NCBI RefSeq assembly: GCF_016827595.1
Contig: NZ_JAECMS010000001.1
Coordinates: forward strand, 748,376 to 812,375
Source: Luteirhabdus pelagi
Lineage (GTDB): Bacteria; Bacteroidota; Bacteroidia; Flavobacteriales; Flavobacteriaceae
Direction of reading: 5' to 3'
Length of the DNA stretch: 64,000 bases
A model generated the notes under the pieces. It was not told the DNA's origin and did no database searches. It saw only the letters and a list, made by a program, of their open reading frames with translations. This document shows, piece by piece, positions 1-64,000 of the stretch. The position numbers and the translations under genes were made by a program. Each line of letters starts with the position of its first letter. Within the stretch, counting starts at the first letter, position 1.

Positions 1-213
1 GCGAGCGGTGGTAATAGTAACGGTTACAAGCTTTAGGGTACGCTCAATGATGACCCTAGACACACTAGCTTTACTTAAACGAGCGTGAAGATACTTTCTA
101 ATCTTGTCGTCTTCGGCCAATTTATCGCCGTAGTCGTTGCCACCGTACCAGTTGGATTCCCATCCTCTAATGATACCTAGGCGGTTACCGATTGGATTTG
201 TTTTCTGTCCCAT
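1..213 (-). CDS. rpsC: 30S ribosomal protein S3, N-terminal part (cut by window edge)
   Basis: This is the first 71 codons of S3, the small-subunit protein at the mRNA entry site. The reading frame starts at an ATG whose complement is at 211-213. It opens with [13 protein letters not shown], the conserved N-terminus of bacterial S3, followed by a basic helix with RKYLHARL and the start of the KH domain (RVIIERTLK). It stays open to the left edge, so about two thirds of the protein lies outside. It begins 7 nt after the rplV stop codon, the usual S10-operon order, and is clearly co-transcribed with it. No frameshift is visible. Confidence 0.95.
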
Positions 214-220
214 TTATATT

Positions 221-628
221 CTAGCTTTGTGTGTTTTCGTTAGCGCCCAATACGAGTGTTACGTGATTGGAACGTTTTCTAATTCTGTGCGCACGTCCTT
301 GTGGTGCTGGGCGAAGACGCTTCAACATCTTCCCTCCGTCCACTCGGATTTCCTTAACAAATAAATCAGCGTCCTCTAGCGTTGCATCTTCATTCTTAGC
401 TTGCCAGTTTGCGATAGCGGAAAGCAAAAGCTTTTCCAATCGACCAGCCGCTTCTTTTTTGCTGAACTTTAAAATGTTAAGCGCTTTATCTACTTTTTCG
501 CCACGTACCAAGTCTGCGACCAAACGCATTTTTCTTGGTGATGTTGGGCAATTGTTCAATTTGGCGAAGTACTGTGTTTTCTTCGCTTCCTTGATACGCT
601 CTGCTCTTTCTCTTTTACGAACTCCCAT
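221..628 (-). CDS. rplV: 50S ribosomal protein L22
   Basis: L22 lines the peptide exit tunnel and contacts all 23S rRNA domains. The 135-aa product has the family core [14 protein letters not shown] (about residues 30-43) and the C-terminal hairpin region with [15 protein letters not shown] near residue 111, which forms the tunnel loop. It is longer than the about 110-aa E. coli protein because of a charged N-terminal extension ([17 protein letters not shown]), as is usual in Bacteroidota. It lies 6 nt after rpsS and 7 nt before rpsC in the S10 operon. Confidence 0.97.
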
Positions 629-634
629 GGCTTA

Positions 635-913
635 TTATTTTTTTCCTTTATTTTTATTTCCACCGTGACCACGGAATGATCTTGTTGGTGAAAATTCTCC
701 TAACTTATGTCCCACCATATTCTCGGTCACATATACAGGAACAAATTGCTTTCCGTTGTGTACGGCAATTGTTTGCCCTACGAAGTCTGGAGTGATCATC
801 GAAGCACGAGACCAAGTCTTAATGACTGTCTTCTTGTTCGATTCCACGTTCTGTTGAACTTTTTGATCCAGCTTATAGTGAACGTATGGTCCTTTTTTTA
901 ATGATCTAGCCAT
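635..913 (-). CDS. rpsS: 30S ribosomal protein S19
   Basis: S19 sits in the head of the small subunit, pairs with S13, and contacts tRNA and the 23S rRNA bridge. The 92-aa product starts [11 protein letters not shown], has the central [14 protein letters not shown] and [11 protein letters not shown] segments, and ends in the conserved [20 protein letters not shown] motif with a short basic tail. Length and motifs match the family exactly. It starts 3 nt after the rplB stop, so translational coupling is likely. Confidence 0.98.
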
Positions 914-916
914 AAC

Positions 917-1750
917 TTATTTCTTTCTAGTCTTTCTTCGTTCAATGATATACTTGTTGCTAGCCTTCGTACGCTTACGAGTTTTATACCCCTTTGCAGG
1001 CAATCCTTTGCGTGAGCGTGGATGTCCTCCAGAAGCGCGGCCTTCCCCACCACCCATTGGGTGATCTACTGGGTTCATAACAACCGCACGGGTACGTGGT
1101 CTTCTTCCCAACCAGCGTGATCTACCTGCCTTACCAGAAACCATCAATTGGTGGTCGCTGTTGGATACGGCACCGATGGTAGCCATACAAGTAGTTAAGA
1201 TCATACGGGTTTCACCGGAAGGAAGCTTCACGGTAGCATACTTCCCTTCACGAGCCATAAGTTGTGCGAACGCACCAGCACTTCTTGCTAGTACGGCACC
1301 TTGGCCAGGACGAAGTTCTATACATGAAATAATGGTCCCTAAAGGAATGTTGGCAAGGGTCATAGCATTTCCAATCTCAGGAGCGGTTTGCTCGTCGGAA
1401 ACGATATTTTGACCTACTTGTAGACCATTTTGTGCAATCACATACCGCTTTTCGCCATCTTGATAATTAACAAGTGCGATAAACGCGGTACGGTTAGGAT
1501 CGTATTCTATAGTCGCGACAGTAGCAGGAATACCATGCTTGTCACGTTTAAAATCGATAATTCGATAACGTCTTTTGTGACCACCACCTTTGTAGCGCAT
1601 GGTCATCTTTCCTTGACTGTTTCTACCTCCTGACTTTTTTAACGGAGCGAGCAAGCTCTTCTCCGGCTTATCAGTCGTTATGGCGTCAAACCCATTCACG
1701 ACTCTAAATCGCTGTCCAGGAGTGATAGGTTTTAGTTTTCTTACTGACAT
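917..1750 (-). CDS. rplB: 50S ribosomal protein L2
   Basis: L2 is a core large-subunit protein needed for subunit joining and peptidyl-transferase centre assembly. The 277-aa product begins with [12 protein letters not shown] and shows both RNA-binding regions ([21 protein letters not shown] near residue 40, then the SH3-like domain). Near residue 228 it has [19 protein letters not shown], which holds the functionally important His before the GGGEG loop. The middle position reads HPM instead of the HPH of enterobacteria. The tail is very basic, as expected. It follows rplW by 28 nt. Confidence 0.98.
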
Positions 1751-1778
1751 CTTTCGTCTAATTTAATTTAAGCGCTGC

Positions 1779-2069
1779 TTAAATATTACTGTAAAAATCT
1801 ATTGTATCACCTTCCGTCACCTGTACAATTGCTTTTTTATAAGCATTTGTTTTACCAGTTTGAACCCCAGATTTCGTATATCGAACTCGGCGGTTTGGAC
1901 GGACATTCATTGTGCGAACTTTTTCAACAGAAACACCGTAAGCATTTTCAACTGCTTTCTTGATCTCTATCTTGTTCGCCTTAGGATTAACCACAAATGT
2001 GTAGCGGTTATTCAACTCTGCATCTGCAGTGGCTTTTTCTGTAATAACAGGTTTTATTAAGATATTCAT
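1779..2069 (-). CDS. rplW: 50S ribosomal protein L23
   Basis: L23 surrounds the exit-tunnel opening and is the docking point for trigger factor and SRP. The 96-aa product has the family start MNILIKPVITEKA, the central YTFVVNPKANKIEIKKAVE segment and the VRTMNVRPNRRVRYTK extended loop. Its length is typical. It starts 7 nt after the rplD stop and belongs to the S10 operon. Nothing unusual is seen. Confidence 0.97.
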   Translation of the reverse strand: MNILIKPVITEKATADAELNNRYTFVVNPKANKIEIKKAVENAYGVSVEKVRTMNVRPNRRVRYTKSGVQTGKTNAYKKAIVQVTEGDTIDFYSNI

Positions 2070-2076
2070 CTTGCTT

Positions 2077-2706
2077 CTATTTACTCAAGTTTTCTTCAAT
2101 TGCTTCCAAAGAACCTTCAAACAATACAACATTGTTTGCATTCATAATTCGGTAAGTGTTTAGTTCTGAGTTAGTTATAACTTCAGCACCCTTCAAATTA
2201 CGCGAGGACAAATATACATTATTATTCGACTCTCCCAATACAAACAAGGTTTTTTTATTCTCAAGCTCAAGGCCTTTCAAAACGGATATAAATTCTTTCG
2301 TTTTTGGAGCGTCGAATGAAAAGTCTTCGATTATGGTAATCGCCTTTTCATTTGCCTTCATACTTAAGGCAGAACGACGGGCCAAACGCTTCAAGTTTTT
2401 ATTCAATTTGAAAGAATAGTCTTTCGGACGAGGACCGAATACACGACCTCCACCTTTAAAGATTGGCGACTTGATACTTCCCGCACGGGCTGTACCAGTA
2501 CCTTTCTGTTTCTTTATCTTACGGGTAGAACCTACGATTTCTCCACGCTCTTTCGCCTTGTGCGTTCCCTGGCGCTTATTCGCCATGTGTTGCTTCACAT
2601 CAAGGTACATAGCGTGATCGTTTGGTTCGATACCGAAAACATCCTTGGAAAGCTCTACTTTCCGACCGGTGTCTTTTCCTTTAATATCTACTACTGCTAC
2701 CTTCAT
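2077..2706 (-). CDS. rplD: 50S ribosomal protein L4
   Basis: L4 is an early assembly protein whose long loop reaches the exit tunnel. In gamma-proteobacteria it also represses its own operon. The 209-aa product has the loop motif [22 protein letters not shown] (near residues 64-85), then [16 protein letters not shown] and [11 protein letters not shown]. Its ATG overlaps the rplC stop codon by one base (TAATG), which indicates translational coupling. Whether L4 autoregulates in this phylum cannot be told from the sequence. The hairpin-rich gap upstream of rplC would be the place to look. Confidence 0.97.
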
Positions 2707-3320
2707 TATTTCTGAATTGTTACATAAGCGTTTTTGTGACCCGGCACACAGCCTTTCACAACAAGTAGGTTCTTCTCAGGCACTACTTTCAACACTCGTA
2801 GGTTTTGTACTTTCACTTTTTCATTTCCCATTTGGCCGCCCATACGCATTCCCTTGAATACTCTCGCAGGGTACGATGCAGCACCAATAGAACCTGGCGC
2901 ACGTAAACGGTTATGTTGACCGTGGGTAGCTTGTCCCACACCACCAAAGCCGTGTCGTTTTACAACCCCTTGGAAACCTTTACCCTTGCTTGTTCCGGAA
3001 ACATCCACGAACTCACCTTCTTTAAAGTGTTCCACAGTGATCGTATCACCAAGTTTATACTCATTTGAGAAGTTCTTCTTGAATTCGACAACTTTACGCT
3101 TTGCAACGGTACCTGCTTTCTTGGCGTGGCCTTCGGCAGCTTTACTTGCAGTCTTTTTGTCATCGAAACCAAGCTGAAGAGCTTCATACCCGTCAACCTC
3201 ATCGGTTCTGACTTGGGTAACAACACAGGGGCCAGCTTCGATAACGGTACACGGAATGTTCTTTCCGTTCTCGTCGAATAGGCTGGTCATCCCTATCTTT
3301 TTTCCAATTAACCCAGACAT
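2706..3320 (-). CDS. rplC: 50S ribosomal protein L3
   Basis: L3 reaches from the surface of the large subunit to the peptidyl-transferase centre. The 204-aa product starts [19 protein letters not shown], contains [19 protein letters not shown] (near residues 110-128), then the [18 protein letters not shown] loop that holds the Gln methylated in E. coli L3, and [11 protein letters not shown]. The stop overlaps the rplD start by one nucleotide. A 277-nt non-coding stretch precedes it, unusually long for this operon, so rplC may have its own leader or promoter. Confidence 0.97.
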
Positions 3321-3597
3321 ATTAGTTTTAGATTTAAGACTTGAGATTTGAGGCTTACCTCAGGATCCCTTGTCAATTATTACTACTATTTGAATTCAGA
3401 ATGAAGAAATCGGTTTCGACATTCATCCTTCGTTAAAATTTTTATTTCAATGCAAACGGGGTCAAAATAAATCCGACCCCGAATGTTACTTTGTTCTCCG
3501 TTTTTCCCCAACCGTCGCTGAGGACATTTTAGTTTGATCTTTACCTAATCGTTAGGATACGATTCTCGCCTTCGCGGGAATAGAAATTAAAGTGTAC
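3321..3597 (-). other. Hairpin-rich intergenic region between rpsJ and rplC
   Basis: This 277-nt stretch has no gene and contains four inverted repeats: 3349-3362 (TGAGG/CCTCA, 4-nt loop), 3457-3481 (7-bp CGGGGTC/GACCCCG, 11-nt loop), 3544-3556 (CCTAA/TTAGG) and 3562-3581 (ATTCTCGC/GCGGGAAT with one G-U pair, tetraloop). None is followed by a U-run on the minus strand, so I do not call a terminator. The position, just before rplC-rplD, suits a leader that tunes the S10 part of the operon against the str part. That is inference. The 3562-3581 element also looks like a dispersed REP-type hairpin. Confidence 0.5.
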
Positions 3598-3903
3598 TTA
3601 CACTTTAATTTCTACCTCCACACCACTTGGAAGCTCTAATTTCATAAGAGCATCGATGGTCTTGGAAGAAGAGCTATAGATATCCAACAGACGTTTATAG
3701 CTGCTAAGCTGGAATTGCTCACGACTCTTCTTGTTCACGTGCGGCGAACGCAACACGGTAAAAATCTTTTTATGTGTTGGCAATGGAATTGGACCGGTTA
3801 CGGCAGCTCCAGTGCTCTTTACAGTCTTTACGATTTTTTCAGCAGATTTGTCCACTAAATTATGATCGTAAGATTTTAATTTGATTCTAATTTTTTGACT
3901 CAT
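3598..3903 (-). CDS. rpsJ: 30S ribosomal protein S10
   Basis: S10 is a small-subunit head protein and also NusE, a partner of NusB in antitermination. From [18 protein letters not shown] the product is 101 aa, the family length, with the conserved [30 protein letters not shown] core. The frame is open a further 14 codons upstream, but that part would overlap the end of fusA and is not S10-like, so the ATG at 3901-3903 is chosen. It lies 10 nt after fusA, joining the str and S10 gene groups directly. tuf is absent here, as is usual in Bacteroidota. Confidence 0.97.
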
Positions 3904-3913
3904 TGCTGAATAA

Positions 3914-6049
3914 TTAAACGTTAGCGGTTCCTCTTGCCTCTGCAATCACTTCTTCTGAAATATTAGAAGGTGTTTCGGCATAGTGTGAAAATTCCATTGT
4001 AGAAGTTGCACGACCTGAAGACAAGGTTCTCAATGTGGTTACATATCCGAACATTTCAGCAAGCGGCACTTCTGCCTTGATTACTTTAGATCCTGAACGA
4101 TCGCCCATGCTGTTCACCTGACCGCGACGACGGTTCAAGTCACCTACAATATCACCCATGTTTTCCTCTGGAGTTAATACCTCCAACTTCATAATAGGCT
4201 CCATAATTACGGCACCAGCAGCTTTCGCAACCGATTTAAATCCAAGTTTAGCAGCCAATTCGAATGATAACTGATCGGAATCCACAGGGTGGAACGAACC
4301 ATCCTTTAGGGTTACCTTCATGCTATCTACTTCGAATCCGGCCAATGGACCATTTTTCATCGCTTCCTTAAATCCTTTTTCAACAGATGGAATAAATTCC
4401 TTAGGAACATTACCACCTTTAATCTCATTTACGAATTCAAGTCCGTCAGCTTTCTCATCTTCACATGGGCCAAGGGTAAATACGATATCGGCGAATTTAC
4501 CACGACCACCCGTCTGCTTCTTGTATACTTCACGGTGATCTGCTGACTTGGTTACAGCTTCCTTATACTCAACCTGAGGCTTTCCTTGGTTTACTTCAAC
4601 CTTGAATTCACGTCTCAAACGATCCACGATAATATCCAAGTGAAGCTCACCCATACCAGAAATAACGGTTTGCCCTGAAGCTTCATCGGTACGAACCTGG
4701 AATGTTGGATCTTCTTCAGCCAACTTTGCAAGTGCCATACCTAATTTATCAACATCCGCTTTCGTCTTAGGCTCTACCGCGATACCAATTACGGGATCCG
4801 GGAATTCCATAGACTCAAGAACGATAGGTGCTTTTTCATCAGAAAGGGTATCTCCTGTTTTGATATCCTTAAATCCAACAGCCGCTCCAATATCTCCTGC
4901 TTCGATATAATCGATAGCATTTTGTTTGTTGGAGTGCATTTGGTAGATACGAGAAATACGCTCTTTCTTCGCTGAACGATTGTTCAACACATATGAACCT
5001 GCATCCAAGCGACCAGAATAGGCACGGAAGAATGCCAAACGACCTACGAAAGGATCGGTAGCAATCTTAAAGGCCAAGGCCGAGAAAGGAGCAGTTACAT
5101 CAGGCTTACGAACTTCTGTTTCACCTGTTTCTGGGTTTGTACCCTCAATCGCATCCTTATCAACAGGTGAAGGAAGGTAACGACATACAGCGTCCAATAG
5201 GAACTGTACCCCTTTATTTTTGAAGGCAGAACCACAGATCATAGGGATGATACTCATGTCCATTACGGCAGCACGAAGCGCAGCATGCACTTCATCTTCA
5301 GTAATAGAGTCTTCATCTTCCATGAATTTCTCTAAAAGGTTCTCATCGTAACTCGCTACTTCTTCAATAAGAAGTGCACGATACTTACGAGCCTCTTCTT
5401 TCATATCTTCAGGAATATCCACTACATCAAACGTAGACCCCATTGTTTCATCATGCCAAATAACGGCACGGTTCTTCACTAGGTCAATAATTCCTCTAAA
5501 GTCGGCCTCGTCACCAATCGGCAATACGATTGGCACGGCATTCGACTTCAACATATCTTTTACCTGCTGGCAAACATTCATGAAGTTAGACCCTTGACGG
5601 TCCATCTTGTTTACAAAGCCCATACGCGGTACTTTGTAGTTATCTGCCAAACGCCAGTTTGTTTCGGACTGTGGCTCAACACCGTCTACTGCACTGAACA
5701 AAAATACCAATCCGTCCAACACACGAAGCGAACGGTTCACCTCTACTGTAAAGTCAACGTGACCGGGAGTATCGATAATATTAAAGTGGTAATCTTTTGT
5801 TTCAGGAAGCTCCTTAGCGTTTTCCATCGGGAATTTCCAAGTACAAGTAGTAGCAGCAGAGGTAATAGTAATACCACGCTCCTGCTCTTGCTCCATCCAG
5901 TCCATAGTCGCTGCACCATCATGTACTTCACCAATTTTGTGACTTACACCTGTGTAGTACAGGATACGTTCTGTAGTTGTGGTTTTACCGGCATCGATAT
6001 GCGCGGCAATTCCTATATTTCGTGTAAATTTTAAATCTCTTTGTGCCAT
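3914..6049 (-). CDS. fusA: Elongation factor G
   Basis: EF-G is the cytosolic GTPase that drives ribosomal translocation and, with RRF, recycling. The 711-aa product has the full factor layout. The GTPase motifs are G1 AHIDAGKTT (residues 16-24), the switch I region with RGITI (58-62), G3 DTPGH (93-97) and G4 NKMD (near 147). The later EF-G domains follow, with [15 protein letters not shown] near the middle and the C-terminal domain with GDLNRRRGQ and [10 protein letters not shown]. Length and motifs are those of the main translational EF-G, not of the EF-G2 or TetM types. It sits 5 nt after rpsG. Confidence 0.98.
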
Positions 6050-6054
6050 TTTTT

Positions 6055-6531
6055 TTAGAATCTGAAATGTGAGAATGCTTTGTTTGCTTCGGCCATACGA
6101 TGTGTATCGGTACGTTTCTTAACCGCAGCGCCTTCTTCTTTGGCAGCCGCCAAAATTTCAGCAGCCAATTTTTGCGCCATTGACTTCTCATTTCGTTTGC
6201 GCGCAAACTGGATCAACCACTTCATAGCAGTTGAAATCTTTCTGTCCGGACGAATTTGCATTGGAATCTGGAACGTGGCCCCTCCAACGCGACGGCTACG
6301 AACTTCTACGTGAGGCATTACATTAGACAATGCGTCTTTCCAAAGTTCGAGACCTGTTTTCTCTTCGTCTGTTTTTTTCTCTTCCACGATATCGATCGCA
6401 TCGTAGAATACTTTAAAAGCCACCGACTTTTTACCGTCCCACATCATGTTATTGACAAAACGCGTTACCAACTGGTCGTTGAAACGCGGATCTGGTAAAA
6501 GCGGTCTTTTCTTGGCCTGTCTTTTTCTCAT
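6055..6531 (-). CDS. rpsG: 30S ribosomal protein S7
   Basis: S7 nucleates assembly of the 30S head and contacts the E-site tRNA. The 158-aa product begins [19 protein letters not shown], has [16 protein letters not shown] and the signature [19 protein letters not shown], followed by [22 protein letters not shown]. It ends in a basic helical tail ([17 protein letters not shown]). Length is normal. It lies 24 nt after rpsL and 5 nt before fusA in the str part of the operon. Confidence 0.98.
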
Positions 6532-6555
6532 GTCTTCTCTTTAAAAGTTTTGTTC

Positions 6556-6930
6556 TTACTTTTTGGGTTTCTTTGCACCGTACTTAGACCTACGTTGCGT
6601 ACGGCCTTCGACACCAGCGGTATCTAATGCACCACGCACGATATGGTATCGCACACCAGGCAAATCCTTAACCCTTCCACCTCTTACCAATACTATCGAG
6701 TGCTCTTGGAGGTTGTGTCCTTCACCGGGGATGTATGCGTTCACCTCTTTTCCATTGGTTAACCGAACCCTTGCAACTTTACGCATCGCAGAGTTAGGCT
6801 TCTTAGGAGTAGTGGTATATACACGCGTACACACACCGCGACGTTGCGGGCACGAATCCAAAGCAGCCGATTTACTCTTCTTGGTAATCTTGGCTCTTCC
6901 TTTTCGTACTAATTGTGAAATAGTTGGCAT
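6556..6930 (-). CDS. rpsL: 30S ribosomal protein S12
   Basis: S12 is a decoding-centre protein and the classic streptomycin target. The 124-aa product has [18 protein letters not shown] with Lys at position 43 and the [17 protein letters not shown] loop, so both sites where resistance substitutions occur carry the ordinary residues. It is the first gene of the operon, 55 nt downstream of a strong Bacteroidota promoter (6986-7016). The leader carries the purine-rich stretch ACGAGGA a few bases before the ATG. Confidence 0.98.
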
Positions 6931-6985
6931 ATAAAATCCTCGTTAAATCTAATTTTAAATTTCAGTTCCCCACTAAAAGGGCGTG

Positions 6986-7016
6986 CAAAGGTAGGAAATA
7001 TTCTCAATTAATCAAA
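6986..7016 (-). promoter_or_regulatory. Promoter of the str-S10 ribosomal operon
   Basis: On the minus strand a -33 TTTG (7016-7013) is followed after 19 nt by a perfect -7 TACCTTTG (6993-6986). This matches the Bacteroidota consensus TTTG-N19-21-TAnnTTTG. The predicted transcript would start about 50 nt before rpsL. No other promoter of this quality is seen in the operon. Confidence 0.8.
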
Positions 7017-7113
7017 CGTTACCTAATTTATTTTCAGATACTTTTCAGAAAACAATTTTTGCCTTCTTAAAACCGTTGTTGAACTGTTATTTTTACACCA
7101 AACACCTAATAGC

Positions 7114-8811
7114 TTGAACGGGCATACACGAAACTTTCTATACCTTATTATATATGGACTGTTTTCCTCTACACTTTTGTGTCAGGATTTAGAACTGAAG
7201 CTTCAGGCTGAAAAGCCTATACCGGAAACATTATTGGATACCATTAATCCGACTACCAATTTTGAAGACTACAATTCCCTACAGGAAGAGTCGGTTCGTA
7301 TTCTTCAATCGTTTCAGCAACTTGGATACCTATCATCGAACCTGGACAGTCTTAACCGAAAAAACGACTCTATTACTGTCGCAACGTACTTCCTAGGCAA
7401 TCGCACTAAAAGCATCGTGATTGATTACTCATCAACAAATCTTCAAAAGAAAGAAATTGCGACCTACTTCAAAAATGTAACCGACTCTTCGTTTATCGTT
7501 CCCGTTTCACAAGTCGAATCAAAACTTACCGTATTAAATAAGGCGGTTAGCGCAACAGGGACTCCATTTGCTAGGCTCCGACTTACAAATTTAAGAATAG
7601 ATAACACGGGGAATGTAACCGCCAACCTCGAACTTTCCGAAGGCCCCTCACGCACATTAGACTCAATAGCTATAAAGGGGTATGAGAAATTCCCAAGATC
7701 TTTTTTGCGATATCAAGCGGGTATTAGAAAAGGCAGGCCTTTTAGCAGAAGACGACTAATTCGGCAGAATGAACTCTTAGACAACCTACCTTTCGTCGCT
7801 ACTACCAAGCCTCCCGAAGTATTATTCCGAAAAGATAGCACCATCGCATACCTCTACTTAGAGAAGGAAAACAACAACACCTTCGATGGCATATTGGGGT
7901 TTGCCACCGATGCTGATACTCAAGAGTTTCAGCTAAATGGCTATCTGAATCTCGCCTTGAACAACAACTTGAATTATGGGGAATCCTTACTGATCAATTA
8001 TAAGGCTGATGGTGGTGAGCAGCAAAACTTTAGGGCGCGGATTTCACTTCCCTATTTATTCAAGTCGCCTTTCGGAGTTACAGGTGAGCTCAAAATCTTT
8101 AAAAGAGATACCTCATTTGTCACCACCGAACAATTAGCCCGAATGGATATTAGGGCGTCCCCGACATTGTCATTTTTCACGGGTTATAAGGGATACGAAT
8201 CGAACAATCTTCAGGAGGGAGTTATAGTAGGCAACACCGTAATCGATTTTACGTCGAAATTTTTTACTGTAGGGGGAAACTATGAAGTATTACAGCGAAG
8301 CCGACTGTTTCCAGTAAAAGCCACTATTGGAGTAACTTCTGAAATCGGAGAAAGGGAATTACGCGGCATTACGGAACCACAAACGCGACTACACTTTAAT
8401 GGCGGCTATATCTTCTCGCTTAATAAAACCAATTCAATTTATCTCAAAAACGAAACTGGGATATTATTCAGCGATAGCTACATTACCAACGAACTTTTTA
8501 GGTTTGGGGGCATACAATCGCTAAGGGGGTTTGATGAAAACAGTATCGACGCTTCCGCCTATTCAACTTTAATGACAGAGTATCGATTCACGGTAAGCGA
8601 TCAGTTCTTCGTGCACAGTATTATCGATGCTGGATATTTTGAAAATAGCATCCTATCCATTTCGGAAAATCTATTTGGGTTTGGATTCGGAATTGGGTTT
8701 ATGACAAAAACTGGACTCTTCAGGCTGAATGTCGCAAATGGAATTTCGAATCAACAAGATTTTGATATTTCGGGCACAAAAGTTCATATTAGCCTCCAAT
8801 CAAACTTTTAA
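7114..8811 (+). CDS. Omp85-superfamily outer-membrane protein (POTRA plus beta-barrel)
   Basis: Likely a BamA/TamA/FhaC-type outer-membrane protein of unknown client. The 565-aa product starts with a hydrophobic signal-like stretch ending at LLCQ. It then has an N-terminal helical or soluble region, a POTRA-like segment (TLDSIAIKGYEKFPRSFLRYQAGIRKG, about residues 188-215), and a barrel of about 300 residues. The barrel holds FRFGGIQSLRGFDENS near residue 466, which corresponds to the RGF motif of the surface-antigen barrel. It ends in Phe like many outer-membrane barrels. Only one clear POTRA is seen, fewer than BamA, so it is not the essential BamA. The start is a TTG; no ATG offers a better signal peptide. 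It is transcribed away from the ribosomal operon. Confidence 0.75.
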   Translation: MNGHTRNFLYLIIYGLFSSTLLCQDLELKLQAEKPIPETLLDTINPTTNFEDYNSLQEESVRILQSFQQLGYLSSNLDSLNRKNDSITVATYFLGNRTKSIVIDYSSTNLQKKEIATYFKNVTDSSFIVPVSQVESKLTVLNKAVSATGTPFARLRLTNLRIDNTGNVTANLELSEGPSRTLDSIAIKGYEKFPRSFLRYQAGIRKGRPFSRRRLIRQNELLDNLPFVATTKPPEVLFRKDSTIAYLYLEKENNNTFDGILGFATDADTQEFQLNGYLNLALNNNLNYGESLLINYKADGGEQQNFRARISLPYLFKSPFGVTGELKIFKRDTSFVTTEQLARMDIRASPTLSFFTGYKGYESNNLQEGVIVGNTVIDFTSKFFTVGGNYEVLQRSRLFPVKATIGVTSEIGERELRGITEPQTRLHFNGGYIFSLNKTNSIYLKNETGILFSDSYITNELFRFGGIQSLRGFDENSIDASAYSTLMTEYRFTVSDQFFVHSIIDAGYFENSILSISENLFGFGFGIGFMTKTGLFRLNVANGISNQQDFDISGTKVHISLQSNF

Positions 8812-8871
8812 CTTTCAATTAACGGAGAACGCCACAACGCTTAAACTCCACTAAAATTAATGTTCAAAAAG

Positions 8872-8902
8872 TTGTGTAATTAACTTTTTATTGTGATTTT
8901 TG
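8872..8902 (+). promoter_or_regulatory. Promoter of the first susC gene
   Basis: TTG at 8872-8874, a 20-nt spacer, then GATTTTTG at 8895-8902, which is TAnnTTTG with one mismatch. It ends 30 nt before the susC ATG. The second susC promoter has the same 20-nt spacing and the same ATTTTTG core. Confidence 0.55.
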
Positions 8903-8932
8903 GCGTTGGCTAATTCAAATAAATATTAAAAA

Positions 8933-11900
8933 ATGAAAACAAAGTTTAGTGGAATCCTAACGCTATTATTGGCGTTAGCGGTGCAACTTTCATTTGCACA
9001 ACAAAAAACAATTACGGGTACCGTAACTGATGATTCTGGCTTACCTCTTCCTGGCGCAAATATTATTGTCAAGGGAACATCGACTGGTACGCAATCGGAT
9101 TTTGACGGGAATTACTCAATTACGGCTAACACGGGACAAACGTTAGTTTATAGCTACATTGGCTTTACAAGCCAAGAATTTGCTGTAGGCGCCGATAATA
9201 CCATTAATGTTTCACTTCAACCAGGCTCAGCTCTTGAAGAGGTTGTTGTAACAGCATTTGGTATTCGTAGAAGTCGAAACGAAATAACCGGTAACGTAGT
9301 AACAGTAGACTCCGAAACAATTGAAAAAGTACCTTTTGTTAGTGCGGAGCAAGCATTACAAGGTCAGGTTTCTGGTCTACAAATCAACACCACCTCTGGT
9401 ACCCCGGGTTCTACCCAACAAATTAGAATTAGAGGTATTCAGTCTGTAACTGCAAGTAACGAACCTCTTTACGTTATCGATGGTGTCCCTGTAACAAATG
9501 GAAACCTTTCTGGTAGTGCCAACGTTAGTTCTGTAAGCATTTTCTCTTTGGTAGCGCCTAGCAACATCGAGAACATTACGGTGCTTAAGGATGCTGTGTC
9601 TACAGCACCTTACGGAGCTTCTGGATCGAATGGTGTTATCTTGATTACCACAAAATCTGGTAAGCAAGGACGAACTCAATTCAACTTAACAGCTACGACA
9701 GGTTTTGTAAATGACGCGAGAGAAGGACTCATAGCATTATCTGGTTCTCAAAAAGAAGAACTTATCAGAGAATCTATTTGGCAGACTTTCGGATCTGGTG
9801 TAAATGGTGACGGCACCCTTGCCACTAGAGATGATATTGACGGTTTTATTGCTGGACAACCTACCCAATATGCTTCATTGCTTAATTGGATTGATAATGG
9901 TCGACCAAATATCAATTGGGAGGATGAAGTTGCAAACGACAACGCAGCTCTTCAAAATGTTAACTTCTCAGTTTCCAAAGGTTCTGAAAATTCAACGTTT
10001 TATGCATCTTTAGGCTATAACTATACGGAAGCAACCGTTATTGGATCTGACTTCGAACGTGTAAGTGGAGCATTAAAGTACGGTACTGATTTTGGAGACA
10101 AATGGAACTTCAATGTATCGGTAAATGCTTCGAATGCTAAGCAAAATGCCTCACTAGAACAAGCGGCATTCTTCTCGAACCCTAACTTATCTAAGTATTT
10201 CCTTTCACCATGGATTAATCCATATAACGCAGATGGCACTCCAAACATTGGTGATGATACTTTTAACGCGTATACTAGTCTTCACAACACATTGTTTACT
10301 GCAAGAAAAAACATTCGTAGAAATGATGTTACTAGAGCTTTAGTAAACACTGATTTGAGCTACGAGCTTGCTGAAAACCTTATCTTGAAGACAATTTTTG
10401 GTATTGACTACTCCTTAACTTATTATAAAGGATACAACAGCCCACTACACGGTGATGGTATTGATGAGAATGGTACGGTATTTGAATCTTCTTTAAGACT
10501 CTTTAACTATACATCTCAAAATCAATTGGATTACAGCTTTACCTTAGGAACAAAACATAATTTCCGTCTTACAGCTTTAACTGAATATGCAAAGTATAAA
10601 ACATATTCACTATCAGGCAGCGGAGAGAACTTTCCTAATGATTTTCTAACGAACTTGAGTGCTGCTTCGGCCAACTTCCAAGCATCATCTTCTTTTTCTG
10701 ATAGAACATCTACACGTTTGGTAGGTTTATTTAATTATGATTTCGACCAACGATATGTATTCAACGCTTCTTACTCTTATCAGGGTGACTCTAGATTTAG
10801 TCCGGAAACTCGATTTGACAGCTTCTACTCAGCAGGTCTTGCCTGGAATATTCACCGTGAGGCATTCTTGGCAGACTCTAATGTAATATCTACATTACGA
10901 TTGAAAGGTGGATACGGTATTACTGGTAACGCTGGTATCGGACGTAACCAATTCCAAGCATTAGCAAACTTTAACGCACAGTACGGAGACTCTCCAGGAG
11001 CATTCATTGCTGGATTCGGTACGAATGCAGAATGGGAGAAAGGTACAAAACGTGACCTTGCTATGGATTTCGGGCTTTTCAATGGCCGCATTAATGGTAC
11101 AGTTGGAGTGTATTCTAACACAACAACCGACATGCTTTTAGATGCACCACTTGGTCTTAGCGCCCAATTCATTGGTGACGGAGGAACGGGTAGAGCACTT
11201 CAGAACCTTGGAGAAATGGAAAACAAAGGTCTTGAAATTGAAATCAACGCCGATATCATCAGAACTGATAACTTCGGATGGAGTCTAGGTGGTAACTTTA
11301 CTACTTTAGAAAACGAAGTAACTAGTATTCCTGAAGATTCTGAAATTATTACCGGTACACGTGTTGTGGAAGCTGGAAAGAAAGTTTATGAATGGTACTT
11401 GCCTGTATGGGCTGGAGTAGATCCTGCAAACGGAGATCCACTTTTCTATACTGACGAAACTCTTACAGAAACAACTAATGTGTACGCAGAAGCAGAACGT
11501 GTATATCAAGGATATAATGCCCTTCCTACTTACAGTGGAGGTATTAACACAAGAGTTGATTTATTCAATTTCTTTGCTGAAGCAAACGTTTATTTTGCTG
11601 GCGGAAATAAAATTTTCGAAGATTGGGCAGGATATACCCAAAGTTCTTTAGGTAGTCGTATATTATCCTTTAACGCTACTACTGAAGTATTAAACGGAGC
11701 ATGGCGTCAACCTGGCGACATTGCTACACATCCAAGATTAGATTTTAACGACCCTATTGTTGCCAATGCAGCATTAGCATCTACAAGATGGCTATATGAC
11801 GGAGATTATGTTCGTTTGCGTGGACTTGCTCTTGGATATACTTTTGATGGTGATCAAACTAAATCTATGGGAATAGATGGATTGACTATCGCTGTTAGAG

Positions 11901-12031
11901 GTACGAATTTGTTCACTTGGGTGAAGGAAGATGATTTAAAGTGGGATCCTGAAGTAGAGGCGGATGGATTTACCGACTTATCAACTCCTCCGACCAAAAC
12001 AATCACGCTTAACCTTAATTTAAAATTTTAA
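8933..12031 (+). CDS. SusC/RagA-type TonB-dependent outer-membrane transporter 1
   Basis: SusC proteins are TonB-dependent barrels that import oligomers captured by a SusD lid. The 1032-aa product has a signal peptide (residues 1-22, ending LSFAQ), a carboxypeptidase-D regulatory-like domain (about 25-95, with GLPLPGANIIVKGTSTGTQ and SDFDGNYSI), a TonB-box-like EEVVVTAFG near residue 103, and a plug domain (LRGQ-like ALQGQVSGLQI, IRIRG, YVIDGVPV, LKDAVSTAPYGASGSNGVILITTKSG, to about 240). A long barrel ends in LNLKF. It is followed after 3 nt by its SusD partner. The substrate cannot be told: no glycoside hydrolase, lyase, sulfatase or peptidase gene is adjacent. Confidence 0.93.
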   Translation: MKTKFSGILTLLLALAVQLSFAQQKTITGTVTDDSGLPLPGANIIVKGTSTGTQSDFDGNYSITANTGQTLVYSYIGFTSQEFAVGADNTINVSLQPGSALEEVVVTAFGIRRSRNEITGNVVTVDSETIEKVPFVSAEQALQGQVSGLQINTTSGTPGSTQQIRIRGIQSVTASNEPLYVIDGVPVTNGNLSGSANVSSVSIFSLVAPSNIENITVLKDAVSTAPYGASGSNGVILITTKSGKQGRTQFNLTATTGFVNDAREGLIALSGSQKEELIRESIWQTFGSGVNGDGTLATRDDIDGFIAGQPTQYASLLNWIDNGRPNINWEDEVANDNAALQNVNFSVSKGSENSTFYASLGYNYTEATVIGSDFERVSGALKYGTDFGDKWNFNVSVNASNAKQNASLEQAAFFSNPNLSKYFLSPWINPYNADGTPNIGDDTFNAYTSLHNTLFTARKNIRRNDVTRALVNTDLSYELAENLILKTIFGIDYSLTYYKGYNSPLHGDGIDENGTVFESSLRLFNYTSQNQLDYSFTLGTKHNFRLTALTEYAKYKTYSLSGSGENFPNDFLTNLSAASANFQASSSFSDRTSTRLVGLFNYDFDQRYVFNASYSYQGDSRFSPETRFDSFYSAGLAWNIHREAFLADSNVISTLRLKGGYGITGNAGIGRNQFQALANFNAQYGDSPGAFIAGFGTNAEWEKGTKRDLAMDFGLFNGRINGTVGVYSNTTTDMLLDAPLGLSAQFIGDGGTGRALQNLGEMENKGLEIEINADIIRTDNFGWSLGGNFTTLENEVTSIPEDSEIITGTRVVEAGKKVYEWYLPVWAGVDPANGDPLFYTDETLTETTNVYAEAERVYQGYNALPTYSGGINTRVDLFNFFAEANVYFAGGNKIFEDWAGYTQSSLGSRILSFNATTEVLNGAWRQPGDIATHPRLDFNDPIVANAALASTRWLYDGDYVRLRGLALGYTFDGDQTKSMGIDGLTIAVRGTNLFTWVKEDDLKWDPEVEADGFTDLSTPPTKTITLNLNLKF

Positions 12032-12034
12032 AAG

Positions 12035-13432
12035 ATGAAAAAGAGAATTTATATAATAAAAACGATTTTCGTGGCCATTGCGTCATTGATGATCAGCTCT
12101 TGTTCAGAGGATAACTTAGAACCAATCATTGCCGATGATATCCCGGTAGCGGTTCAAACCATTGACGATGCACGTCAGTATCTTAACGGTACGTACGCGT
12201 TAATGGCCGACTACAGATATTGGGGTCGAAATATCATTATAGCTGGCGAAGTTCGTGCAGATAATGTTTATGCGAATGGTAACTCTGGTCGTTTTATTCA
12301 AACTGCACAGATGAACCTTTTACCACAATCAGGAACGCCTACAGATATCATGCGCTATGCTTATGGAGCACTCGCCAATGTAAACATCCTTTTGGATGCT
12401 GCTGAAATCGAAGGCGATCCATCATTAGTAAGTCAAGCTCGCGGTGAAGCATATGCTATTCGCGCGTTAATTCACTTCGACCTTTTACGTTTATACGGTC
12501 AACATTTTGTTGAGGGCCAAGGCGGTCTGAACGCTTTAGGTGTATCATATGTAACCTCATTTAAAGGTGAAAACTTATATGTAGCTAGAAGTACCGTAGC
12601 GGAAAACCGGGATCAGATATACAATGACTTAGACACTGCTCTTTCATTCCTTTCTGAATCTCAGAATGACCCTACGAAATACTCTATTACCACATATGCC
12701 GCATTGGCAATTAAAGGACGAGTCGCTACTTATTTCCAAGACTATGCAATCGCACGCGATGCTTTGTCTCAGGTAATCGGCAATTTCTCCTTGACACCAG
12801 CTGATCAATATGTAGATTACTGGGCAGCTGACAATCCAACTTCTGCTTCTGTTTTCGAATTGTTAATCAATGCTACAACTAGTCCATCCATCAACGGTTT
12901 GGCAAATATCTATAGAGGAAACTCCTACGGTGATATTGAAGTTCTAGATGACTTCCCAACCGATGCTGAATTTGGTCCAAATGATGTCCGTAACTCTCCA
13001 GAAATGATTGGAGAAGATTCGCAAGGAAGACTTCGTAATTTAGGAAAATATCCTACTGGTGGTCTTTTTGACGATAACATCAAAGTGATTCGCTATGCTG
13101 AAGTCGTATTGAACTACGCCGAAGCACTTTTAGAAACGAATCCTAGCTTGGCCTTGGAATTTCTTAATAGTATTCCTGAAAATAGAGATGGTACAACCTA
13201 CTCTACAGCAAACATGACCAATATTCTTAAAGAGCGTCGTAAAGAATTGGCGTTTGAAGGATACAGATTTGATGATTTAGCCAGAACGGGGCGTGATATT
13301 CCTGTTATCGACAACGTTAACCAATCGCACGGTGGTCCAGACTGGGGAAGCTATAATTATGCATTCCCAATTCCTCGCCAAGAGGTGGACAATAATCCAT
13401 TAGCTGTACAAAATTTTGGTTACGGAGAGTAA
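12035..13432 (+). CDS. SusD/RagB-type nutrient-binding lipoprotein 1
   Basis: This is the surface lipoprotein lid of the neighbouring SusC. The 465-aa product has a signal peptide with lipobox-like MISSC (Cys at about residue 23), then acidic SEDNLEP, which may act as a lipoprotein surface-export signal. The N-terminal TPR-like half of RagB/SusD contains EAYAIRALIHFDLLRLYGQHF. The C-terminal half has VIRYAEVVLNYAEALLETN, the signature LKERRKELAFEGYRFDDLARTG, and the closing YAFPIPRQEVDNNP. Length is slightly short for the family but complete. It ends before a strong terminator, giving a two-gene transcription unit. Confidence 0.93.
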   Translation: MKKRIYIIKTIFVAIASLMISSCSEDNLEPIIADDIPVAVQTIDDARQYLNGTYALMADYRYWGRNIIIAGEVRADNVYANGNSGRFIQTAQMNLLPQSGTPTDIMRYAYGALANVNILLDAAEIEGDPSLVSQARGEAYAIRALIHFDLLRLYGQHFVEGQGGLNALGVSYVTSFKGENLYVARSTVAENRDQIYNDLDTALSFLSESQNDPTKYSITTYAALAIKGRVATYFQDYAIARDALSQVIGNFSLTPADQYVDYWAADNPTSASVFELLINATTSPSINGLANIYRGNSYGDIEVLDDFPTDAEFGPNDVRNSPEMIGEDSQGRLRNLGKYPTGGLFDDNIKVIRYAEVVLNYAEALLETNPSLALEFLNSIPENRDGTTYSTANMTNILKERRKELAFEGYRFDDLARTGRDIPVIDNVNQSHGGPDWGSYNYAFPIPRQEVDNNPLAVQNFGYGE

Positions 13433-13458
13433 TTAGCAATAATTCTTTTAACTATAAG

Positions 13459-13487
13459 AAAGCCGCTTTTTAAAGCGGCTTTTTTTA
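13459..13487 (+). terminator. Rho-independent terminator after the first susCD pair
   Basis: A 10-bp stem AAGCCGCTTT/AAAGCGGCTT (13460-13469 and 13472-13481) with a tiny loop is followed by a T-run on the plus strand. Confidence 0.85.
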
Positions 13488-13607
13488 TGTCGTTACTAAA
13501 GTAAATAGCTAAGCCTCAAAAAGATTATCAAATCATTAATTACTTAACATAAAGTGAGTAATTTTTAATTATGTATTAACATGAATTTTAATTTTTTATA
13601 ATTTTTC

Positions 13608-13639
13608 TTTGTTCTTTTAACTTATTTGTCTCATTTTTG
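13608..13639 (+). promoter_or_regulatory. Promoter of the second susC gene
   Basis: TTTG at 13608-13611, a 20-nt spacer, and CATTTTTG at 13632-13639 (one mismatch to TAnnTTTG). It ends 28 nt before the chosen susC ATG at 13668 and supports that start over the longer open frame, whose upstream part runs over this promoter. The remainder of the 235-nt gap (13488-13607) is AT-rich with no recognisable element. Confidence 0.6.
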
Positions 13640-13667
13640 TGATATTATTAACAATTTAACCATTCAT

Positions 13668-16600
13668 ATGAAGACAAAACTACTCTACATGTTGTGTCTA
13701 TTTTTGTTGGGGTCTTTCGCCCACTTATTGGCACAGCAAACTTCTATTACTGGAAACGTTTCGGATCAAGATGGATTACCATTACCCGGAGTTAACATTT
13801 TAGTAAAAGGAACTTCTACTGGAACGCAAACTGATTTTGACGGAAACTATAGCATTTCGGCAAGTTCAGGGCAAATACTTGTTTATAGTTATATAGGATA
13901 TAAAAAAGTAGAGCGTGCGGTTTCTAACACTTCATCGAACATAAATGTTCAAATGGAAGAAGATTCAGAACAATTGGGTGAAGTGGTATTAAACGCCATA
14001 GGACTCAAAAGAAAAAAAGAAGACGACCTAAGCTCTTCTACCCTCGTTCCTGTTGAAGCGGTTACCCGCTCAGGTGAAGCTGGTCTATTGCAGGGTATGG
14101 CCGGTAAAACATCGGGCGTAAATATTATTCGAAGCTCCGGCGATCCTGGAGCTGGTGCCTTTATTCAAATCCGAGGTGCCAATACCATTTTGGGTAACGA
14201 TGAACCATTAGTTGTTATAGATGGTGTTCTTATCGACAATAGGAATTTCGAATCGGGAGTAGATGGCGTCACGGAACAATCACGGTTAAATGACATACCT
14301 GCAGAGGATATAGAGAACATACAAATTATTAAAGGGGCACAAGCGGTAGCGGTTTATGGAACAGGAGCAGCAAATGGCGTTATCCTAATCACTACTAAAA
14401 CTGGGAAAACAGGTGCCGGGAAAAATTGGCAGCTGAATTACAAAACAGCGCTTTATGTAGATACAGTAAATGAAGAATGGGATCTCCAGGATCAATGGGG
14501 ACAAGGAATTGATGGAAATTATCGTAATATGGGAGGCGAACGTAACACGTGGGGAGATTTAATTTCTGCGCGACCCGGCGGTCCAGACGGAGTTATCGAG
14601 GGGTTATTACGCTTTGAAGCTGAAGATGGGACAATATATTACCCTCTAGCAACTAGAGATGACGGTACGCTCGCCAAAAACTCACGAGAAGTATTCTTGG
14701 AATCAAATCGGGATGCTATCCTAGGAAATGGATATACCTTTGAAAACAGTCTTAGCCTTCAGAGAGCATCTGAAAATGGTAGCACCTATATCAGCGCCAA
14801 CACCTGGAAACAAAATGGTGTTATTCAAGGTAATTCAAGTTACTACAGAAGAGCATTTAGATTTAACAACACGACAGATTTTTCAGATAAGATTTCGGCA
14901 CGGGTATCCGCAAGCTATACAAAAACTAGTGGAGATCTTGTCCAAACCGGATCCAACCTAAATGGTCTATATCTTGGATACCTTAGAACTTCACCAGATT
15001 TCGATATAAGAGACTATAAGGGGACTGCATACGACGCTAACGGCAATGCAACGATTAATGCTCAAAGAGCGTATCGAAATCCCTTGGGGCCGACTTCAGC
15101 TTATAATAACCCACTTTGGACAGCTAATGAGCAATCCAATACACAGGAGGTAGATAGAATCATCATAACCCCTGAGTTAACGTATAAGTTTTCCGAGAAT
15201 GTTTCCCTTACGGCGCGATATAACATAGATACGTATCGTGATCTAAGAAGAACATTCTTCCCTATCAATTCCGCTACAAATGTTGGGAACGGAAATGGAT
15301 ATTTGCAGATCGATGAGCGTTTTGTAAATACACAGTATTTCACAGCATTTTTAAACTCTAATTTTCTGATTTCAGACAATTTCAACTTTAATACACTGCT
15401 AGGATTAACGTATGAAGAGAGTAGCTTAGAGAATATTGGCGGCACACTGTTGGAATTCGCGGTTCCCAATATCACTTTAAGCGATTTGATAGATATTGAA
15501 AATGGAACCTCCGAAAATAATGATGCATTCGATTTCTATACCTATCGAAAACAAGTGGGCGTGTATGCCGTCGTTGAAGGGGAAGCTTTTAATCAACTAC
15601 TTTTTAATTTTAGTGGAAGACTAGACCGATCGTCCACCTTAAACAATCAAAATTTCTTCTACCCAGGTATTGCTTTAGGTTGGAAGTTTTCCGAACTTAC
15701 AGGAACAAGCGATTTCTTTAGCTTTGGAAAACTACGCGCCACGTACGGTGAAGTTGCGGTAGCTCCCATTCCCTATTCTCTTTCTCAAGGCTTTGTTGGT
15801 GGTGGTGTAGCCTCCTCCTGGGGGGACGCTTTAAACGGAAGTCAATTTGGAACGCTCTCATCAAGAGAAAATTCACAAGGAAACCCCAATCTACAAGTAG
15901 AACGTGTGAAGGAATTTGAAGTTGGGGCCGACTTCAAGTTTATTAATAACCGTATTAACTTGTCCGCTACATACTATAATAGAGAAACTGAAGACGCCCT
16001 ACTTCAAAGAAATGTTGCCCCGTCTTCGGGTTATACAACCCTTGTTTCAAATGCAGCCAATATTAGCAACGAAGGATTGGAAATAGACCTTGGGGGAACG
16101 ATCATACAAACCGACAGATTTAGATGGTCAGTAAATGCTAACTATAGCTTTAATGATAACCTTGTCACCAGTCCTGACGGTAATGGCGAACAAATCGTAG
16201 CGCTTAACGGATTTACCGGCTCAGTTTCTGCAGTGTACGATGGCGAACCATTTGCTGTATTTGCAGGAAACCCTCTACAACGCGATGAAAATGGCGACAT
16301 ACTACTCAGTGAATTCGGGTTTCCTCTACTAGATAACGAAGCCGGTGAGGTTGTTTTAGGAGATCCAAACCCAGATTGGCGTGGAGGTTTAGGAACCCTT
16401 CTCGAATTTGATGGATTACGACTTTCAGCTCAATTCGATGCTATGCAAGGAATGGATGTGTGGAATGGAACTAAAGGAGTATTGTATCATTTTGGGGTGC
16501 ACGAGGACACCGCAAATATAGTAACCGTTTCCGAAGCCGAAGCGCAAAGTATCGTAAACTATGATGGGACGCCTATCGCAGAAATACCGTACGCATGGCA

Positions 16601-16979
16601 AAATGGCGATGGCTCTTATTCGGTAAGAGGAAATCTATACGATTTTGGCAGTGGAACTGTATTGCTTGACCAGATTTGGTATAATGAAGGTACCGCAAGT
16701 GGTTTCGCGGGATCCCCTGAATTATATGTAGAAGACGCTTCCTACATTAAGCTACGTGAATTAACGGTGGGGTATTCATTCCCAAAACGCTTTACCGATA
16801 CCATGGGGGTTAGTTCCCTAGATGTGAGCGTGTCAGGAAGAAACCTTATTACCTGGAGCGATATAGAAGGATTCGATCCCGATAATAACCTTACAGGTGC
16901 CTCTAAAGGCCGTGGATTGGAATATTTCACAAACCCATCCACCAGTTCGTATATTTTTACAATTCGACTAGGACTCTAA
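13668..16979 (+). CDS. SusC/RagA-type TonB-dependent outer-membrane transporter 2
   Basis: The 1103-aa product begins at MKTKLLYM. The frame is open 14 codons further upstream but those residues precede a proper signal peptide (ending LLAQ) and overlap the promoter. Domains: carboxypeptidase-D regulatory-like (about 25-100, LPLPGVNILVKGTSTGTQ, FDGNYSIS), a TonB-box-like GEVVLNAIG, a plug with GMAGKTSGVNIIRSSG, IQIRGANTI, VVIDGVLI and VYGTGAANGVILITTKTG, then the barrel to the last residues FTIRLGL. It is the longest of the three SusC proteins here. Its regulatory-like domain is almost identical to that of copy 1 although the barrels differ strongly, so the three probably import different substrates. 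SusD follows after 14 nt. Confidence 0.93.
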   Translation: MKTKLLYMLCLFLLGSFAHLLAQQTSITGNVSDQDGLPLPGVNILVKGTSTGTQTDFDGNYSISASSGQILVYSYIGYKKVERAVSNTSSNINVQMEEDSEQLGEVVLNAIGLKRKKEDDLSSSTLVPVEAVTRSGEAGLLQGMAGKTSGVNIIRSSGDPGAGAFIQIRGANTILGNDEPLVVIDGVLIDNRNFESGVDGVTEQSRLNDIPAEDIENIQIIKGAQAVAVYGTGAANGVILITTKTGKTGAGKNWQLNYKTALYVDTVNEEWDLQDQWGQGIDGNYRNMGGERNTWGDLISARPGGPDGVIEGLLRFEAEDGTIYYPLATRDDGTLAKNSREVFLESNRDAILGNGYTFENSLSLQRASENGSTYISANTWKQNGVIQGNSSYYRRAFRFNNTTDFSDKISARVSASYTKTSGDLVQTGSNLNGLYLGYLRTSPDFDIRDYKGTAYDANGNATINAQRAYRNPLGPTSAYNNPLWTANEQSNTQEVDRIIITPELTYKFSENVSLTARYNIDTYRDLRRTFFPINSATNVGNGNGYLQIDERFVNTQYFTAFLNSNFLISDNFNFNTLLGLTYEESSLENIGGTLLEFAVPNITLSDLIDIENGTSENNDAFDFYTYRKQVGVYAVVEGEAFNQLLFNFSGRLDRSSTLNNQNFFYPGIALGWKFSELTGTSDFFSFGKLRATYGEVAVAPIPYSLSQGFVGGGVASSWGDALNGSQFGTLSSRENSQGNPNLQVERVKEFEVGADFKFINNRINLSATYYNRETEDALLQRNVAPSSGYTTLVSNAANISNEGLEIDLGGTIIQTDRFRWSVNANYSFNDNLVTSPDGNGEQIVALNGFTGSVSAVYDGEPFAVFAGNPLQRDENGDILLSEFGFPLLDNEAGEVVLGDPNPDWRGGLGTLLEFDGLRLSAQFDAMQGMDVWNGTKGVLYHFGVHEDTANIVTVSEAEAQSIVNYDGTPIAEIPYAWQNGDGSYSVRGNLYDFGSGTVLLDQIWYNEGTASGFAGSPELYVEDASYIKLRELTVGYSFPKRFTDTMGVSSLDVSVSGRNLITWSDIEGFDPDNNLTGASKGRGLEYFTNPSTSSYIFTIRLGL

Positions 16980-16993
16980 AAAAATAAAGCAAT

Positions 16994-18316
16994 ATGAAAC
17001 TATTTTATAGAATTAGCATTTTATGTCTCCTATCCCTAACAATGATTTCTTGCGAGGATTTATTGAAGGGTTCTAATTTAGAAGATGATCCAAATACTGT
17101 AGGAGAAGTTCCCACAGTCAACCTAATTAGCCAAGCAGAGCTTGTGGCTGTATATTTGGCCGAGAGTGACGCTGTTAGATATGGCGGAATCTTTTCAAAC
17201 TATATCGTTGGATTAAACAACCAATGGGCAGGTTATGAAAACTATTCATTTACCCCTACCGATTTTGATGCTCTTTGGAGTAACCTATATGTGGAAGGCA
17301 TTACACAAGCTCGTTTGGGTAAAGCTAGCGCACAATCTGAGGCTGACGATGACGCATATGCGACGGCACTATTTTTTGAAGCAATGTTTTTAGGTGAGTT
17401 GGCAGCATCCTTCGGTGATGTTCCAGATTCTGAAGCAGGAGGCTCAACTGATTCTCCTGTTTACGACCCGCAAGCACAGGTTCTTCAAAACGTTCAGTCT
17501 TTGCTTGATGAGGCAATTGCCGTTGGAGGAGGCGCTACCTTTTATTTCTCAGATAGTTCTGGGGGGACATCCTCTGGGACAACTCTACAGGAATTAGCCT
17601 ATACGCTGAAAGCCAGATATTACTTGTTGGTACGAAATTACGGAGACGCATTGTCTGCTGCTCAAAATGGGATTTCTAACAATGGTGATGGCTTATATGC
17701 CGTTCATACTAATTCTGGAGGTGCTCAAAACCTGTATTGGCAATTTGCCTTTCTTCAGAGAGCGGGCGACACCACCACCGAAAATTCATATTTAGAAGAA
17801 CTGGTCGATACTACAAATGATGTTAATAGATTATTGGACACTCCCGGCGAATCAGCAAGATATAACTTCTACTATGATGAAAACGGTGATTACAACTTGG
17901 AAGAAGGTGTTGGCATCTTTGGACCGGATGCGAATGCGCCAATTGTTTCATGGTACGAAAATCAGTTGATTCTAGCCGAAGCAGCTTATAGAACGAACAA
18001 CGAAACATTAGCTCGTAATACATTAAACGGAGTTCGTGCAGAATTAGCGGACCAATATGGTGCCTCTTTTCCAAATTCTACGGCTTCCGGGAACACTCTA
18101 TTACGTCATATTTTAGAAGAGAAATACATTACACTTTTTCCATCAGCACAGACAGCACATGATTTAGCCAGAACCGATAACTTGTTGGGAGTACCACTTA
18201 AACAAGGCAGTCAGTTACCGCAGCGATTTTTGTATCCACAAGCAGAACTCGATGCGAACCCGAATGCGCCACAACCGGTACCAAGTTTATTTACTCCAAC
18301 TCCTATCAATCAATAG
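16994..18316 (+). CDS. SusD-type nutrient-binding lipoprotein 2
   Basis: Surface lipoprotein partner of the second SusC. The 440-aa product has a signal peptide with lipobox MISC (Cys near residue 20) followed by the acidic EDLLKGSNLEDDPN. Its helical TPR-like body contains FFEAMFLGELAASFGDVPDSEA, the pattern seen in the second Pfam SusD subfamily, and the C-terminal EEKYITLFPSAQTAHDLARTDNLLG replaces the usual ERRKEL signature. It ends in PLPS-type turns, as SusD proteins often do. A terminator follows within 30 nt. Confidence 0.9.
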   Translation: MKLFYRISILCLLSLTMISCEDLLKGSNLEDDPNTVGEVPTVNLISQAELVAVYLAESDAVRYGGIFSNYIVGLNNQWAGYENYSFTPTDFDALWSNLYVEGITQARLGKASAQSEADDDAYATALFFEAMFLGELAASFGDVPDSEAGGSTDSPVYDPQAQVLQNVQSLLDEAIAVGGGATFYFSDSSGGTSSGTTLQELAYTLKARYYLLVRNYGDALSAAQNGISNNGDGLYAVHTNSGGAQNLYWQFAFLQRAGDTTTENSYLEELVDTTNDVNRLLDTPGESARYNFYYDENGDYNLEEGVGIFGPDANAPIVSWYENQLILAEAAYRTNNETLARNTLNGVRAELADQYGASFPNSTASGNTLLRHILEEKYITLFPSAQTAHDLARTDNLLGVPLKQGSQLPQRFLYPQAELDANPNAPQPVPSLFTPTPINQ

Positions 18317-18337
18317 GAAAATTAATTTATCGGTAAA

Positions 18338-18367
18338 AAAAGCAGCCTCTTAAAAGGCTGCTTTTTT
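18338..18367 (+). terminator. Rho-independent terminator after the second susCD pair
   Basis: Stem AAGCAGCCT (18340-18348) pairs with AGGCTGCTT (18355-18363), loop of 6 nt, followed by a T-run. Confidence 0.85.
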
Positions 18368-18457
18368 AATTTCAGTATTTTAGAAAATCAATTGTAATTA
18401 CTAATTAGTTGTAACAAATTAAATTCCCAAGAAGTGAAATATTAAGAAATTCTGTGG

Positions 18458-18484
18458 TTGTTTAACAGATAATTAGCATTTTTG
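18458..18484 (+). promoter_or_regulatory. Promoter of the third susC gene
   Basis: CATTTTTG at 18477-18484 is the same -7 variant as in front of the second susC. A TTG lies 16 nt upstream (18458-18460), a shorter spacer than in the other two. It ends 28 nt before the ATG, the same distance as for the second susC. Confidence 0.45.
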
Positions 18485-18512
18485 TAATAAACATTTTAAA
18501 GTATTCTAACTA

Positions 18513-21500
18513 ATGAGAACAAAATTACGATTGATCCTAAGCGGTTTTTTCTTGTTGACCAGCACGTTTTTATTGGCGCAACAGAAGACCATTTCTGGTT
18601 CCGTTACTGATAATAACGGATTGCCGCTACCAGGAGTGAATATTCTGGTAAAAAATTCAACGATCGGAACGCAGTCCGATTTCGATGGAAACTACACTAT
18701 TCAAGCAAGTACTGGACAAACACTAGTGTTTAGTTATGTAGGCTTCTCAACACAAGAAGTTCCAGTAACAGCGGCATCAAATACTGTTAATGTTACGATG
18801 TCCGAAGATGCTGCACAATTAGATGAAGTTGTGGTTACAGCACTTGGCATTAAGAAAGAGAAGAAAGCGTTGGGATATGCTGTTACAACACTTAACTCTG
18901 AAGATATCGAACAACGTGCTACAGGGGATATCACGAAGATTCTTCGCGGTAAAGCTGCTGGTGTAAATATTATTAATGCTAGTGGTCTTTCCGGGGCAGG
19001 ATCTAGTGTTGTAATTCGTGGCCTTACCTCTTTTGGCGATAACCAGCCACTATATGTAGTAGATGGAGTACGGTTCAATACTGCGACCAACGGTACTGGA
19101 ATAGCGGGCACAAGTCGCTCTTTAGATATTGATCCTAATAATATCGCTAGTGTAAACGTCCTTAAAGGTCTAAGTGCCACCACCCTTTATGGGGCTGATG
19201 GCCGTAATGGTGTTGTTGTAATTACTACAAAAGCAGGTAATGCTGGCGCCAATATTAATAAGAAAACTGAAGTCACATTAACGGTATCCACTTTCTTCAA
19301 CGATATTGCTTCTCTCCCAGACTTTACTGATGAAAGAGGACAAGGGTATTATGATGCATACTATAATTTCTTTGGAAACTGGGGAGCTACTTTTGGCAGA
19401 ACGGATTATGGAAATATTGATAGCGAAGGTCAGGTGGCCCATCCATATGGCCTTGGTAGCCCTGTCTTTAATGATGGGTTTCCAGATCTAGCAGACTCGA
19501 GAGTTGACTACAAGAATTACAAATCGCAAGAAAACTTTTTTAGAACTGGTATTGTAAAGAATATCAATGCAAATGTAAATGGAGGAACAGAGAATTTTGG
19601 ATATAGCATGGGTATTAGTCATCTAGATGACGAAGGATTCATGCCTGGCAACAACCTGGAACGTAATAGTATTTCTATCGGAGGTAATGCCAAGCTTGCA
19701 AACAAATTTGATGTTTCTTCTACTTTAAATTATTCTCGTGTTAATTTCAGAGCACCATTTGTTGGTCCTATTTTCACAGGATTATTGAACACCCCTAGAA
19801 GTATAGACTTGGAAGGTTTTCCATATGAGCATCCCTTAGACGGTCGTGAAATCAACTTTCAAAACGATTCGGGAGCATCTAACCCTTATTGGTACTTAGA
19901 CAATTCCAAGGTAGGTGAGGAAGTTGATAGAACCTATGGACAGATTTCTGTTAGCTACCCATTCACCGATTACTTGAATGCAACCTATACTTTCGGTACG
20001 GACATCGCTATCGAACGTCGAGAATCTCAAGTTAACCGTGGTAGCACCAATGCAACATTTGTCGATGGTAGTTATGATACAAGCACACTAAAGACAAGTC
20101 TATTCACGCACACATTCCTATTAAATTTCGATAAACGTTTCTTCGACGATAATTTCGGGATTTCTGCGAATGTTGGTGTGGATATTTCTAGAAGAACAGA
20201 AAAAATTGAATTAACAAGCAGTTCTATTCAGACAGTTTTTGATCAATTTGGACATCAGTTTTTTGAAGAGACGTCTGGTAATTCTCAAGAGTATGAACTT
20301 AATCGACCTGGTATCTTGGCGCAAGCTACATTCGATTATAAAAATATCGTTTTCCTAACCGGAAGTGCTCGAAACGACTGGACCTCCAACTTCGTAAACA
20401 ATTCACAGTTTTATCCTGGAGTAGGCCTATCGGTAATTCCCACCGAAGCTTTCGACTTTTTGAAAGGAGACGTGTTAGGTTACTTGAAATTACGCGGAAA
20501 CTACGGTTCTTCTGCAAACTTCAACGTTCCAGGCGGTTCTGCATTTGGAAATTTTACTCCTTATCCGATTCAACAATTGTTGAGTCAGAATTCCAATTTG
20601 ATCACATTAAATGGAACACCTATCAGTACAGATTTTGTCTCAAACTCATTAGCTAACAGCGACCTTGGCCCTGCATTGGTTGAAGAATATGAAACAGGAT
20701 TGGAAGCACGCTTCTGGAATAGCAGAATTTCATTAGATGCGAGTTACTTTAAACGAGTTACTAGTGATTTGATTTTCTCCCGACAGCTAGATCCTTCAAC
20801 AGGATATACTACCTATCCCCAGAACGTTAATGAGTTCGAGATTGATGGTATCGAGATTCAACTGAATGCAACCCTTCTTCAATCTGAAGACTTCTCGTTT
20901 AGCCTAGGTGGAAACTTCACCAAGAATGACTCTGAGGTAACAGAATTAGAAGAAGATAGATTTGCTGTAACAACCCTCGGAACAGTAGGGAACTACCTAA
21001 TTGAAGGAGAGCCGGTCAATATTATATTAGGTGAGGTTATTGCAACTGACGAAGATGGCAACCTTTTAACTAATGGTCGCCAATATGAAATTGCAGAAGA
21101 TATCGAAATTATCGGTAATCCTAACCCAGATTGGGTTGCCTCTATGTTTACTGCTATAAATTATAAGAATCTTTCCTTAACCGCTAATCTTCAATACAGA
21201 CAAGGTGGAGACATTTATTCTTCAACCGCCCGTTCTTTGCTAGGTCGTGGTTTAACAACAGATACAGATGGCTTGCAAAATGCTGGTTTTGTACTGCCAG
21301 GAATAAATACAGCTACAGGGGAACCTAACGACGTTGTTATTAGTGCAGGTGATGCCTTTTTTAACGAATATAATAACGGACCGGACCAATTCGGAATTTT
21401 CGATGGTACCACAATACGTTTACAAGAGGTGGCGCTTACATACGCCTTTACTTCTAAACAATTAGATAAGACACCATTTGGAAGATTTTCAATCTCAGTA

Positions 21501-21662
21501 GTAGGTGAGAACCTCTACTATAAAGCCTTAAATATTCCTGATGGACTAAATTTAGACACTAACTCTATCGGTACTGGCGTAAATAGTAATGGAGCTGGTA
21601 TTGAAGGTGGCGTTAGCCCTTCTTCTAGAAGAATTGGTGTTAGTGTAAAAGCAGCATTTTAA
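18513..21662 (+). CDS. SusC/RagA-type TonB-dependent outer-membrane transporter 3
   Basis: The 1049-aa product has a signal peptide (ending FLLAQ), a carboxypeptidase-D regulatory-like domain (about 24-98, LPLPGVNILVKNSTIGTQ, FDGNYTIQ), and the TonB-box-like DEVVVTALGIKKEKKALGYAV, the commonest SusC form. The plug has LRGKAAGVNIINASG, VVIRGLTSF, YVVDGVRF and TTLYGADGRNGVVVITTKAG, and the barrel ends SVKAAF. Downstream come its SusD (18 nt) and a third lipoprotein gene, so this unit is richer than the other two. The substrate is unknown. Confidence 0.93.
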   Translation: MRTKLRLILSGFFLLTSTFLLAQQKTISGSVTDNNGLPLPGVNILVKNSTIGTQSDFDGNYTIQASTGQTLVFSYVGFSTQEVPVTAASNTVNVTMSEDAAQLDEVVVTALGIKKEKKALGYAVTTLNSEDIEQRATGDITKILRGKAAGVNIINASGLSGAGSSVVIRGLTSFGDNQPLYVVDGVRFNTATNGTGIAGTSRSLDIDPNNIASVNVLKGLSATTLYGADGRNGVVVITTKAGNAGANINKKTEVTLTVSTFFNDIASLPDFTDERGQGYYDAYYNFFGNWGATFGRTDYGNIDSEGQVAHPYGLGSPVFNDGFPDLADSRVDYKNYKSQENFFRTGIVKNINANVNGGTENFGYSMGISHLDDEGFMPGNNLERNSISIGGNAKLANKFDVSSTLNYSRVNFRAPFVGPIFTGLLNTPRSIDLEGFPYEHPLDGREINFQNDSGASNPYWYLDNSKVGEEVDRTYGQISVSYPFTDYLNATYTFGTDIAIERRESQVNRGSTNATFVDGSYDTSTLKTSLFTHTFLLNFDKRFFDDNFGISANVGVDISRRTEKIELTSSSIQTVFDQFGHQFFEETSGNSQEYELNRPGILAQATFDYKNIVFLTGSARNDWTSNFVNNSQFYPGVGLSVIPTEAFDFLKGDVLGYLKLRGNYGSSANFNVPGGSAFGNFTPYPIQQLLSQNSNLITLNGTPISTDFVSNSLANSDLGPALVEEYETGLEARFWNSRISLDASYFKRVTSDLIFSRQLDPSTGYTTYPQNVNEFEIDGIEIQLNATLLQSEDFSFSLGGNFTKNDSEVTELEEDRFAVTTLGTVGNYLIEGEPVNIILGEVIATDEDGNLLTNGRQYEIAEDIEIIGNPNPDWVASMFTAINYKNLSLTANLQYRQGGDIYSSTARSLLGRGLTTDTDGLQNAGFVLPGINTATGEPNDVVISAGDAFFNEYNNGPDQFGIFDGTTIRLQEVALTYAFTSKQLDKTPFGRFSISVVGENLYYKALNIPDGLNLDTNSIGTGVNSNGAGIEGGVSPSSRRIGVSVKAAF

Positions 21663-21680
21663 AAAATAAAAATAGCAGAC

Positions 21681-23231
21681 ATGAAAAGTATATATATAAA
21701 ATCAATTTTGTTGGCAATTGTACTTACAACATTTTCTTGTGAGACAATTGACACAAACTTAACGGAAGACCCTTCCAATCAGGGTGCCGATGAGGCAACT
21801 CTCGAGTTCCTTATTAACGCAAGCCAAATTGGATTGGTAGATTATTTTGAAGACTTACAATTCTTCAACGCGCAAGTATCTCGTATGGAATTGATGAGAA
21901 ATTCACCCTTCTATACAAATCAATTCACGACAGACACCTTTGACGAAAGCTGGATCAACGCTTATGCAGATTGCCTTGTTGAAATCCAACAATTAAAGGA
22001 AATCGCTAGTGGTATTGAAGATGAAGAGGTAAATGCAAATAATATTATTGCAATGGCTCAAATTATGGAAGCCTATGTAATTATTTCGCTAGTAGATACC
22101 TTCGGAGATGTTCCTTATACTGAGGCTTTACAGGGGGGTGAAAATTTAGCTCCAGGTAGAGATTCTGGAAAAGAAATCTATGTTGACGCTATTGCACTCC
22201 TTCAAAATTCAATTAATTTAATTGATGCGGGTGGAAGTGTTAATATTCCTTCTGACTTGTATTATGACGGAGATGAAGAAAAATGGAGAGCTTTAGCCAA
22301 CTCACTATTGCTAAAAGCTATTGTACAATCACGATTGGAGAGTTATGACAATATAGATGCCAATGCTATCATTAATTCCATTATTGATAACGGAGGTTTT
22401 ATTTCTAATAATAATGGTGACTTTCAGTTCGATTGGTCAGTTGAAGCTGAACCAGAAAGTCGACATCCATTATTTACAGCTCAATATATAGCAGGTGCTT
22501 CATTATATATGTCTGAACCTTGGATCCGAAGAATGGAGGATGATCCTCGATTCAATTATTATTTCTATTTACAAAATGGGGAGATATTTGGAAGAGAACA
22601 CGGTGATGCTGGTCCAAACGTAGCGTTTGAATTTCCGAACATTACCGTACATGGCCTATATCCTGTAGGAGGAAAATATAATGATGGAACAACTGGACCA
22701 ACGAATGCTTCTATGGGCGCTGCAGGTGCCGGAGCATCCATTATAATGACTCAAGCATTCTCTTGGTTTTATATTGCCGAAGCAGAACTTATGATGAATA
22801 ATGATCCTGTAGCAGCAAGAAATGCTTATGAAGCAGGAATTCAAGCGTCAATGGACAAGGTCACAAACTTTAGACCATCTGCAGTACCTTCCGGAGAAGG
22901 TGCAACATCTACAGAAATTAATGACTATATAGCGGAAGCATTGCAGCGTTATGACGATGCTGCAGGCACTGATGCCAAGCTTAATGAAATTATCACCGAG
23001 TTTTATAAAGCTGCCTGGGGTAATGGGTTTGAAGTTTACAATAACCTAAGAAGAACGAGTTATCCAGATGATTTGGCACCATCCATCGTATCCGATCCGG
23101 GTACTTTCACCTATACTATGTACTATCCTGCTATTTACGTAAATAACAATAGCAACCCAGATGCACAACAGAAAAGCATTGCTGAAAAAGCATGGTGGGC
23201 GCAAAGTACTTCATTTAACCTTGACTACTAA
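21681..23231 (+). CDS. SusD-type nutrient-binding lipoprotein 3
   Basis: The 516-aa product has a lipoprotein signal (TTFSC, Cys near residue 20) and acidic ETIDTNLTEDPSN just after it. The body is of the SusD-like subfamily with IISLVDTFGDVPYTEALQGGENLAPGRDSG near residues 136-165 and EKWRALANSLLLKAIVQSR. The C-terminal part has FSWFYIAEAELMMNNDPVAARNAYEAGIQASM and ends AEKAWWAQSTSFNLDY. It pairs with SusC 3 and is followed after 11 nt by a small lipoprotein gene. Confidence 0.92.
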   Translation: MKSIYIKSILLAIVLTTFSCETIDTNLTEDPSNQGADEATLEFLINASQIGLVDYFEDLQFFNAQVSRMELMRNSPFYTNQFTTDTFDESWINAYADCLVEIQQLKEIASGIEDEEVNANNIIAMAQIMEAYVIISLVDTFGDVPYTEALQGGENLAPGRDSGKEIYVDAIALLQNSINLIDAGGSVNIPSDLYYDGDEEKWRALANSLLLKAIVQSRLESYDNIDANAIINSIIDNGGFISNNNGDFQFDWSVEAEPESRHPLFTAQYIAGASLYMSEPWIRRMEDDPRFNYYFYLQNGEIFGREHGDAGPNVAFEFPNITVHGLYPVGGKYNDGTTGPTNASMGAAGAGASIIMTQAFSWFYIAEAELMMNNDPVAARNAYEAGIQASMDKVTNFRPSAVPSGEGATSTEINDYIAEALQRYDDAAGTDAKLNEIITEFYKAAWGNGFEVYNNLRRTSYPDDLAPSIVSDPGTFTYTMYYPAIYVNNNSNPDAQQKSIAEKAWWAQSTSFNLDY

Positions 23232-23242
23232 AAAAATAAATT

Positions 23243-23779
23243 ATGAAAAAATATTTCAAACATATTGTAACAGCGATGGTACTTCTCGTTACGCTTAGTA
23301 GCTGTAATGATGATGAGCCATTTTTCGGCGATGAAATTTTTAGTGACGATGCTCAATACCCATATGTCGGTATCCAAGATAGAAATGAGGATTTAGAGGA
23401 CATCGTGGGAAATAATTTCTGGGATTTTAGATTAACGGCAGAGAACAATGGAAATCAAGTGAGGATCGACTATAATTCACAGGATGAAAACATTGTTTCT
23501 CATGATGTAATTGTAGGCTTCGATGGAAATACAAGCCCCCCGGAAGATGGAGTTGTAATTGCTACGATAACCGAGTTCCCCACGGAATTAGTTTTCACAA
23601 AAGCTGACATAGCAGCTGCCTTAAACGTTTCAGAGTCTGACCTTGATACAGGGAGCGTTTATTTCGGAGGTTTTAGTATCGATGCAGATGATCATGTAAT
23701 CTCGGATCCATCTGTACTAGAAACTTTTTTGATTGCTGAAAGACATGCTTATTTTTATGAATGGCCTCTTAATCAATAA
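23243..23779 (+). CDS. Small lipoprotein of the third susCD unit, function unknown
   Basis: I do not recognise a named family. The 178-aa product has a signal peptide with lipobox LSSC (Cys near residue 23) followed by the acidic NDDEPFFGDE, a pattern consistent with surface exposure in Bacteroidota. The rest is predicted mainly beta, with DYNSQDENIVSHDVIVGFDGNTSPPEDG and a C-terminal AERHAYFYEWPLNQ. Being the last gene of a susC-susD unit, it occupies the place of accessory surface glycan- or ligand-binding lipoproteins (SusE/SusF position). That role is inferred from position only. Confidence 0.8.
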   Translation: MKKYFKHIVTAMVLLVTLSSCNDDEPFFGDEIFSDDAQYPYVGIQDRNEDLEDIVGNNFWDFRLTAENNGNQVRIDYNSQDENIVSHDVIVGFDGNTSPPEDGVVIATITEFPTELVFTKADIAAALNVSESDLDTGSVYFGGFSIDADDHVISDPSVLETFLIAERHAYFYEWPLNQ

Positions 23780-23799
23780 AATTATTTTTGATTAGAAAC

Positions 23800-23838
23800 T
23801 AAACCGCTGCTTCGCGTATTATGAAGCAGCGGTTTTTT
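23800..23838 (+). terminator. Rho-independent terminator after the third susCD unit
   Basis: A 13-bp perfect stem AAACCGCTGCTTC (23801-23813) / GAAGCAGCGGTTT (23823-23835) with a 9-nt loop and T-run. The T-run directly abuts the -7 box of rlmB. Confidence 0.9.
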
Positions 23839-23845
23839 ATTTTTG
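23838..23845 (+). promoter_or_regulatory. -7 box of rlmB, predicting a leaderless mRNA
   Basis: TATTTTTG, a perfect TAnnTTTG, ends 4 nt before the rlmB ATG (23850). The start of transcription would fall at or next to the ATG. No clear -33 TTG is seen at the usual distance, where the terminator hairpin lies. Confidence 0.45.
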
Positions 23846-23849
23846 TATT

Positions 23850-24584
23850 ATGAAAAAAGAAAGCATCGTATTTGGAATCTATCCAGTATTAGAAGCCCTA
23901 AAGTCCGATACTACTATTGGCAAAGTATATATTCAAAAAGGATTGAGAAGCAGCAAATTGGATGAGATACGTTCGGCAATCGATTTCGATACCACTTCCG
24001 TTAATGAAGTACCCGTCGAAAAATTAGATCGGCTCACCAAAGGAAATCACCAAGGCGTTGCTGCCATTATCTCCCCTATCACATTTTCTACCATTGAAGA
24101 AGTAGTAGAGAAAAGCTTGTCAAGCACAAAAACACCCTTGTTTTTACTCCTTGATCAAATAAGTGACGTCCGTAATTTCGGAGCTATTATCCGAACAGCA
24201 GAATGTACAGGCGTGGATGCCATTATCATTCAGAAAAAAGGTGGAGCTCCTGTTACCGGCGATACGGTAAAAGCTTCAGCTGGTGCCATTTTCAACGTGC
24301 CTATCTGTAAAGTAGATCATATAAAGGATGCCATATTCTATTTACAGGGTTCCGGTATTTCTACTATAGCCGCTACAGAAAAAACAGCTACTTCTATTTA
24401 TGAGCAAAAATTAGATGCTCCCATCGCAATTTTGATGGGAAGTGAAGGCAAGGGAATCTCCAAATCGGTACTGTCATTGGTAGATCATCAAGCTTCTCTC
24501 CCACTCTTAGGTGAAATAAACTCATTGAATGTGTCGGTAGCCTGTGGCGCCTTTTTATATGAAGTGGTACGGCAACGTGCGTAA
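23850..24584 (+). CDS. rlmB: 23S rRNA (guanosine-2'-O)-methyltransferase, SpoU/TrmH family
   Basis: Methylates a ribose in 23S rRNA (G2251 in E. coli) using SAM. The 244-aa product has the N-terminal substrate-binding domain beginning EKESIVFGIYPVLEAL, then the SPOUT knot motifs: LLLDQISDVRNFGAIIRTAECTGVD (motif 1, near 111-135), ILMGSEGKGIS (motif 2, near 195-205) and LPLLGEINSLNVSVACGAFLYE (motif 3). This matches the RlmB/TrmH group; the exact target base is taken from the family. The following gene is on the opposite strand 3 nt away, so the two converge. Confidence 0.9.
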   Translation: MKKESIVFGIYPVLEALKSDTTIGKVYIQKGLRSSKLDEIRSAIDFDTTSVNEVPVEKLDRLTKGNHQGVAAIISPITFSTIEEVVEKSLSSTKTPLFLLLDQISDVRNFGAIIRTAECTGVDAIIIQKKGGAPVTGDTVKASAGAIFNVPICKVDHIKDAIFYLQGSGISTIAATEKTATSIYEQKLDAPIAILMGSEGKGISKSVLSLVDHQASLPLLGEINSLNVSVACGAFLYEVVRQRA

Positions 24585-24587
24585 CGG

Positions 24588-25331
24588 CTATTCTTCTTCA
24601 CTTTCTTTCTTAGGAATGAAACGATAGGTAATTTTAATTCTAGGAGACACCGATACTTCTTCCTGCTTTGGGTTTTCTATAAAGTTACCATGTTCATCAA
24701 ATTGCTGAAGAAAAGGATCTTCCTCGGGATTGTAGTCGTCTCGCTGCCAATCATATTTTTTTTCAGGAATTTTTGGTCCTTTAAATACATAGGCGAACAC
24801 CGTCCCAACTATAAAACCACTTAAGTGACCTTCCCACGAAATCTTATCATCTATGGGAAAAACATACCACAGCAAGCTTCCATATAAAAAGACAACTACA
24901 AATGACAGTGCGGTAAGCCTGTATTGCTTGGATCTAATTCCACTAAAGAACAAAAATGCTACTAACATATAAATAACACCGCTTACCCCTATATGCCATG
25001 CTGGACGGCCTATCAGCCATGTAATAATTCCGGTTAGCAGATAACCTAAAATTAAAACCATCCATTTGGTTCTTCTATAGAAGTAAAACAGAGAGGCTGT
25101 AAGTACTAAAAGCGGAATAGAATTATTAAATAAATGCTCTAAGCTACCATGAACGAAAGGACCTGTAAAAATTCCCATCACCCCTTTGGTGCGCATCGGA
25201 TAAATACCGAATTCCCTTAAATTAAAACCGAAGCGAATCTCCGCCCAATAAATAACCCACAGCATCCCCACCCATAACAGTGGAAATAAGAAAATACCGG
25301 GATAGAAGCGTAAGGGCGTCGTTTTTTCCAT
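24588..25331 (-). CDS. Rhomboid-family intramembrane serine protease
   Basis: Integral membrane protease of the rhomboid clan. From MEKTTPLRFYP the product is 247 aa with about six hydrophobic segments. It has the conserved GPFVHGSLEHLFNNSIPLL (first His-rich motif, about residues 55-73), the catalytic serine in WHIGVSGVIYMLVAF and the catalytic histidine in WEGHLSGFIVG, followed by a soluble acidic C-terminal tail (DDYNPEEDPFLQQFDEHGNF). The frame is open 38 codons further, but those overlap the divergent rarA start and lack conservation cues, so the inner ATG is chosen. Substrates are unknown. Confidence 0.88.
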   Translation of the reverse strand: MEKTTPLRFYPGIFLFPLLWVGMLWVIYWAEIRFGFNLREFGIYPMRTKGVMGIFTGPFVHGSLEHLFNNSIPLLVLTASLFYFYRRTKWMVLILGYLLTGIITWLIGRPAWHIGVSGVIYMLVAFLFFSGIRSKQYRLTALSFVVVFLYGSLLWYVFPIDDKISWEGHLSGFIVGTVFAYVFKGPKIPEKKYDWQRDDYNPEEDPFLQQFDEHGNFIENPKQEEVSVSPRIKITYRFIPKKESEEE

Positions 25332-25387
25332 TAGTATTCCAAATAACAAATAATGCTCCCAAGATAACCAATATGTTACTTTGTCAG

Positions 25388-25415
25388 TTGCGCTATATCT
25401 AAAATCGTACTTTTG
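25388..25415 (+). promoter_or_regulatory. Promoter of rarA, predicting a leaderless mRNA
   Basis: TTG (25388-25390), 17-nt spacer, and a perfect -7 TACTTTTG (25408-25415), followed by only CAGT before the ATG at 25420. The same 12 bases TTTTGCAGTATG are found at the start of the PLP deaminase gene at 44633 on the minus strand. Confidence 0.6.
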
Positions 25416-25419
25416 CAGT

Positions 25420-26697
25420 ATGAACACACCATTGGCAGAGCGCATCCGACCTAAAACGTTGGAGGATTATATCAGTCAGCAGCATTTAGTAGGACCCCAA
25501 GGATCTCTTACCAAGCAGTTACAATCGGGAAACCTGCCCTCGCTAATTCTATGGGGGCCACCAGGTACCGGCAAAACGACTTTAGCAAATATCATTGCTA
25601 ACCAATCAGACCGTCCATTCTATCAGCTCAGTGCCGTTGATAGCGGTGTTGCAGCGGTTCGGGAAGTTATCAATAAAGCGAAGCAGAGCGATTCCCTATT
25701 CTCTACAAAGAACCCTATTCTATTTATAGATGAAATCCACCGCTTCAGCAAATCGCAACAAGATTCATTGCTCGGCGCGGTCGAAAAAGGATGGGTGACC
25801 CTTATAGGTGCTACTACCGAAAACCCAAGCTTTGAGGTTATTCCCGCACTTTTATCTCGTTGTCAGGTATACACCTTAAAGCCTTTTACAAAAGAAGACC
25901 TAGAAGCCCTTCTACACCGTGCGATTGAAAAAGATACGTCGCTTTCAAAAAAAGACATATCACTTTCAGAAACGGAAGCCTTATTACGCATTTCAGGAGG
26001 TGATGCACGCAAACTTTTAAATACACTCGAATTGTTGGTGACTTCGGAGGAGAAAGATGAAGTGAATATCACGAACGACATGGTGCAACAGAAAGTACAG
26101 CGAAATACGGTCTTGTACGATAAAACGGGCGATCAGCACTATGATATTATTTCTGCCTTTATTAAATCGATTCGGGGCAGCGACCCTAATGCAGCGGTCT
26201 ATTGGCTAGCGCGAATGATTGAAGGCGGAGAGGATGTGAAATTCATCGCCAGACGCTTGGTTATTTTAGCGTCGGAAGATATAGGGAATGCGAATCCCAC
26301 AGCCTTAGTCATGGCAAACAATACCTTTCAGGCGGTAACCACTATTGGGTATCCCGAGGCTCGTATTATTTTAAGTCAGTGCACTATTTATTTAGCAACT
26401 TCTGCAAAAAGTAACGCCAGTTACGAGGCGATAAACAAAGCGCAACAGGCCGTACGGCAACAAGGCGATTTATCGGTGCCCTTATCCATTCGAAATGCCC
26501 CTACCAAATTGATGAAAGAACTTGGGTACGGAAAGGAATATCAATATGCCCATAACTATGAGGGCAATTTTGTAGCCCATGAGTTCTTACCAGATGAAAT
26601 AAGTGGTACTACTTTTTACGAGCCTGGAAGGAATGCAAGAGAATCTAAGCTACGTGATTATTTAAAAGTGCTTTGGAAGGATAAATATAACTACTAG
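25420..26697 (+). CDS. rarA: Replication-associated recombination protein A (RarA/MgsA), AAA+ ATPase
   Basis: Clamp-loader-like ATPase that acts at stalled replication forks. The 425-aa product from MNTPLAERIRPKTLEDY has Walker A GPPGTGKTT (about residues 47-55), Walker B LFIDEIHRFSKSQQD, the sensor 1 region ATTENPSFEV, the arginine-finger region LLSRCQVY and sensor 2 GGDARKLLNTLE. The MgsA C-terminal tetramerisation domain has IRGSDPNAAVYWLARM, FIARRLVILASEDIGNANP and YAHNYEGNFVAHEFLP. A 13-codon upstream extension is rejected because it covers the promoter. The 3' end overlaps the convergent gene by 4 nt. Confidence 0.93.
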   Translation: MNTPLAERIRPKTLEDYISQQHLVGPQGSLTKQLQSGNLPSLILWGPPGTGKTTLANIIANQSDRPFYQLSAVDSGVAAVREVINKAKQSDSLFSTKNPILFIDEIHRFSKSQQDSLLGAVEKGWVTLIGATTENPSFEVIPALLSRCQVYTLKPFTKEDLEALLHRAIEKDTSLSKKDISLSETEALLRISGGDARKLLNTLELLVTSEEKDEVNITNDMVQQKVQRNTVLYDKTGDQHYDIISAFIKSIRGSDPNAAVYWLARMIEGGEDVKFIARRLVILASEDIGNANPTALVMANNTFQAVTTIGYPEARIILSQCTIYLATSAKSNASYEAINKAQQAVRQQGDLSVPLSIRNAPTKLMKELGYGKEYQYAHNYEGNFVAHEFLPDEISGTTFYEPGRNARESKLRDYLKVLWKDKYNY

Positions 26698-27503
26698 TTC
26701 TTTGTAATGGTATAGGTCTCGGGACCCTGATCCCTAAAAATGGTCATGTTATCGTTTTCATCAAAATAAACATCATAACTAGCCCCTTTCATATCTTTCA
26801 ATTGAAGCCCATTTTCTGTTTTGAGCAAGGTTCCGACCTCTATAAAACCTGAACTATCCATATCAGATTTTTTATATAGTATGAAAATTTCACCTTTTTG
26901 ACGTAAAAGATAGGAGGTGTCGTTTCGGGAATATTCTGAAAATTTTGACGAAGGCATTGGACTCATATTTTGCTGATCAGCCTCCTCAGTATTAGTTTCA
27001 CTATCGGTATTAGTAGTTACTACTGGCGTTGTCGACTCCTTTTCGACAGCAGCAATTTCATTCGTTTCAGCATCTGGAAGCACTTTCGGTTGTCGAACCC
27101 CCATGGTTTCCATTGCCGATAGGGCTTCTCGGAGCGCTACTTGATATGCTTTTCGAAACTCCTTGAACTTACTTCTTCCCTCTGGACCTTCAAAAACAAT
27201 ACTGCCATTACAATCTTTGAAGATAATTTGTAGATCGGTACGTAGGAATGCCCTATTCTTCACCACATCGGCATATAATCCATCACACCGCTTAAAATTT
27301 GGTACTTTGCCAGCCATATAAGCATTAAAACCATGCTTCTCTAAATAAAACCGAGTCATGCTATTTAGCTGATAGCGGTCTTTTCCTTCCAAGAAATCGT
27401 ACTGCTCTGGAACCACCACATAGCTGTAATTATTTAATACATCCTGTCCGAAAACCATCGTGCTAAACGACATTACTAAGACCGCAAAATAGTATTTAAT
27501 CAT
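26694..27503 (-). CDS. Secreted protein of unknown function
   Basis: The 269-aa product (from the ATG at 27501-27503; the frame also allows TTG and GTG starts 3 and 2 codons earlier) has a signal peptide ending VFGQ. A conserved-looking N-terminal domain follows (YSYVVVPEQYDFLEGKDRYQLNSMTRFYLEKHGFNAYM, residues 24-62), then a Thr/Glu-rich linker (about 145-190), and a C-terminal beta-rich part (LLRQKGEIFILYKKSDMDSSGFIEVG). I have no family name for it. It overlaps the end of the DUF5723 gene by 8 nt and is the last gene of a six-gene operon. Its stop overlaps rarA on the other strand. Confidence 0.8.
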   Translation of the reverse strand: MIKYYFAVLVMSFSTMVFGQDVLNNYSYVVVPEQYDFLEGKDRYQLNSMTRFYLEKHGFNAYMAGKVPNFKRCDGLYADVVKNRAFLRTDLQIIFKDCNGSIVFEGPEGRSKFKEFRKAYQVALREALSAMETMGVRQPKVLPDAETNEIAAVEKESTTPVVTTNTDSETNTEEADQQNMSPMPSSKFSEYSRNDTSYLLRQKGEIFILYKKSDMDSSGFIEVGTLLKTENGLQLKDMKGASYDVYFDENDNMTIFRDQGPETYTITKN

Positions 27504-28914
27504 CCTCACCAATTTTAATGTTTAATCCGAGTTGTAAAGATACACTTTTTGCTTTCGCCAAATTGTTATACCATAATAGGTTGTCGGCAGCAAGATACAT
27601 ATTGAAGCTGCCTATATCGGCCACGACACCAAGGCCAATATTTGAAAATGAATAGGGATCTATCGTATAGGTAGCTTTAGCCGACAAAAACTGCCACAGT
27701 TTTCGGTAATAAAATGCGGTGGCAGCCAATTGTGGTCCTTTCGGACGAAATATGGTGTACAGCTGACCACCTATTGCCTGATTGGTATCAATGGCTCCGT
27801 TCAGATTTTTGCAATCGCAGGCTGCGCCACTTCCCACCGGTAGGCCAAACCTATATTCAACCGCAGCATTGACCTTCAACGGTCGTAAACGGGTATATCC
27901 ATTAGTAATTGTATCTAAACCTACTCTTTCTTCAATATCATCTTCAAGATTTGAATAATAGGGAATGGTTTCCTCTCCTTCGCCCAACGGAGGAAAAATT
28001 AGCTCAATTCCGCTTAGGTCATAAGAGCCATTTACTTGATACGTCTCTACATCCTTTCCATAAAACGTCACACCAGCGTCTAAAATGCTTCCGCTAACCG
28101 TCCAATTACGGCCAATATCGTATGTAGCACCTATATCGAACCCAACCCCAATATTTCCGCCGAATAAGCTACGTCCTAATAGCTCACTCGTTACGGCATT
28201 AGCACCATCCAATTCTTGTAGCGAAGCAAAACCAGCTGTCTGTAAGGACACATCGGCATCAATTAAACGGTGCCTATAGATATTGTCGCCATCTTCAGAT
28301 ACCTCCGTAACAAACGTCCCTTGATTATCAGTGCTTGAAAATTGAATCATACTAGAATATAATTTCGCCCGGACACCAACGGTAAGCGCATCGGTCAACG
28401 CCTTATTCGCACCGAAATGGTATACGGTCATCATTTCACCTGAAACATTCAATTCACCCAAATCGAAAGGATATCCGATATAGTCTCGATTTCCTTCCCA
28501 AGCTAATATGGCAAGGTCTCTCGGAAAGTAACTTATAATATCCAACTCTTGATACACACCTCCTGAAAAATAGATTTCATTCCGCGCACGCCAGCCAAAG
28601 TCTAGTAAGTGTAGTTGTTCCGTGGCGGTAAAAAAGTCCTCCGCTTCCATATCGAAAATTGCAGTACGAATTCGATCATTAATATCGCCTGCATTCTCTT
28701 GAAAAATATCATAGGCCGCGATCCCCGAAGCACCTGCATTGACATGAAGTTGCGATAATAATGGAATACCGATATGGACCTTCTGCGAAACCTTGCCCCC
28801 AGGATTCAGCAATAAGTGCTGTGGCACCTCATCCATTCCATAGAGCAGTTGTTTGTTCTGGGCAATAGAAGTTCCACCCCAAAAGGCAAAAAGACAAATC
28901 AGTAATGTTCGCAT
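27496..28914 (-). CDS. DUF5723-like outer-membrane beta-barrel protein
   Basis: The 472-aa product has a signal peptide (ending TSIAQ) and the N-terminal pattern NKQLLYGMDEVPQHLLLNPG seen in flavobacterial DUF5723 proteins. Many short aromatic/glycine strands follow (GVRAKLYSSMIQFSS, IGVGFDIGATYDIGRNWTVSGS, KVNAAVEYRFGLPVGSG, GLGVVADIGSFNMYLAADNLLWY), as in PorP/FadL-like barrels. A short insert ACDCKNLN near residue 358 carries two cysteines. Function is unknown. It follows the lipoprotein gene by 6 nt and overlaps the next gene, so barrel, lipoprotein and secreted protein may work as one envelope unit (inference). Confidence 0.8.
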   Translation of the reverse strand: MRTLLICLFAFWGGTSIAQNKQLLYGMDEVPQHLLLNPGGKVSQKVHIGIPLLSQLHVNAGASGIAAYDIFQENAGDINDRIRTAIFDMEAEDFFTATEQLHLLDFGWRARNEIYFSGGVYQELDIISYFPRDLAILAWEGNRDYIGYPFDLGELNVSGEMMTVYHFGANKALTDALTVGVRAKLYSSMIQFSSTDNQGTFVTEVSEDGDNIYRHRLIDADVSLQTAGFASLQELDGANAVTSELLGRSLFGGNIGVGFDIGATYDIGRNWTVSGSILDAGVTFYGKDVETYQVNGSYDLSGIELIFPPLGEGEETIPYYSNLEDDIEERVGLDTITNGYTRLRPLKVNAAVEYRFGLPVGSGAACDCKNLNGAIDTNQAIGGQLYTIFRPKGPQLAATAFYYRKLWQFLSAKATYTIDPYSFSNIGLGVVADIGSFNMYLAADNLLWYNNLAKAKSVSLQLGLNIKIGEDD

Positions 28915-28920
28915 AAGTAG

Positions 28921-29469
28921 TTACAGTTCCAAATAGTAGGTTGTTTTCGACTGAAGATTTAGGGATCCCTCAAGAGAAGCATCGGCCGAGGGAATGGTCA
29001 CCGACACCACAACTTTAGAAGCGCGCGTAAGGTCATCAATTGTTTCCCCTTCTACCGTTTCTTCGAAAATGGTTTGCTGCGGATTTTGGGGTGTTCCGGC
29101 TATAACGGTAGTAGCGGTCTGATAGGTCGATTCGTTATTACTTCCCCGAAGAAAGGTGAAATCGACCTCGAACTCACGCGGTATGGAATTCGTAAATTCA
29201 AAGTAGAAATCTGCTCTCCGAATACTTTCTCTACTGAAACTGTCATCCAAAAAACGTAATTCAGTAGTATCGCGCAGTGTAAGTGTTGGCAGTTCGGTTT
29301 CGGGATCGATGAAATCTTCAGCTATAAGATCGAAATAGATCAGATCCAATTCTACCACAGGAGTTAGCGTGATATCCTCTGCCTGATCGAAATCAGTGTC
29401 TTTCACACAGGATATACACATCAGTAAAACTGCAACGGCAGCAATGTGCGGAATGGTTATAAACTTCAT
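28921..29469 (-). CDS. Lipoprotein of unknown function
   Basis: The 182-aa product has a signal peptide with lipobox ISC (Cys near residue 21, MCISCVKDTD). The mature part is acidic and beta-rich: TPVVELDLIYFDLIAEDFID, a RESIRRADFYFEFTNSIPREFEVDFTFLRG segment resembling a strand-rich adaptor fold, and the end LNLQSKTTYYLEL. I do not recognise the family. The gene is 48 nt after yjjG and 6 nt before the barrel gene, which suggests a lipoprotein partner for that barrel. Confidence 0.78.
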   Translation of the reverse strand: MKFITIPHIAAVAVLLMCISCVKDTDFDQAEDITLTPVVELDLIYFDLIAEDFIDPETELPTLTLRDTTELRFLDDSFSRESIRRADFYFEFTNSIPREFEVDFTFLRGSNNESTYQTATTVIAGTPQNPQQTIFEETVEGETIDDLTRASKVVVSVTIPSADASLEGSLNLQSKTTYYLEL

Positions 29470-29517
29470 GGGGCTGGGGATTTACAAAAATAACGCAGGT
29501 ATACAGCAGTTATTTCA

Positions 29518-30201
29518 TTATAGATGATTTTTTATGTGAAGGAGTTCCGAAACCGTTAAAAACCCATCATAAGGTGGTTCCTTTCGGTAATTATAAAAAA
29601 GCGTTTTCATCCCAATTTCATGGGCTCCCAAAATATCGGCTTCAAAGGTATCGCCTATCATAATACTTTCATCAGGAGCTGCTTTTGCCTTTTCTAAGGC
29701 CGTGTTGAAGATAATAGGATTGGGTTTCTTTACACCTGCTTCCTCAGAAGTAGTCACTGTTGAAAAATACTTCTTGATACCACTGTTTTCCAATTTTTTG
29801 TGTTGCACCCCATGAAACCCATTAGTAATGATATGAAGCTGATACTTTGGGGCCAAATACGCTAAAATAGTTTCGGCATGGTCGAAAAGGTGATTATCGC
29901 CAGGCAATTCATCGATATAGGCCACTGCCATCGCATCGATAGTTTTAAGCGGAAATCGCTCCTTCAACTCCGCAAACGCATCGATTAACCGACCGCGCCG
30001 TAATTCTTGCTTGGTCACTCTCTCCTCACGAAAGCGCTTCCAATATTCGAAATTGATGGGTTCGTATACTTCTAGAAAGCGCTCCAACGGTATGTTAACC
30101 TCATATTTCCGAAACACCCTGTGAAATGCCAAGGCCGAATTTCGGTCGAAGTCCCATAGCGTATGATCTAGGTCGAAAAAGACATGTTGTATACTTTTCA
30201 T
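29518..30201 (-). CDS. yjjG: YjjG-family noncanonical pyrimidine nucleotidase (HAD phosphatase)
   Basis: HAD-superfamily 5'-nucleotidase; the family dephosphorylates noncanonical pyrimidine nucleotides in the cytosol. The 227-aa product from MKSIQHVFFDLDHTLWDFDRNS has motif I DLDHT (nucleophile Asp near residue 11), a helical cap, motif II IITNGF, motif III KKPNP and motif IV MIGDTFEADILGAHEIG. The upstream extension of 12 codons is rejected because the chosen ATG overlaps the stop of the preceding gene as ATGA. This indicates coupled translation. Confidence 0.88.
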   Translation of the reverse strand: MKSIQHVFFDLDHTLWDFDRNSALAFHRVFRKYEVNIPLERFLEVYEPINFEYWKRFREERVTKQELRRGRLIDAFAELKERFPLKTIDAMAVAYIDELPGDNHLFDHAETILAYLAPKYQLHIITNGFHGVQHKKLENSGIKKYFSTVTTSEEAGVKKPNPIIFNTALEKAKAAPDESIMIGDTFEADILGAHEIGMKTLFYNYRKEPPYDGFLTVSELLHIKNHL

Positions 30202-31484
30202 AAATGTTGAAGGGTTTCCGTAAAAATCTTTTTCCATTGCGAAGGTTCCGAAGCGGCAAAATCGGTGTTGCTATACACCATCGAAAACAAGCCACCCACC
30301 TTGAACACCTCTCGGTACATATTCTCGACCTTCTGACGCACTTGAGCGGGTGTCTTACCTGCCATACTCTGAGTGGTCATCGCCAAAGGCTGAATTTCAA
30401 GCGGTGTCTTTATTTCATAATCCAGATCATAAAAAAGGAATGGTGTACAGGTTCCGGCACGAAATCCCGGATGTGTGTTATAGACCATGGTGAAATCGCG
30501 CGTGATTTCCAATTCTATCAATTCGCGATAAATATCAGGTAAATCGACCACGTATTCGGCATTCATCGACGCTTGTAACGGTCTATTGGTGATAGCTTCC
30601 ATAAATTTTTTCTCACTCTTCAATTTTGAATACTGCTGCAAGGCCGCAAACGAAAATAAGGTGCCGACCTGATAGTAATCACCCACGAATTTCAACTTCA
30701 TTTGAAACTGTCTTCGCTTAGTGTTCAAACTATCCTCAAACTGCAGCGCATCGCCTAATAAAAAGAATACGGTAACAGATTTTCGATGTTGTTTTCCGAT
30801 GTTTACCAACCAAGTAAACGTATCGTACGGATCTTTACGAAGTCGAAGCAACACTTGTGTTCTTAAGTACAGGTTCGAAAACCGGAAGCGAACCAAATCG
30901 CTTAAGTATCCAATCATCGACCGAAAGATTCCCTTCTGCCCATAGGCGAAGGGCTTATCGGCCTTTATTACATGATGGGTTCGCGTATCGCGTGCTTTTA
31001 TGGATAAGGATGGAAACTGACCATGCAGCACCTCCTTAAATTTCTGAGCCCAGATATCGATAACAGGTGTTTCCAAGAATTTTTCCTTGTATCCCAAGCT
31101 CTCGGTAGCGGGATACCTTCCCTTTTCATCCTTTACATGAGGTAAATATTCTTCATACCGACTAAGCAAATAGAAAGCTGCTGAAAAGATATCGTAAGGA
31201 AGGACGCTCTTCTCTCCTACCTTAAAAAAGCCAATAGTATTTTCCCAAGGTGAAACAACGATTTCGATACTTTCAACGCCACTTTGTTCCAAAAGCCCAG
31301 CGCTCTGTACAAACATCTCGTTTCCCATCGGCTGTTTCCCATAGGACATTTTTGGTCCGTTGTGCGCAATCAATTCCTCGATAACAGAAGTGAACCCGAC
31401 TTCAACTCCTAAAATACGTGTCACTACATGCTTGAACACATAAGTGATTCTCGGAGTGGCTTTTTGGCAGTAAACTAGTAGCAT
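30198..31484 (-). CDS. Polysaccharide-deacetylase-like (NodB-related) protein
   Basis: The 428-aa product starts MLLVYCQKATPRITYVFKHVVTRILGVEV, the N-terminus of a flavobacterial family annotated as polysaccharide deacetylase family protein. It has an SRYEEYLPHVKDEKGRYP motif near residue 111, a central FFLLGDALQFEDSLN and the C-terminal DFTMVYNTHPGFRAGTCTPFLFYDLDYE, which includes a His-Pro-Gly-Phe-Arg-Ala-Gly element like the RAP motif of NodB enzymes. No signal peptide is seen, so it should be cytosolic. The metal-binding Asp-Asp of NodB is not clear, so activity is uncertain. It lies 3 nt after radC. Confidence 0.7.
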   Translation of the reverse strand: MLLVYCQKATPRITYVFKHVVTRILGVEVGFTSVIEELIAHNGPKMSYGKQPMGNEMFVQSAGLLEQSGVESIEIVVSPWENTIGFFKVGEKSVLPYDIFSAAFYLLSRYEEYLPHVKDEKGRYPATESLGYKEKFLETPVIDIWAQKFKEVLHGQFPSLSIKARDTRTHHVIKADKPFAYGQKGIFRSMIGYLSDLVRFRFSNLYLRTQVLLRLRKDPYDTFTWLVNIGKQHRKSVTVFFLLGDALQFEDSLNTKRRQFQMKLKFVGDYYQVGTLFSFAALQQYSKLKSEKKFMEAITNRPLQASMNAEYVVDLPDIYRELIELEITRDFTMVYNTHPGFRAGTCTPFLFYDLDYEIKTPLEIQPLAMTTQSMAGKTPAQVRQKVENMYREVFKVGGLFSMVYSNTDFAASEPSQWKKIFTETLQHL

Positions 31485-31487
31485 AAA

Positions 31488-32186
31488 TTACAATATCGCA
31501 TCGTCGGCAAAACTGAAATACCCGGCTTCCGTAACAATGACGTGATCTAGCACTTTGATATCCAGACTTTCCCCTGCTGTTTTTAGCTTTTTGGTTAGCT
31601 GAATATCGGCCTGACTCGGTTTTAAGGTACCGCTTGGATGATTATGTGCCAAAATAATACTTACTGCGCCCAATTCCAACGCTTTTTTGAACGCAAGTCG
31701 AACATCGACCATAGTACCGGTAATACCACCCTTACTCAATTGCTCCATTTGAAGGATTTTATTTGAATTATTTAGGTACAGAATCCAAAACTCTTCATGT
31801 GGCAAGGCACCTAAAACAGGTTGCAAGATTTCATAAACCGATTGACTGGAATTGATTTTCTTGCGTTCTAGCGCTTCTCCCATACGGTGACGGCGCCCTA
31901 ATTCGAGGGCGGCGACGATTGAAATAGCCTTTGCCTCGCCGATTCCCTTAAATTTCATGAGCTCCGCAATACTTCTTCGGCCCAGTTCCAATAAATTGTT
32001 TTCGGCACTGGCCAAAATCTGTTGACTTAGAGAGACGGCACTTTCCTCCCGATTCCCCGATCCGATCAATATGGCGATTAGTTCGGCATCGCTGAGGGCA
32101 GCCTTACCTTTTGCCTGCATTTTTTCACGCGGCCGGTCGTCTTCGTTCCAACATTTTATGGAAAAGGATGTAGCGGTTTCTTTCAA
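31488..32186 (-). CDS. radC: RadC-family JAB/MPN domain protein
   Basis: The 232-aa product has an N-terminal helix-hairpin-helix region (REKMQAKGKAALSDAELIAILIGSG and LMKFKGIGEAKAISIVAALELG) and the C-terminal JAB1/MPN metalloprotease-like domain. The metal motif HNHPSG precedes SQAD with the matching Asp (AHNHPSGTLKPSQAD). Despite its name the role in DNA repair is doubtful. The start is a TTG, chosen because KETATSFSIKCWNEDDRPREK is the usual N-terminus; the first in-frame ATG would remove it. It heads a six-gene minus-strand operon. Confidence 0.88.
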   Translation of the reverse strand: MKETATSFSIKCWNEDDRPREKMQAKGKAALSDAELIAILIGSGNREESAVSLSQQILASAENNLLELGRRSIAELMKFKGIGEAKAISIVAALELGRRHRMGEALERKKINSSQSVYEILQPVLGALPHEEFWILYLNNSNKILQMEQLSKGGITGTMVDVRLAFKKALELGAVSIILAHNHPSGTLKPSQADIQLTKKLKTAGESLDIKVLDHVIVTEAGYFSFADDAIL

Positions 32187-32203
32187 ACTGAAATATTATC
32201 ACT

Positions 32204-32227
32204 TTAAAGATAATAATGTATCTTTAA
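32204..32227. promoter_or_regulatory. Divergent radC / DUF1569 promoter with inverted repeat
   Basis: A perfect 9-bp inverted repeat TTAAAGATA (32204-32212) / TATCTTTAA (32219-32227) with a 6-nt spacer lies between the two divergent genes. Each arm reads TATCTTTA outward, a near -7 box (TAnnTTTG with one mismatch), so two promoters appear to sit back to back. On the minus strand a TTG lies 23 nt upstream of its box. Confidence 0.45.
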
Positions 32228-32261
32228 TGGTGAAACAACCAACCGAGCTAAAACACTTGCC

Positions 32262-32711
32262 ATGAAGTCTTTATTTGACCCTGAAGCATATACTGAGACA
32301 AAGCAACGGATCGACCAAGTTGATCCAAGTCAAAATCCCGAATGGGGCCGTATGACGGCAGGTCAGATGATGCACCACTGTCAAAAAGCACTGGAAACAC
32401 CGTTGGGAAAAAGCGACCTAAAACGACCCAATATGTTTATGCGAATAATCTTCCGAAGTTTCAAGAATTCAATGTACAATGATAAACCTTGGAAGCAAAA
32501 TTTACCTACCGCACCCGGTTTTAAGGTAGAAGATGAACGCGATTTTGAAACAGAAAAGAAACAGTTGATTTCTTTGCTCGATGAGTTTCACGAAAAGGGT
32601 AAGGATTACGATTGGCCCAATCATCCTGTTTTTGGCTCCTTTACCGCGCAACAATGGGGACAAATGCAGTTTAAGCATTTAGACCACCATCTTCGGCAGT
32701 TTGGGGTATAG
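32262..32711 (+). CDS. DUF1569 (DinB-like) protein
   Basis: The 149-aa product fits the DUF1569 group of the DinB/YfiT-like four-helix superfamily. It has WGRMTAGQMMHHCQKALETPLG near residues 30-51 with a His pair, a central basic stretch (IFRSFKNSMYNDKPWKQNLPTAPGF) and the C-terminal HPVFGSFTAQQWGQMQFKHLDHHLRQFG. The three His positions (MMHHC, HLDHHLRQF) match the metal-binding triad of DinB-like proteins. The biochemical role is unknown. It is divergent from radC and converges with lipB, leaving 7 nt. Confidence 0.82.
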   Translation: MKSLFDPEAYTETKQRIDQVDPSQNPEWGRMTAGQMMHHCQKALETPLGKSDLKRPNMFMRIIFRSFKNSMYNDKPWKQNLPTAPGFKVEDERDFETEKKQLISLLDEFHEKGKDYDWPNHPVFGSFTAQQWGQMQFKHLDHHLRQFGV

Positions 32712-32718
32712 CTGAAAA

Positions 32719-33435
32719 CTATCTAGCAACGGTTTCAACCAACTCAGCTTCGAAAAGTTCGCTGAAATGCTTCAACAACTTTTCTTTAACTACCTCCATT
32801 GAAATTTCTGGCTTTCCTGCCTCAACATTCAGGGAAGTAACCGATTTCCCTTTAATGCCACAGGGAATCATATGGTCGAAATAGCCCAAATCGGAATTCA
32901 CATTCAAGGCAAACCCATGCATGGTTACCCACCGACTGGCACGGACTCCCATGGCACAAATTTTTCTCGCAAAAGGAGTACCCACATCCAACCATACACC
33001 GGTTTCACCGTCTGAACGCTCGCCTTTAATACCATATTCCGCTAAGGTCCGAATAATGGTTTCCTCTAATAATCGAAGATATTTATGGATATCGGTAAAG
33101 AAATTTTCCAAATCAAGAATGGGATAGCCAACAATCTGACCCGGCCCGTGATAGGTAATATCGCCGCCACGATTAATGTTGTAGAAGTCGGCTTGAATAG
33201 CCGCTAGTTTCTCTTCGGAAATTAACAAATTCGATTTATCGCCGCTCTTTCCTAGGGTATACACATGGGGATGTTCTACAAAAAGAAAATGGTTGGGGGT
33301 TGGAAGATCGGTATTCTCCCTCCTGTTTGAAACCTTCACACTCAAGATCTTCTGAAACAACTCTTCTTGATAGTCCCAAGTTTCCTTGTAATCCTTTCGT
33401 CCTAAATCTTCTAGTTGAATTCGTTTATTCATCAT
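32719..33435 (-). CDS. lipB: Octanoyl-[acyl-carrier-protein]:protein N-octanoyltransferase
   Basis: LipB moves octanoyl groups from ACP to lipoyl domains, the first step of de novo lipoylation. The 238-aa product has RGGDITYHGPGQIVGYPILDL (about residues 83-103), KICAMGVRASRWVTMHGFALNV with the catalytic Lys, and HMIPCGIKGKSVTSL with the catalytic Cys. Two ATG codons stand in tandem at the start; the first forms an ATGA overlap with the stop of the preceding lipoprotein gene. It is the last gene of the yqaE-lipoprotein-lipB operon. Confidence 0.95.
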   Translation of the reverse strand: MMNKRIQLEDLGRKDYKETWDYQEELFQKILSVKVSNRRENTDLPTPNHFLFVEHPHVYTLGKSGDKSNLLISEEKLAAIQADFYNINRGGDITYHGPGQIVGYPILDLENFFTDIHKYLRLLEETIIRTLAEYGIKGERSDGETGVWLDVGTPFARKICAMGVRASRWVTMHGFALNVNSDLGYFDHMIPCGIKGKSVTSLNVEAGKPEISMEVVKEKLLKHFSELFEAELVETVAR

Positions 33436-34169
33436 TTATTCTCCAACACCACTTCAAGGTCTAATACATCCGGATTTTTAAAATATTCCAAGAATCCTCT
33501 ATCTACTTTTAAGGTTTTTCCATCAAGCGAAAAACTGGCATCGTCCATATTAACCGATTTAATTTTCCGGGGAAAAGTGTATTCCAATCGGTATCGCATA
33601 CCGCCCATAAATGCTTCGGCACCGTCTAGACTATCCAACTGCTTCTGATAGGCTTCCTCATTTTTCACATAACCATCTCTTTTGAAAATACCCTTTTTAA
33701 AACTGAATCGCACCCCAAGCACATCGCTTTCAGGATCGGCTTCGACTTCGGCATTTGTGTTTGGCGATTTCGGCATAAAGTTGGTTCCCTTACCGAGTCC
33801 GTCCATGATATTATTGGCTTCGGAAACATCGTTAAAATCACGCATTATCGTGATAAACATTTCCTCCTCTTCAGAATTCATCTTCATCCGCATTTTATAC
33901 GGCTCCAACTTTTTCAAGCGTGCCTGTTCTTCCTTTGATAGCTTTGAGATACTGTCCTTTTTCTCTTCAAGCATATCCTTCATAACAATGAGGGTATCCA
34001 TTTTTGTAGTTGTGGTATCCATTTCAGATGTAAACGCCATCATTTCCCTCATATCCATGGTTAGTTGCATACTTCCCGATCCATCTTCCTGTAAGACCAT
34101 TTTTTCGGTGAACTGGCATCCTACAAATAGCATGGCTAAAAACCCGAGTAACAATAACTTTCGTACCAT
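33432..34169 (-). CDS. Lipoprotein of unknown function
   Basis: The 245-aa product has a lipoprotein signal with lipobox FVGC (Cys near residue 18). The N-terminus continues FTEKMVLQEDGSGSMQLTMDMREMMAF, a pattern seen in flavobacterial lipoproteins of unknown function. A charged helical segment (MKDMLEEKKDSISKLSKEEQARLKKLEPYK) and a beta-rich C-terminal half follow (YRLEYTFPRKIKSVN, ASFSLDGKTLKVDRGFLEYF). It lies 4 nt after yqaE and overlaps lipB by 4 nt. Confidence 0.82.
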   Translation of the reverse strand: MVRKLLLLGFLAMLFVGCQFTEKMVLQEDGSGSMQLTMDMREMMAFTSEMDTTTTKMDTLIVMKDMLEEKKDSISKLSKEEQARLKKLEPYKMRMKMNSEEEEMFITIMRDFNDVSEANNIMDGLGKGTNFMPKSPNTNAEVEADPESDVLGVRFSFKKGIFKRDGYVKNEEAYQKQLDSLDGAEAFMGGMRYRLEYTFPRKIKSVNMDDASFSLDGKTLKVDRGFLEYFKNPDVLDLEVVLENK

Positions 34170-34173
34170 CGAT

Positions 34174-34332
34174 TTAGTTTTTGGGATTATTCAAAATTAT
34201 TAATGCGGCAATAACGCCTGGGATCCATCCTAAGATAGTCAAAATTAACACAATAAGAATGGAACCACATCCTTTATCGATGACTGCCAAGGGCGGAAAT
34301 AGTATAGACAATAAAACTCTCCAAATGCTCAT
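34174..34332 (-). CDS. yqaE: YqaE/Pmp3-family small membrane protein
   Basis: A 52-aa protein starting MSIWRVLLSILFPPLAVID. Two hydrophobic helices are joined by KGCGSILIVLILTILGW and the family turn GWIPGVIAALIIL, ending NNPKN. This is the Pmp3/YqaE pattern of small proteins in the inner membrane, often linked to stress and membrane potential. It was found by reading the gap directly, as it is only 159 bp long. It heads an operon with a lipoprotein gene (4 nt) and lipB, and has its own promoter 6 nt upstream. Confidence 0.9.
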   Translation of the reverse strand: MSIWRVLLSILFPPLAVIDKGCGSILIVLILTILGWIPGVIAALIILNNPKN

Positions 34333-34338
34333 AGCAAG

Positions 34339-34365
34339 CAAAATTACGAATTAAATAGATGGCAA
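34339..34365 (-). promoter_or_regulatory. Promoter of the yqaE-lipoprotein-lipB operon
   Basis: On the minus strand TTG (34365-34363), a 16-nt spacer and a perfect -7 TAATTTTG (34346-34339) end 6 nt before the yqaE ATG. This gives a very short or absent leader. Confidence 0.55.
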
Positions 34366-34395
34366 CCTTCACCTAATTTCCAAGGGTTGTTGGTA

Positions 34396-34426
34396 TTGGT
34401 TTGGAACTTGTTTGTTGGTATCTTTG
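34396..34426 (+). promoter_or_regulatory. Promoter of lysS
   Basis: TTG (34396-34398), 20-nt spacer, perfect -7 TATCTTTG (34419-34426), 32 nt before the lysS ATG at 34459. It lies inside the longer open frame of lysS and supports the inner start. Confidence 0.65.
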
Positions 34427-34458
34427 CGGTTTCCAATAACTGGGCAAAACATAATTTT

Positions 34459-36156
34459 ATGCAATTATCTGAACAAGAACAGGTACGACGTCAAAAGCGC
34501 GAACAACTTATGAAAGCAGGCATCAATCCGTATCCTGCCGATTTATTCGAAGTAACCCATCATGCCAAAACCCTGAAACAGGATTTTGAGGAGGGCAAAA
34601 AGGTTACCATCGCCGGTCGTTTAATGTCGCGACGTATCCAGGGAAAGGCTTCTTTTGCTGAACTTCAGGATAGTACCGGTCGTATTCAGGTATATTTTAA
34701 TCGCGATGAGATTTGCCCAGGCGACGATAAGACAAAATACAACGATGTATATAAGAAATTGCTCGATATAGGTGATTTCATTGGAATTGAGGGTGAATTG
34801 TTCACTACTAATGTTGGGGAAAAGACCGTTATGGTCAAAGACTTTACGGTGCTATCGAAGACCTTGCGTCCGTTACCGCTCCCTAAGACCGATAGTGAAG
34901 GTAACACTTATGATGAATTCAACGATCCAGAACTGCGGTACCGTCAGCGGTACGCCGACTTAGCCGTGAATCCGAAGGTGAAGGAAATTTTCATGAAGCG
35001 TACGAAGCTTTTCAACGCGATGCGAACCTTCTTTAACGAAAAGGGTTATTTTGAAGTAGAAACGCCGGTTTTGCAGCCCATTCCTGGTGGTGCTGCTGCA
35101 CGCCCTTTTGTTACGCACCATAATTCCTTAGACATTCCCTTGTATATGCGAATTGCAAACGAATTGTATTTAAAGCGTTTGATCGTTGGTGGGTTTGAAG
35201 GTGTATATGAATTCTCCAAAAATTTCCGAAACGAAGGGATGGACCGTACCCATAATCCAGAGTTTACGGCTATGGAAATTTACGTGGCCTATAAGGATTA
35301 TAATTGGATGATGGATTTCTGTGAACAATTGTTGGAGTACTGTGCCATACAGGTCAACGGAACTACTAAGGCGACCTTCGGCAAGCATGAGGTGGACTTT
35401 AAGGCACCGTACCCGAGGGTAACGATGGCCGATGCTATAAAGGACCATACAGGATTCGATATTACCGGCAAATCTGAGGACGAACTTCGCAAAGCTGCTG
35501 AAGACTTAGGCATTGAAGTAGACGATACCATGGGGAAGGGAAAATTGATCGACGAAATTTTCGGTGAAAAATGCGAACCCCATTATATACAACCCACTTT
35601 TATTACCGACTATCCAAAAGAAATGAGCCCATTGTGCAAGTCGCATCGGGAAAACCCGGAACTCACCGAGCGTTTTGAATTGATGGTCTGCGGAAAGGAA
35701 ATTGCCAATGCTTATAGCGAACTGAACGATCCGATCGACCAACGCGAGCGATTTGAAGCGCAGTTGAAGTTGGCTGATCGCGGTGATGATGAGGCAACTC
35801 AATTTATCGATTTCGACTTTTTGCGAGCGTTGGAATATGGAATGCCACCGACCGCCGGAATGGGCATCGGAATGGATCGTCTGGTCATGTTCTTAACGAA
35901 TAATCAGTCGATTCAGGAAGTATTGTTCTTCCCGCAGATGAAACCGGAGAAAAAGATCACGGTTGAATTAAAGGATGAGGAAAAGCACGTTTTTGAACTG
36001 TTGAAAAAAGCGGATCGCATCGACCTTAACGAGCTGAAGGACCAATCGGGCCTCAGCAATAAGAAATGGGACAAAAGTATCAAGGCGTTGACAAAACACA
36101 AACTTGCGAAGGTTGAAAAAACCGATGAGGGCTTGTTTGTACAGATGGTACAGTAA
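34459..36156 (+). CDS. lysS: Lysyl-tRNA synthetase, class II
   Basis: Charges tRNA-Lys. The 565-aa product from MQLSEQEQVRRQKREQL has the OB-fold anticodon-binding domain (about 50-170, VTIAGRLMSRRIQGKASFAELQD), class II motif 1 near FFNEKGYFEVETPVLQPIPGGAAARPF, motif 2 FRNEGMDRTHNPEFT and motif 3 GMGIGMDRLVM. A C-terminal extension of about 70 residues follows motif 3 (DEEKHVFELLKKADRIDLNELKDQSGLS, winged-helix-like), which lengthens the protein beyond the about 505 aa of E. coli LysS; Bacteroidota LysS often carry it. The 24 extra codons upstream cover the promoter and are left out. Confidence 0.96.
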   Translation: MQLSEQEQVRRQKREQLMKAGINPYPADLFEVTHHAKTLKQDFEEGKKVTIAGRLMSRRIQGKASFAELQDSTGRIQVYFNRDEICPGDDKTKYNDVYKKLLDIGDFIGIEGELFTTNVGEKTVMVKDFTVLSKTLRPLPLPKTDSEGNTYDEFNDPELRYRQRYADLAVNPKVKEIFMKRTKLFNAMRTFFNEKGYFEVETPVLQPIPGGAAARPFVTHHNSLDIPLYMRIANELYLKRLIVGGFEGVYEFSKNFRNEGMDRTHNPEFTAMEIYVAYKDYNWMMDFCEQLLEYCAIQVNGTTKATFGKHEVDFKAPYPRVTMADAIKDHTGFDITGKSEDELRKAAEDLGIEVDDTMGKGKLIDEIFGEKCEPHYIQPTFITDYPKEMSPLCKSHRENPELTERFELMVCGKEIANAYSELNDPIDQRERFEAQLKLADRGDDEATQFIDFDFLRALEYGMPPTAGMGIGMDRLVMFLTNNQSIQEVLFFPQMKPEKKITVELKDEEKHVFELLKKADRIDLNELKDQSGLSNKKWDKSIKALTKHKLAKVEKTDEGLFVQMVQ

Positions 36157-36157
36157 T

Positions 36158-36187
36158 AGAAAAGGGCGGTGCAAAACACCGCCCTTC
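36158..36187. terminator. Bidirectional terminator between lysS and the YiaAB gene
   Basis: A 10-bp stem AAGGGCGGTG (36162-36171) / CACCGCCCTT (36177-36186) with a 5-nt loop. The better T-run is on the minus strand (TTTTCT), so it mainly serves the gene ending at 36192, but it lies just after lysS too. Confidence 0.7.
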
Positions 36188-36191
36188 ACTA

Positions 36192-36668
36192 TCAAAAGTC
36201 TTGCTGTTCTAAAAATTTCAAATCACGTGTATTTTTCTGTACGGCAACTGCAGAGAAGAGGGCAAGTGTAAAGGACATCCCATAAAAACCTTTTTCACTC
36301 AGTTCCATATCGGCATTCCAAAGCCCTATTACTAATAATAGAATTGATGCAATAGTAGTAAACCAACTGATACCGTAATAAACTTCTGTAACAGGAATCC
36401 CTTCTCTTTTATCACGCACACTTTTCTGGACCGAAACGACCGAGAACAGGCCGAACAATAAGATCGTAAAATAATAGCCTTTTTCATTAAGCCACAAATC
36501 GGCATTCCATAGTCCAACACAATATCCTACCATACCGATAAATAGCGCTGTCCATGAAGCCGAAATAAACGCTGGGGTTGGTTTACAGGCTAGTTCCTTT
36601 TCCTTCTTTTTAAGCGATTTGTCGAACGTATTATCTTTACGATCGCCGCTTATTTTTTGATTTTCCAT
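36192..36668 (-). CDS. YiaA/YiaB two-helix-repeat inner-membrane protein
   Basis: The 158-aa product has a charged N-terminus ([25 protein letters not shown]) and then two copies of the YiaAB unit. The first is about residues 33-85 ([46 protein letters not shown]). The second is about 99-150 ([45 protein letters not shown]). Each has the GLWNA and SEKG/NEKG marks and two transmembrane helices, so four in all. Function in the membrane is unknown. It is divergent from the helical-repeat gene at 36824 with a 155-nt gap. Confidence 0.87.
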
Positions 36669-36823
36669 AATTCTCGCTTTTTAAGTGAATATGAAACAAA
36701 GATGAAGCGACGAAGGAATATTTCAAAGTCAGAATCACACCATATCTTATGATTCATTTTAAAGATTTTATGTAGTTATGACAGTATTCATAGTATATTT
36801 ATATTCTAATATCTTACGATTCA

Positions 36824-38296
36824 ATGAAGAATATATTGGCTATTTACGAGACTTTTTCAGAAACAGACAGCAAAGCTTTTGTTAGGTATCTTAGGAATCG
36901 GAACCAGCGTGGGGACACCAAAAACATTCAGCTTTTCACATTAATAGAAAAAGGAAAGCATAACAAAGCGGCAGAGCAAATCTATGGCGCGTCAAATCGA
37001 AATACGTTCTATGGTCTTTGTAGTCGTCTCGAAAAAAACATGATTGAATATCTTGCAAATAAAAGTTTTGAGACCGAAGCTTCAGAAGAGCAGGAATTGC
37101 TTAAAGTCCTTTTGGCTAGCCGCGTTTTATTAGAACACAAAAAAGCGGCAGTAGCCTTCAAACTATTAAAACAATCGGAAAAACGAGCACTGAATTTTGA
37201 ACTCTATTCAATATTGAACGAAATCTATGAAACGTTCATTCAATTCTCGCATCTTCAATCGGATTACCCAGTATCAGAATTCATTCAGTTATCTAACGAA
37301 AACATGCGGCGCTTCCGGCAGCAATTAAAAATAAATAACGCTCACGCATTATTGAAGGAATCGATAAGAAAACCTTCAAATATCTCTGCAATATCTATTG
37401 TTTCAAAAGAGTTTGACAAACTCGGAATTACACTGGACGCGAGCCTAACATACAAATCGCTTTATCAAATTTTGAATATTTCAACCATGGTTGCACAAGC
37501 AAAAAGCGACTATTATTCTATTTCACCTTTAATACAAGACATCTACGAAATAGCGGTGCGAAAAGAGTCGCAAGCAGAAAAGCATACCTATTTTCACTTA
37601 AAAATTTTATATGAAATGGCTATTTTCCATTTTAGAAATAAGGACTTTTCAATGTCTAAGGTTTTTATTAAAAAAATGGAGGACAAACTCCAAGCAAATG
37701 AGGGTTTCACCAATCAATTTCAAAACGGTTTGCTACTCATGAAAATCATGAACCATAATTATACCGGAGCACCCCTAAAAGCGCTCTCGTTATTTGAAAG
37801 AAGCAACAGCGATGACTGGGACCTCCAGTTAGCGGGGTGTATGTGCCTTTTCCAACAGCACAAATTTTCCGAAGCATATAGTATTCTTAAAACCTTCTCG
37901 CATACGGATTCATTTTATGAAAAGAGAAAAGGATTGCTATGGACACTTAAAAAAGCCATAATGGAAATCCTATTGTTGATAGAACTAAATTTATATGACT
38001 TGGTAGTATCGAGGCTGCAAGCTTTTCGAAGAAAACATAGGGAAACGTTGCAATCGATGCAGGAAGAACGCGTTCTTCATTTTCTAGAATTGGCCTTTAC
38101 CTATTACGAAACTCCTAAACAAATCAAAACACTTGCATTCAAGGAGAAGCTAGAGCATACTTTTCAATGGCTTTCTCATGAGGAAGAAGACATTTTTGTA
38201 ATGAGTTTTTATGCTTGGTTGAAATCAAAAATGCTGGATTGCACTATATATGAAGCAACACTTGCCTTAGTTGAAAATAAAACCATTGCCCAATAG
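36824..38296 (+). CDS. Alpha-helical repeat (TPR-like) protein of unknown function
   Basis: The 490-aa product has no signal peptide or membrane segment and is almost wholly helical, with TPR-like spacing (KAAVAFKLLKQSEKRALNFELYSILNEIYETF; HTYFHLKILYEMAIFHFRNKDFSMSKVFIKKMED; FSEAYSILKTFSHTDSFYEKRKGLLWTLKKAI). I recognise no catalytic motif. The N-terminus MKNILAIYETFSETDSKAFVRYLRNRNQRGDTKNIQLF is unlike a classical TPR and could be a separate helical domain. It stands alone between a divergent YiaAB gene and a convergent toroid gene. A cytosolic scaffold role is a guess. Confidence 0.8.
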   Translation: MKNILAIYETFSETDSKAFVRYLRNRNQRGDTKNIQLFTLIEKGKHNKAAEQIYGASNRNTFYGLCSRLEKNMIEYLANKSFETEASEEQELLKVLLASRVLLEHKKAAVAFKLLKQSEKRALNFELYSILNEIYETFIQFSHLQSDYPVSEFIQLSNENMRRFRQQLKINNAHALLKESIRKPSNISAISIVSKEFDKLGITLDASLTYKSLYQILNISTMVAQAKSDYYSISPLIQDIYEIAVRKESQAEKHTYFHLKILYEMAIFHFRNKDFSMSKVFIKKMEDKLQANEGFTNQFQNGLLLMKIMNHNYTGAPLKALSLFERSNSDDWDLQLAGCMCLFQQHKFSEAYSILKTFSHTDSFYEKRKGLLWTLKKAIMEILLLIELNLYDLVVSRLQAFRRKHRETLQSMQEERVLHFLELAFTYYETPKQIKTLAFKEKLEHTFQWLSHEEEDIFVMSFYAWLKSKMLDCTIYEATLALVENKTIAQ

Positions 38297-38376
38297 TACT
38301 CCTCCGTTTTGGCATTAGGGGGTTATCGGTTTCCCGATAACGACCATGAACAATGGCTCTGTAACTAAATTTAACT

Positions 38377-39678
38377 TTATTCTTCACCTACCTTTTGTAG
38401 AAAAGAAATATCGTTTTCCACAGTTAAAAGCAGCAAACTTGAAGCGGTACAGAACACTGGGCTAGTAATACAGTGATGACCATTCCAGCTTCCGTCTTCA
38501 TTTTGAATTTTTAGGATACGTCCGCTCATATTATCGTACCACTTCCGCCAATCATTATCTTGATTCACCACCATGGACTCACCCGTTTGAAGGAAACTAA
38601 GGAATTCTTCACCCCCATTATTCCCAAAACCGTTCAATACCTCATCCTGTTGTGCGGTTTCCTTTGCGGCGTTGTATACGTTGTAAGAAGTAGCATATTG
38701 AATGGCCTCACTTTCCGAGTAGCCAGCCTTTTGAAGGTTTTTCGCAGTTACTTCTCCATCGGTAAGAGCACCTTCCTTCTTTGCTTTTTCTATCGCTTCC
38801 TTCGCCTTTCGAGCATCTTTTGCGGTACCACGAACACTTCCGCTTACACTATACAACATTACACCAGCACCATCCTCCGTCTTTACATTGTTGGTATCCG
38901 CATTATAATTGCTTCGCTGATACTCCTTTGCGCGTTCCAAAACTTCTTCGTCTACTTCCGCACCTACAGACTGAGCGCTTTCCAAAGCACTGTTGGCAAG
39001 CCCGCTTTGCAGCACGCCAGCCCAACCTGCACCGCGTTGTTTTCCGCTGGCATCGGTACCTTGTTCGATTTTCTTGACACAGATATCCAAACATTTTTGT
39101 ACACGCTTTTTATCAATCCCTTTCATCTTTCGATCTAATAGGCTTGAAAGATATTGAGCCGTCAATACTGCATCTATATTCTGACCTAACTTTGTTTGAA
39201 TCTGAGTACCCCGGACATCGGTAATGTATTGATCATTGGGATTCACATTTTCTACGGTTCGCAATAAGTATTCCGTAGCTTTTTTCAACTGATTGGAATG
39301 GGTTCCAGAAGAAATAGTGGCACCACTCCTTAAATATGCCATCGCTACCATAGCAGTAGTGGCGGGATCTGCTTTCACGGCATGCGGGTCGCGAATATCC
39401 TGTCGGGAGTGGGATCCGGCACCGTAACCACCATTTGGCAACTGTGCTTCCTCCAACCAAGACAGACCATCGCGAACAGCTAATTCGATGTTCTCGTCCG
39501 TTTTATAGACATAGAAGTCTTCAGAAGATTGTTCTCCCATAGCGGTCATAAAAACACACCCATCGGTGGTAGTAAGGGTTCTAGCTGTTTCAGGATACTC
39601 TTCATCCTGAATCATTGAAAAGATTACCATTCCTGCAAACAGGACTGGAAATAGCAAAAAAATTGTTTTCGTTTTCAT
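38377..39678 (-). CDS. Secreted alpha-toroid protein (prenyltransferase/squalene-oxidase repeat-like)
   Basis: The 433-aa product has a signal-anchor-like N-terminus (IFLLFPVLFAGMVIFSM). Next come repeats of the terpenoid-cyclase alpha/alpha-toroid type: AVRDGLSWLEEAQLPNGGYGAGSHS (about residues 67-91), the PATTAMVAMAYLRSG helix, and a C-terminal ILKIQNEDGSWNGHHCITSPVFCTASSLLLL with a QW-like motif (QxxDGSW). The middle (about 240-340) is a low-complexity charged helical insert. The DxDD catalytic motif of squalene-hopene cyclase is not present, so I do not call a cyclase; a binding or structural role is possible. It is convergent with the helical-repeat gene and divergent from the cytochrome gene. 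Confidence 0.7.
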   Translation of the reverse strand: MKTKTIFLLFPVLFAGMVIFSMIQDEEYPETARTLTTTDGCVFMTAMGEQSSEDFYVYKTDENIELAVRDGLSWLEEAQLPNGGYGAGSHSRQDIRDPHAVKADPATTAMVAMAYLRSGATISSGTHSNQLKKATEYLLRTVENVNPNDQYITDVRGTQIQTKLGQNIDAVLTAQYLSSLLDRKMKGIDKKRVQKCLDICVKKIEQGTDASGKQRGAGWAGVLQSGLANSALESAQSVGAEVDEEVLERAKEYQRSNYNADTNNVKTEDGAGVMLYSVSGSVRGTAKDARKAKEAIEKAKKEGALTDGEVTAKNLQKAGYSESEAIQYATSYNVYNAAKETAQQDEVLNGFGNNGGEEFLSFLQTGESMVVNQDNDWRKWYDNMSGRILKIQNEDGSWNGHHCITSPVFCTASSLLLLTVENDISFLQKVGEE

Positions 39679-39848
39679 ACGTTACTGATTTTAAAATTCT
39701 TAGACCGAAACTAGTTAGCAGTAGGTAAACCTGAAACATATAATGAGTGAAGGCACCGTTTCGATGAGAGAACTGTGCGCAACCGCTTTCATTTTTAACA
39801 GCTTGGTTTCTATGGAATTTGTATTTTTAGCGAAATTTCTAGATAGCT

Positions 39849-41096
39849 ATGAAGAAGATTTTTGCCATAATAATACCCTTATGCCTGATTGTATGTATGG
39901 GTTGTAGTAGTGATGATAGCCCCGCTGCCGATACAGAAAGCCCATCGGCACCTGCTAATCTTACGGCCAGCAATGTAACGGAGACCTCTGCAGATTTATC
40001 CTGGAATGCTTCTAGCGATAATTCTTCTGATATAGTATATACCTTATACCAAGACGAAACGGTTCTTGCCGATAATGTAAGCGAAACAACCTTTCAAGTT
40101 ACGGGCTTAACCGAGGCGAATAGCTATGAGTTTTATGTTACGGCCAAAGATGAGAGTGGAAACGTTTCAAACGCTAGCAATACCGTATCGGTAGTAACCC
40201 CATTAGTATTTAAGACACATTTATCGCAGATGGGAGTATTCAGTGGAAGTTTGGTCGATTTAACTCCTGCGGATGATGTACAGTTATACGAACTGAACAG
40301 CACACTATTTACAGATTATGCGAAAAAGCAACGATTGGTTCGCTTACCTGAAGGTCAGAAAATGCGTTACAACGGTAATGATCTCCAACCTATTTTCCCA
40401 GATAACACCTTGGTTTCAAAAACTTTTTACTATTTGAATGATGAAACCGATCCAAATTCAGGAAAACGAATTATTGAAACGCGCATCTTTCTTAAGGTAA
40501 ACGGTACTTGGCAAGCTGGAAATTATCTCTGGAATGAAGGCATGACAGAGGCAACGTATACTGAAAATGGTAGCAATGTTCCAATTTCATACATCGATGG
40601 CGATGGGGATACCCAAAACATATCGTATGAAGTTCCTTCGCAACAGGATTGTTTTACCTGCCATAATAATAACGGCACAACAAGACCCATCGGAATGAAA
40701 CTTCGCAGTATGAACTTTGTACCTTCTTATACAAACCAGAACCAGATAGATTTTCTCCTTGGCAATGGATTTTTGGAAGGTGTTACGAGTAGCGAGGTCT
40801 CTACGTTACCCGATTGGACCGATACCAATAACGATATCTTCGCTCGCGGAAGAGCGTACATCGATATTAACTGTGCACATTGTCACCAACCTGGTGGGGC
40901 CGTCAACAATTTTAATTTAGACTTTAGGTTTGAGACACCGTTTGAAGATACGGCCATTTATGCTAATAGGGGTGAAATTGAAGCCCGGATTCAAAGTACT
41001 GTTCCTACCTATATGATGCCTCAATTAGGCCGTACGGTCGTTCACGAGGAGGCTGTGACGATGTTATTAGAGTACCTTCAAGCTATAGAAGATTAG
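39849..41096 (+). CDS. FN3-domain diheme c-type cytochrome lipoprotein (SO2930-like)
   Basis: The 415-aa product has a lipoprotein signal (CMGC, Cys near residue 19) and a fibronectin type III domain (about 32-115, PSAPANLTASNVTETSADLSW). A domain resembling the SO_2930 family of diheme cytochromes follows, with LSQMGVFSG, VQLYELNSTLFTDYAKKQRLVRLPEG, FPDNTLVSKTFYY and two haem-binding CxxCH motifs: CFTCH (Cys268) and CAHCH (Cys342). The His-Gln-Pro-Gly after the second and late Met residues (YMMPQLG) could provide axial ligands. It should sit on the outer membrane or cell surface, doing electron transfer or peroxidase-like work. The partner is unknown. Confidence 0.83.
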   Translation: MKKIFAIIIPLCLIVCMGCSSDDSPAADTESPSAPANLTASNVTETSADLSWNASSDNSSDIVYTLYQDETVLADNVSETTFQVTGLTEANSYEFYVTAKDESGNVSNASNTVSVVTPLVFKTHLSQMGVFSGSLVDLTPADDVQLYELNSTLFTDYAKKQRLVRLPEGQKMRYNGNDLQPIFPDNTLVSKTFYYLNDETDPNSGKRIIETRIFLKVNGTWQAGNYLWNEGMTEATYTENGSNVPISYIDGDGDTQNISYEVPSQQDCFTCHNNNGTTRPIGMKLRSMNFVPSYTNQNQIDFLLGNGFLEGVTSSEVSTLPDWTDTNNDIFARGRAYIDINCAHCHQPGGAVNNFNLDFRFETPFEDTAIYANRGEIEARIQSTVPTYMMPQLGRTVVHEEAVTMLLEYLQAIED

Positions 41097-41120
41097 GCTA
41101 TAATCGTTTTTGGCGTAATT

Positions 41121-41153
41121 TTTGGATTATTGTACGTAAATTAGTTACTTTAG
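41121..41153 (+). promoter_or_regulatory. Promoter of the small secreted protein gene
   Basis: TTTG (41121-41124), a 21-nt spacer and TACTTTAG (41146-41153), one mismatch to TAnnTTTG, 23 nt before the ATG at 41177. Confidence 0.5.
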
Positions 41154-41176
41154 TAACCGCAAATAAACTGAAACAC

Positions 41177-41530
41177 ATGAAAAATCTATTGAAAATACTC
41201 GTTGTAGCCCTTATCACGGTGACGGGTGTACAAACTACCACTGCTCAGAGCCTATCGCAAGATCAGGATCGTCCTGAGGTAATTGCAAAGAATCAGGTTG
41301 CTGAAATGTCGGAAACCCTTAACTTAACAGGTGAACAGCAACGTTATTTGTTCCGTTACCATACTTCTTACATTTCTAATATGAAGAAGTATATCGAGCC
41401 TAAGAACCAGAACAGTGATGCTACTATAGCCGATAAGGAAAAACTTCAGAACGAATTGAAAAAATATGTTCAAAAAGTGCTTGATGGAAATCAGTACAAA
41501 AAATGGTTAGAAATGCAGGATTTCAACTAG
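41177..41530 (+). CDS. Small secreted helical protein of unknown function
   Basis: The 117-aa product has a signal peptide (residues 1-23, ending TTTAQ) and a mature helical part with AEMSETLNLTGEQQRYLFRYHTSYISNMKKYIEP and LQNELKKYVQKVLDGNQYKKWLEM. The LNLTGEQQ followed by a long helix is like the LTxxQ-type periplasmic proteins (Spy/CpxP) but too weak for a firm call. It has its own promoter and ends in a strong bidirectional terminator. Confidence 0.78.
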   Translation: MKNLLKILVVALITVTGVQTTTAQSLSQDQDRPEVIAKNQVAEMSETLNLTGEQQRYLFRYHTSYISNMKKYIEPKNQNSDATIADKEKLQNELKKYVQKVLDGNQYKKWLEMQDFN

Positions 41531-41550
41531 AGAACAATCTCAAATAAAAG

Positions 41551-41581
41551 AAAAAGCCCTTTCGAACGAAAGGGCTTTTTT
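41551..41581. terminator. Bidirectional terminator between the small secreted protein and hemL
   Basis: The stem AGCCCTTTC (41555-41563) pairs with GAAAGGGCT (41568-41576). It is flanked by an A-run on the left and a T-run on the right, so it can stop transcription from both convergent genes. Confidence 0.88.
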
Positions 41582-41582
41582 A

Positions 41583-42866
41583 TTATAAGGTTTTCGCTAC
41601 GCGCTCACAGGCGGCAATGGTTTCGTCTAAATCTTCATACGATAAGGCATCGGTTAAAAACCATGTTTCAAAAGCACTTGGCGCCAAATAAATACCTTCG
41701 TTCAACATCCCATGAAAGAACTTTTTAAAGGTTTCGTTATTCCCTGAAGCGGCCGATTCGAAATCGGTAACGGGAGTTTCCGAAAAATGAACCGATATCA
41801 TAGACTCTACCCTATTAATGGTATGCGTTACCTTCGCTGCTTTTAACTTCTCTTCTATTCCTTCATGTAGATATGCTGTCTTTTTCTTTAATGAGGCGTA
41901 CACCTCGTCATTTTCCAATTCTTTCAGCATAGCCAAACCAGCAGCCATTGCCAAAGGATTTCCACTCAAGGTTCCCGCTTGATAGACGGGTCCTTCAGGA
42001 GCTAAATGATCCATAATTTCATTCCGAGCCGCGAAGGCACCTACAGGTAACCCTCCTCCTATTACTTTTCCAAAAGTTACGATATCGGCATTCACACCAT
42101 ATAGTTCTTGAGCACCGCCTTTTGCCAATCGAAACCCCGTCATTACTTCATCGAAAACCAATAAGGCCTTATGGTTGTCGCAGAGTTCCCGAAGTTGCTC
42201 TAAAAATCCTGCTGATGGGGGAATACACCCCATATTTCCAGCTACGGGTTCAAGGATAATACAGGCAATTTCATCGTCATTTTCATCAAATAGTTTCTGT
42301 ACACTATCGATATCGTTATAGGTAGCCAGCAGCGTGTCTTTTGCTGTCCCTTTTGTAACTCCTGGACTATTCGGCGTACCAAAGGTAACAGCCCCGCTTC
42401 CCGCTTGAATTAAGAATGAGTCGCTATGTCCGTGATAGCAACCTGCGAATTTGATGATCTTATCCTTCTGGGTATAACCTCTCGCCAATCTAACAGCACT
42501 CATACATGCCTCGGTCCCACTATTCACGAATCGGATTTTATCGATATTCGGTACCATGGAAACTGCGAGCGTTGCGATTTCCGTTTCGAGTGCTGTCGGC
42601 GTTCCAAATGAGGTTCCCTTCTCGGCTCTTTCCTTCACCGCATTCACGACTGGTGCATGGGCATGGCCTAAAATCATAGGCCCCCAAGAGTTTATATAAT
42701 CGATGAATCGATTTCCATCTTCATCATATAAATACGGCCCTTCGGCCCTTTCAACAAATATAGGATTGCCTCCAACAGCATTAAAAGCACGTACAGGTGA
42801 ATTCACCCCACCCGGCAAGACCTTTTGAGCCGCTGCGAATAGTGCGCTACTTCTTTTATAAATCAT
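41583..42866 (-). CDS. hemL: Glutamate-1-semialdehyde 2,1-aminomutase
   Basis: PLP enzyme that makes 5-aminolevulinate in the C5 haem pathway. The 427-aa product has the class III aminotransferase layout: [11 protein letters not shown] at residues 18-28, [40 protein letters not shown] (PLP-contacting Asp), [17 protein letters not shown] (Schiff-base Lys) and [15 protein letters not shown]. Length matches the family. It is the last gene of a three-gene operon, 5 nt after the glucosaminidase gene; the partner hemA is not in the window. Confidence 0.97.
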
Positions 42867-42871
42867 AAAGT

Positions 42872-43702
42872 TTATCGGTTTTTCACGGAATGCAGATAGA
42901 GCACCTGACCAATTTTGATCGTAGTATCGGTGAGTCCATTGTATTCCTTTAGAGTTTCAACGGTAAGATTATACCGTCTTGCAATATTATATAGCGTATC
43001 TCCTCGGCTCACAGTATGAGTGCGAATAGCCATATTATCTGTTTCAGCAGGGTTTGCCTCGCCTCCGAGCACTTCATTATCGTATCGCTGTAGCTGATAC
43101 CGTTCTATAATGGAGATCAGTTTATCGGGATATCTAGGATCGGTTGCATAGCCAGCCTTTCGTAAACCTTTGGCCCATCCTTTATAGTCATCTTTTCTCA
43201 ATTTGAAAAGGTCCTGATAGCGACTACGCTGCGTAAGAAAAAGTGAGTGATCGCGGAAAGAATACTTAGCGTGTTTATATTTTCGAAAACACTCCTGAAG
43301 CTCATCATCATCATGATAAACGCGCTCTCCTGTCCAACCCCGATGACATTTAATGCCAAAGTGGTTATTGGCTCTACGTGTTAAATCGCCCCGGCCTGCG
43401 CCACTTTCCAAAATACCTTGTGCAAGCGTAATGCTAGCCGGGATTCCGTATTGAAGCATTTCTTCTTTTGCGATATCGGAATACGCATTGATATAATGTG
43501 AAACCACTTCGTTATAGGGTGTATTGGCAGGAAGTTCTGTTACTGGTTCCGGTTCGGATTTGGAAGGCGTTGGTGATGGTTTCGAAGTATCTACATGAAC
43601 CACCCTAGGTTTTTTTGGCTTAGAAGTAACTCTTTTTTTCGTTTTACATCCTAGAAGTGCTATCGAGAATAGCAATGTTATGAGGAGAATTTTTCGAAGC
43701 AT
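42872..43702 (-). CDS. Lipoprotein with glucosaminidase and LysM domains
   Basis: Probable peptidoglycan N-acetylglucosaminidase. The 276-aa product has a lipobox (ALLGC, Cys near residue 19), a Lys/Pro/Ser-rich linker (about 20-60), and a glucosaminidase domain (about 66-200). That domain has [34 protein letters not shown], whose Glu in ILESG is the expected catalytic acid, followed by [18 protein letters not shown] and [23 protein letters not shown]. One LysM repeat closes the protein ([29 protein letters not shown]). It should sit on the inner leaflet of the outer membrane and bind the cell wall. It starts 1 nt after the PLP deaminase gene. Confidence 0.92.
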
Positions 43703-43703
43703 A

Positions 43704-44633
43704 TTACTGTATTTCGGGCAACTGTTTTTTTCGCAATCGTTGATTCATACCTTCAATGCCTTGAAGCCCTCCAGTATGAATGGCAAAAATACGGGTATTT
43801 TTAGGGAATTCCCCATTTTTCAACATATCGAAAATACCATACATCATTTTTCCTGTATAAATTGGGTCTAGTGGAATTCCAGTCTTTTGCTTAAAATCAT
43901 TAATAAAACGAATTAATTCGGCATCTATTTTAGCATAGCCTCCAAAACTATAGGCATCTACAATTTCATACTTCTTCTTCCCAATAAAAGTTGCTATTAC
44001 GGATTTTTGAAACGTACCCTTTAATGCTGAAAAACCGATTGTATGTTGGTGCGACTTCGCCGCTTGAATAATTCCTGCCATGGTTCCACCAGTTCCAACA
44101 GATACGCAAATATTGTCAAACTTCGATGTTTCAGCATGTAATATCTCCCTACATCCTCGTACCGCTAGCGCATTGGTACCGCCCTCTGGAAGAATATACG
44201 CAGTAGGATATTGTTTTTTTAGCTCCCCTAAAAATGAGGGATCTTCTTTCTGCCGATATGTAGATCGAGAAATAAATTTGAGTTCCATTCCCTTTCGCTT
44301 ACAGAAAGCAAGTGTTGGGTTGGAAATGACATGCTCGCTATTCTCTTCACCTCTAACTATTCCAACCGTTGAGAAACCAAACCGTTCGCCACAGGCGGCG
44401 GTCGCAGCCAAATGGTTGGAATAGGCACCGCCAAAGGTTAGGAGCAAATCCTTATTTAGTTTACGAGCTTCCAAGAGGTTATACTTCAACTTCCGAAACT
44501 TGTTTCCAGATATTTCAGGAATTATCAAATCTTCCCTAGCCATTGTCAGCGTACATTCCGATGAAATGTCCCATAGCGCAAGATTAATTTCAGCATGAGT
44601 AGCGCGGAATTGCTCTTGAAATAGATTATCCAT
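43704..44633 (-). CDS. PLP-dependent deaminase, ACC deaminase / D-cysteine desulfhydrase family
   Basis: The 309-aa fold type II PLP enzyme has REDLIIPEISGNKFRKLKYNLLEA with the PLP-binding Lys (GNKxRKL) near residue 45. It also has FGGAYSNHLAATAACG (substrate and phosphate binding), EGGTNALAVRG and VGTGGTMAGII. The family includes 1-aminocyclopropane-1-carboxylate deaminase and D-cysteine desulfhydrase. The sequence alone does not decide, and the D-cysteine or a related D-amino acid activity is more likely in a marine flavobacterium. It heads the operon with the glucosaminidase and hemL genes. Confidence 0.88.
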   Translation of the reverse strand: MDNLFQEQFRATHAEINLALWDISSECTLTMAREDLIIPEISGNKFRKLKYNLLEARKLNKDLLLTFGGAYSNHLAATAACGERFGFSTVGIVRGEENSEHVISNPTLAFCKRKGMELKFISRSTYRQKEDPSFLGELKKQYPTAYILPEGGTNALAVRGCREILHAETSKFDNICVSVGTGGTMAGIIQAAKSHQHTIGFSALKGTFQKSVIATFIGKKKYEIVDAYSFGGYAKIDAELIRFINDFKQKTGIPLDPIYTGKMMYGIFDMLKNGEFPKNTRIFAIHTGGLQGIEGMNQRLRKKQLPEIQ

Positions 44634-44637
44634 ACTG

Positions 44638-44645
44638 CAAAAATA
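44638..44645 (-). promoter_or_regulatory. -7 box of the PLP deaminase-glucosaminidase-hemL operon, leaderless
   Basis: On the minus strand TATTTTTG ends 4 nt (CAGT) before the ATG at 44633, the same layout as rarA. No convincing -33 TTTG is seen at 17-23 nt upstream. Confidence 0.5.
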
Positions 44646-44696
44646 GCGAAGATGGGTTCATTTGGATGATGCTCAAACGCTTAAACCATTATTTGA

Positions 44697-44761
44697 ATGT
44701 TAAATTTTTTAGCATTTCATCCTATTTTTTTGCATTTCATCCATAAAATTGATTATCATTG
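44697..44761 (+). promoter_or_regulatory. Direct-repeat operator and promoter, copy A
   Basis: Composite element: ATGTTAAA (44697-44704), TTTCATCC (44715-44722), TTTG -33 box (44729-44732), TTTCATCC (44735-44742), and -7 box TATCATTG (44754-44761). The two 8-mers repeat with a 20-bp period, and the TTTG to -7 spacer is 21 nt. Two further copies with identical spacings stand before the genes at 46507 and 48252. It precedes the first paralogous surface-protein gene by 28 nt. Confidence 0.75.
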
Positions 44762-44789
44762 TTCGTAACAAACCCCAAACTAAAACCCT

Positions 44790-46229
44790 ATGAAAACTAA
44801 TACTTTACTTTCCCCTTTTATTCTATTTTTTCTCCTATTGCTACCTGTTCTCAGCTTTTCCCAAGTCGGGATTAACACCACCTCTCCTGCTCCTGGTAGC
44901 ATTTTAGATGTTGAAAGCAACGATAAAGGAATGTTGGTACCCAGAGTCGACATCGCTGACCTAAACACAATTGCTCCCGTTACGGGCGGCAGTACGGAAA
45001 GCCTTTTAGTGTATAATACCAATACCACTACCGGAAAGGGCTTTTATTACTGGGATGGTACCCGTTGGGTGAATCTTGAGGAAACCGAGAAATGGGATCT
45101 CCTCGGAAATATCGGAACCGATCAAGATTTAAATTTTGTTGGAACCACCGATGGTGAGGCTCTAACATTTAGAACCAACGATGTGCAACGCTTTCGAGTT
45201 GCCAATGGAAATCAGGTGCTGGCTATGGCAAATGGCACCCGGATCCGGCCCTTTTATTCCTGGAACGCTGAAACATCACTTGGGTTTTGGCGACCCGGAA
45301 CGAGCCAGATGAACCTATCCATACAGGGATATGATTTTTTTAATGCCAATGCCAACATCGGAGGTGGTTCTGATTTGGAATGGACGTTCAACCCAGTGGG
45401 TGATGATATGAATCTTCGCATCGAAACAGATAATAATGAAAATACCCTTTTTGTAGACGGAACCTATGACAATGTTGGTTTAGGGACCGATACACCGCAA
45501 GGCGCCTTGGATGTGAAATCCAGTACGGCTGGAATAGTATTTCCAAATGTGGCGTTAACCGCTAGTAACGTGGGAGCACCCGTATCGAATCCGCGTACCG
45601 GTGGCGATCCAGTACCAGGAACATTCGTCTATAATACAACAACAACCTCTAATGGAACCAATGACGTATATCCTGGATTGTATGTCTGGAATGGTTCTGA
45701 GTGGGTTCCACAGTTTACAAAAGAGGATTCGGCCCTTTTCACCCAATCAGCATCAGGTGCAGATGGTCTTCGCCCTACCAACGACACTGCTTTGGACATT
45801 CCTGGCATCGATGGAGAAACCTTCACTCCTAAATATTCAGGCGTATATAAAATTGAGTTGAGCGTAAATTATGGCAGTGGCCAGATGAAGGATCCGAGCA
45901 GCGGCGATATCAATATAGCCTCGCAGGAAGGACAGTTTACATTCCAATTTAACGGTACCGATTATCCTATTTATGTAAACTCCTATGGAGCCAAGAACCT
46001 TTCGATTGGTAGCTCCGGAGGCACCACTTATTACGCAATTTGGGATCAATGGTCCATGAAAGTTTATGTCGATTTGGTAGCTGGAACCACTTACACCATG
46101 AATCTGTTTTTTGAACAATATGAAAACACAGCGTTTTTGAACAACGGTGACAGTGGGGATGGACGTGGCCATATTGGAGTGAGCGTACACCTTCCTTGTT
46201 ACGCTGAATTCACTTATGTAGGTGAATAA
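44790..46229 (+). CDS. Secreted tail-fibre-like surface protein, paralog 1 (two N-modules)
   Basis: I do not recognise a named family. The 479-aa product has a signal peptide (ending LSFSQ) and a first fibre-like module (about 25-95: VGINTTSPAPGSILDVES, GMLVPRVDI, SLLVYNTNTTTGKGFYYW, RWVNL). A middle region contains strand-rich repeats (FRTNDVQRFRV, LEWTFNPVGDDMNLRIETD). A second copy of the module follows (about 233-320: VGLGTDTPQGALDVKS, GIVFPNVAL, FVYNTT, YVWNGSEWVPQF). The C-terminal beta-rich domain (about 340-479) has FTPKYSGVYKIELSVNYG and ends PCYAEFTYVGE. The modules resemble phage tail-fibre and S74-protein heads. There is no T9SS sorting domain. The single Cys of the mature chain is 10 residues from the end. 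Confidence 0.8.
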   Translation: MKTNTLLSPFILFFLLLLPVLSFSQVGINTTSPAPGSILDVESNDKGMLVPRVDIADLNTIAPVTGGSTESLLVYNTNTTTGKGFYYWDGTRWVNLEETEKWDLLGNIGTDQDLNFVGTTDGEALTFRTNDVQRFRVANGNQVLAMANGTRIRPFYSWNAETSLGFWRPGTSQMNLSIQGYDFFNANANIGGGSDLEWTFNPVGDDMNLRIETDNNENTLFVDGTYDNVGLGTDTPQGALDVKSSTAGIVFPNVALTASNVGAPVSNPRTGGDPVPGTFVYNTTTTSNGTNDVYPGLYVWNGSEWVPQFTKEDSALFTQSASGADGLRPTNDTALDIPGIDGETFTPKYSGVYKIELSVNYGSGQMKDPSSGDINIASQEGQFTFQFNGTDYPIYVNSYGAKNLSIGSSGGTTYYAIWDQWSMKVYVDLVAGTTYTMNLFFEQYENTAFLNNGDSGDGRGHIGVSVHLPCYAEFTYVGE

Positions 46230-46251
46230 GAAATAGCGTTCTACTAAACCG

Positions 46252-46279
46252 AAAAAGCAGCCAAATGGCTGCTTTTTTT
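46252..46279 (+). terminator. Rho-independent terminator after paralog 1
   Basis: The stem AGCAGCC (46256-46262) / GGCTGCT (46267-46273) has flanking A- and T-runs that extend pairing to 11 bp, and a 4-nt loop. Confidence 0.85.
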
Positions 46280-46411
46280 ATTCCGATTATTTAAATCGGA
46301 ATGAATCCATAATTTAAGATATCTATCTTCTTGATATCATAAAATGTTAAAAAAGAATTTGAGCAAAACAGCTATCTATTTAAGTATCAATTTTTAAGAA
46401 ATTTCCTACTT

Positions 46412-46476
46412 ATGTTAAAATTTTAATCTTTTCATCGAATTTTTTTGACTTTTATCGAAATATTGCTCTATACTTG
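46412..46476 (+). promoter_or_regulatory. Direct-repeat operator and promoter, copy B
   Basis: ATGTTAAA (46412-46419), TTTCATCG (46430-46437), TTTG -33 (46444-46447), TTTTATCG (46450-46457), -7 box TATACTTG (46469-46476). All spacings equal those of copies A and C. The 25 nt at 46395-46419, which include ATGTTAAA, are identical to 48138-48162 in copy C. Confidence 0.8.
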
Positions 46477-46506
46477 TTAGTCCCAAACAAGAAAACTCGC
46501 TTATGT

Positions 46507-47943
46507 ATGAAAACTACTATCAAATTCGCAATCAGTTTATTACTAGCATTTTTTATGTTTACTACCACCGGCTTTTCCCAGGTTGGTATTAACACAACCA
46601 CTCCAGCTCCTGGCAGTATGCTAGATATTCAAAGCACCGATAAAGGAATGCTGGTTCCTCGAGTAGATATTGCAGACCTAAATACTATCGCCCCAATCAC
46701 GGGAGGAAGCACCGAGAGTTTATTGGTGTACAACACCAACACTACAACCGGGAAAGGATTTTATTATTGGGACGGCACCCGTTGGGTGAATCTCGAAGAA
46801 ACCGAAAAATGGGACCTGCTAGGAAATACTGGTACCGACCGAGATGTAAATTTTGTTGGAACTACCGATGGCGAAGCCCTTACCTTCAGAACCAACAATG
46901 TGCAGCGTTTTAGGATTGCAAACGGCAATCAGGTACTGGCAATGGCAAACGGGTCTAGAATCAACCCATTCTATTCTTGGAATGCTGAAACCTCTATGGG
47001 GTTTTGGAGACCAGGTACCAGTCAGATGAATTTGTCTATCCAAGGTTACGACTTCTTTAACGCTAATGCTAATATTGGCGGAGGATCGGATTTGGAATGG
47101 ACCTTCAACCCGGTGGGTGATGATATGAATCTTCGCGTAGAAACCGATAACGATGAAAATACCCTCTTTGTTGATGGCACATACGACAATGTAGGATTGG
47201 GTACCGACACACCTCAAGGTGCTTTGGATGTAAGTTCAACCAATTCTGGTATCGTTTTTCCAAACGTCGCCTTAACCGCCAGCAATGTTCACACCCCAGT
47301 TACTAATCCACGTACGGGTGGCGCACCCGTTCCAGGAACGTTTGTTTATAACACCAGCTCCACGTCCAATGGAACAAACGATGTGTATCCGGGACTTTAT
47401 GTTTGGAGTGGCTCGCAATGGGTTCCTCAGTACACGAAAGAAGATGCGGCAATATTCACACAGGACCCATCAGGGTTCTATGGCTTACGGCCTACCAACG
47501 ATACGGCAATGGATATTCCTGGTATTGATGGCGAAACCTTCACCCCAAAATATACAGGCGTATACAAAATTGAGCTGAGCGTTAATTATGGAAGTGGACA
47601 AATGGACGACCCAACATCGGGCGATGTAAATATTGCATCTCAAGAAGGACAGTTTACCTTTCAATTTAACGGTACCGATTATCCTATTTATGTGAATTCC
47701 TACGGTTCCAAAAACATGAACATCGGTGGCTCTGGAACAACCTACTATGCTATTTGGGATCAATGGACCATGAAGGTTTATGTAAATTTGGTCGCTGGAA
47801 CTCCCTATACAATGAATCTCTTCTTTGAACAATATGAAGCTGAAGGCTTCATTGATAATGGTGATAGTGGTGATGGCCGCGGCCATATTGGGGTGAGTGT
47901 TCATTTACCTTGCTATGCTGAGTTTACATATATAGGAGAATAA
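46507..47943 (+). CDS. Secreted tail-fibre-like surface protein, paralog 2 (two N-modules)
   Basis: The 478-aa product is a close paralog of the gene at 44790: same order of signal peptide, module 1, strand-rich middle, module 2 and C-terminal domain, with most residues identical. Differences cluster in the signal peptide and in short loops (for instance EQYEAEGFIDNGDSG against EQYENTAFLNNGDSG). Many codons differ at third positions although the protein is the same, which points to an old duplication kept under selection. The ATG at 46507 is chosen: an 11-codon upstream extension from a TTG would overlap the promoter. It ends PCYAEFTYIGE. It is a single-gene unit with its own promoter and terminator. 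Confidence 0.8.
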   Translation: MKTTIKFAISLLLAFFMFTTTGFSQVGINTTTPAPGSMLDIQSTDKGMLVPRVDIADLNTIAPITGGSTESLLVYNTNTTTGKGFYYWDGTRWVNLEETEKWDLLGNTGTDRDVNFVGTTDGEALTFRTNNVQRFRIANGNQVLAMANGSRINPFYSWNAETSMGFWRPGTSQMNLSIQGYDFFNANANIGGGSDLEWTFNPVGDDMNLRVETDNDENTLFVDGTYDNVGLGTDTPQGALDVSSTNSGIVFPNVALTASNVHTPVTNPRTGGAPVPGTFVYNTSSTSNGTNDVYPGLYVWSGSQWVPQYTKEDAAIFTQDPSGFYGLRPTNDTAMDIPGIDGETFTPKYTGVYKIELSVNYGSGQMDDPTSGDVNIASQEGQFTFQFNGTDYPIYVNSYGSKNMNIGGSGTTYYAIWDQWTMKVYVNLVAGTPYTMNLFFEQYEAEGFIDNGDSGDGRGHIGVSVHLPCYAEFTYIGE

Positions 47944-47995
47944 TATTTCATTAACTGCACACCCGTCTTTGTACAAGATTGGTTTGTTTTGCCAT

Positions 47996-48026
47996 AAGAG
48001 AGCGGTTTACGAGACCGCTCTCTTTC
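47996..48026 (+). terminator. Rho-independent terminator after paralog 2
   Basis: The stem AAGAGAGCGGT (47996-48006) pairs with ACCGCTCTCTT (48014-48024), loop 7 nt, short T-run. Between it and the next promoter (48027-48137) I see only AT-rich sequence. Confidence 0.82.
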
Positions 48027-48154
48027 ATATTACGGAATCTTTAAAATGAACCCACGAAATTTTTCATAACCACGCAAACCAAGATAAATGCTAACAAATC
48101 CTTAAAATAATAGACTATCTACATGAAAGTCAATAAATAAGAAATTTCCTACTT

Positions 48155-48219
48155 ATGTTAAATTATTAAGTATTTCATCGATTTTATTTGATTTTCATCG
48201 TGAAAGCTTCGTATGTTTG
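48155..48219 (+). promoter_or_regulatory. Direct-repeat operator and promoter, copy C
   Basis: ATGTTAAA (48155-48162), TTTCATCG (48173-48180), TTTG -33 (48187-48190), TTTCATCG (48193-48200), perfect -7 TATGTTTG (48212-48219). This is the cleanest copy: both 8-mers are identical and both promoter boxes match consensus. It drives the three-paralog-plus-propeller gene group from 48252. Confidence 0.82.
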
Positions 48220-48251
48220 AAGTCCCCATAACTTACTAACCTGCTTATGCA

Positions 48252-49046
48252 ATGAAAACAAAACTTTTAAATAGAGTTTTTACCCCTGCTTGTTTTCTTC
48301 TAGCTACCCTGTGCTCTTTTGGACAGGTGGGTATCAACACGACCACTCCAGAAGGTATTCTGGATGTCTCTAGCAATACTCATGGTATTGTATTACCACG
48401 GGTAGCACTTAGCGCAACAAATATCTCTGCACCCGTAGTGAATCCACAGGGAGGATCTCTTGCTATTGGCACAGTTATTTACAACACTAACGAAACTTCT
48501 ACGGGCTCTAATGATGTTTACAAGGGAATTTATGTCTGGAATGGTTCTGAATGGTATAACAAATTCACTAAGAAACAAGTCTATATGGTTACCCAAACCA
48601 GTATGATGCGTCCAAAATCTAGTGATGGCTATGTAAATGTGCCAGGATTAGCTTCCCAAAATTTTACAGCAAAGTATACCGGTACCTATAGAATTGAAGT
48701 AAGTATGAATTTTGGTGGCGGGTATGTAACAAATAACGGTCCTACAATTGACATACTTACACATGAGGGTAATTTTCGCTTCACCTTTGATGGCACAAAC
48801 TATATCACCCCTGCGAAAACCTATTGTACAATACTAGGAACAAGATACTACGCTATTTGGGAACAATTCACAAAAGTAATATACGTCGATCTTGTAGCTG
48901 GACAATCATATAACTTCAGACTTCAATTCGATGCACTAGCCGCTCCCTATTTCGATAACAGTGGAAATAGTGGAAACGGAAGAGGCTATATCGGCATCCC
49001 CGACCACGCCCCATGTTCAGTTGAATTCACCTATATAGGAGAATAA
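48252..49046 (+). CDS. Secreted surface protein, paralog 3 (single N-module)
   Basis: The 264-aa product is the short form of the family: signal peptide (ending CSFGQ), one module (about 25-110: VGINTTTPEGILDVSS, GIVLPRVAL, VIYNTN, YVWNGSEWYNKF) and the C-terminal beta-rich domain (about 125-264) with FTAKYTGTYRIEVSMNFGGGYV, EGNFRFTFDG and WEQFTKVIYVDLVAGQSYNF, ending PCSVEFTYIGE. It aligns to the second module and C-terminal domain of the long paralogs. It has one extra Cys (KTYCTILG) besides the C-terminal one. The next paralog follows after 11 nt. Confidence 0.8.
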   Translation: MKTKLLNRVFTPACFLLATLCSFGQVGINTTTPEGILDVSSNTHGIVLPRVALSATNISAPVVNPQGGSLAIGTVIYNTNETSTGSNDVYKGIYVWNGSEWYNKFTKKQVYMVTQTSMMRPKSSDGYVNVPGLASQNFTAKYTGTYRIEVSMNFGGGYVTNNGPTIDILTHEGNFRFTFDGTNYITPAKTYCTILGTRYYAIWEQFTKVIYVDLVAGQSYNFRLQFDALAAPYFDNSGNSGNGRGYIGIPDHAPCSVEFTYIGE

Positions 49047-49057
49047 TTTTATTATTT

Positions 49058-49852
49058 ATGAAAAATATTACCCTACTTATACTTTTACTTTCCGTCTGTA
49101 CCCTTTCCGCTCAAGTAGGAATTGGCACGACCGCTCCAAAGGGAGTTTTGGATATTGAAAGCAGCCAACAGGGTGTGGTATACCCAACCATTGCCTTAAC
49201 GGCTACCAACGTCGAGGCCCCTGTAATAAACCCGCAAGGTGGAGGCCTAGCGGTGGGAACTACCATTTACAATACCAATACAACGAATACGGGCACCAAC
49301 GATGTTGAGCCAGGTATCTATTCATGGAGTGGAACGAAATGGATTCCACACTTCTATGTAAAACAACACGAATTTTACCAGCAGACGAGTACTTTAAGAA
49401 GTTCATCTTCTTCAGGATACCAACTTGTTCCGGGTTTAGATGCCGACTCCTTTACCGCTACTTATTCAGGATTGTACCGAATTTATATCAAAGCCTATTA
49501 CGGGGGTGGAAATGTAATTCAAAATAGTGATATCGAAGCTGTAGCCGCAACAGGTACTTTCCGCTTGAATTGGGATGGAACCCCCCATACCTTCAACGTG
49601 AAGTCATATTCTGCATACAATAACAATGTTGGAGGCGGAATCGTGATGAGCAATAAGTGGATTGAAACCACCCGTATCATATATGTGAACCTGATTGCAG
49701 GACAGACCTATAATTTCAATTTTGAGTTCGATCAAACTTCAAGTACCGGCTTTGAAGCGAATGGAAACTTATCTGGAGGAAATGATGGCAGAGGATACGT
49801 AGGTGCTGATATTCCGTGTTCGATAGAAATCTCTTTTATCGATGAAAATTAA
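49058..49852 (+). CDS. Secreted surface protein, paralog 4 (single N-module)
   Basis: The 264-aa product has a signal peptide (ending LSAQ), one module (VGIGTTAPKGVLDIES, GVVYPTIAL, TIYNTNTTNTGTNDVEPGIYSWSGTKWIPHF) and the C-terminal domain (FTATYSGLYRIYIKAYYGGGNV, TGTFRLNWDG, ETTRIIYVNLIAGQTYNFNFEFD), ending PCSIEISFIDEN. The C-terminal cysteine is the only one in the mature chain. It lies between paralogs 3 and 5 with gaps of 11 and 6 nt, so all three are made from one transcript and could assemble together (inference). Confidence 0.8.
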   Translation: MKNITLLILLLSVCTLSAQVGIGTTAPKGVLDIESSQQGVVYPTIALTATNVEAPVINPQGGGLAVGTTIYNTNTTNTGTNDVEPGIYSWSGTKWIPHFYVKQHEFYQQTSTLRSSSSSGYQLVPGLDADSFTATYSGLYRIYIKAYYGGGNVIQNSDIEAVAATGTFRLNWDGTPHTFNVKSYSAYNNNVGGGIVMSNKWIETTRIIYVNLIAGQTYNFNFEFDQTSSTGFEANGNLSGGNDGRGYVGADIPCSIEISFIDEN

Positions 49853-49858
49853 AAAAAC

Positions 49859-50689
49859 ATGAAAAATTCTAATTTTATATTGAGTTTAGTGGTTAGTGTA
49901 TTGGTATGCTCCAATATAGTAGCCCAAGTAGGAGTTGCAACCAATCAGCCAGAAGGTATTTTGGACTTACAGAATAGCGGATCGGCAGGTTTTGTATTTC
50001 CTCGAGTCGCTCTTACATCCACGCTCGTTGAAGCCCCAGTTACAAACCCAAATGGCGGCTCGTTAGTGGAAGGAACGGTAGTATTCAACACTAACAGTAC
50101 CGCGACAGGAGCAAATGATGTTACCCCAGGCATATATGTATGGGAAGGCAGCCGGTGGAACCCTCAGTTTTTACGAGAGGACACTGTTAAGTTTGAACAG
50201 TCACCATTGGATTTTAGGACCACTACAGGCAGTACTAGCTATAATAATGGTTCTTCAGACTGGGTAGAAGTACCTGGCTTGGGAAGTGGATCTACTTTCA
50301 CGCCAAAATATACAGGAACCTATCGCATTGAAGCGAATTTCAATTTTGGTTCGGGTGAAGTAAAAACACCTTCCTCAGGAAACATCAGTATGTCGACAAT
50401 GGAGGGTCTTTTTCGACTAACGTTCGATGGCAGCAATGATGTTATCTATACTCACTCCTATGGCATGTACAACGATGCTTTAGGGGGTGGAACTTATACC
50501 GAAGAATACCGCCACGAAACAAGTATTGTAAAGTATGTTACGTTAACTGCTGGACAGACTTATAACTTTATGGTTGAAATCGACATCTTTGTCGGCGACG
50601 GCTATGTGGACAATGGAAATTCTGGAACAGGAAGAGGCCATGTCGGCGTTGGTATTCCTTGCACTCTAGAATTTTCATTTATAGAATAA
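49859..50689 (+). CDS. Secreted surface protein, paralog 5 (single N-module)
   Basis: The 276-aa product has a signal peptide (ending NIVAQ), one module (VGVATNQPEGILDLQN, GFVFPRVAL, VVFNTNSTATGANDVTPGIYVWEGSRWNPQF) and the C-terminal domain (FTPKYTGTYRIEANFNFGSGEV, EGLFRLTFDG, TSIVKYVTLTAGQTYNFMVEID), ending PCTLEFSFIE. Again the mature part has a single Cys close to its end. The T9SS propeller gene begins 43 nt downstream with no terminator between, so it is probably in the same operon. Confidence 0.8.
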   Translation: MKNSNFILSLVVSVLVCSNIVAQVGVATNQPEGILDLQNSGSAGFVFPRVALTSTLVEAPVTNPNGGSLVEGTVVFNTNSTATGANDVTPGIYVWEGSRWNPQFLREDTVKFEQSPLDFRTTTGSTSYNNGSSDWVEVPGLGSGSTFTPKYTGTYRIEANFNFGSGEVKTPSSGNISMSTMEGLFRLTFDGSNDVIYTHSYGMYNDALGGGTYTEEYRHETSIVKYVTLTAGQTYNFMVEIDIFVGDGYVDNGNSGTGRGHVGVGIPCTLEFSFIE

Positions 50690-50732
50690 TAAACACTACT
50701 ACAATTATAATACTAATTAAACACCCCATTTC

Positions 50733-53700
50733 ATGAAAAAACTAGCCTATCTCCTCCTACTGCTTAGCAGCACTCTCACCTTCTCACAATCCCCTTGTAG
50801 TGGAGGAAATGCTGGCGGTTATCCGTGCGACGGACTCACCCTACAATCACGTATATCCTTAGGCCAATTAGGAGCCTCTTCAGGAAACGATTCTTGGGGA
50901 TGGACGGACCCATCGGACGGAAAAGAATATGCATTGGTTGGATTAAATAATAGTACCTTTTTTATAGACATTACTGATCCTGTAAATCCACGTCGTTTAG
51001 GACGCCTTATGACCCATACTGGCAATAGCGCTTGGAGAGATGTGAAAGTATACAACAATCACGCATTTATCGTTAGTGAAGCGAATGGGCATGGAATGCA
51101 AGTATTCGACCTGACACGTTTAAGAGGACTTTCGACCAATGCGAATCGAACATTCAGTGAAGATGCTCATCTTGGAACTTTTGGAGCGGCGCATAATATT
51201 GTCATTAATGAAAGTGAAGGAATTGCATATATTGTTGGAGCTAATGGAAGTGGATTTAACGGAGGACCTATCTTTGTAGATATTTCCAATCCAACAAGTC
51301 CGTTTGAAATATCCCGTTACAGCGGATTGGGTTATACCCACGATGCACAAGTAGTAACCTATAATGGGCCAGATTCAGACTACACTGGAAAAGAGATTTT
51401 TATAGGAAGTAATGAAGATGAAGTGGTTATTTTAGATGTGACCGATAAACTCAATATCCAAAGTATTGCTACAATTGATTACACAAACAAATCATATACC
51501 CATCAAGGCTGGTTCACCGAAGACCAGCGCTATTTTATACTTGGTGATGAACTAGATGAACAAGACAACGGATTTCCAACAAAAACAGTAATCTTCGATT
51601 TTAACGACTTAGACAATCCAGTCCATCACTTCGATTATTACGGACCTACAAACGCCATTGACCATAATGGATATGTTCGGGGAAATCGTTTTTATATTGC
51701 TAATTACGGAGCTGGATTGCGAATTGTTAAAGTTGACGATATCGCCAATCAAAATATGACCGAAATTAATTATTTCGACACGTACACTCCTAGTAACTCG
51801 GCTACCTTTCATGGTGCTTGGAATGTATACCCATATTTTGAAAGCGGAAATATTATTATTAGCAACTATGACGAAGGCTTCTTTATTGTTAAGGACCCAT
51901 TATATGACAATGTAGATCCCGTAGCCAATTGCCAAGATATTACCATTACCTTAGATCGGCTTACGGGTGAAGCTACCCTTACAGCAGACGACATCGATAA
52001 TGGCTCATCAGATAACTTCGGAATTACAAAAAAGAGTATCGATATTACAACTTTTACCTGTGATGATATTGGAACACATCCCGTTACTCTAACCGTTGAA
52101 GACGACTATGGAAACAAAAGTAGCTGCACCGCTACCGTTACAGTTGTTCCAGAAACTACCGCCTTTATCTCTGGCACATGGGATAATGGCACACCAGGCC
52201 CTGGTAGCAACGCAAAAATTTCACAGAATTACAACACCGACTTCGAGGGAAGCTTTAGCGCTTGTACTTGTGAAGTCGATGCTGCAAGAACTTTAACTAT
52301 CGCAGCGGGAGACCATATAGCGATCGAAAAGGACATTACCGTTGACGGTTCATTGTTTGTGGCACACGAAGGAAGTGTGGTTCAAATCGATCCAAACGCT
52401 ACAGTTACAAAGACCTCAGGTGGTTCTATTACTGTTGAGAAAGTTACGCCTACCTTGGCAGAGCGCGACTTTATGATTTTAAGTAGCCCTATGGATGCCG
52501 AAACCCGCACCGATGTGTATGGAAATTCTGTAATGGTACGAAACCATATTACGGGAAACTTTGTTCCGAACCCTGCGGTTGCAGCAGCATTCCCATTCGC
52601 GGAGAATTTTGCTGACGATAATGGCGATAATTGGGTGAACTATTCCGGCGTCATAAATGTTGGGGAAGGCTATTTGGTACGCCCACAGGATACACCAACC
52701 AGTAGCGGGTCGTTTACACTAAATTACACTGAAGGAACACTGAACAATGGAGATGTTAGCTTCCCAATTGTATATAACGGAAGCCAGAACGCAAGCCCCA
52801 ATATGCTAGGTAATCCTTATGCGTCTGCTATAGATGCAGATGCCTTTATCGCTCAAAATGCCATGATCGATGCGATTTATTTCTGGGAACATATTACCGT
52901 TCCAAACCCAGGATACCCTGGATACAACCCTAACAACTATAGCATGGGAGATATCTCTATCTATAATGGTATGGGTGGTGTTGCCGCAGCTAATGATCCT
53001 GGCACCTCAACAACTCCTAATGGCTATATTGCCTCCGGACAAGGGTTTGGTGTGAAAGCGTCTGCAAGCGGAACAGCCGTTTTTACAAATGAAATGCGCG
53101 TTACCGGAAACAACGACGGTTACCGTTCCACTTCATTTGAAAGCGACAGAGCTTGGGTAAAGGCTACTTCTATGAACTATGAATTAGGAAGTGAATCGCT
53201 AATCGGATTTTCAGATGCTGCTACTAATGGCATCGATACCCAATTCGACACCAAGAGAATGGCTACTCCAGTATCGTTCTATTCTGTTTTACCTTCAGGT
53301 GAAGAATTGGCGATTCAAGGACGAGAAGCATTTGAAGATGAAGCACAAGTACCAATGGGTTTCAGCTCACAGTTGGAAGGAATGAGCCGCTATAGAATTT
53401 CATTAAGCAACGTAATGGGCGAAAATATGGTAGATGCGAAGATATTGCTCGTGGACACCTATTTGAACACCACTACCAATCTGAATGAGAGTTTTTATGA
53501 GTTCGAGAGCGAAGCCGGCACCTTTAACGATCGATTTATCTTACAGTTCAAGGCGCCAGAGATATTGGGCGTAGAAGATAGCGTTAGCTTTATAACGATC
53601 TACCCAAACCCAACAGAGAGCACCTTGACAATAGCGAGTCCCGCTACTTACATTCGAAATATTTCCGTATTCGATATAATGGGACGACGAATTAACGAAA

Positions 53701-53819
53701 CCCTAGAGGGCGATGTCAATCAGCATTCTATCGATGTATCGAATTTGGAGACCGCCATCTATTTTGTAGAGATAAAAACGGACAATGGTTCAGTAACCAA
53801 AAAAATGGTTAAGAAGTAA
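50733..53819 (+). CDS. T9SS-exported LVIVD-repeat beta-propeller protein (choice-of-anchor B type)
   Basis: The 1028-aa product has a signal peptide (ending TFSQ). Next is an LVIVD-type beta-propeller (about 22-395: TFFIDITDPVNPRRLGRL, HAFIVSEANGHGMQVFDLTRLRGL, IFVDISNPTSPFEISR, VVILDVTDKLNIQSIATI, FHGAWNVYPYFESGNIIISNYDEGFFIV) and a short HYR/Ig-like domain (VANCQDITITLD to about 475). A module of about 550 residues (477-1028) is shared with the subtilase at 58346-61729. The end is a T9SS type A sorting domain (FITIYPNPTESTLTIASP ... VFDIMGRRIN ... SVTKKMVKK). It should be surface-anchored or released. Its place at the end of the paralog operon suggests a joint role on the cell surface, which is unproven. 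Confidence 0.88.
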   Translation: MKKLAYLLLLLSSTLTFSQSPCSGGNAGGYPCDGLTLQSRISLGQLGASSGNDSWGWTDPSDGKEYALVGLNNSTFFIDITDPVNPRRLGRLMTHTGNSAWRDVKVYNNHAFIVSEANGHGMQVFDLTRLRGLSTNANRTFSEDAHLGTFGAAHNIVINESEGIAYIVGANGSGFNGGPIFVDISNPTSPFEISRYSGLGYTHDAQVVTYNGPDSDYTGKEIFIGSNEDEVVILDVTDKLNIQSIATIDYTNKSYTHQGWFTEDQRYFILGDELDEQDNGFPTKTVIFDFNDLDNPVHHFDYYGPTNAIDHNGYVRGNRFYIANYGAGLRIVKVDDIANQNMTEINYFDTYTPSNSATFHGAWNVYPYFESGNIIISNYDEGFFIVKDPLYDNVDPVANCQDITITLDRLTGEATLTADDIDNGSSDNFGITKKSIDITTFTCDDIGTHPVTLTVEDDYGNKSSCTATVTVVPETTAFISGTWDNGTPGPGSNAKISQNYNTDFEGSFSACTCEVDAARTLTIAAGDHIAIEKDITVDGSLFVAHEGSVVQIDPNATVTKTSGGSITVEKVTPTLAERDFMILSSPMDAETRTDVYGNSVMVRNHITGNFVPNPAVAAAFPFAENFADDNGDNWVNYSGVINVGEGYLVRPQDTPTSSGSFTLNYTEGTLNNGDVSFPIVYNGSQNASPNMLGNPYASAIDADAFIAQNAMIDAIYFWEHITVPNPGYPGYNPNNYSMGDISIYNGMGGVAAANDPGTSTTPNGYIASGQGFGVKASASGTAVFTNEMRVTGNNDGYRSTSFESDRAWVKATSMNYELGSESLIGFSDAATNGIDTQFDTKRMATPVSFYSVLPSGEELAIQGREAFEDEAQVPMGFSSQLEGMSRYRISLSNVMGENMVDAKILLVDTYLNTTTNLNESFYEFESEAGTFNDRFILQFKAPEILGVEDSVSFITIYPNPTESTLTIASPATYIRNISVFDIMGRRINETLEGDVNQHSIDVSNLETAIYFVEIKTDNGSVTKKMVKK

Positions 53820-53843
53820 CGCAGCATCCTATCTTAAAATTTT

Positions 53844-53871
53844 AAAGCCCTCATAATGAGGGCTTTTTATT
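53844..53871 (+). terminator. Rho-independent terminator after the propeller gene
   Basis: The stem AAAGCCCTCA (53844-53853) pairs with TGAGGGCTTT (53857-53866), 3-nt loop, followed by TTATTTTTT. Confidence 0.85.
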
Positions 53872-53879
53872 TTTTAACA

Positions 53880-53907
53880 ATTCATCGATATTTTATGCTT
53901 TCTATCG
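53880..53907 (+). promoter_or_regulatory. Direct-repeat operator, degenerate copy D
   Basis: ATTCATCG (53880-53887) and TTCTATCG (53900-53907) keep the 20-bp period of copies A-C. The ATGTTAAA element is absent because that place is taken by the preceding terminator. The -33 and -7 boxes at the expected offsets are poor (TATG and AGTAAATA). It precedes the S74 gene, whose ATG is 107 nt downstream. Confidence 0.5.
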
Positions 53908-54014
53908 TATTTTCATTAAGTAAATACTTAAAATATTGATAATTAAACAACTATATAGTATAATTGTTATGGATTTGCCCCAATTACAGATGTATCACCT
54001 TAAGATTATTAATT

Positions 54015-55211
54015 ATGAAAAAGGCTATACTTTTACAGGGCATTATTCTTTCACTTTTATTCTTCGAAGCTCCAGTTTTCGCTCAAGTCGGGATTAACAC
54101 AACTACACCTTCACCTGGATCATTATTGGATGTCCAAAGTTCTGAGAAAGGGGTTTTTATACCAAAAGTCGACATCACCGACCTCTCAACCATTGCTCCA
54201 ATTACAGGAATCTCCCCTATCAATTTACCAAACGCCGACGGTTTGATGGTGTACAATACCAATACCACCACAGGGCCCGGTTTTTTCTTTTGGAACGGCT
54301 CAGGTTGGATCACCATTGACGGAGATAAAAATTGGTCTAAGCGTGGAAATTCCGGAACCCTACCGGGAACTGCTGCTGGCCAAGACTATTTCGGAACGAG
54401 CGACCTGCAGGATTTGATATTTGGCACTAATGGCTCAGAAGCTATGCGAATAGCTTCAACAGGAAATATGGGCATCAATGCCCCGTCTACACTTTCTAGA
54501 CTAGAAATCTCCGAAGGAAGTGCTCTACAAGGCTCAATCTATTCACACATTACTAATACTGCATCAAATTGGTCGGCGGTTGAGGGTTATAACGCGAATA
54601 TCTCTGGAGGTGCTGGCATGTACGGCATCGGTTTTACTGGCATTGTAGCTGACGGAGCTACAGGCATATCAGGTTATGGCTTCGTTGGAGTCGAGGGAAT
54701 TCCAGTAGACCCCATAATAGATTGGGCTGGGTATTTTTTTGGAGATATTGGCATAAATAATGACAGTTATGCGACCAATTATTTCATATGGTCCGACTCA
54801 AGAATAAAGAGCAACATTTCTCCATTTATCAATGCTATTAGTTTAGTAAATCAATTAACTCCAGTAACATATGATAAAGCATTTAGTGTAACGAAAAACG
54901 ACAGTGGTGTTTCCAATTTATCAAAAATTGAATCTCAACCATTAAGAGACAATAGTTCACAAAAATATGACTCCAATTCCATTGCAGAAATAGGCTTTCT
55001 CGCACAGGATGTGCAAAAAGTTTTTCCTCAATTAGTTCATAAACGAAAGATAAACCTAGCGAATTCAGATATTGAAGAGTTGCTCTCAGTTAATTATATT
55101 GGCCTTATTCCAGTTTTAACAAAAGCAATTCAAGAACAACAAACAGAAATAGAAGACCTGAAACAGCGGTTGCAGACATTAGAAGTAATGGTTCTCTCGG
55201 GTAAGGACTGA
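54015..55211 (+). CDS. Secreted fibre-like protein with peptidase S74 chaperone domain
   Basis: The 398-aa product from MKKAILLQGII has a signal peptide (ending VFAQ), the same N-module as the paralogs (VGINTTTPSPGSLLDVQS, VDITDLSTIAPITG, LMVYNTNTTTGPGFFFWNGSGW), and a glycine-rich middle (NISGGAGMYGIGFTGIVADGATG). The C-terminus is a peptidase S74 intramolecular-chaperone domain (about 275-380: WSDSRIKSNISPF, IAEIGFLAQDVQKVFPQLV, LLSVNYIGLIPVLTKAIQ) and a coiled coil (QEQQTEIEDLKQRLQTLE). In phage tailspikes S74 domains trimerise the fibre and cut themselves off N-terminal to a Ser; the Ser of WSDSR is the candidate. The 17-codon upstream extension lacks a signal peptide and is rejected. Confidence 0.85.
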   Translation: MKKAILLQGIILSLLFFEAPVFAQVGINTTTPSPGSLLDVQSSEKGVFIPKVDITDLSTIAPITGISPINLPNADGLMVYNTNTTTGPGFFFWNGSGWITIDGDKNWSKRGNSGTLPGTAAGQDYFGTSDLQDLIFGTNGSEAMRIASTGNMGINAPSTLSRLEISEGSALQGSIYSHITNTASNWSAVEGYNANISGGAGMYGIGFTGIVADGATGISGYGFVGVEGIPVDPIIDWAGYFFGDIGINNDSYATNYFIWSDSRIKSNISPFINAISLVNQLTPVTYDKAFSVTKNDSGVSNLSKIESQPLRDNSSQKYDSNSIAEIGFLAQDVQKVFPQLVHKRKINLANSDIEELLSVNYIGLIPVLTKAIQEQQTEIEDLKQRLQTLEVMVLSGKD

Positions 55212-55538
55212 TCAGCAAAACGCAAGAAATGCCCAAAAAGACCTCTTTTTACAATAACGGAGGTCTTTTTCATTTCTATACGCCTCTCGTTCGAATGAGA
55301 TATTCCGATAGGCTTTATACCAATTGCCAATTGAAATCCATCGGCATAGAAACTCAATCCCGTACCATACATAAAAGAAAACAATCAATAGCTCCAGCTG
55401 CTGTCTAAGATGAATACGCTCGTGATTCAGGAAAACTAGGTCTCGCTTCAACATAGGATTCCCAACAAAAACAAAGGGCCAAAAGGCTAAGCCCACAAAA
55501 CGTCTTCGAAATAAGTATCGGTTTACCAGCACAATCAT
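55212..55538 (-). CDS. Small membrane protein with HExxH-like motif
   Basis: The 108-aa product from MIVLVNRYLFRRRFVGL has two or three hydrophobic stretches (VGLAFWPFVFVG, LELLIVFFYVWYGIEFL). It carries HERIH at about residues 39-43 with a later Glu in SFEREAY, the spacing of a minimal gluzincin-like zinc site. I do not know the family; it may be a degenerate M56/M48-like protein. The longer open frame is rejected because it would run antisense through the DUF5522 gene. Its stop touches the stop of the S74 gene with no gap, and a terminator-like hairpin lies inside its 3' coding end. Confidence 0.68.
   Translation of the reverse strand: MIVLVNRYLFRRRFVGLAFWPFVFVGNPMLKRDLVFLNHERIHLRQQLELLIVFFYVWYGIEFLCRWISIGNWYKAYRNISFEREAYRNEKDLRYCKKRSFWAFLAFC
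55235..55270 (+). terminator. Terminator of the S74 gene embedded in the convergent coding end
   Basis: An 11-bp perfect stem AAAAAGACCTC (55235-55245) / GAGGTCTTTTT (55260-55270) with a 14-nt loop and T-run on the plus strand lies 24 nt after the S74 stop. It is inside the last codons of the minus-strand gene. Confidence 0.75.
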
Positions 55539-55559
55539 ACAGACAAGATAAGAAATTGG

Positions 55560-55567
55560 TATTTTTG
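55560..55567 (+). promoter_or_regulatory. -7 box of the DUF5522-hutU unit, leaderless
   Basis: TATTTTTG ends 4 nt (TAAC) before the ATG at 55572, the layout seen at rlmB, rarA and the PLP deaminase gene. A -33 TTG is not evident at the usual distance. Confidence 0.45.
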
Positions 55568-55571
55568 TAAC

Positions 55572-55754
55572 ATGTGGTTCAACCGAAAAAAACCGGAATT
55601 GGAAGATGGCGATTACTATCTCACTCCAGAAGGCTATAAATGTTTTACCGAACAATATCATTTAAAGCGCGGCTATTGCTGCGAAAGCGGTTGCCGCCAT
55701 TGCCCGTATGGGTTCAATAAAAAAACCGGAACACAAGACAGACGAAAACAATAA
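55572..55754 (+). CDS. DUF5522 cysteine-cluster protein
   Basis: The 60-aa protein starts MWFNRKKPELEDGDYYLTPEGYKCFT and carries the family Cys cluster GYCCESGCRHCPYGF (about residues 36-50), four cysteines in CC-x3-C-x2-C spacing that could bind a metal or an Fe-S cluster. It ends in a basic tail. It is small but has a clear -7 box, and hutU starts 4 nt after its stop, so the two are probably co-transcribed. Function unknown. Confidence 0.85.
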   Translation: MWFNRKKPELEDGDYYLTPEGYKCFTEQYHLKRGYCCESGCRHCPYGFNKKTGTQDRRKQ

Positions 55755-55758
55755 AAAT

Positions 55759-57738
55759 ATGACTTTTAAGGAATCGATCGCCCAAGGCATCCCAACGCAA
55801 CTTCCAAGCCCTAAACCCTTTGAGGAAGAGGTTAACCATGCTCCAAAACGTAAGGAGATTCTTTCAGAAGAGGAAAAAAAGTTGGCCTTAAAGAATGCCC
55901 TTCGATACTTCAAAGAAGAACACCATGCCACATTACTTCCTGAATTTAAAAAGGAGCTTGAGACGCATGGTCGTATCTACATGTACCGATTTCGTCCTGA
56001 TTACGACATGTACGCCCGGCCCATCACCGAATATCCAGGCAAGTGCGAACAAGCCAAGGCCATCATGCTAATGATTCAAAATAATCTTGATCCTGCGGTG
56101 GCACAGCATCCGCATGAACTGATCACCTATGGTGGAAATGGGGCTGTTTTTCAGAATTGGGCACAATACCTTCTTACTATGCAGTATCTTTCCGAGATGA
56201 CCGATGAGCAAACATTGGCGATGTATTCTGGTCACCCAATGGGGCTTTTCCCCTCTCATAAAGATGCGCCAAGAGTAGTCGTAACCAATGGAATGATGAT
56301 TCCGAATTATTCCAAGCCTGACGATTGGGAAAAATTCAATGCACTTGGGGTTACACAATATGGCCAAATGACAGCAGGCAGCTATATGTATATAGGGCCG
56401 CAAGGGATCGTACATGGTACTACAATTACGGTTTTAAATGGATTTCGAAAAATAGGAAAAACTCCCAAAGGAGGTCTCTTTGTTACCTCAGGACTCGGCG
56501 GAATGAGTGGCGCGCAACCAAAAGCAGGTAATATTGCAGGCTGTGTAACGGTTTGTGCGGAAGTGAATAAGAAAGCAACCCATACGCGTCATAGTCAGGG
56601 CTGGGTAGATGAGGTTATTTCAGATGTAAGCGAGTTGGCTAGCCGAGTGAAGCAGGCGGTAGCAGCCAACGAAACTATCTCGATTGCCTATGATGGAAAT
56701 ATCGTAGAGGTCTGGGAGCATTTTGCAGATGAACAAATCCATATCGATTTGGGAAGCGATCAAACATCTCTTCACAACCCCTGGGCGGGTGGGTACTATC
56801 CAGTAGGGCTAACGTACGAAGAATCCAACGAAATGATGGCGAAAGATCCGGAGCAATTTAAAAAAGAGGTACAGCGAAGTTTACGTCGCCATGCTGAAGC
56901 TATTAATAGACACACTGATAACGGGACCTATTTCTTCGATTATGGCAATGCCTTTCTTTTAGAAGCGTCACGAGCTGGGGCCGACGTCACCTCCGAAGAT
57001 CCAACAAAGGAGTTCAAATATCCTTCCTATGTACAGGATATTATGGGGCCAATGTGTTTCGATTACGGCTTTGGTCCATTCCGTTGGGTTTGTGCCTCTG
57101 GCAGAGAAGAAGATCTTCAGAAAACGGATGCTATTGCTACCGAGGTTTTAGAGAAGTTGATGAAGGATTCACCGTCCGAAATCCAACAACAGATGCAGGA
57201 CAATATTCAATGGATTAAAGGAGCACAGGAAAACAAGTTGGTTGTAGGGTCGCAGGCTAGAATTCTATATGCAGACAGCGACGGACGGATTCAGATAGCT
57301 GCTGCATTCAACAAGGCGATTTCTGAAGGCAAAATCGGTCCGGTGGTGCTAGGTAGAGATCATCATGATGTATCAGGCACCGATTCACCTTATCGAGAAA
57401 CCTCAAATATTTATGACGGAAGTCGCTTTACCGCAGATATGGCTATTCAAAATGTTATTGGGGATGGATTTCGGGGCGCTACCTGGATCAGCATTCACAA
57501 CGGCGGTGGTGTTGGTTGGGGTGAGGTAATAAACGGCGGCTTCGGTATGGTTCTTGATGGTAGTAAGGATGCACAGCGGCGACTAGAACAAATGCTCTTC
57601 TGGGATGTGAATAACGGAATTGCACGTCGGAGCTGGGCACGAAATAACGAGGCTATTTTCGCTATAAAAAGGGCGATGAAAGAGAACCCTCAGCTGAAAG
57701 TGACCCTTCCTAATTTCGTGAGTGAAGATTTACTATAA
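55759..57738 (+). CDS. hutU: Urocanate hydratase
   Basis: Second enzyme of histidine degradation: urocanate to imidazolonepropionate with NAD+ as electrophilic cofactor, in the cytosol. The 659-aa product from MTFKESIAQGIPTQLP has TYGGNGAVFQNWAQY, MYIGPQGIVHGTT, the NAD-binding TSGLGGMSGAQPKA, MCFDYGFGPFRWVC, and the signature GRDHHDVSGTDSPYRETSN near residue 535. It is longer than the about 560 aa of E. coli-type enzymes and fits the longer form seen in Bacteroidota. Seventeen upstream codons overlap the DUF5522 gene and are excluded. No other hut gene is in the window. Confidence 0.95.
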   Translation: MTFKESIAQGIPTQLPSPKPFEEEVNHAPKRKEILSEEEKKLALKNALRYFKEEHHATLLPEFKKELETHGRIYMYRFRPDYDMYARPITEYPGKCEQAKAIMLMIQNNLDPAVAQHPHELITYGGNGAVFQNWAQYLLTMQYLSEMTDEQTLAMYSGHPMGLFPSHKDAPRVVVTNGMMIPNYSKPDDWEKFNALGVTQYGQMTAGSYMYIGPQGIVHGTTITVLNGFRKIGKTPKGGLFVTSGLGGMSGAQPKAGNIAGCVTVCAEVNKKATHTRHSQGWVDEVISDVSELASRVKQAVAANETISIAYDGNIVEVWEHFADEQIHIDLGSDQTSLHNPWAGGYYPVGLTYEESNEMMAKDPEQFKKEVQRSLRRHAEAINRHTDNGTYFFDYGNAFLLEASRAGADVTSEDPTKEFKYPSYVQDIMGPMCFDYGFGPFRWVCASGREEDLQKTDAIATEVLEKLMKDSPSEIQQQMQDNIQWIKGAQENKLVVGSQARILYADSDGRIQIAAAFNKAISEGKIGPVVLGRDHHDVSGTDSPYRETSNIYDGSRFTADMAIQNVIGDGFRGATWISIHNGGGVGWGEVINGGFGMVLDGSKDAQRRLEQMLFWDVNNGIARRSWARNNEAIFAIKRAMKENPQLKVTLPNFVSEDLL

Positions 57739-57750
57739 AAGATAACACCT

Positions 57751-58290
57751 ATGAAAGTCCTTAGATTTTTACCCTTAGTAGCACTGCTTGCTCTTACCTC
57801 CTGTAGTACGGTACGTGTAGCAACAGATTATGATCGCAAAGCGAGTTTTGAAACGTATAATTCATTCGCTTTCTACAAGCCTGGAATCGACCAAGCCCAA
57901 ATTAGCGATTTGGACAAGAAACGCATTCTGCGCGCTATCGATGCAGAGTTGAATGCGAAAGGCTTTAACAAGTCAGAGTCGCCAGATTTATTGGTGAGCA
58001 TTTTTACCAAAGAACGCGAACGCGTAAATGTATACAACAATAATTTCGGCTGGGGTTGGGGCTGGAACCCTTGGTGGTATGGCGGTGGTTTTGGAAATAC
58101 CGTTTCTCGTTCTACTGAAGGCAGTTTATATATCGACCTTATTGATGCCAAGACAAACGAACTGGTGTGGCAAGGAATCGGAAGCGCAAGGCTTATTACC
58201 TCAGGTGATATCGACAAAAAAGACCAGCGCATTCGCGAAATTGTTAGCGAAATTTTAGCGGAATACCCTCCTAACCGAGATAAAAAATAA
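57751..58290 (+). CDS. DUF4136 lipoprotein
   Basis: The 179-aa product has a lipoprotein signal (ALTSC, Cys near residue 19) followed by STVRVATDYDRKASFETYNSFAFY, the start of DUF4136. It ends LYIDLIDAKTNELVWQGIGSARL with the usual helix ISEILAEYPP-like tail. A Trp/Gly-rich stretch (GWGWGWNPWWYGGGFGN) is inserted near residue 98, common in this family. It lies 12 nt after hutU and is likely read through from it. Function unknown. Confidence 0.88.
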   Translation: MKVLRFLPLVALLALTSCSTVRVATDYDRKASFETYNSFAFYKPGIDQAQISDLDKKRILRAIDAELNAKGFNKSESPDLLVSIFTKERERVNVYNNNFGWGWGWNPWWYGGGFGNTVSRSTEGSLYIDLIDAKTNELVWQGIGSARLITSGDIDKKDQRIREIVSEILAEYPPNRDKK

Positions 58291-58297
58291 GAGCATA

Positions 58298-58328
58298 AAA
58301 AAACCTCCCAAATTTGGGAGGTTTTTTT
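58298..58328. terminator. Bidirectional terminator between the DUF4136 and subtilase genes
   Basis: Perfect palindrome AACCTCCCAAAT/ATTTGGGAGGTT centred in 58302-58323, flanked by an A-run and a T-run, serving both convergent genes. Confidence 0.9.
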
Positions 58329-58345
58329 ATTGATTACCATTAACA

Positions 58346-61300
58346 TTACTTTTTTAGCAATTGCTTGGTAACAGAACCCATAGCAGTATTAATTCGTACA
58401 AAATAAGTTGCCGCTTGAAGGTTTGAAATATCCATTTGGTGTTGAGAACCACTAGTCTTTTCCTTCAACACTACGCGTCCCATAACATCATAAATAGTTA
58501 CTTCCTCTATAGTTGATTGCGGCACCATTATCGAAACATATTTTGAAGACGGGTTCGGTACCATAATAGCATTTTCAGCAGAAAGTTCCGCTACATCCAA
58601 GGATTTTTCACGATAAAGCAAGGTGAAACGATCGTTAAACGTTCCTTCATGGCTTATAAATGTGTATTCACCAGCTTCTGATAGGTTCACTACTTCACCT
58701 GCATAATGATCAATAATCCAAATATTAGCGGCAGAGATGTCATCTCCCATAACATCACGGATAGCTATGCGGTATTCCTCTTCACTTTCAATTTGTGTTG
58801 AGAAACCAAGCTGAACTTCATCCATTTCATCAAAAGTGCTTCTACCTTGAATGGCCAACTCCTTCCCTCCTTCACTAAAAGAATAAAGGGAAACTGCGGT
58901 TGCCAGACGCTTGCTATCATATTGCGAATCATATCCTGAGGTTCCGTCTTCAGTATATCCTACGAGCATCGTGCTTCCTAGCTCATGGTTATCGTTGAAA
59001 ACATTTAGCCATAGTCTATTAGCTTCAGAGACAGGCGCGCGATAGGTGTTGTTATTACCCACAATACGCATTGAGTTGTTAAAGACTGCTGTTCCTGCAG
59101 CGGTTGCCTTCACTCCAAAACCTTGTCCAGATGCTATATATTGCGTAGGAGTTGCGCCACCATTCGCGGCTGGTACTCCCCCCAATGAATTGTACATTGA
59201 AATATCACCCATATCATAATTATTGACATTATATCCTGGGTAAGTCGGATTAGGCGCCGTTACATGTTCCCAGAAATACAAAGCATCTATCATACTGTTT
59301 TGCGCTAAAAATGCATCGGCATCAATTGCTGAAGCATAGGGATTTCCGAGAATATTCGGACTGGCATTTGAATTACCATTATAAGTAATAGAAAATGAAA
59401 CGATTCCATTATTTAATGTTCCCTGTGTATAGGTCAGGTCGTAACTACCACTTTCTGTCGGTGTATTTTGCGGTCGAACCAAATATCCTTCACCAGCGTT
59501 GATAGCACCTGAGTAATTAGTCCAGTTATCGCCATTGTCATCTGCAAAGTTTTCTGCTGATGGAAACATCGACGCTACACTAGGATTGGGAACAAAATTC
59601 GTAGTAATATGATTTCTAACCATAATCGCATCGGTATAAACTCCGTTTCGTGTTTCGGCAGTCATTGGGCTTCCCATGATCATGAAATCGCGCGCATTTA
59701 AGAATGGAGTTGTTTTCTGAACCTCAATAGTACCGTTGTTCGTTACAATAGCGCTATCGTCTATCTGAACTAAACTTCCTTCGTGTTCGATTATAAGAGT
59801 TGCTCCACTTTCAACTGTAATATCGCCATCTACACGGAGATGATCAGCACTGGTAACACGAAGTGTATTCCCTGCTTTAAGCGTAAAGCTACAGGCCTCG
59901 ATGTCGCCATCCAAAGACGTATTGTAATCATCATCGATAACAACTCTCTTTGCAATATCGTCGGCGCCATTATTCCATGATCCACCAGTAAAAGTAGTGA
60001 TGGAAGGACAGGTAGCAAGTTTACCTCCAGTGATAATCAGTGAAAAATCCTGAGAACCGCTAGAAAGACTCCCCTTATGGGTGACTGTTATAATATAGCT
60101 TCCTGAGGCTCCAGAAACATCGACCCTTTCGTACGGATCGACAGAATTATCGCCCGTTCCGTTAGTTGTGACACTATTTAGACGCCAAGGTAAGTATGTA
60201 GTAGTACTTTGCGTAATTTCAATATCAAGATCATTTACCAGCATTGCCGTAGTTGTGTTGGTCCCTCCTACTGCAGTCCCAGCAGGGTCTGTCCATGAAA
60301 TTGACGCCATTAAATCCTCTGTCCCTGATGCATCGACTACCACTTGGTATGTTTGACCATTCGTCAAGGTAAGTTCCTCTACTTCAGCATTTCCATCGAG
60401 GTCAGCAGCAGAGATAGTTTCTGCGGCTTTCTTCGCATTTAAGAGTCCCCATCCGGTTTGCGCATCGGGACCAGAAGCGGCAATATCGTCGGCAGTATGT
60501 AGCGCTAACCCTTTCAAAGTCGCTGCCCTCATAAAAGACCCATTAAGGTTATCAAAGTGTTCTTGAAGCAACAACAAAGTTCCTGTTACGTTAGGAGCTG
60601 CCATTGAGGTTCCTGTTAAGTTGGCATATTGTGTATCGCTTCCATCCAAACAAGAGAGTAATGAAGTACCGTTACCAGTAAGATCTGGTTTGATTCTATA
60701 GTCATCTGTCGGACCTTCGCTACTGCTACCGTTTCTCGACACCGAAATCAGATTTCCACTTCCATCGATCGAGGCATCTTGGGCATTTGCAATCACCAAA
60801 TTATTCTTTGCTACTGAATTTCCAGATAATTTATCATAAGCGGATAATCCTTCCATTGGAGAGGCATTGGATGAATTGTCGTTCCCATCGTTTCCAGCAG
60901 ATACAACCATCAGATAATAAGGGGCATTATACATCAAGTTGTCCCAGTTGGCCGTAGAAGTTAAATATGCTCCAAAGGCCCAATCGGGAAGATCTGCGGC
61001 TATATAACCATAAGAGTGGTTAGATAACAACATCCCGTTAGCGGCTGCCGTCGTAGCTTCCGAAAGATCGTTGTTCCACTCATGCGTTAGGGCATCTGCC
61101 TGCCACGCCATACCTTTTGAAAGCGAGTAAGCCCCAGAGGCTACGATAGTCCCAGTAACGTGCTGAGCATGATAGCTATTCCCAGTTAATGTTGTAACGC
61201 CATCATTTACGGCAACCCTATTTGTTCCACCAGCACCATCAAATTCCTGGTGCGTAGTTCTTGTTGGCCCACCGTCCCAAACATGGGCAGTCATATCGTC

Positions 61301-61729
61301 TCCATTTAAATTAAGACCTAACCCCCCACCAGAGTTCAAATAGTTAGCTCGGGTAGAAACAGCTGCAGCAACATTATGCAGTGAATAATAAAGCGGAAAT
61401 CCGTCATCGCTAATTGCCATCAATTCATCGTAAGATCCATCATCATTACTACGCTGAAGCGGAATATTTTGAATCAAGGCGTATTGCTCTGCTTTCCTTT
61501 TAGCAGCAATTTCTTGCTCTTGAAACGTTACGTATAGTTGCGATAACCGCTCTGTATCGTTTTTATCAATAATTTTATTATAGGACTTCGCACGCTTTCC
61601 ACTTGTCTTTTTAAAAACCTTCAAAGAAGAAATAGTATCATCATGGTTAGTTTGTTGAGCTATTGCGTTCGATGAAATGAAAATAATAGCGCTTAACAAT
61701 AGCACTTTTAACATGTTGAATTTTTTCAT
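58346..61729 (-). CDS. T9SS-exported subtilisin-like (S8) serine protease
   Basis: The 1127-aa product has a signal peptide (ending NAIAQ), a propeptide-like region (about 25-130), and an S8 catalytic domain (about 135-440). Its triad is Asp152 (HVWDGG), His187 (YHAQHVTGT, where the usual HGTH reads HAQH) and Ser375 (LTGTSMAAPNVTG), with Asn280 (SAGND) for the oxyanion hole. A pro-protein-convertase-P-like domain follows (SYIITVTHKGSLSSGSQDFSLIITGG). A module of about 550 residues (580-1127) is shared with the propeller protein at 50733. It ends in a T9SS sorting domain (IMVPNPSSKYVSI ... VTKQLLKK). Expected on the surface or secreted as a digestive protease. Confidence 0.92.
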   Translation of the reverse strand: MKKFNMLKVLLLSAIIFISSNAIAQQTNHDDTISSLKVFKKTSGKRAKSYNKIIDKNDTERLSQLYVTFQEQEIAAKRKAEQYALIQNIPLQRSNDDGSYDELMAISDDGFPLYYSLHNVAAAVSTRANYLNSGGGLGLNLNGDDMTAHVWDGGPTRTTHQEFDGAGGTNRVAVNDGVTTLTGNSYHAQHVTGTIVASGAYSLSKGMAWQADALTHEWNNDLSEATTAAANGMLLSNHSYGYIAADLPDWAFGAYLTSTANWDNLMYNAPYYLMVVSAGNDGNDNSSNASPMEGLSAYDKLSGNSVAKNNLVIANAQDASIDGSGNLISVSRNGSSSEGPTDDYRIKPDLTGNGTSLLSCLDGSDTQYANLTGTSMAAPNVTGTLLLLQEHFDNLNGSFMRAATLKGLALHTADDIAASGPDAQTGWGLLNAKKAAETISAADLDGNAEVEELTLTNGQTYQVVVDASGTEDLMASISWTDPAGTAVGGTNTTTAMLVNDLDIEITQSTTTYLPWRLNSVTTNGTGDNSVDPYERVDVSGASGSYIITVTHKGSLSSGSQDFSLIITGGKLATCPSITTFTGGSWNNGADDIAKRVVIDDDYNTSLDGDIEACSFTLKAGNTLRVTSADHLRVDGDITVESGATLIIEHEGSLVQIDDSAIVTNNGTIEVQKTTPFLNARDFMIMGSPMTAETRNGVYTDAIMVRNHITTNFVPNPSVASMFPSAENFADDNGDNWTNYSGAINAGEGYLVRPQNTPTESGSYDLTYTQGTLNNGIVSFSITYNGNSNASPNILGNPYASAIDADAFLAQNSMIDALYFWEHVTAPNPTYPGYNVNNYDMGDISMYNSLGGVPAANGGATPTQYIASGQGFGVKATAAGTAVFNNSMRIVGNNNTYRAPVSEANRLWLNVFNDNHELGSTMLVGYTEDGTSGYDSQYDSKRLATAVSLYSFSEGGKELAIQGRSTFDEMDEVQLGFSTQIESEEEYRIAIRDVMGDDISAANIWIIDHYAGEVVNLSEAGEYTFISHEGTFNDRFTLLYREKSLDVAELSAENAIMVPNPSSKYVSIMVPQSTIEEVTIYDVMGRVVLKEKTSGSQHQMDISNLQAATYFVRINTAMGSVTKQLLKK

Positions 61730-61791
61730 AATACAATAAAAATTAGGGGCTTAGTATTTTTAATGTTAATAATTTTAACATATATAGATGG

Positions 61792-61821
61792 TAAAAATAG
61801 TATTTTATCGATAATATCAAA
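61792..61821 (-). promoter_or_regulatory. Putative promoter of the subtilase gene
   Basis: On the minus strand TTTG (61821-61818), an 18-nt spacer, then TATTTTTA (61799-61792), one mismatch to TAnnTTTG. It would give a leader of about 57 nt. Confidence 0.35.
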
Positions 61822-62050
61822 CATTTCAGCTATTTTTTTCGCTAAAATACACGGTTATAGCAGTTAAACTCTTCCCGAAACTCCATTAAACCGTTATAAT
61901 TGATTTTTCACGATCATACGCTTGATGTATTTGAAGCCAATTAATTATCGAGATTAATACCGCCAACCCAGGGTAAAAACAGTAGAAGATAGGGGAAATC
62001 CCCTCTAAAAATTCAGCCTTATAACTCTAGGGTACAGCGCATTGCTCATA
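61822..62050. other. Non-coding region between the divergent subtilase and repeat-protein genes
   Basis: No gene is seen here. It holds a 5-bp inverted repeat AGGGG-AAAT-CCCCT at 61991-62004, and AGGGTA occurs on either side of it (near 61974 and 62029), so three similarly oriented AGGG(G/T)A sites stand upstream of the -7 box at 62051. These could be operator sites for a dimeric regulator, which is inference only. Confidence 0.35.
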
Positions 62051-62058
62051 TACTTTTG
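62051..62058 (+). promoter_or_regulatory. -7 box of the triple-repeat T9SS protein gene
   Basis: TACTTTTG is a perfect TAnnTTTG and ends 26 nt before the ATG at 62085. No TTG is present 17-23 nt upstream, so the promoter may need an activator. Confidence 0.45.
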
Positions 62059-62084
62059 TGACACGAAACTATAATCCTATAATT

Positions 62085-63176
62085 ATGAAAACAATTTTTA
62101 CTCTTTTATTAATGTTATTATCGTTACTGTCGTTCGCACAAGCGCATGTATTTGTTCATACCGCTATGGCAAGCAACATTTCAGGGGATGCTTCTTTTAT
62201 AGATCATCCGTTGTTGAATGAAAACCCAGGCGCTCAATTGGTAGTGAGCCATGTTTGGAATCCACCAGGTCTAAGTGGTGTTTACAACAACAATCGTACG
62301 GGTGTCTACTATAGTGATGTGGAAGAAAAATGGAGTGTTTATAATGAAAACGCAACCAACATGATTGAAGGCTCTTCCTATTTTGTTTATGTAGAACAAG
62401 GTGGTGAAGTGTATATGCACACTGCAACCGTTGATAACCAAGGTGGTTCAAATTCCTATACGGTTTTAGATCATCCCGATATCAATGGCGATCCAGAGGC
62501 TCAGGTAGTTGTTTCTACCTATTATAACGGTGGCAATTCTCGGAATGATTTCAATTATGGAACTTGGTATGATGGAAGTAATTGGATTCTTTTCACAGAA
62601 AGCGGGGATCCTATTGAATTAGGTGATACTTTCTTCGTAGCAATAAATGGCAGCGCCACTTCAACAGAAAGAATGCGCCATGTGGCCTCTGCAGGAACTA
62701 TTTCAGGAAATTGGACTACTATTGATCACCCAATGTTGAACAATAATCCAGACGCTCGCTTTGTTTTCTTTCATAATTGGGGAGAAGACCCCTCTAGCGC
62801 TAATGTCCTTATGGACAAAGCTCTGGGAGCTTGGTATACTGGAACAAATTGGGCAATTTATACCGAAGACCAAAGTTCTTTTGCCGAAAATGCAGAATTC
62901 GATTTAATCATGCTCGATCCAGCACTTAATACCTCAGAGAACATTATTGAAGGCTTAACATATGCGCCAAACCCAGTTAGCGACATCATTACGGTTCAAG
63001 CTACTGAAGCTATTCAAACAATCAGTATTTATACTATTTTAGGTCTAAAGATGATGGAAGTAGCTCCAAGCAACGAATTTGTATCAATAGATATGAGCGA
63101 TCTTGCAGCGGGGAACTATATCGCTAAAATTGAAACGGATACTGCTATGCAAAGCATTAAACTGATCAAGAATTAA
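62085..63176 (+). CDS. Secreted protein with three tandem repeats and a T9SS sorting domain
   Basis: The 363-aa product from MKTIFTLLLML has a signal peptide (ending LSFAQ) and three repeats of about 80 residues: about 23-105 (VHTAMASNISGDASFIDHPLLNENPGAQLVVSHVW), 107-188 (MHTATVDNQGG, VLDHPDINGDPEAQVVVSTYY) and 193-278 (HVASAGTISGNWTTIDHPMLNNNPDARFVFFHNWG). Each has a xDHPxxNxxPxA core and a late GxWYxGxxWxxxxE segment. A T9SS sorting domain closes it (LTYAPNPVSDIITVQATE ... IKLIKN). I know such repeats only from uncharacterised secreted proteins; adhesion or carbohydrate binding is possible. The nine upstream codons are not part of a signal peptide. Confidence 0.82.
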   Translation: MKTIFTLLLMLLSLLSFAQAHVFVHTAMASNISGDASFIDHPLLNENPGAQLVVSHVWNPPGLSGVYNNNRTGVYYSDVEEKWSVYNENATNMIEGSSYFVYVEQGGEVYMHTATVDNQGGSNSYTVLDHPDINGDPEAQVVVSTYYNGGNSRNDFNYGTWYDGSNWILFTESGDPIELGDTFFVAINGSATSTERMRHVASAGTISGNWTTIDHPMLNNNPDARFVFFHNWGEDPSSANVLMDKALGAWYTGTNWAIYTEDQSSFAENAEFDLIMLDPALNTSENIIEGLTYAPNPVSDIITVQATEAIQTISIYTILGLKMMEVAPSNEFVSIDMSDLAAGNYIAKIETDTAMQSIKLIKN

Positions 63177-63195
63177 TCTGTAATGCCAAACCATA

Positions 63196-63227
63196 AAAAA
63201 GAGGAGCCACTATAAGCTCCTCTTTTT
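63196..63227. terminator. Bidirectional terminator between two T9SS protein genes
   Basis: The stem GAGGAGC (63201-63207) / GCTCCTC (63216-63222) is extended by A-run/T-run pairing on both sides, with an 8-nt loop. Confidence 0.87.
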
Positions 63228-63248
63228 CATTCCAACCACTTATTCCAA

Positions 63249-64000
63249 CTAATGTTTTATCATTTTCAACCCTTTCGAAATAGCATTGTTGGTTTCGATT
63301 TTCAAAAAGTATATTCCTGAAGAGAGCTCCGAAACATCATATACCAAATTCTTCTGTTCACTTCCTTCCAAAACCTTCAACCGTTGACCAAGTGAGGAAT
63401 AGATTTCAACTTTTGTAATAGCTACATTACTCCATATTTGTAATTGATCATCAACAGGATTTACAAAGTTAATATCCGAAGCAATAGCTATGTTATCGAT
63501 AGAAAGTTCTTCATCTATTACATTTTGAGCAAATACTCTCGGACCATCCCCCTTATCTTCAACAAAAACGGCTACACTTTGATTATTTACCGGCGTAGTA
63601 TATTGAATTCGTGATTTGCTAGCCGCAAATGTCGCTACTGGCATTGCTTCATCGTCCCAAGCAAAATCGCCATTTTCATCTAAATAGACAGCTTGTAATT
63701 CCGATGGCGTAGCACCATTACCAACACCATCCTCAATTATAAATAAGGGACTATCTTCCTTCAGCTGCAAGGCTCCCATTCGTGCTTTGTCCGAACCTAG
63801 AGCATACACTTCCTTTCCATTTTCGGTGAGTAGTCTATCTCCGGTATCTTTATTAAATTTCTGTACAAAAACACCAAGCATGCTTTGTGTATCATCGGTA
63901 TAATTGCAAACCGACCAAACCACATCGGAACCTTCCTCAAAGGCTATTGCAGAATCCGTCTCATAGTCCGTTTCATTAACATCAAAATCAGATCCATTAA
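63249..64000 (-). CDS. T9SS-sorted secreted protein, C-terminal part (cut by window edge)
   Basis: The frame is open from the right edge to the stop at 63249; a GTG at 63923 is inside the gene, not its start, because coding continues upstream as NGSDFDVNETDYETDSAIAFEEG. The visible 250 residues contain repeats reading like MGALQLKEDSPLFIIEDGVGNGATPSELQAVYLDENGDFAW and SVAVFVEDKGDGPRVFAQNV, probably beta-propeller or strand repeats. They end in a T9SS type A sorting domain (INFVNPVDDQLQIWSN ... KVEIYSSLGQRLK ... KGLKMIKH). The N-terminal function cannot be read from this window. Confidence 0.85.
   Translation of the reverse strand, partial: NGSDFDVNETDYETDSAIAFEEGSDVVWSVCNYTDDTQSMLGVFVQKFNKDTGDRLLTENGKEVYALGSDKARMGALQLKEDSPLFIIEDGVGNGATPSELQAVYLDENGDFAWDDEAMPVATFAASKSRIQYTTPVNNQSVAVFVEDKGDGPRVFAQNVIDEELSIDNIAIASDINFVNPVDDQLQIWSNVAITKVEIYSSLGQRLKVLEGSEQKNLVYDVSELSSGIYFLKIETNNAISKGLKMIKH

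Follow-up and report, generated by a model that had tools for sequence, protein, structure and literature searches.

A TTTG box at -33 is known from promoter work in Bacteroidota. The flavobacterial sigma-A promoter mapped in Flavobacterium psychrophilum has a -7 box with the consensus TAnnTTTG (PMC9723704). LytTR-type regulators bind pairs of 9-11-nt repeats, direct (or inverse), that lie 11-13 nt apart and, according to the accessible part of the same source, the half-site of YpdB in the E. coli yhjX promoter is GGCATTTCAT, present as a direct repeat with an 11-nt spacer (PMC4847170). At the S. aureus agr P2/P3 promoters, AgrA likewise binds tandem direct repeats, which it occupies as a dimer. 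Few regulator-operator pairs have been described for flavobacteria in the literature searched, and this search, with many journals outside its coverage, returned no paper that deals with the element reported here or with LytTR regulons of Flavobacteriaceae.

We analyzed a 64,000-nt stretch of the Luteirhabdus pelagi genome (the window), which carries three complete copies and one degenerate copy of a promoter-like element:

44697-44761, + strand: element 1, with ATGTTAAA at 44697-44704, half-sites TTTCATCC at 44715-44722 and TTTCATCC at 44735-44742, and -7 box TATCATTG at 44754-44761
46412-46476, + strand: element 2, with ATGTTAAA at 46412-46419, half-sites TTTCATCG at 46430-46437 and TTTTATCG at 46450-46457, and -7 box TATACTTG at 46469-46476
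48155-48219, + strand: element 3, with ATGTTAAA at 48155-48162, half-sites TTTCATCG at 48173-48180 and TTTCATCG at 48193-48200, and -7 box TATGTTTG at 48212-48219
53880-53907, + strand: element 4, degenerate, ATTCATCG-N12-TTCTATCG, with a TATAATTG box at 53959, 51 nt further on

Elements 1-3 follow the layout ATGTTAAA-N10-TTTYATCS-N12-TTTYATCS-N11-(-7 box), and a TTTG starts at 44729, 46444 and 48187, respectively, with 21 nt between it and the -7 box. The first-pass annotation had described three copies with identical distances in differing surroundings: their coordinates and gaps (10, 12 and 11 nt in each copy) are confirmed to the base, but the surroundings are not wholly different, because elements 2 and 3 share AAGAAATTTCCTACTTATGTTAAA, 24 identical bases upstream. 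It had also overlooked the degenerate fourth copy, which precedes the next N-module gene. The -7-type box of this copy, at 51 nt, is also in helical phase, a single case that means little. With at most 3 mismatches, the repeat pair ATTTCATCG-N11-ATTTCATCG matches the window three times against 0.14 expected, a number reached in none of 100 shuffles. On a scoring matrix built from 87 sites, elements 1-3 among them, the four elements score 26.0, 29.6, 38.6 and 20.7, compared with 3.1 for the next best position in the window and a maximum of 7.5 over ten shuffled windows.

The likeness to LytTR operators that had been proposed for these copies holds for repeat length, spacing and half-site sequence alike, as far as the accessible text of PMC4847170 allows comparison. 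The arrangement ATTTCATCG-N11-ATTTCATCG, conserved in the family sites, has the geometry that a LytTR-type operator would show, and the consensus half-site RTGYATTTCATCG resembles by eye the proven YpdB half-site, a weak criterion because LytTR sites have no common consensus. Like the element, the YpdB site is a direct repeat, and GCATTTCAT is common to both half-sites; its period is 21 rather than 20, no ATGTTAAA-type box is described for it in the accessible text, organisms and targets differ, and YpdB has a cognate kinase whereas the candidate regulator of the flavobacterial element is an orphan. Tandem repeats are shared with the AgrA sites as well, but the promoter-proximal AgrA repeats are centered near -60 (PMC4227749, accessible part), whereas the second flavobacterial half-site lies in or adjoins the -33 box and occurs at two phased distances. 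With the mapped sigma-A promoter the element has the -7 box in common and adds to it an operator; LytTR proteins and direct repeats do not figure in the accessible part of PMC9723704. The fixed position of a TAnnTTTG-like -7 box, together with a -33 TTG, is consistent with a flavobacterial sigma-A promoter.

Downstream of the elements lie the following genes:

44790-46229, + strand: unit 1, N-module surface protein of 479 aa (reading frame, alignment of units)
46507-47943, + strand: unit 2, N-module surface protein of 478 aa (reading frame, alignment of units)
48252-49046, + strand: unit 3, N-module protein of 264 aa with a predicted TNF/C1q-like head (reading frame, alignment, model and fold comparison)
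49058-49852, + strand: unit 4, paralogue 11 bp downstream of unit 3, lacking its own element (reading frame, alignment, matrix scan)
49859-50689, + strand: unit 5, paralogue that follows unit 4 at a distance of 6 bp (reading frame, alignment, matrix scan)
54015-55211, + strand: N-module protein with a Peptidase_S74 domain (Pfam PF13884, E 2.5e-11), behind element 4

The alignment of units 1-5 shows in each a start resembling a signal peptide, an N-module of the QVGINTTTP type and a C-terminal domain, and units 3-5, to judge by their gaps, presumably form one operon. The PF13884 match was computed on the frame read from 53964, while the start at 54015 was set in a separate analysis.

Across the whole L. 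pelagi genome, the repeat pair gave 14 matches against one for the reversed pattern, and five of the 14, re-scored with the matrix, all fell below 0. A looser pattern gave 13 candidates (seven for its reversed control), which the matrix splits into eight scoring at least 20.7 and five scoring at most 7.6. The eight strong sites precede five N-module genes, an ECF sigma gene, the gene of a 29-aa peptide and a putative ncRNA. The search thus answers in the affirmative the question raised at first pass, whether such sites precede genes with the N-module, the principal target class in L. pelagi. Four of the eight were absent from the set used to build the matrix:

L402: site before an N-module gene outside the window, matrix score 22.8
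L392: site before an ECF sigma gene (Pfam), matrix score 26.6
L394: site before the 29-aa peptide gene, matrix score 37.0
L400: site before the putative short ncRNA, matrix score 22.0

One further N-module gene (L017) has merely a sub-threshold pair upstream, with a score of -0.2. Pairing of the L400 ncRNA with the leaders of six regulon genes was considered and rejected, because its duplex energies (-19.3 to -31.9) did not surpass the value of -34.1 reached among 33 other gene starts.

With at most 3 mismatches, the full pattern is present in 131 of 249 family genomes, with 266 matches compared with 24 for the reversed pattern (a hand count). At no more than 2 mismatches it was found in 6/50 family genomes from a separately drawn set, in 0/25 members of the heavily sampled genus g142 and in 0/246 genomes from other families of the same order. 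We assigned downstream features, by patterns of our own, at 110 family loci (30 chosen automatically and 80 picked by hand among the matches listed): the next feature is a small peptide gene in 31, an sRNA in 22, an N-module gene in eight, a leucine-rich-repeat-like secreted protein in eight, a second secreted family in four and another reading frame in 20, with no assignable target in 17. Because these loci had been chosen by the element, we also gathered 50 loci purely by N-module protein similarity. Matches occur in 30 of these, 39 in all against one for the reversed pattern (some are overlapping registers, one, L271, lies inside a gene, and the minus strand holds 2 vs 1), most of them a short way before an N-module start.

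That the element is a promoter element under selection is supported, and the safest statement is that it is conserved within one family, serves a recurring set of targets and constitutes an operator-promoter of the LytTR kind. The first-pass annotation had assigned it to a small regulon of fibre-like proteins and would have given this up had the pattern been common upstream of unrelated genes. The assignment describes the main targets in L. pelagi and is too narrow for the family, where sRNA, peptide, other secreted, ECF sigma and LytTR genes are also served; these further targets go part of the way toward the occurrence before unrelated genes that it had named. The thought that the three copies look alike merely through recent gene duplication, as a pattern without function, draws on the paralogy of the genes and the 24 identical bases upstream of elements 2 and 3, but the same element and spacings before N-module genes of other genera and before sRNA, peptide and ECF sigma genes leave it hardly credible.

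The conserved sRNA can be followed by an RNA model of which the element is not part. This model matches 82/249 family genomes and has no match in L. pelagi. Among 30 model loci inspected (L368 and L370 being the same copy), 29 score above 9 for the element, as do 19 of the 20 fetched solely for this test. Rfam searches gave nothing at the gathering score for eight sRNA loci, and three weak matches only for five. Rfp18 of F. psychrophilum (PMC9723704) was considered as its counterpart, an identification we do not adopt.

Promoter geometry separates these two target classes. In a spacing analysis of 149 distinct sites, duplicates having been merged, the -7 box starts exactly 11 nt after the element in 21/32 N-module sites and 20 or 21 nt after it in 22/23 sRNA sites; over 200 shuffles, never more than four sites fell at any single offset. 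The two distances differ by one helical turn, a phasing that speaks, at the level of sequence, for contact with RNA polymerase. Element half-sites begin RTG, and a TTG precedes half-site 2 in 25/37 promoters with a -7 box at N10-12 vs 2/27 with one at N19-22, while half-site 1 is preceded by TTG in 1/37 of the N10-12 promoters. Since TTG at half-site 2 hardly occurs outside the short form, the TTTG named at first pass is a genuine -33 box, overlying the half-site where promoter geometry requires one, and the same contrast rules out that it is mere part of the half-site. The reversed control in the half-site/-7 box analysis used a slightly narrower -7 box.

We consider it probable that the element is a LytTR-type operator-promoter read by an orphan regulator of the type we call L049, which would also control its own gene. 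The L. pelagi genome has ten LytTR matches, among them:

G000:C11:55229-55942: L049-type orphan response regulator, receiver domain PF00072 (E 1.2e-18) and LytTR domain PF04397 (E 7.7e-19)

The reading frames around this gene include no kinase; by eye we take them to be ribosomal proteins S18 and S6 and PriA. When 90 LytTR loci were scored (two genes being counted twice, and eight of the 90 belonging to the L049 type by tree), four exceeded 9, all of them L049 orthologues, compared with 0/82 of the rest. Diverged L049 orthologues contributed 20 additional promoters, of which 13 score above 9. Close orthologues have instead a single half-site with a -7 box about 10 nt downstream (25/29, L. pelagi included), with GTTAA upstream in 20/29; only 2/28 exceed 9 on the two-site matrix, and the L. 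pelagi regulator promoter, with its one half-site, scores -12.7 (L322 is excluded from the set of 29, and L318 and L322 from that of 28, the gene not having been located by pattern). The orthologue promoter L196, from a genome without the element, has no such site by eye.

The distribution of regulator types over the 249 genomes points the same way, in counts that ignore the common ancestry of the genomes and rest on genome sets transcribed from printed tables. The element is present in 126/186 genomes with an L049-type regulator and 5/63 without (G024, G103, G198, G209 and G261), the best co-occurrence among the three types profiled; the figures are 92/133 and 39/116 for the L045 type and 116/195 and 15/54 for the L044 type. 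Genomes with the L049 but not the L044 type carry the element in 13/17 cases, those with the L044 but not the L049 type in 3/26. The other 60 of the 186 carriers lack the element at 3 mismatches. The orthologue cut was set after viewing the list (weakest accepted 2.3e-74, strongest rejected 5.5e-66); under a looser definition (209 genomes, E <= 1e-40; hand count), the element is found in 128/209 with and 3/40 without. The L049-type regulator is thus the best-supported identification of the protein that would read the element.

A different LytTR protein, for example the L045-type REC-LytTR partner of a TPR histidine kinase, or several overlapping paralogues, might read the same operator, and with ten LytTR genes in the genome we give this a modest chance. 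The L045 type was the best fit in a small tree, and its carriers include the genomes that gave N-module matches in one search. It is missing, however, from the 39 element-bearing genomes counted above, several of them with 3-4 sites, and 0/30 L045-type loci carry the element; as sole regulator it is contradicted by the 249-genome profile despite the small-tree fit. The L044 type is rejected by its absence from 15 genomes that carry the element. It is improbable that the binding protein comes from a different family with tandem half-sites spaced by about two helical turns. AraC/XylS proteins also use two-turn direct repeats overlapping the promoter, with tandem half-sites about 21 bp apart, but here the half-site looks like one from a proven LytTR target, and the element is also found before the gene of a LytTR protein.

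In this probable reading, each copy consists of a core promoter (TTTG at -33, TAnnnTTG at -7) overlaid by an operator, with the conserved ATGTTAAA box upstream. The operator comprises two 13-bp half-sites (consensus RTGYATTTCATCG) with a period of 20 bp, like those that LytTR-domain proteins recognize, and two regulator molecules would bind next to each other on the same face of the helix. When the -7 box lies 20-21 nt downstream, as at the sRNA promoter, half-site 2 covers the -33 position and the protein would activate in the class II manner. At a distance of 11 nt, as at the window genes, half-site 2 falls within the -33/-7 spacer and polymerase might be helped or blocked with about equal probability; repression is allowed in this N11 class because the operator overlaps the core promoter. 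Control of the regulator's own gene would operate through a form of the same element, to which the L049-type protein is predicted to bind.

More tentatively, and with less than an even chance in our estimate, the element may form part of a family-wide switch in which one orphan, self-controlling LytTR regulator and one operator at two helically phased distances govern a cell-surface program and an sRNA absent from Rfam. Its targets would be TNF/C1q-headed N-module proteins, other secreted proteins, conserved micropeptides, an ECF sigma factor and the sRNA, and the same protein could have opposite effects depending on the distance because the short form merges a half-site with the -33 box. The analysis yields an operator that can be searched for, a candidate for its regulator and a target list, and a regulon spanning much of a family therefore becomes testable; the two phased positions lend themselves to asking how a LytTR protein operates from within a core promoter.

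As for the surface proteins, the predicted model of unit 3 has a mean pLDDT of 83.7, and its residues 106-264 group with domains of the TNF/C1q-like fold (highest Z 11.0, with an rmsd of 2.9 across 123 residues); the N-terminal module is not resolved in the model, with pLDDT below 50 at residues 25-30 and 34-36. A PDB sequence search with unit 3 gave one match (E 0.088). It is plausible, from the model, that such C-terminal domains form trimeric surface heads, which makes the earlier term "fibre-like" a fair guess. The closest relative named is Thermobacterium salinum (Luteirhabdus salina in the taxonomy used, Flavobacteriaceae), with 87% identity to unit 3.

One product encoded behind the element, our predicted LytTR-type operator-promoter, is a strongly terminated sRNA roughly 145 nt long (L057, L061, L062 and other loci; model R1). 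By this model it occurs in 82 of 249 Flavobacteriaceae genomes, in single copy except for one genome with two matches, and eight loci compared with Rfam gave no match at the gathering score. Judging from sequence, the predicted promoter of this sRNA is the element itself, with the -7 box starting 20-21 nt past it. By eye, many sRNA promoters carry additional half-sites 5' of ATGTTAAA (L360, L363, L385 and others), and L385 has a complete second pair ending 30 bp, or three turns, ahead of half-site 1. An ECF sigma promoter was also seen by eye to carry a further pair:

L005:1257-1295, second, degenerate half-site pair with a period of 21, upstream of the perfect pair of the ECF sigma gene

Small peptide genes account for 31 of the 110 family loci, and one lies in the same genome as the window:

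L394:1587-1673, peptide gene behind the element

Their products of 29-43 aa have C-termini resembling KKVFLLM or KKIFML, and a Pfam search with two of them returned no match. A terminator often lies 3' of these genes and the neighbor, where visible, is a convergent ABC-transporter ATPase gene (by eye).

In close orthologues of the LytTR gene, the orphan regulator that is a candidate reader of the element, the promoter version retains one half-site, with GTTAA 12-13 nt upstream (L294-L313); its sequence could represent an ancestral or autoregulatory form.

Unit 5, an N-module surface-protein gene of the window, is possibly cotranscribed with the gene that follows it:

window 50733-53819, gene starting 43 bp past unit 5, for a type IX-secreted protein (Por_Secre_tail, LVIVD)

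Finally, L400, a putative ncRNA locus of the same genome, contains a near-identical pair:

L400, 413 and 1562, reverse strand, two short terminator-ended transcript-like sequences, each after TATATTTGAACCATACC

Only the second copy has a scored element, which by eye lies 31 nt upstream of that copy's -7-like box.
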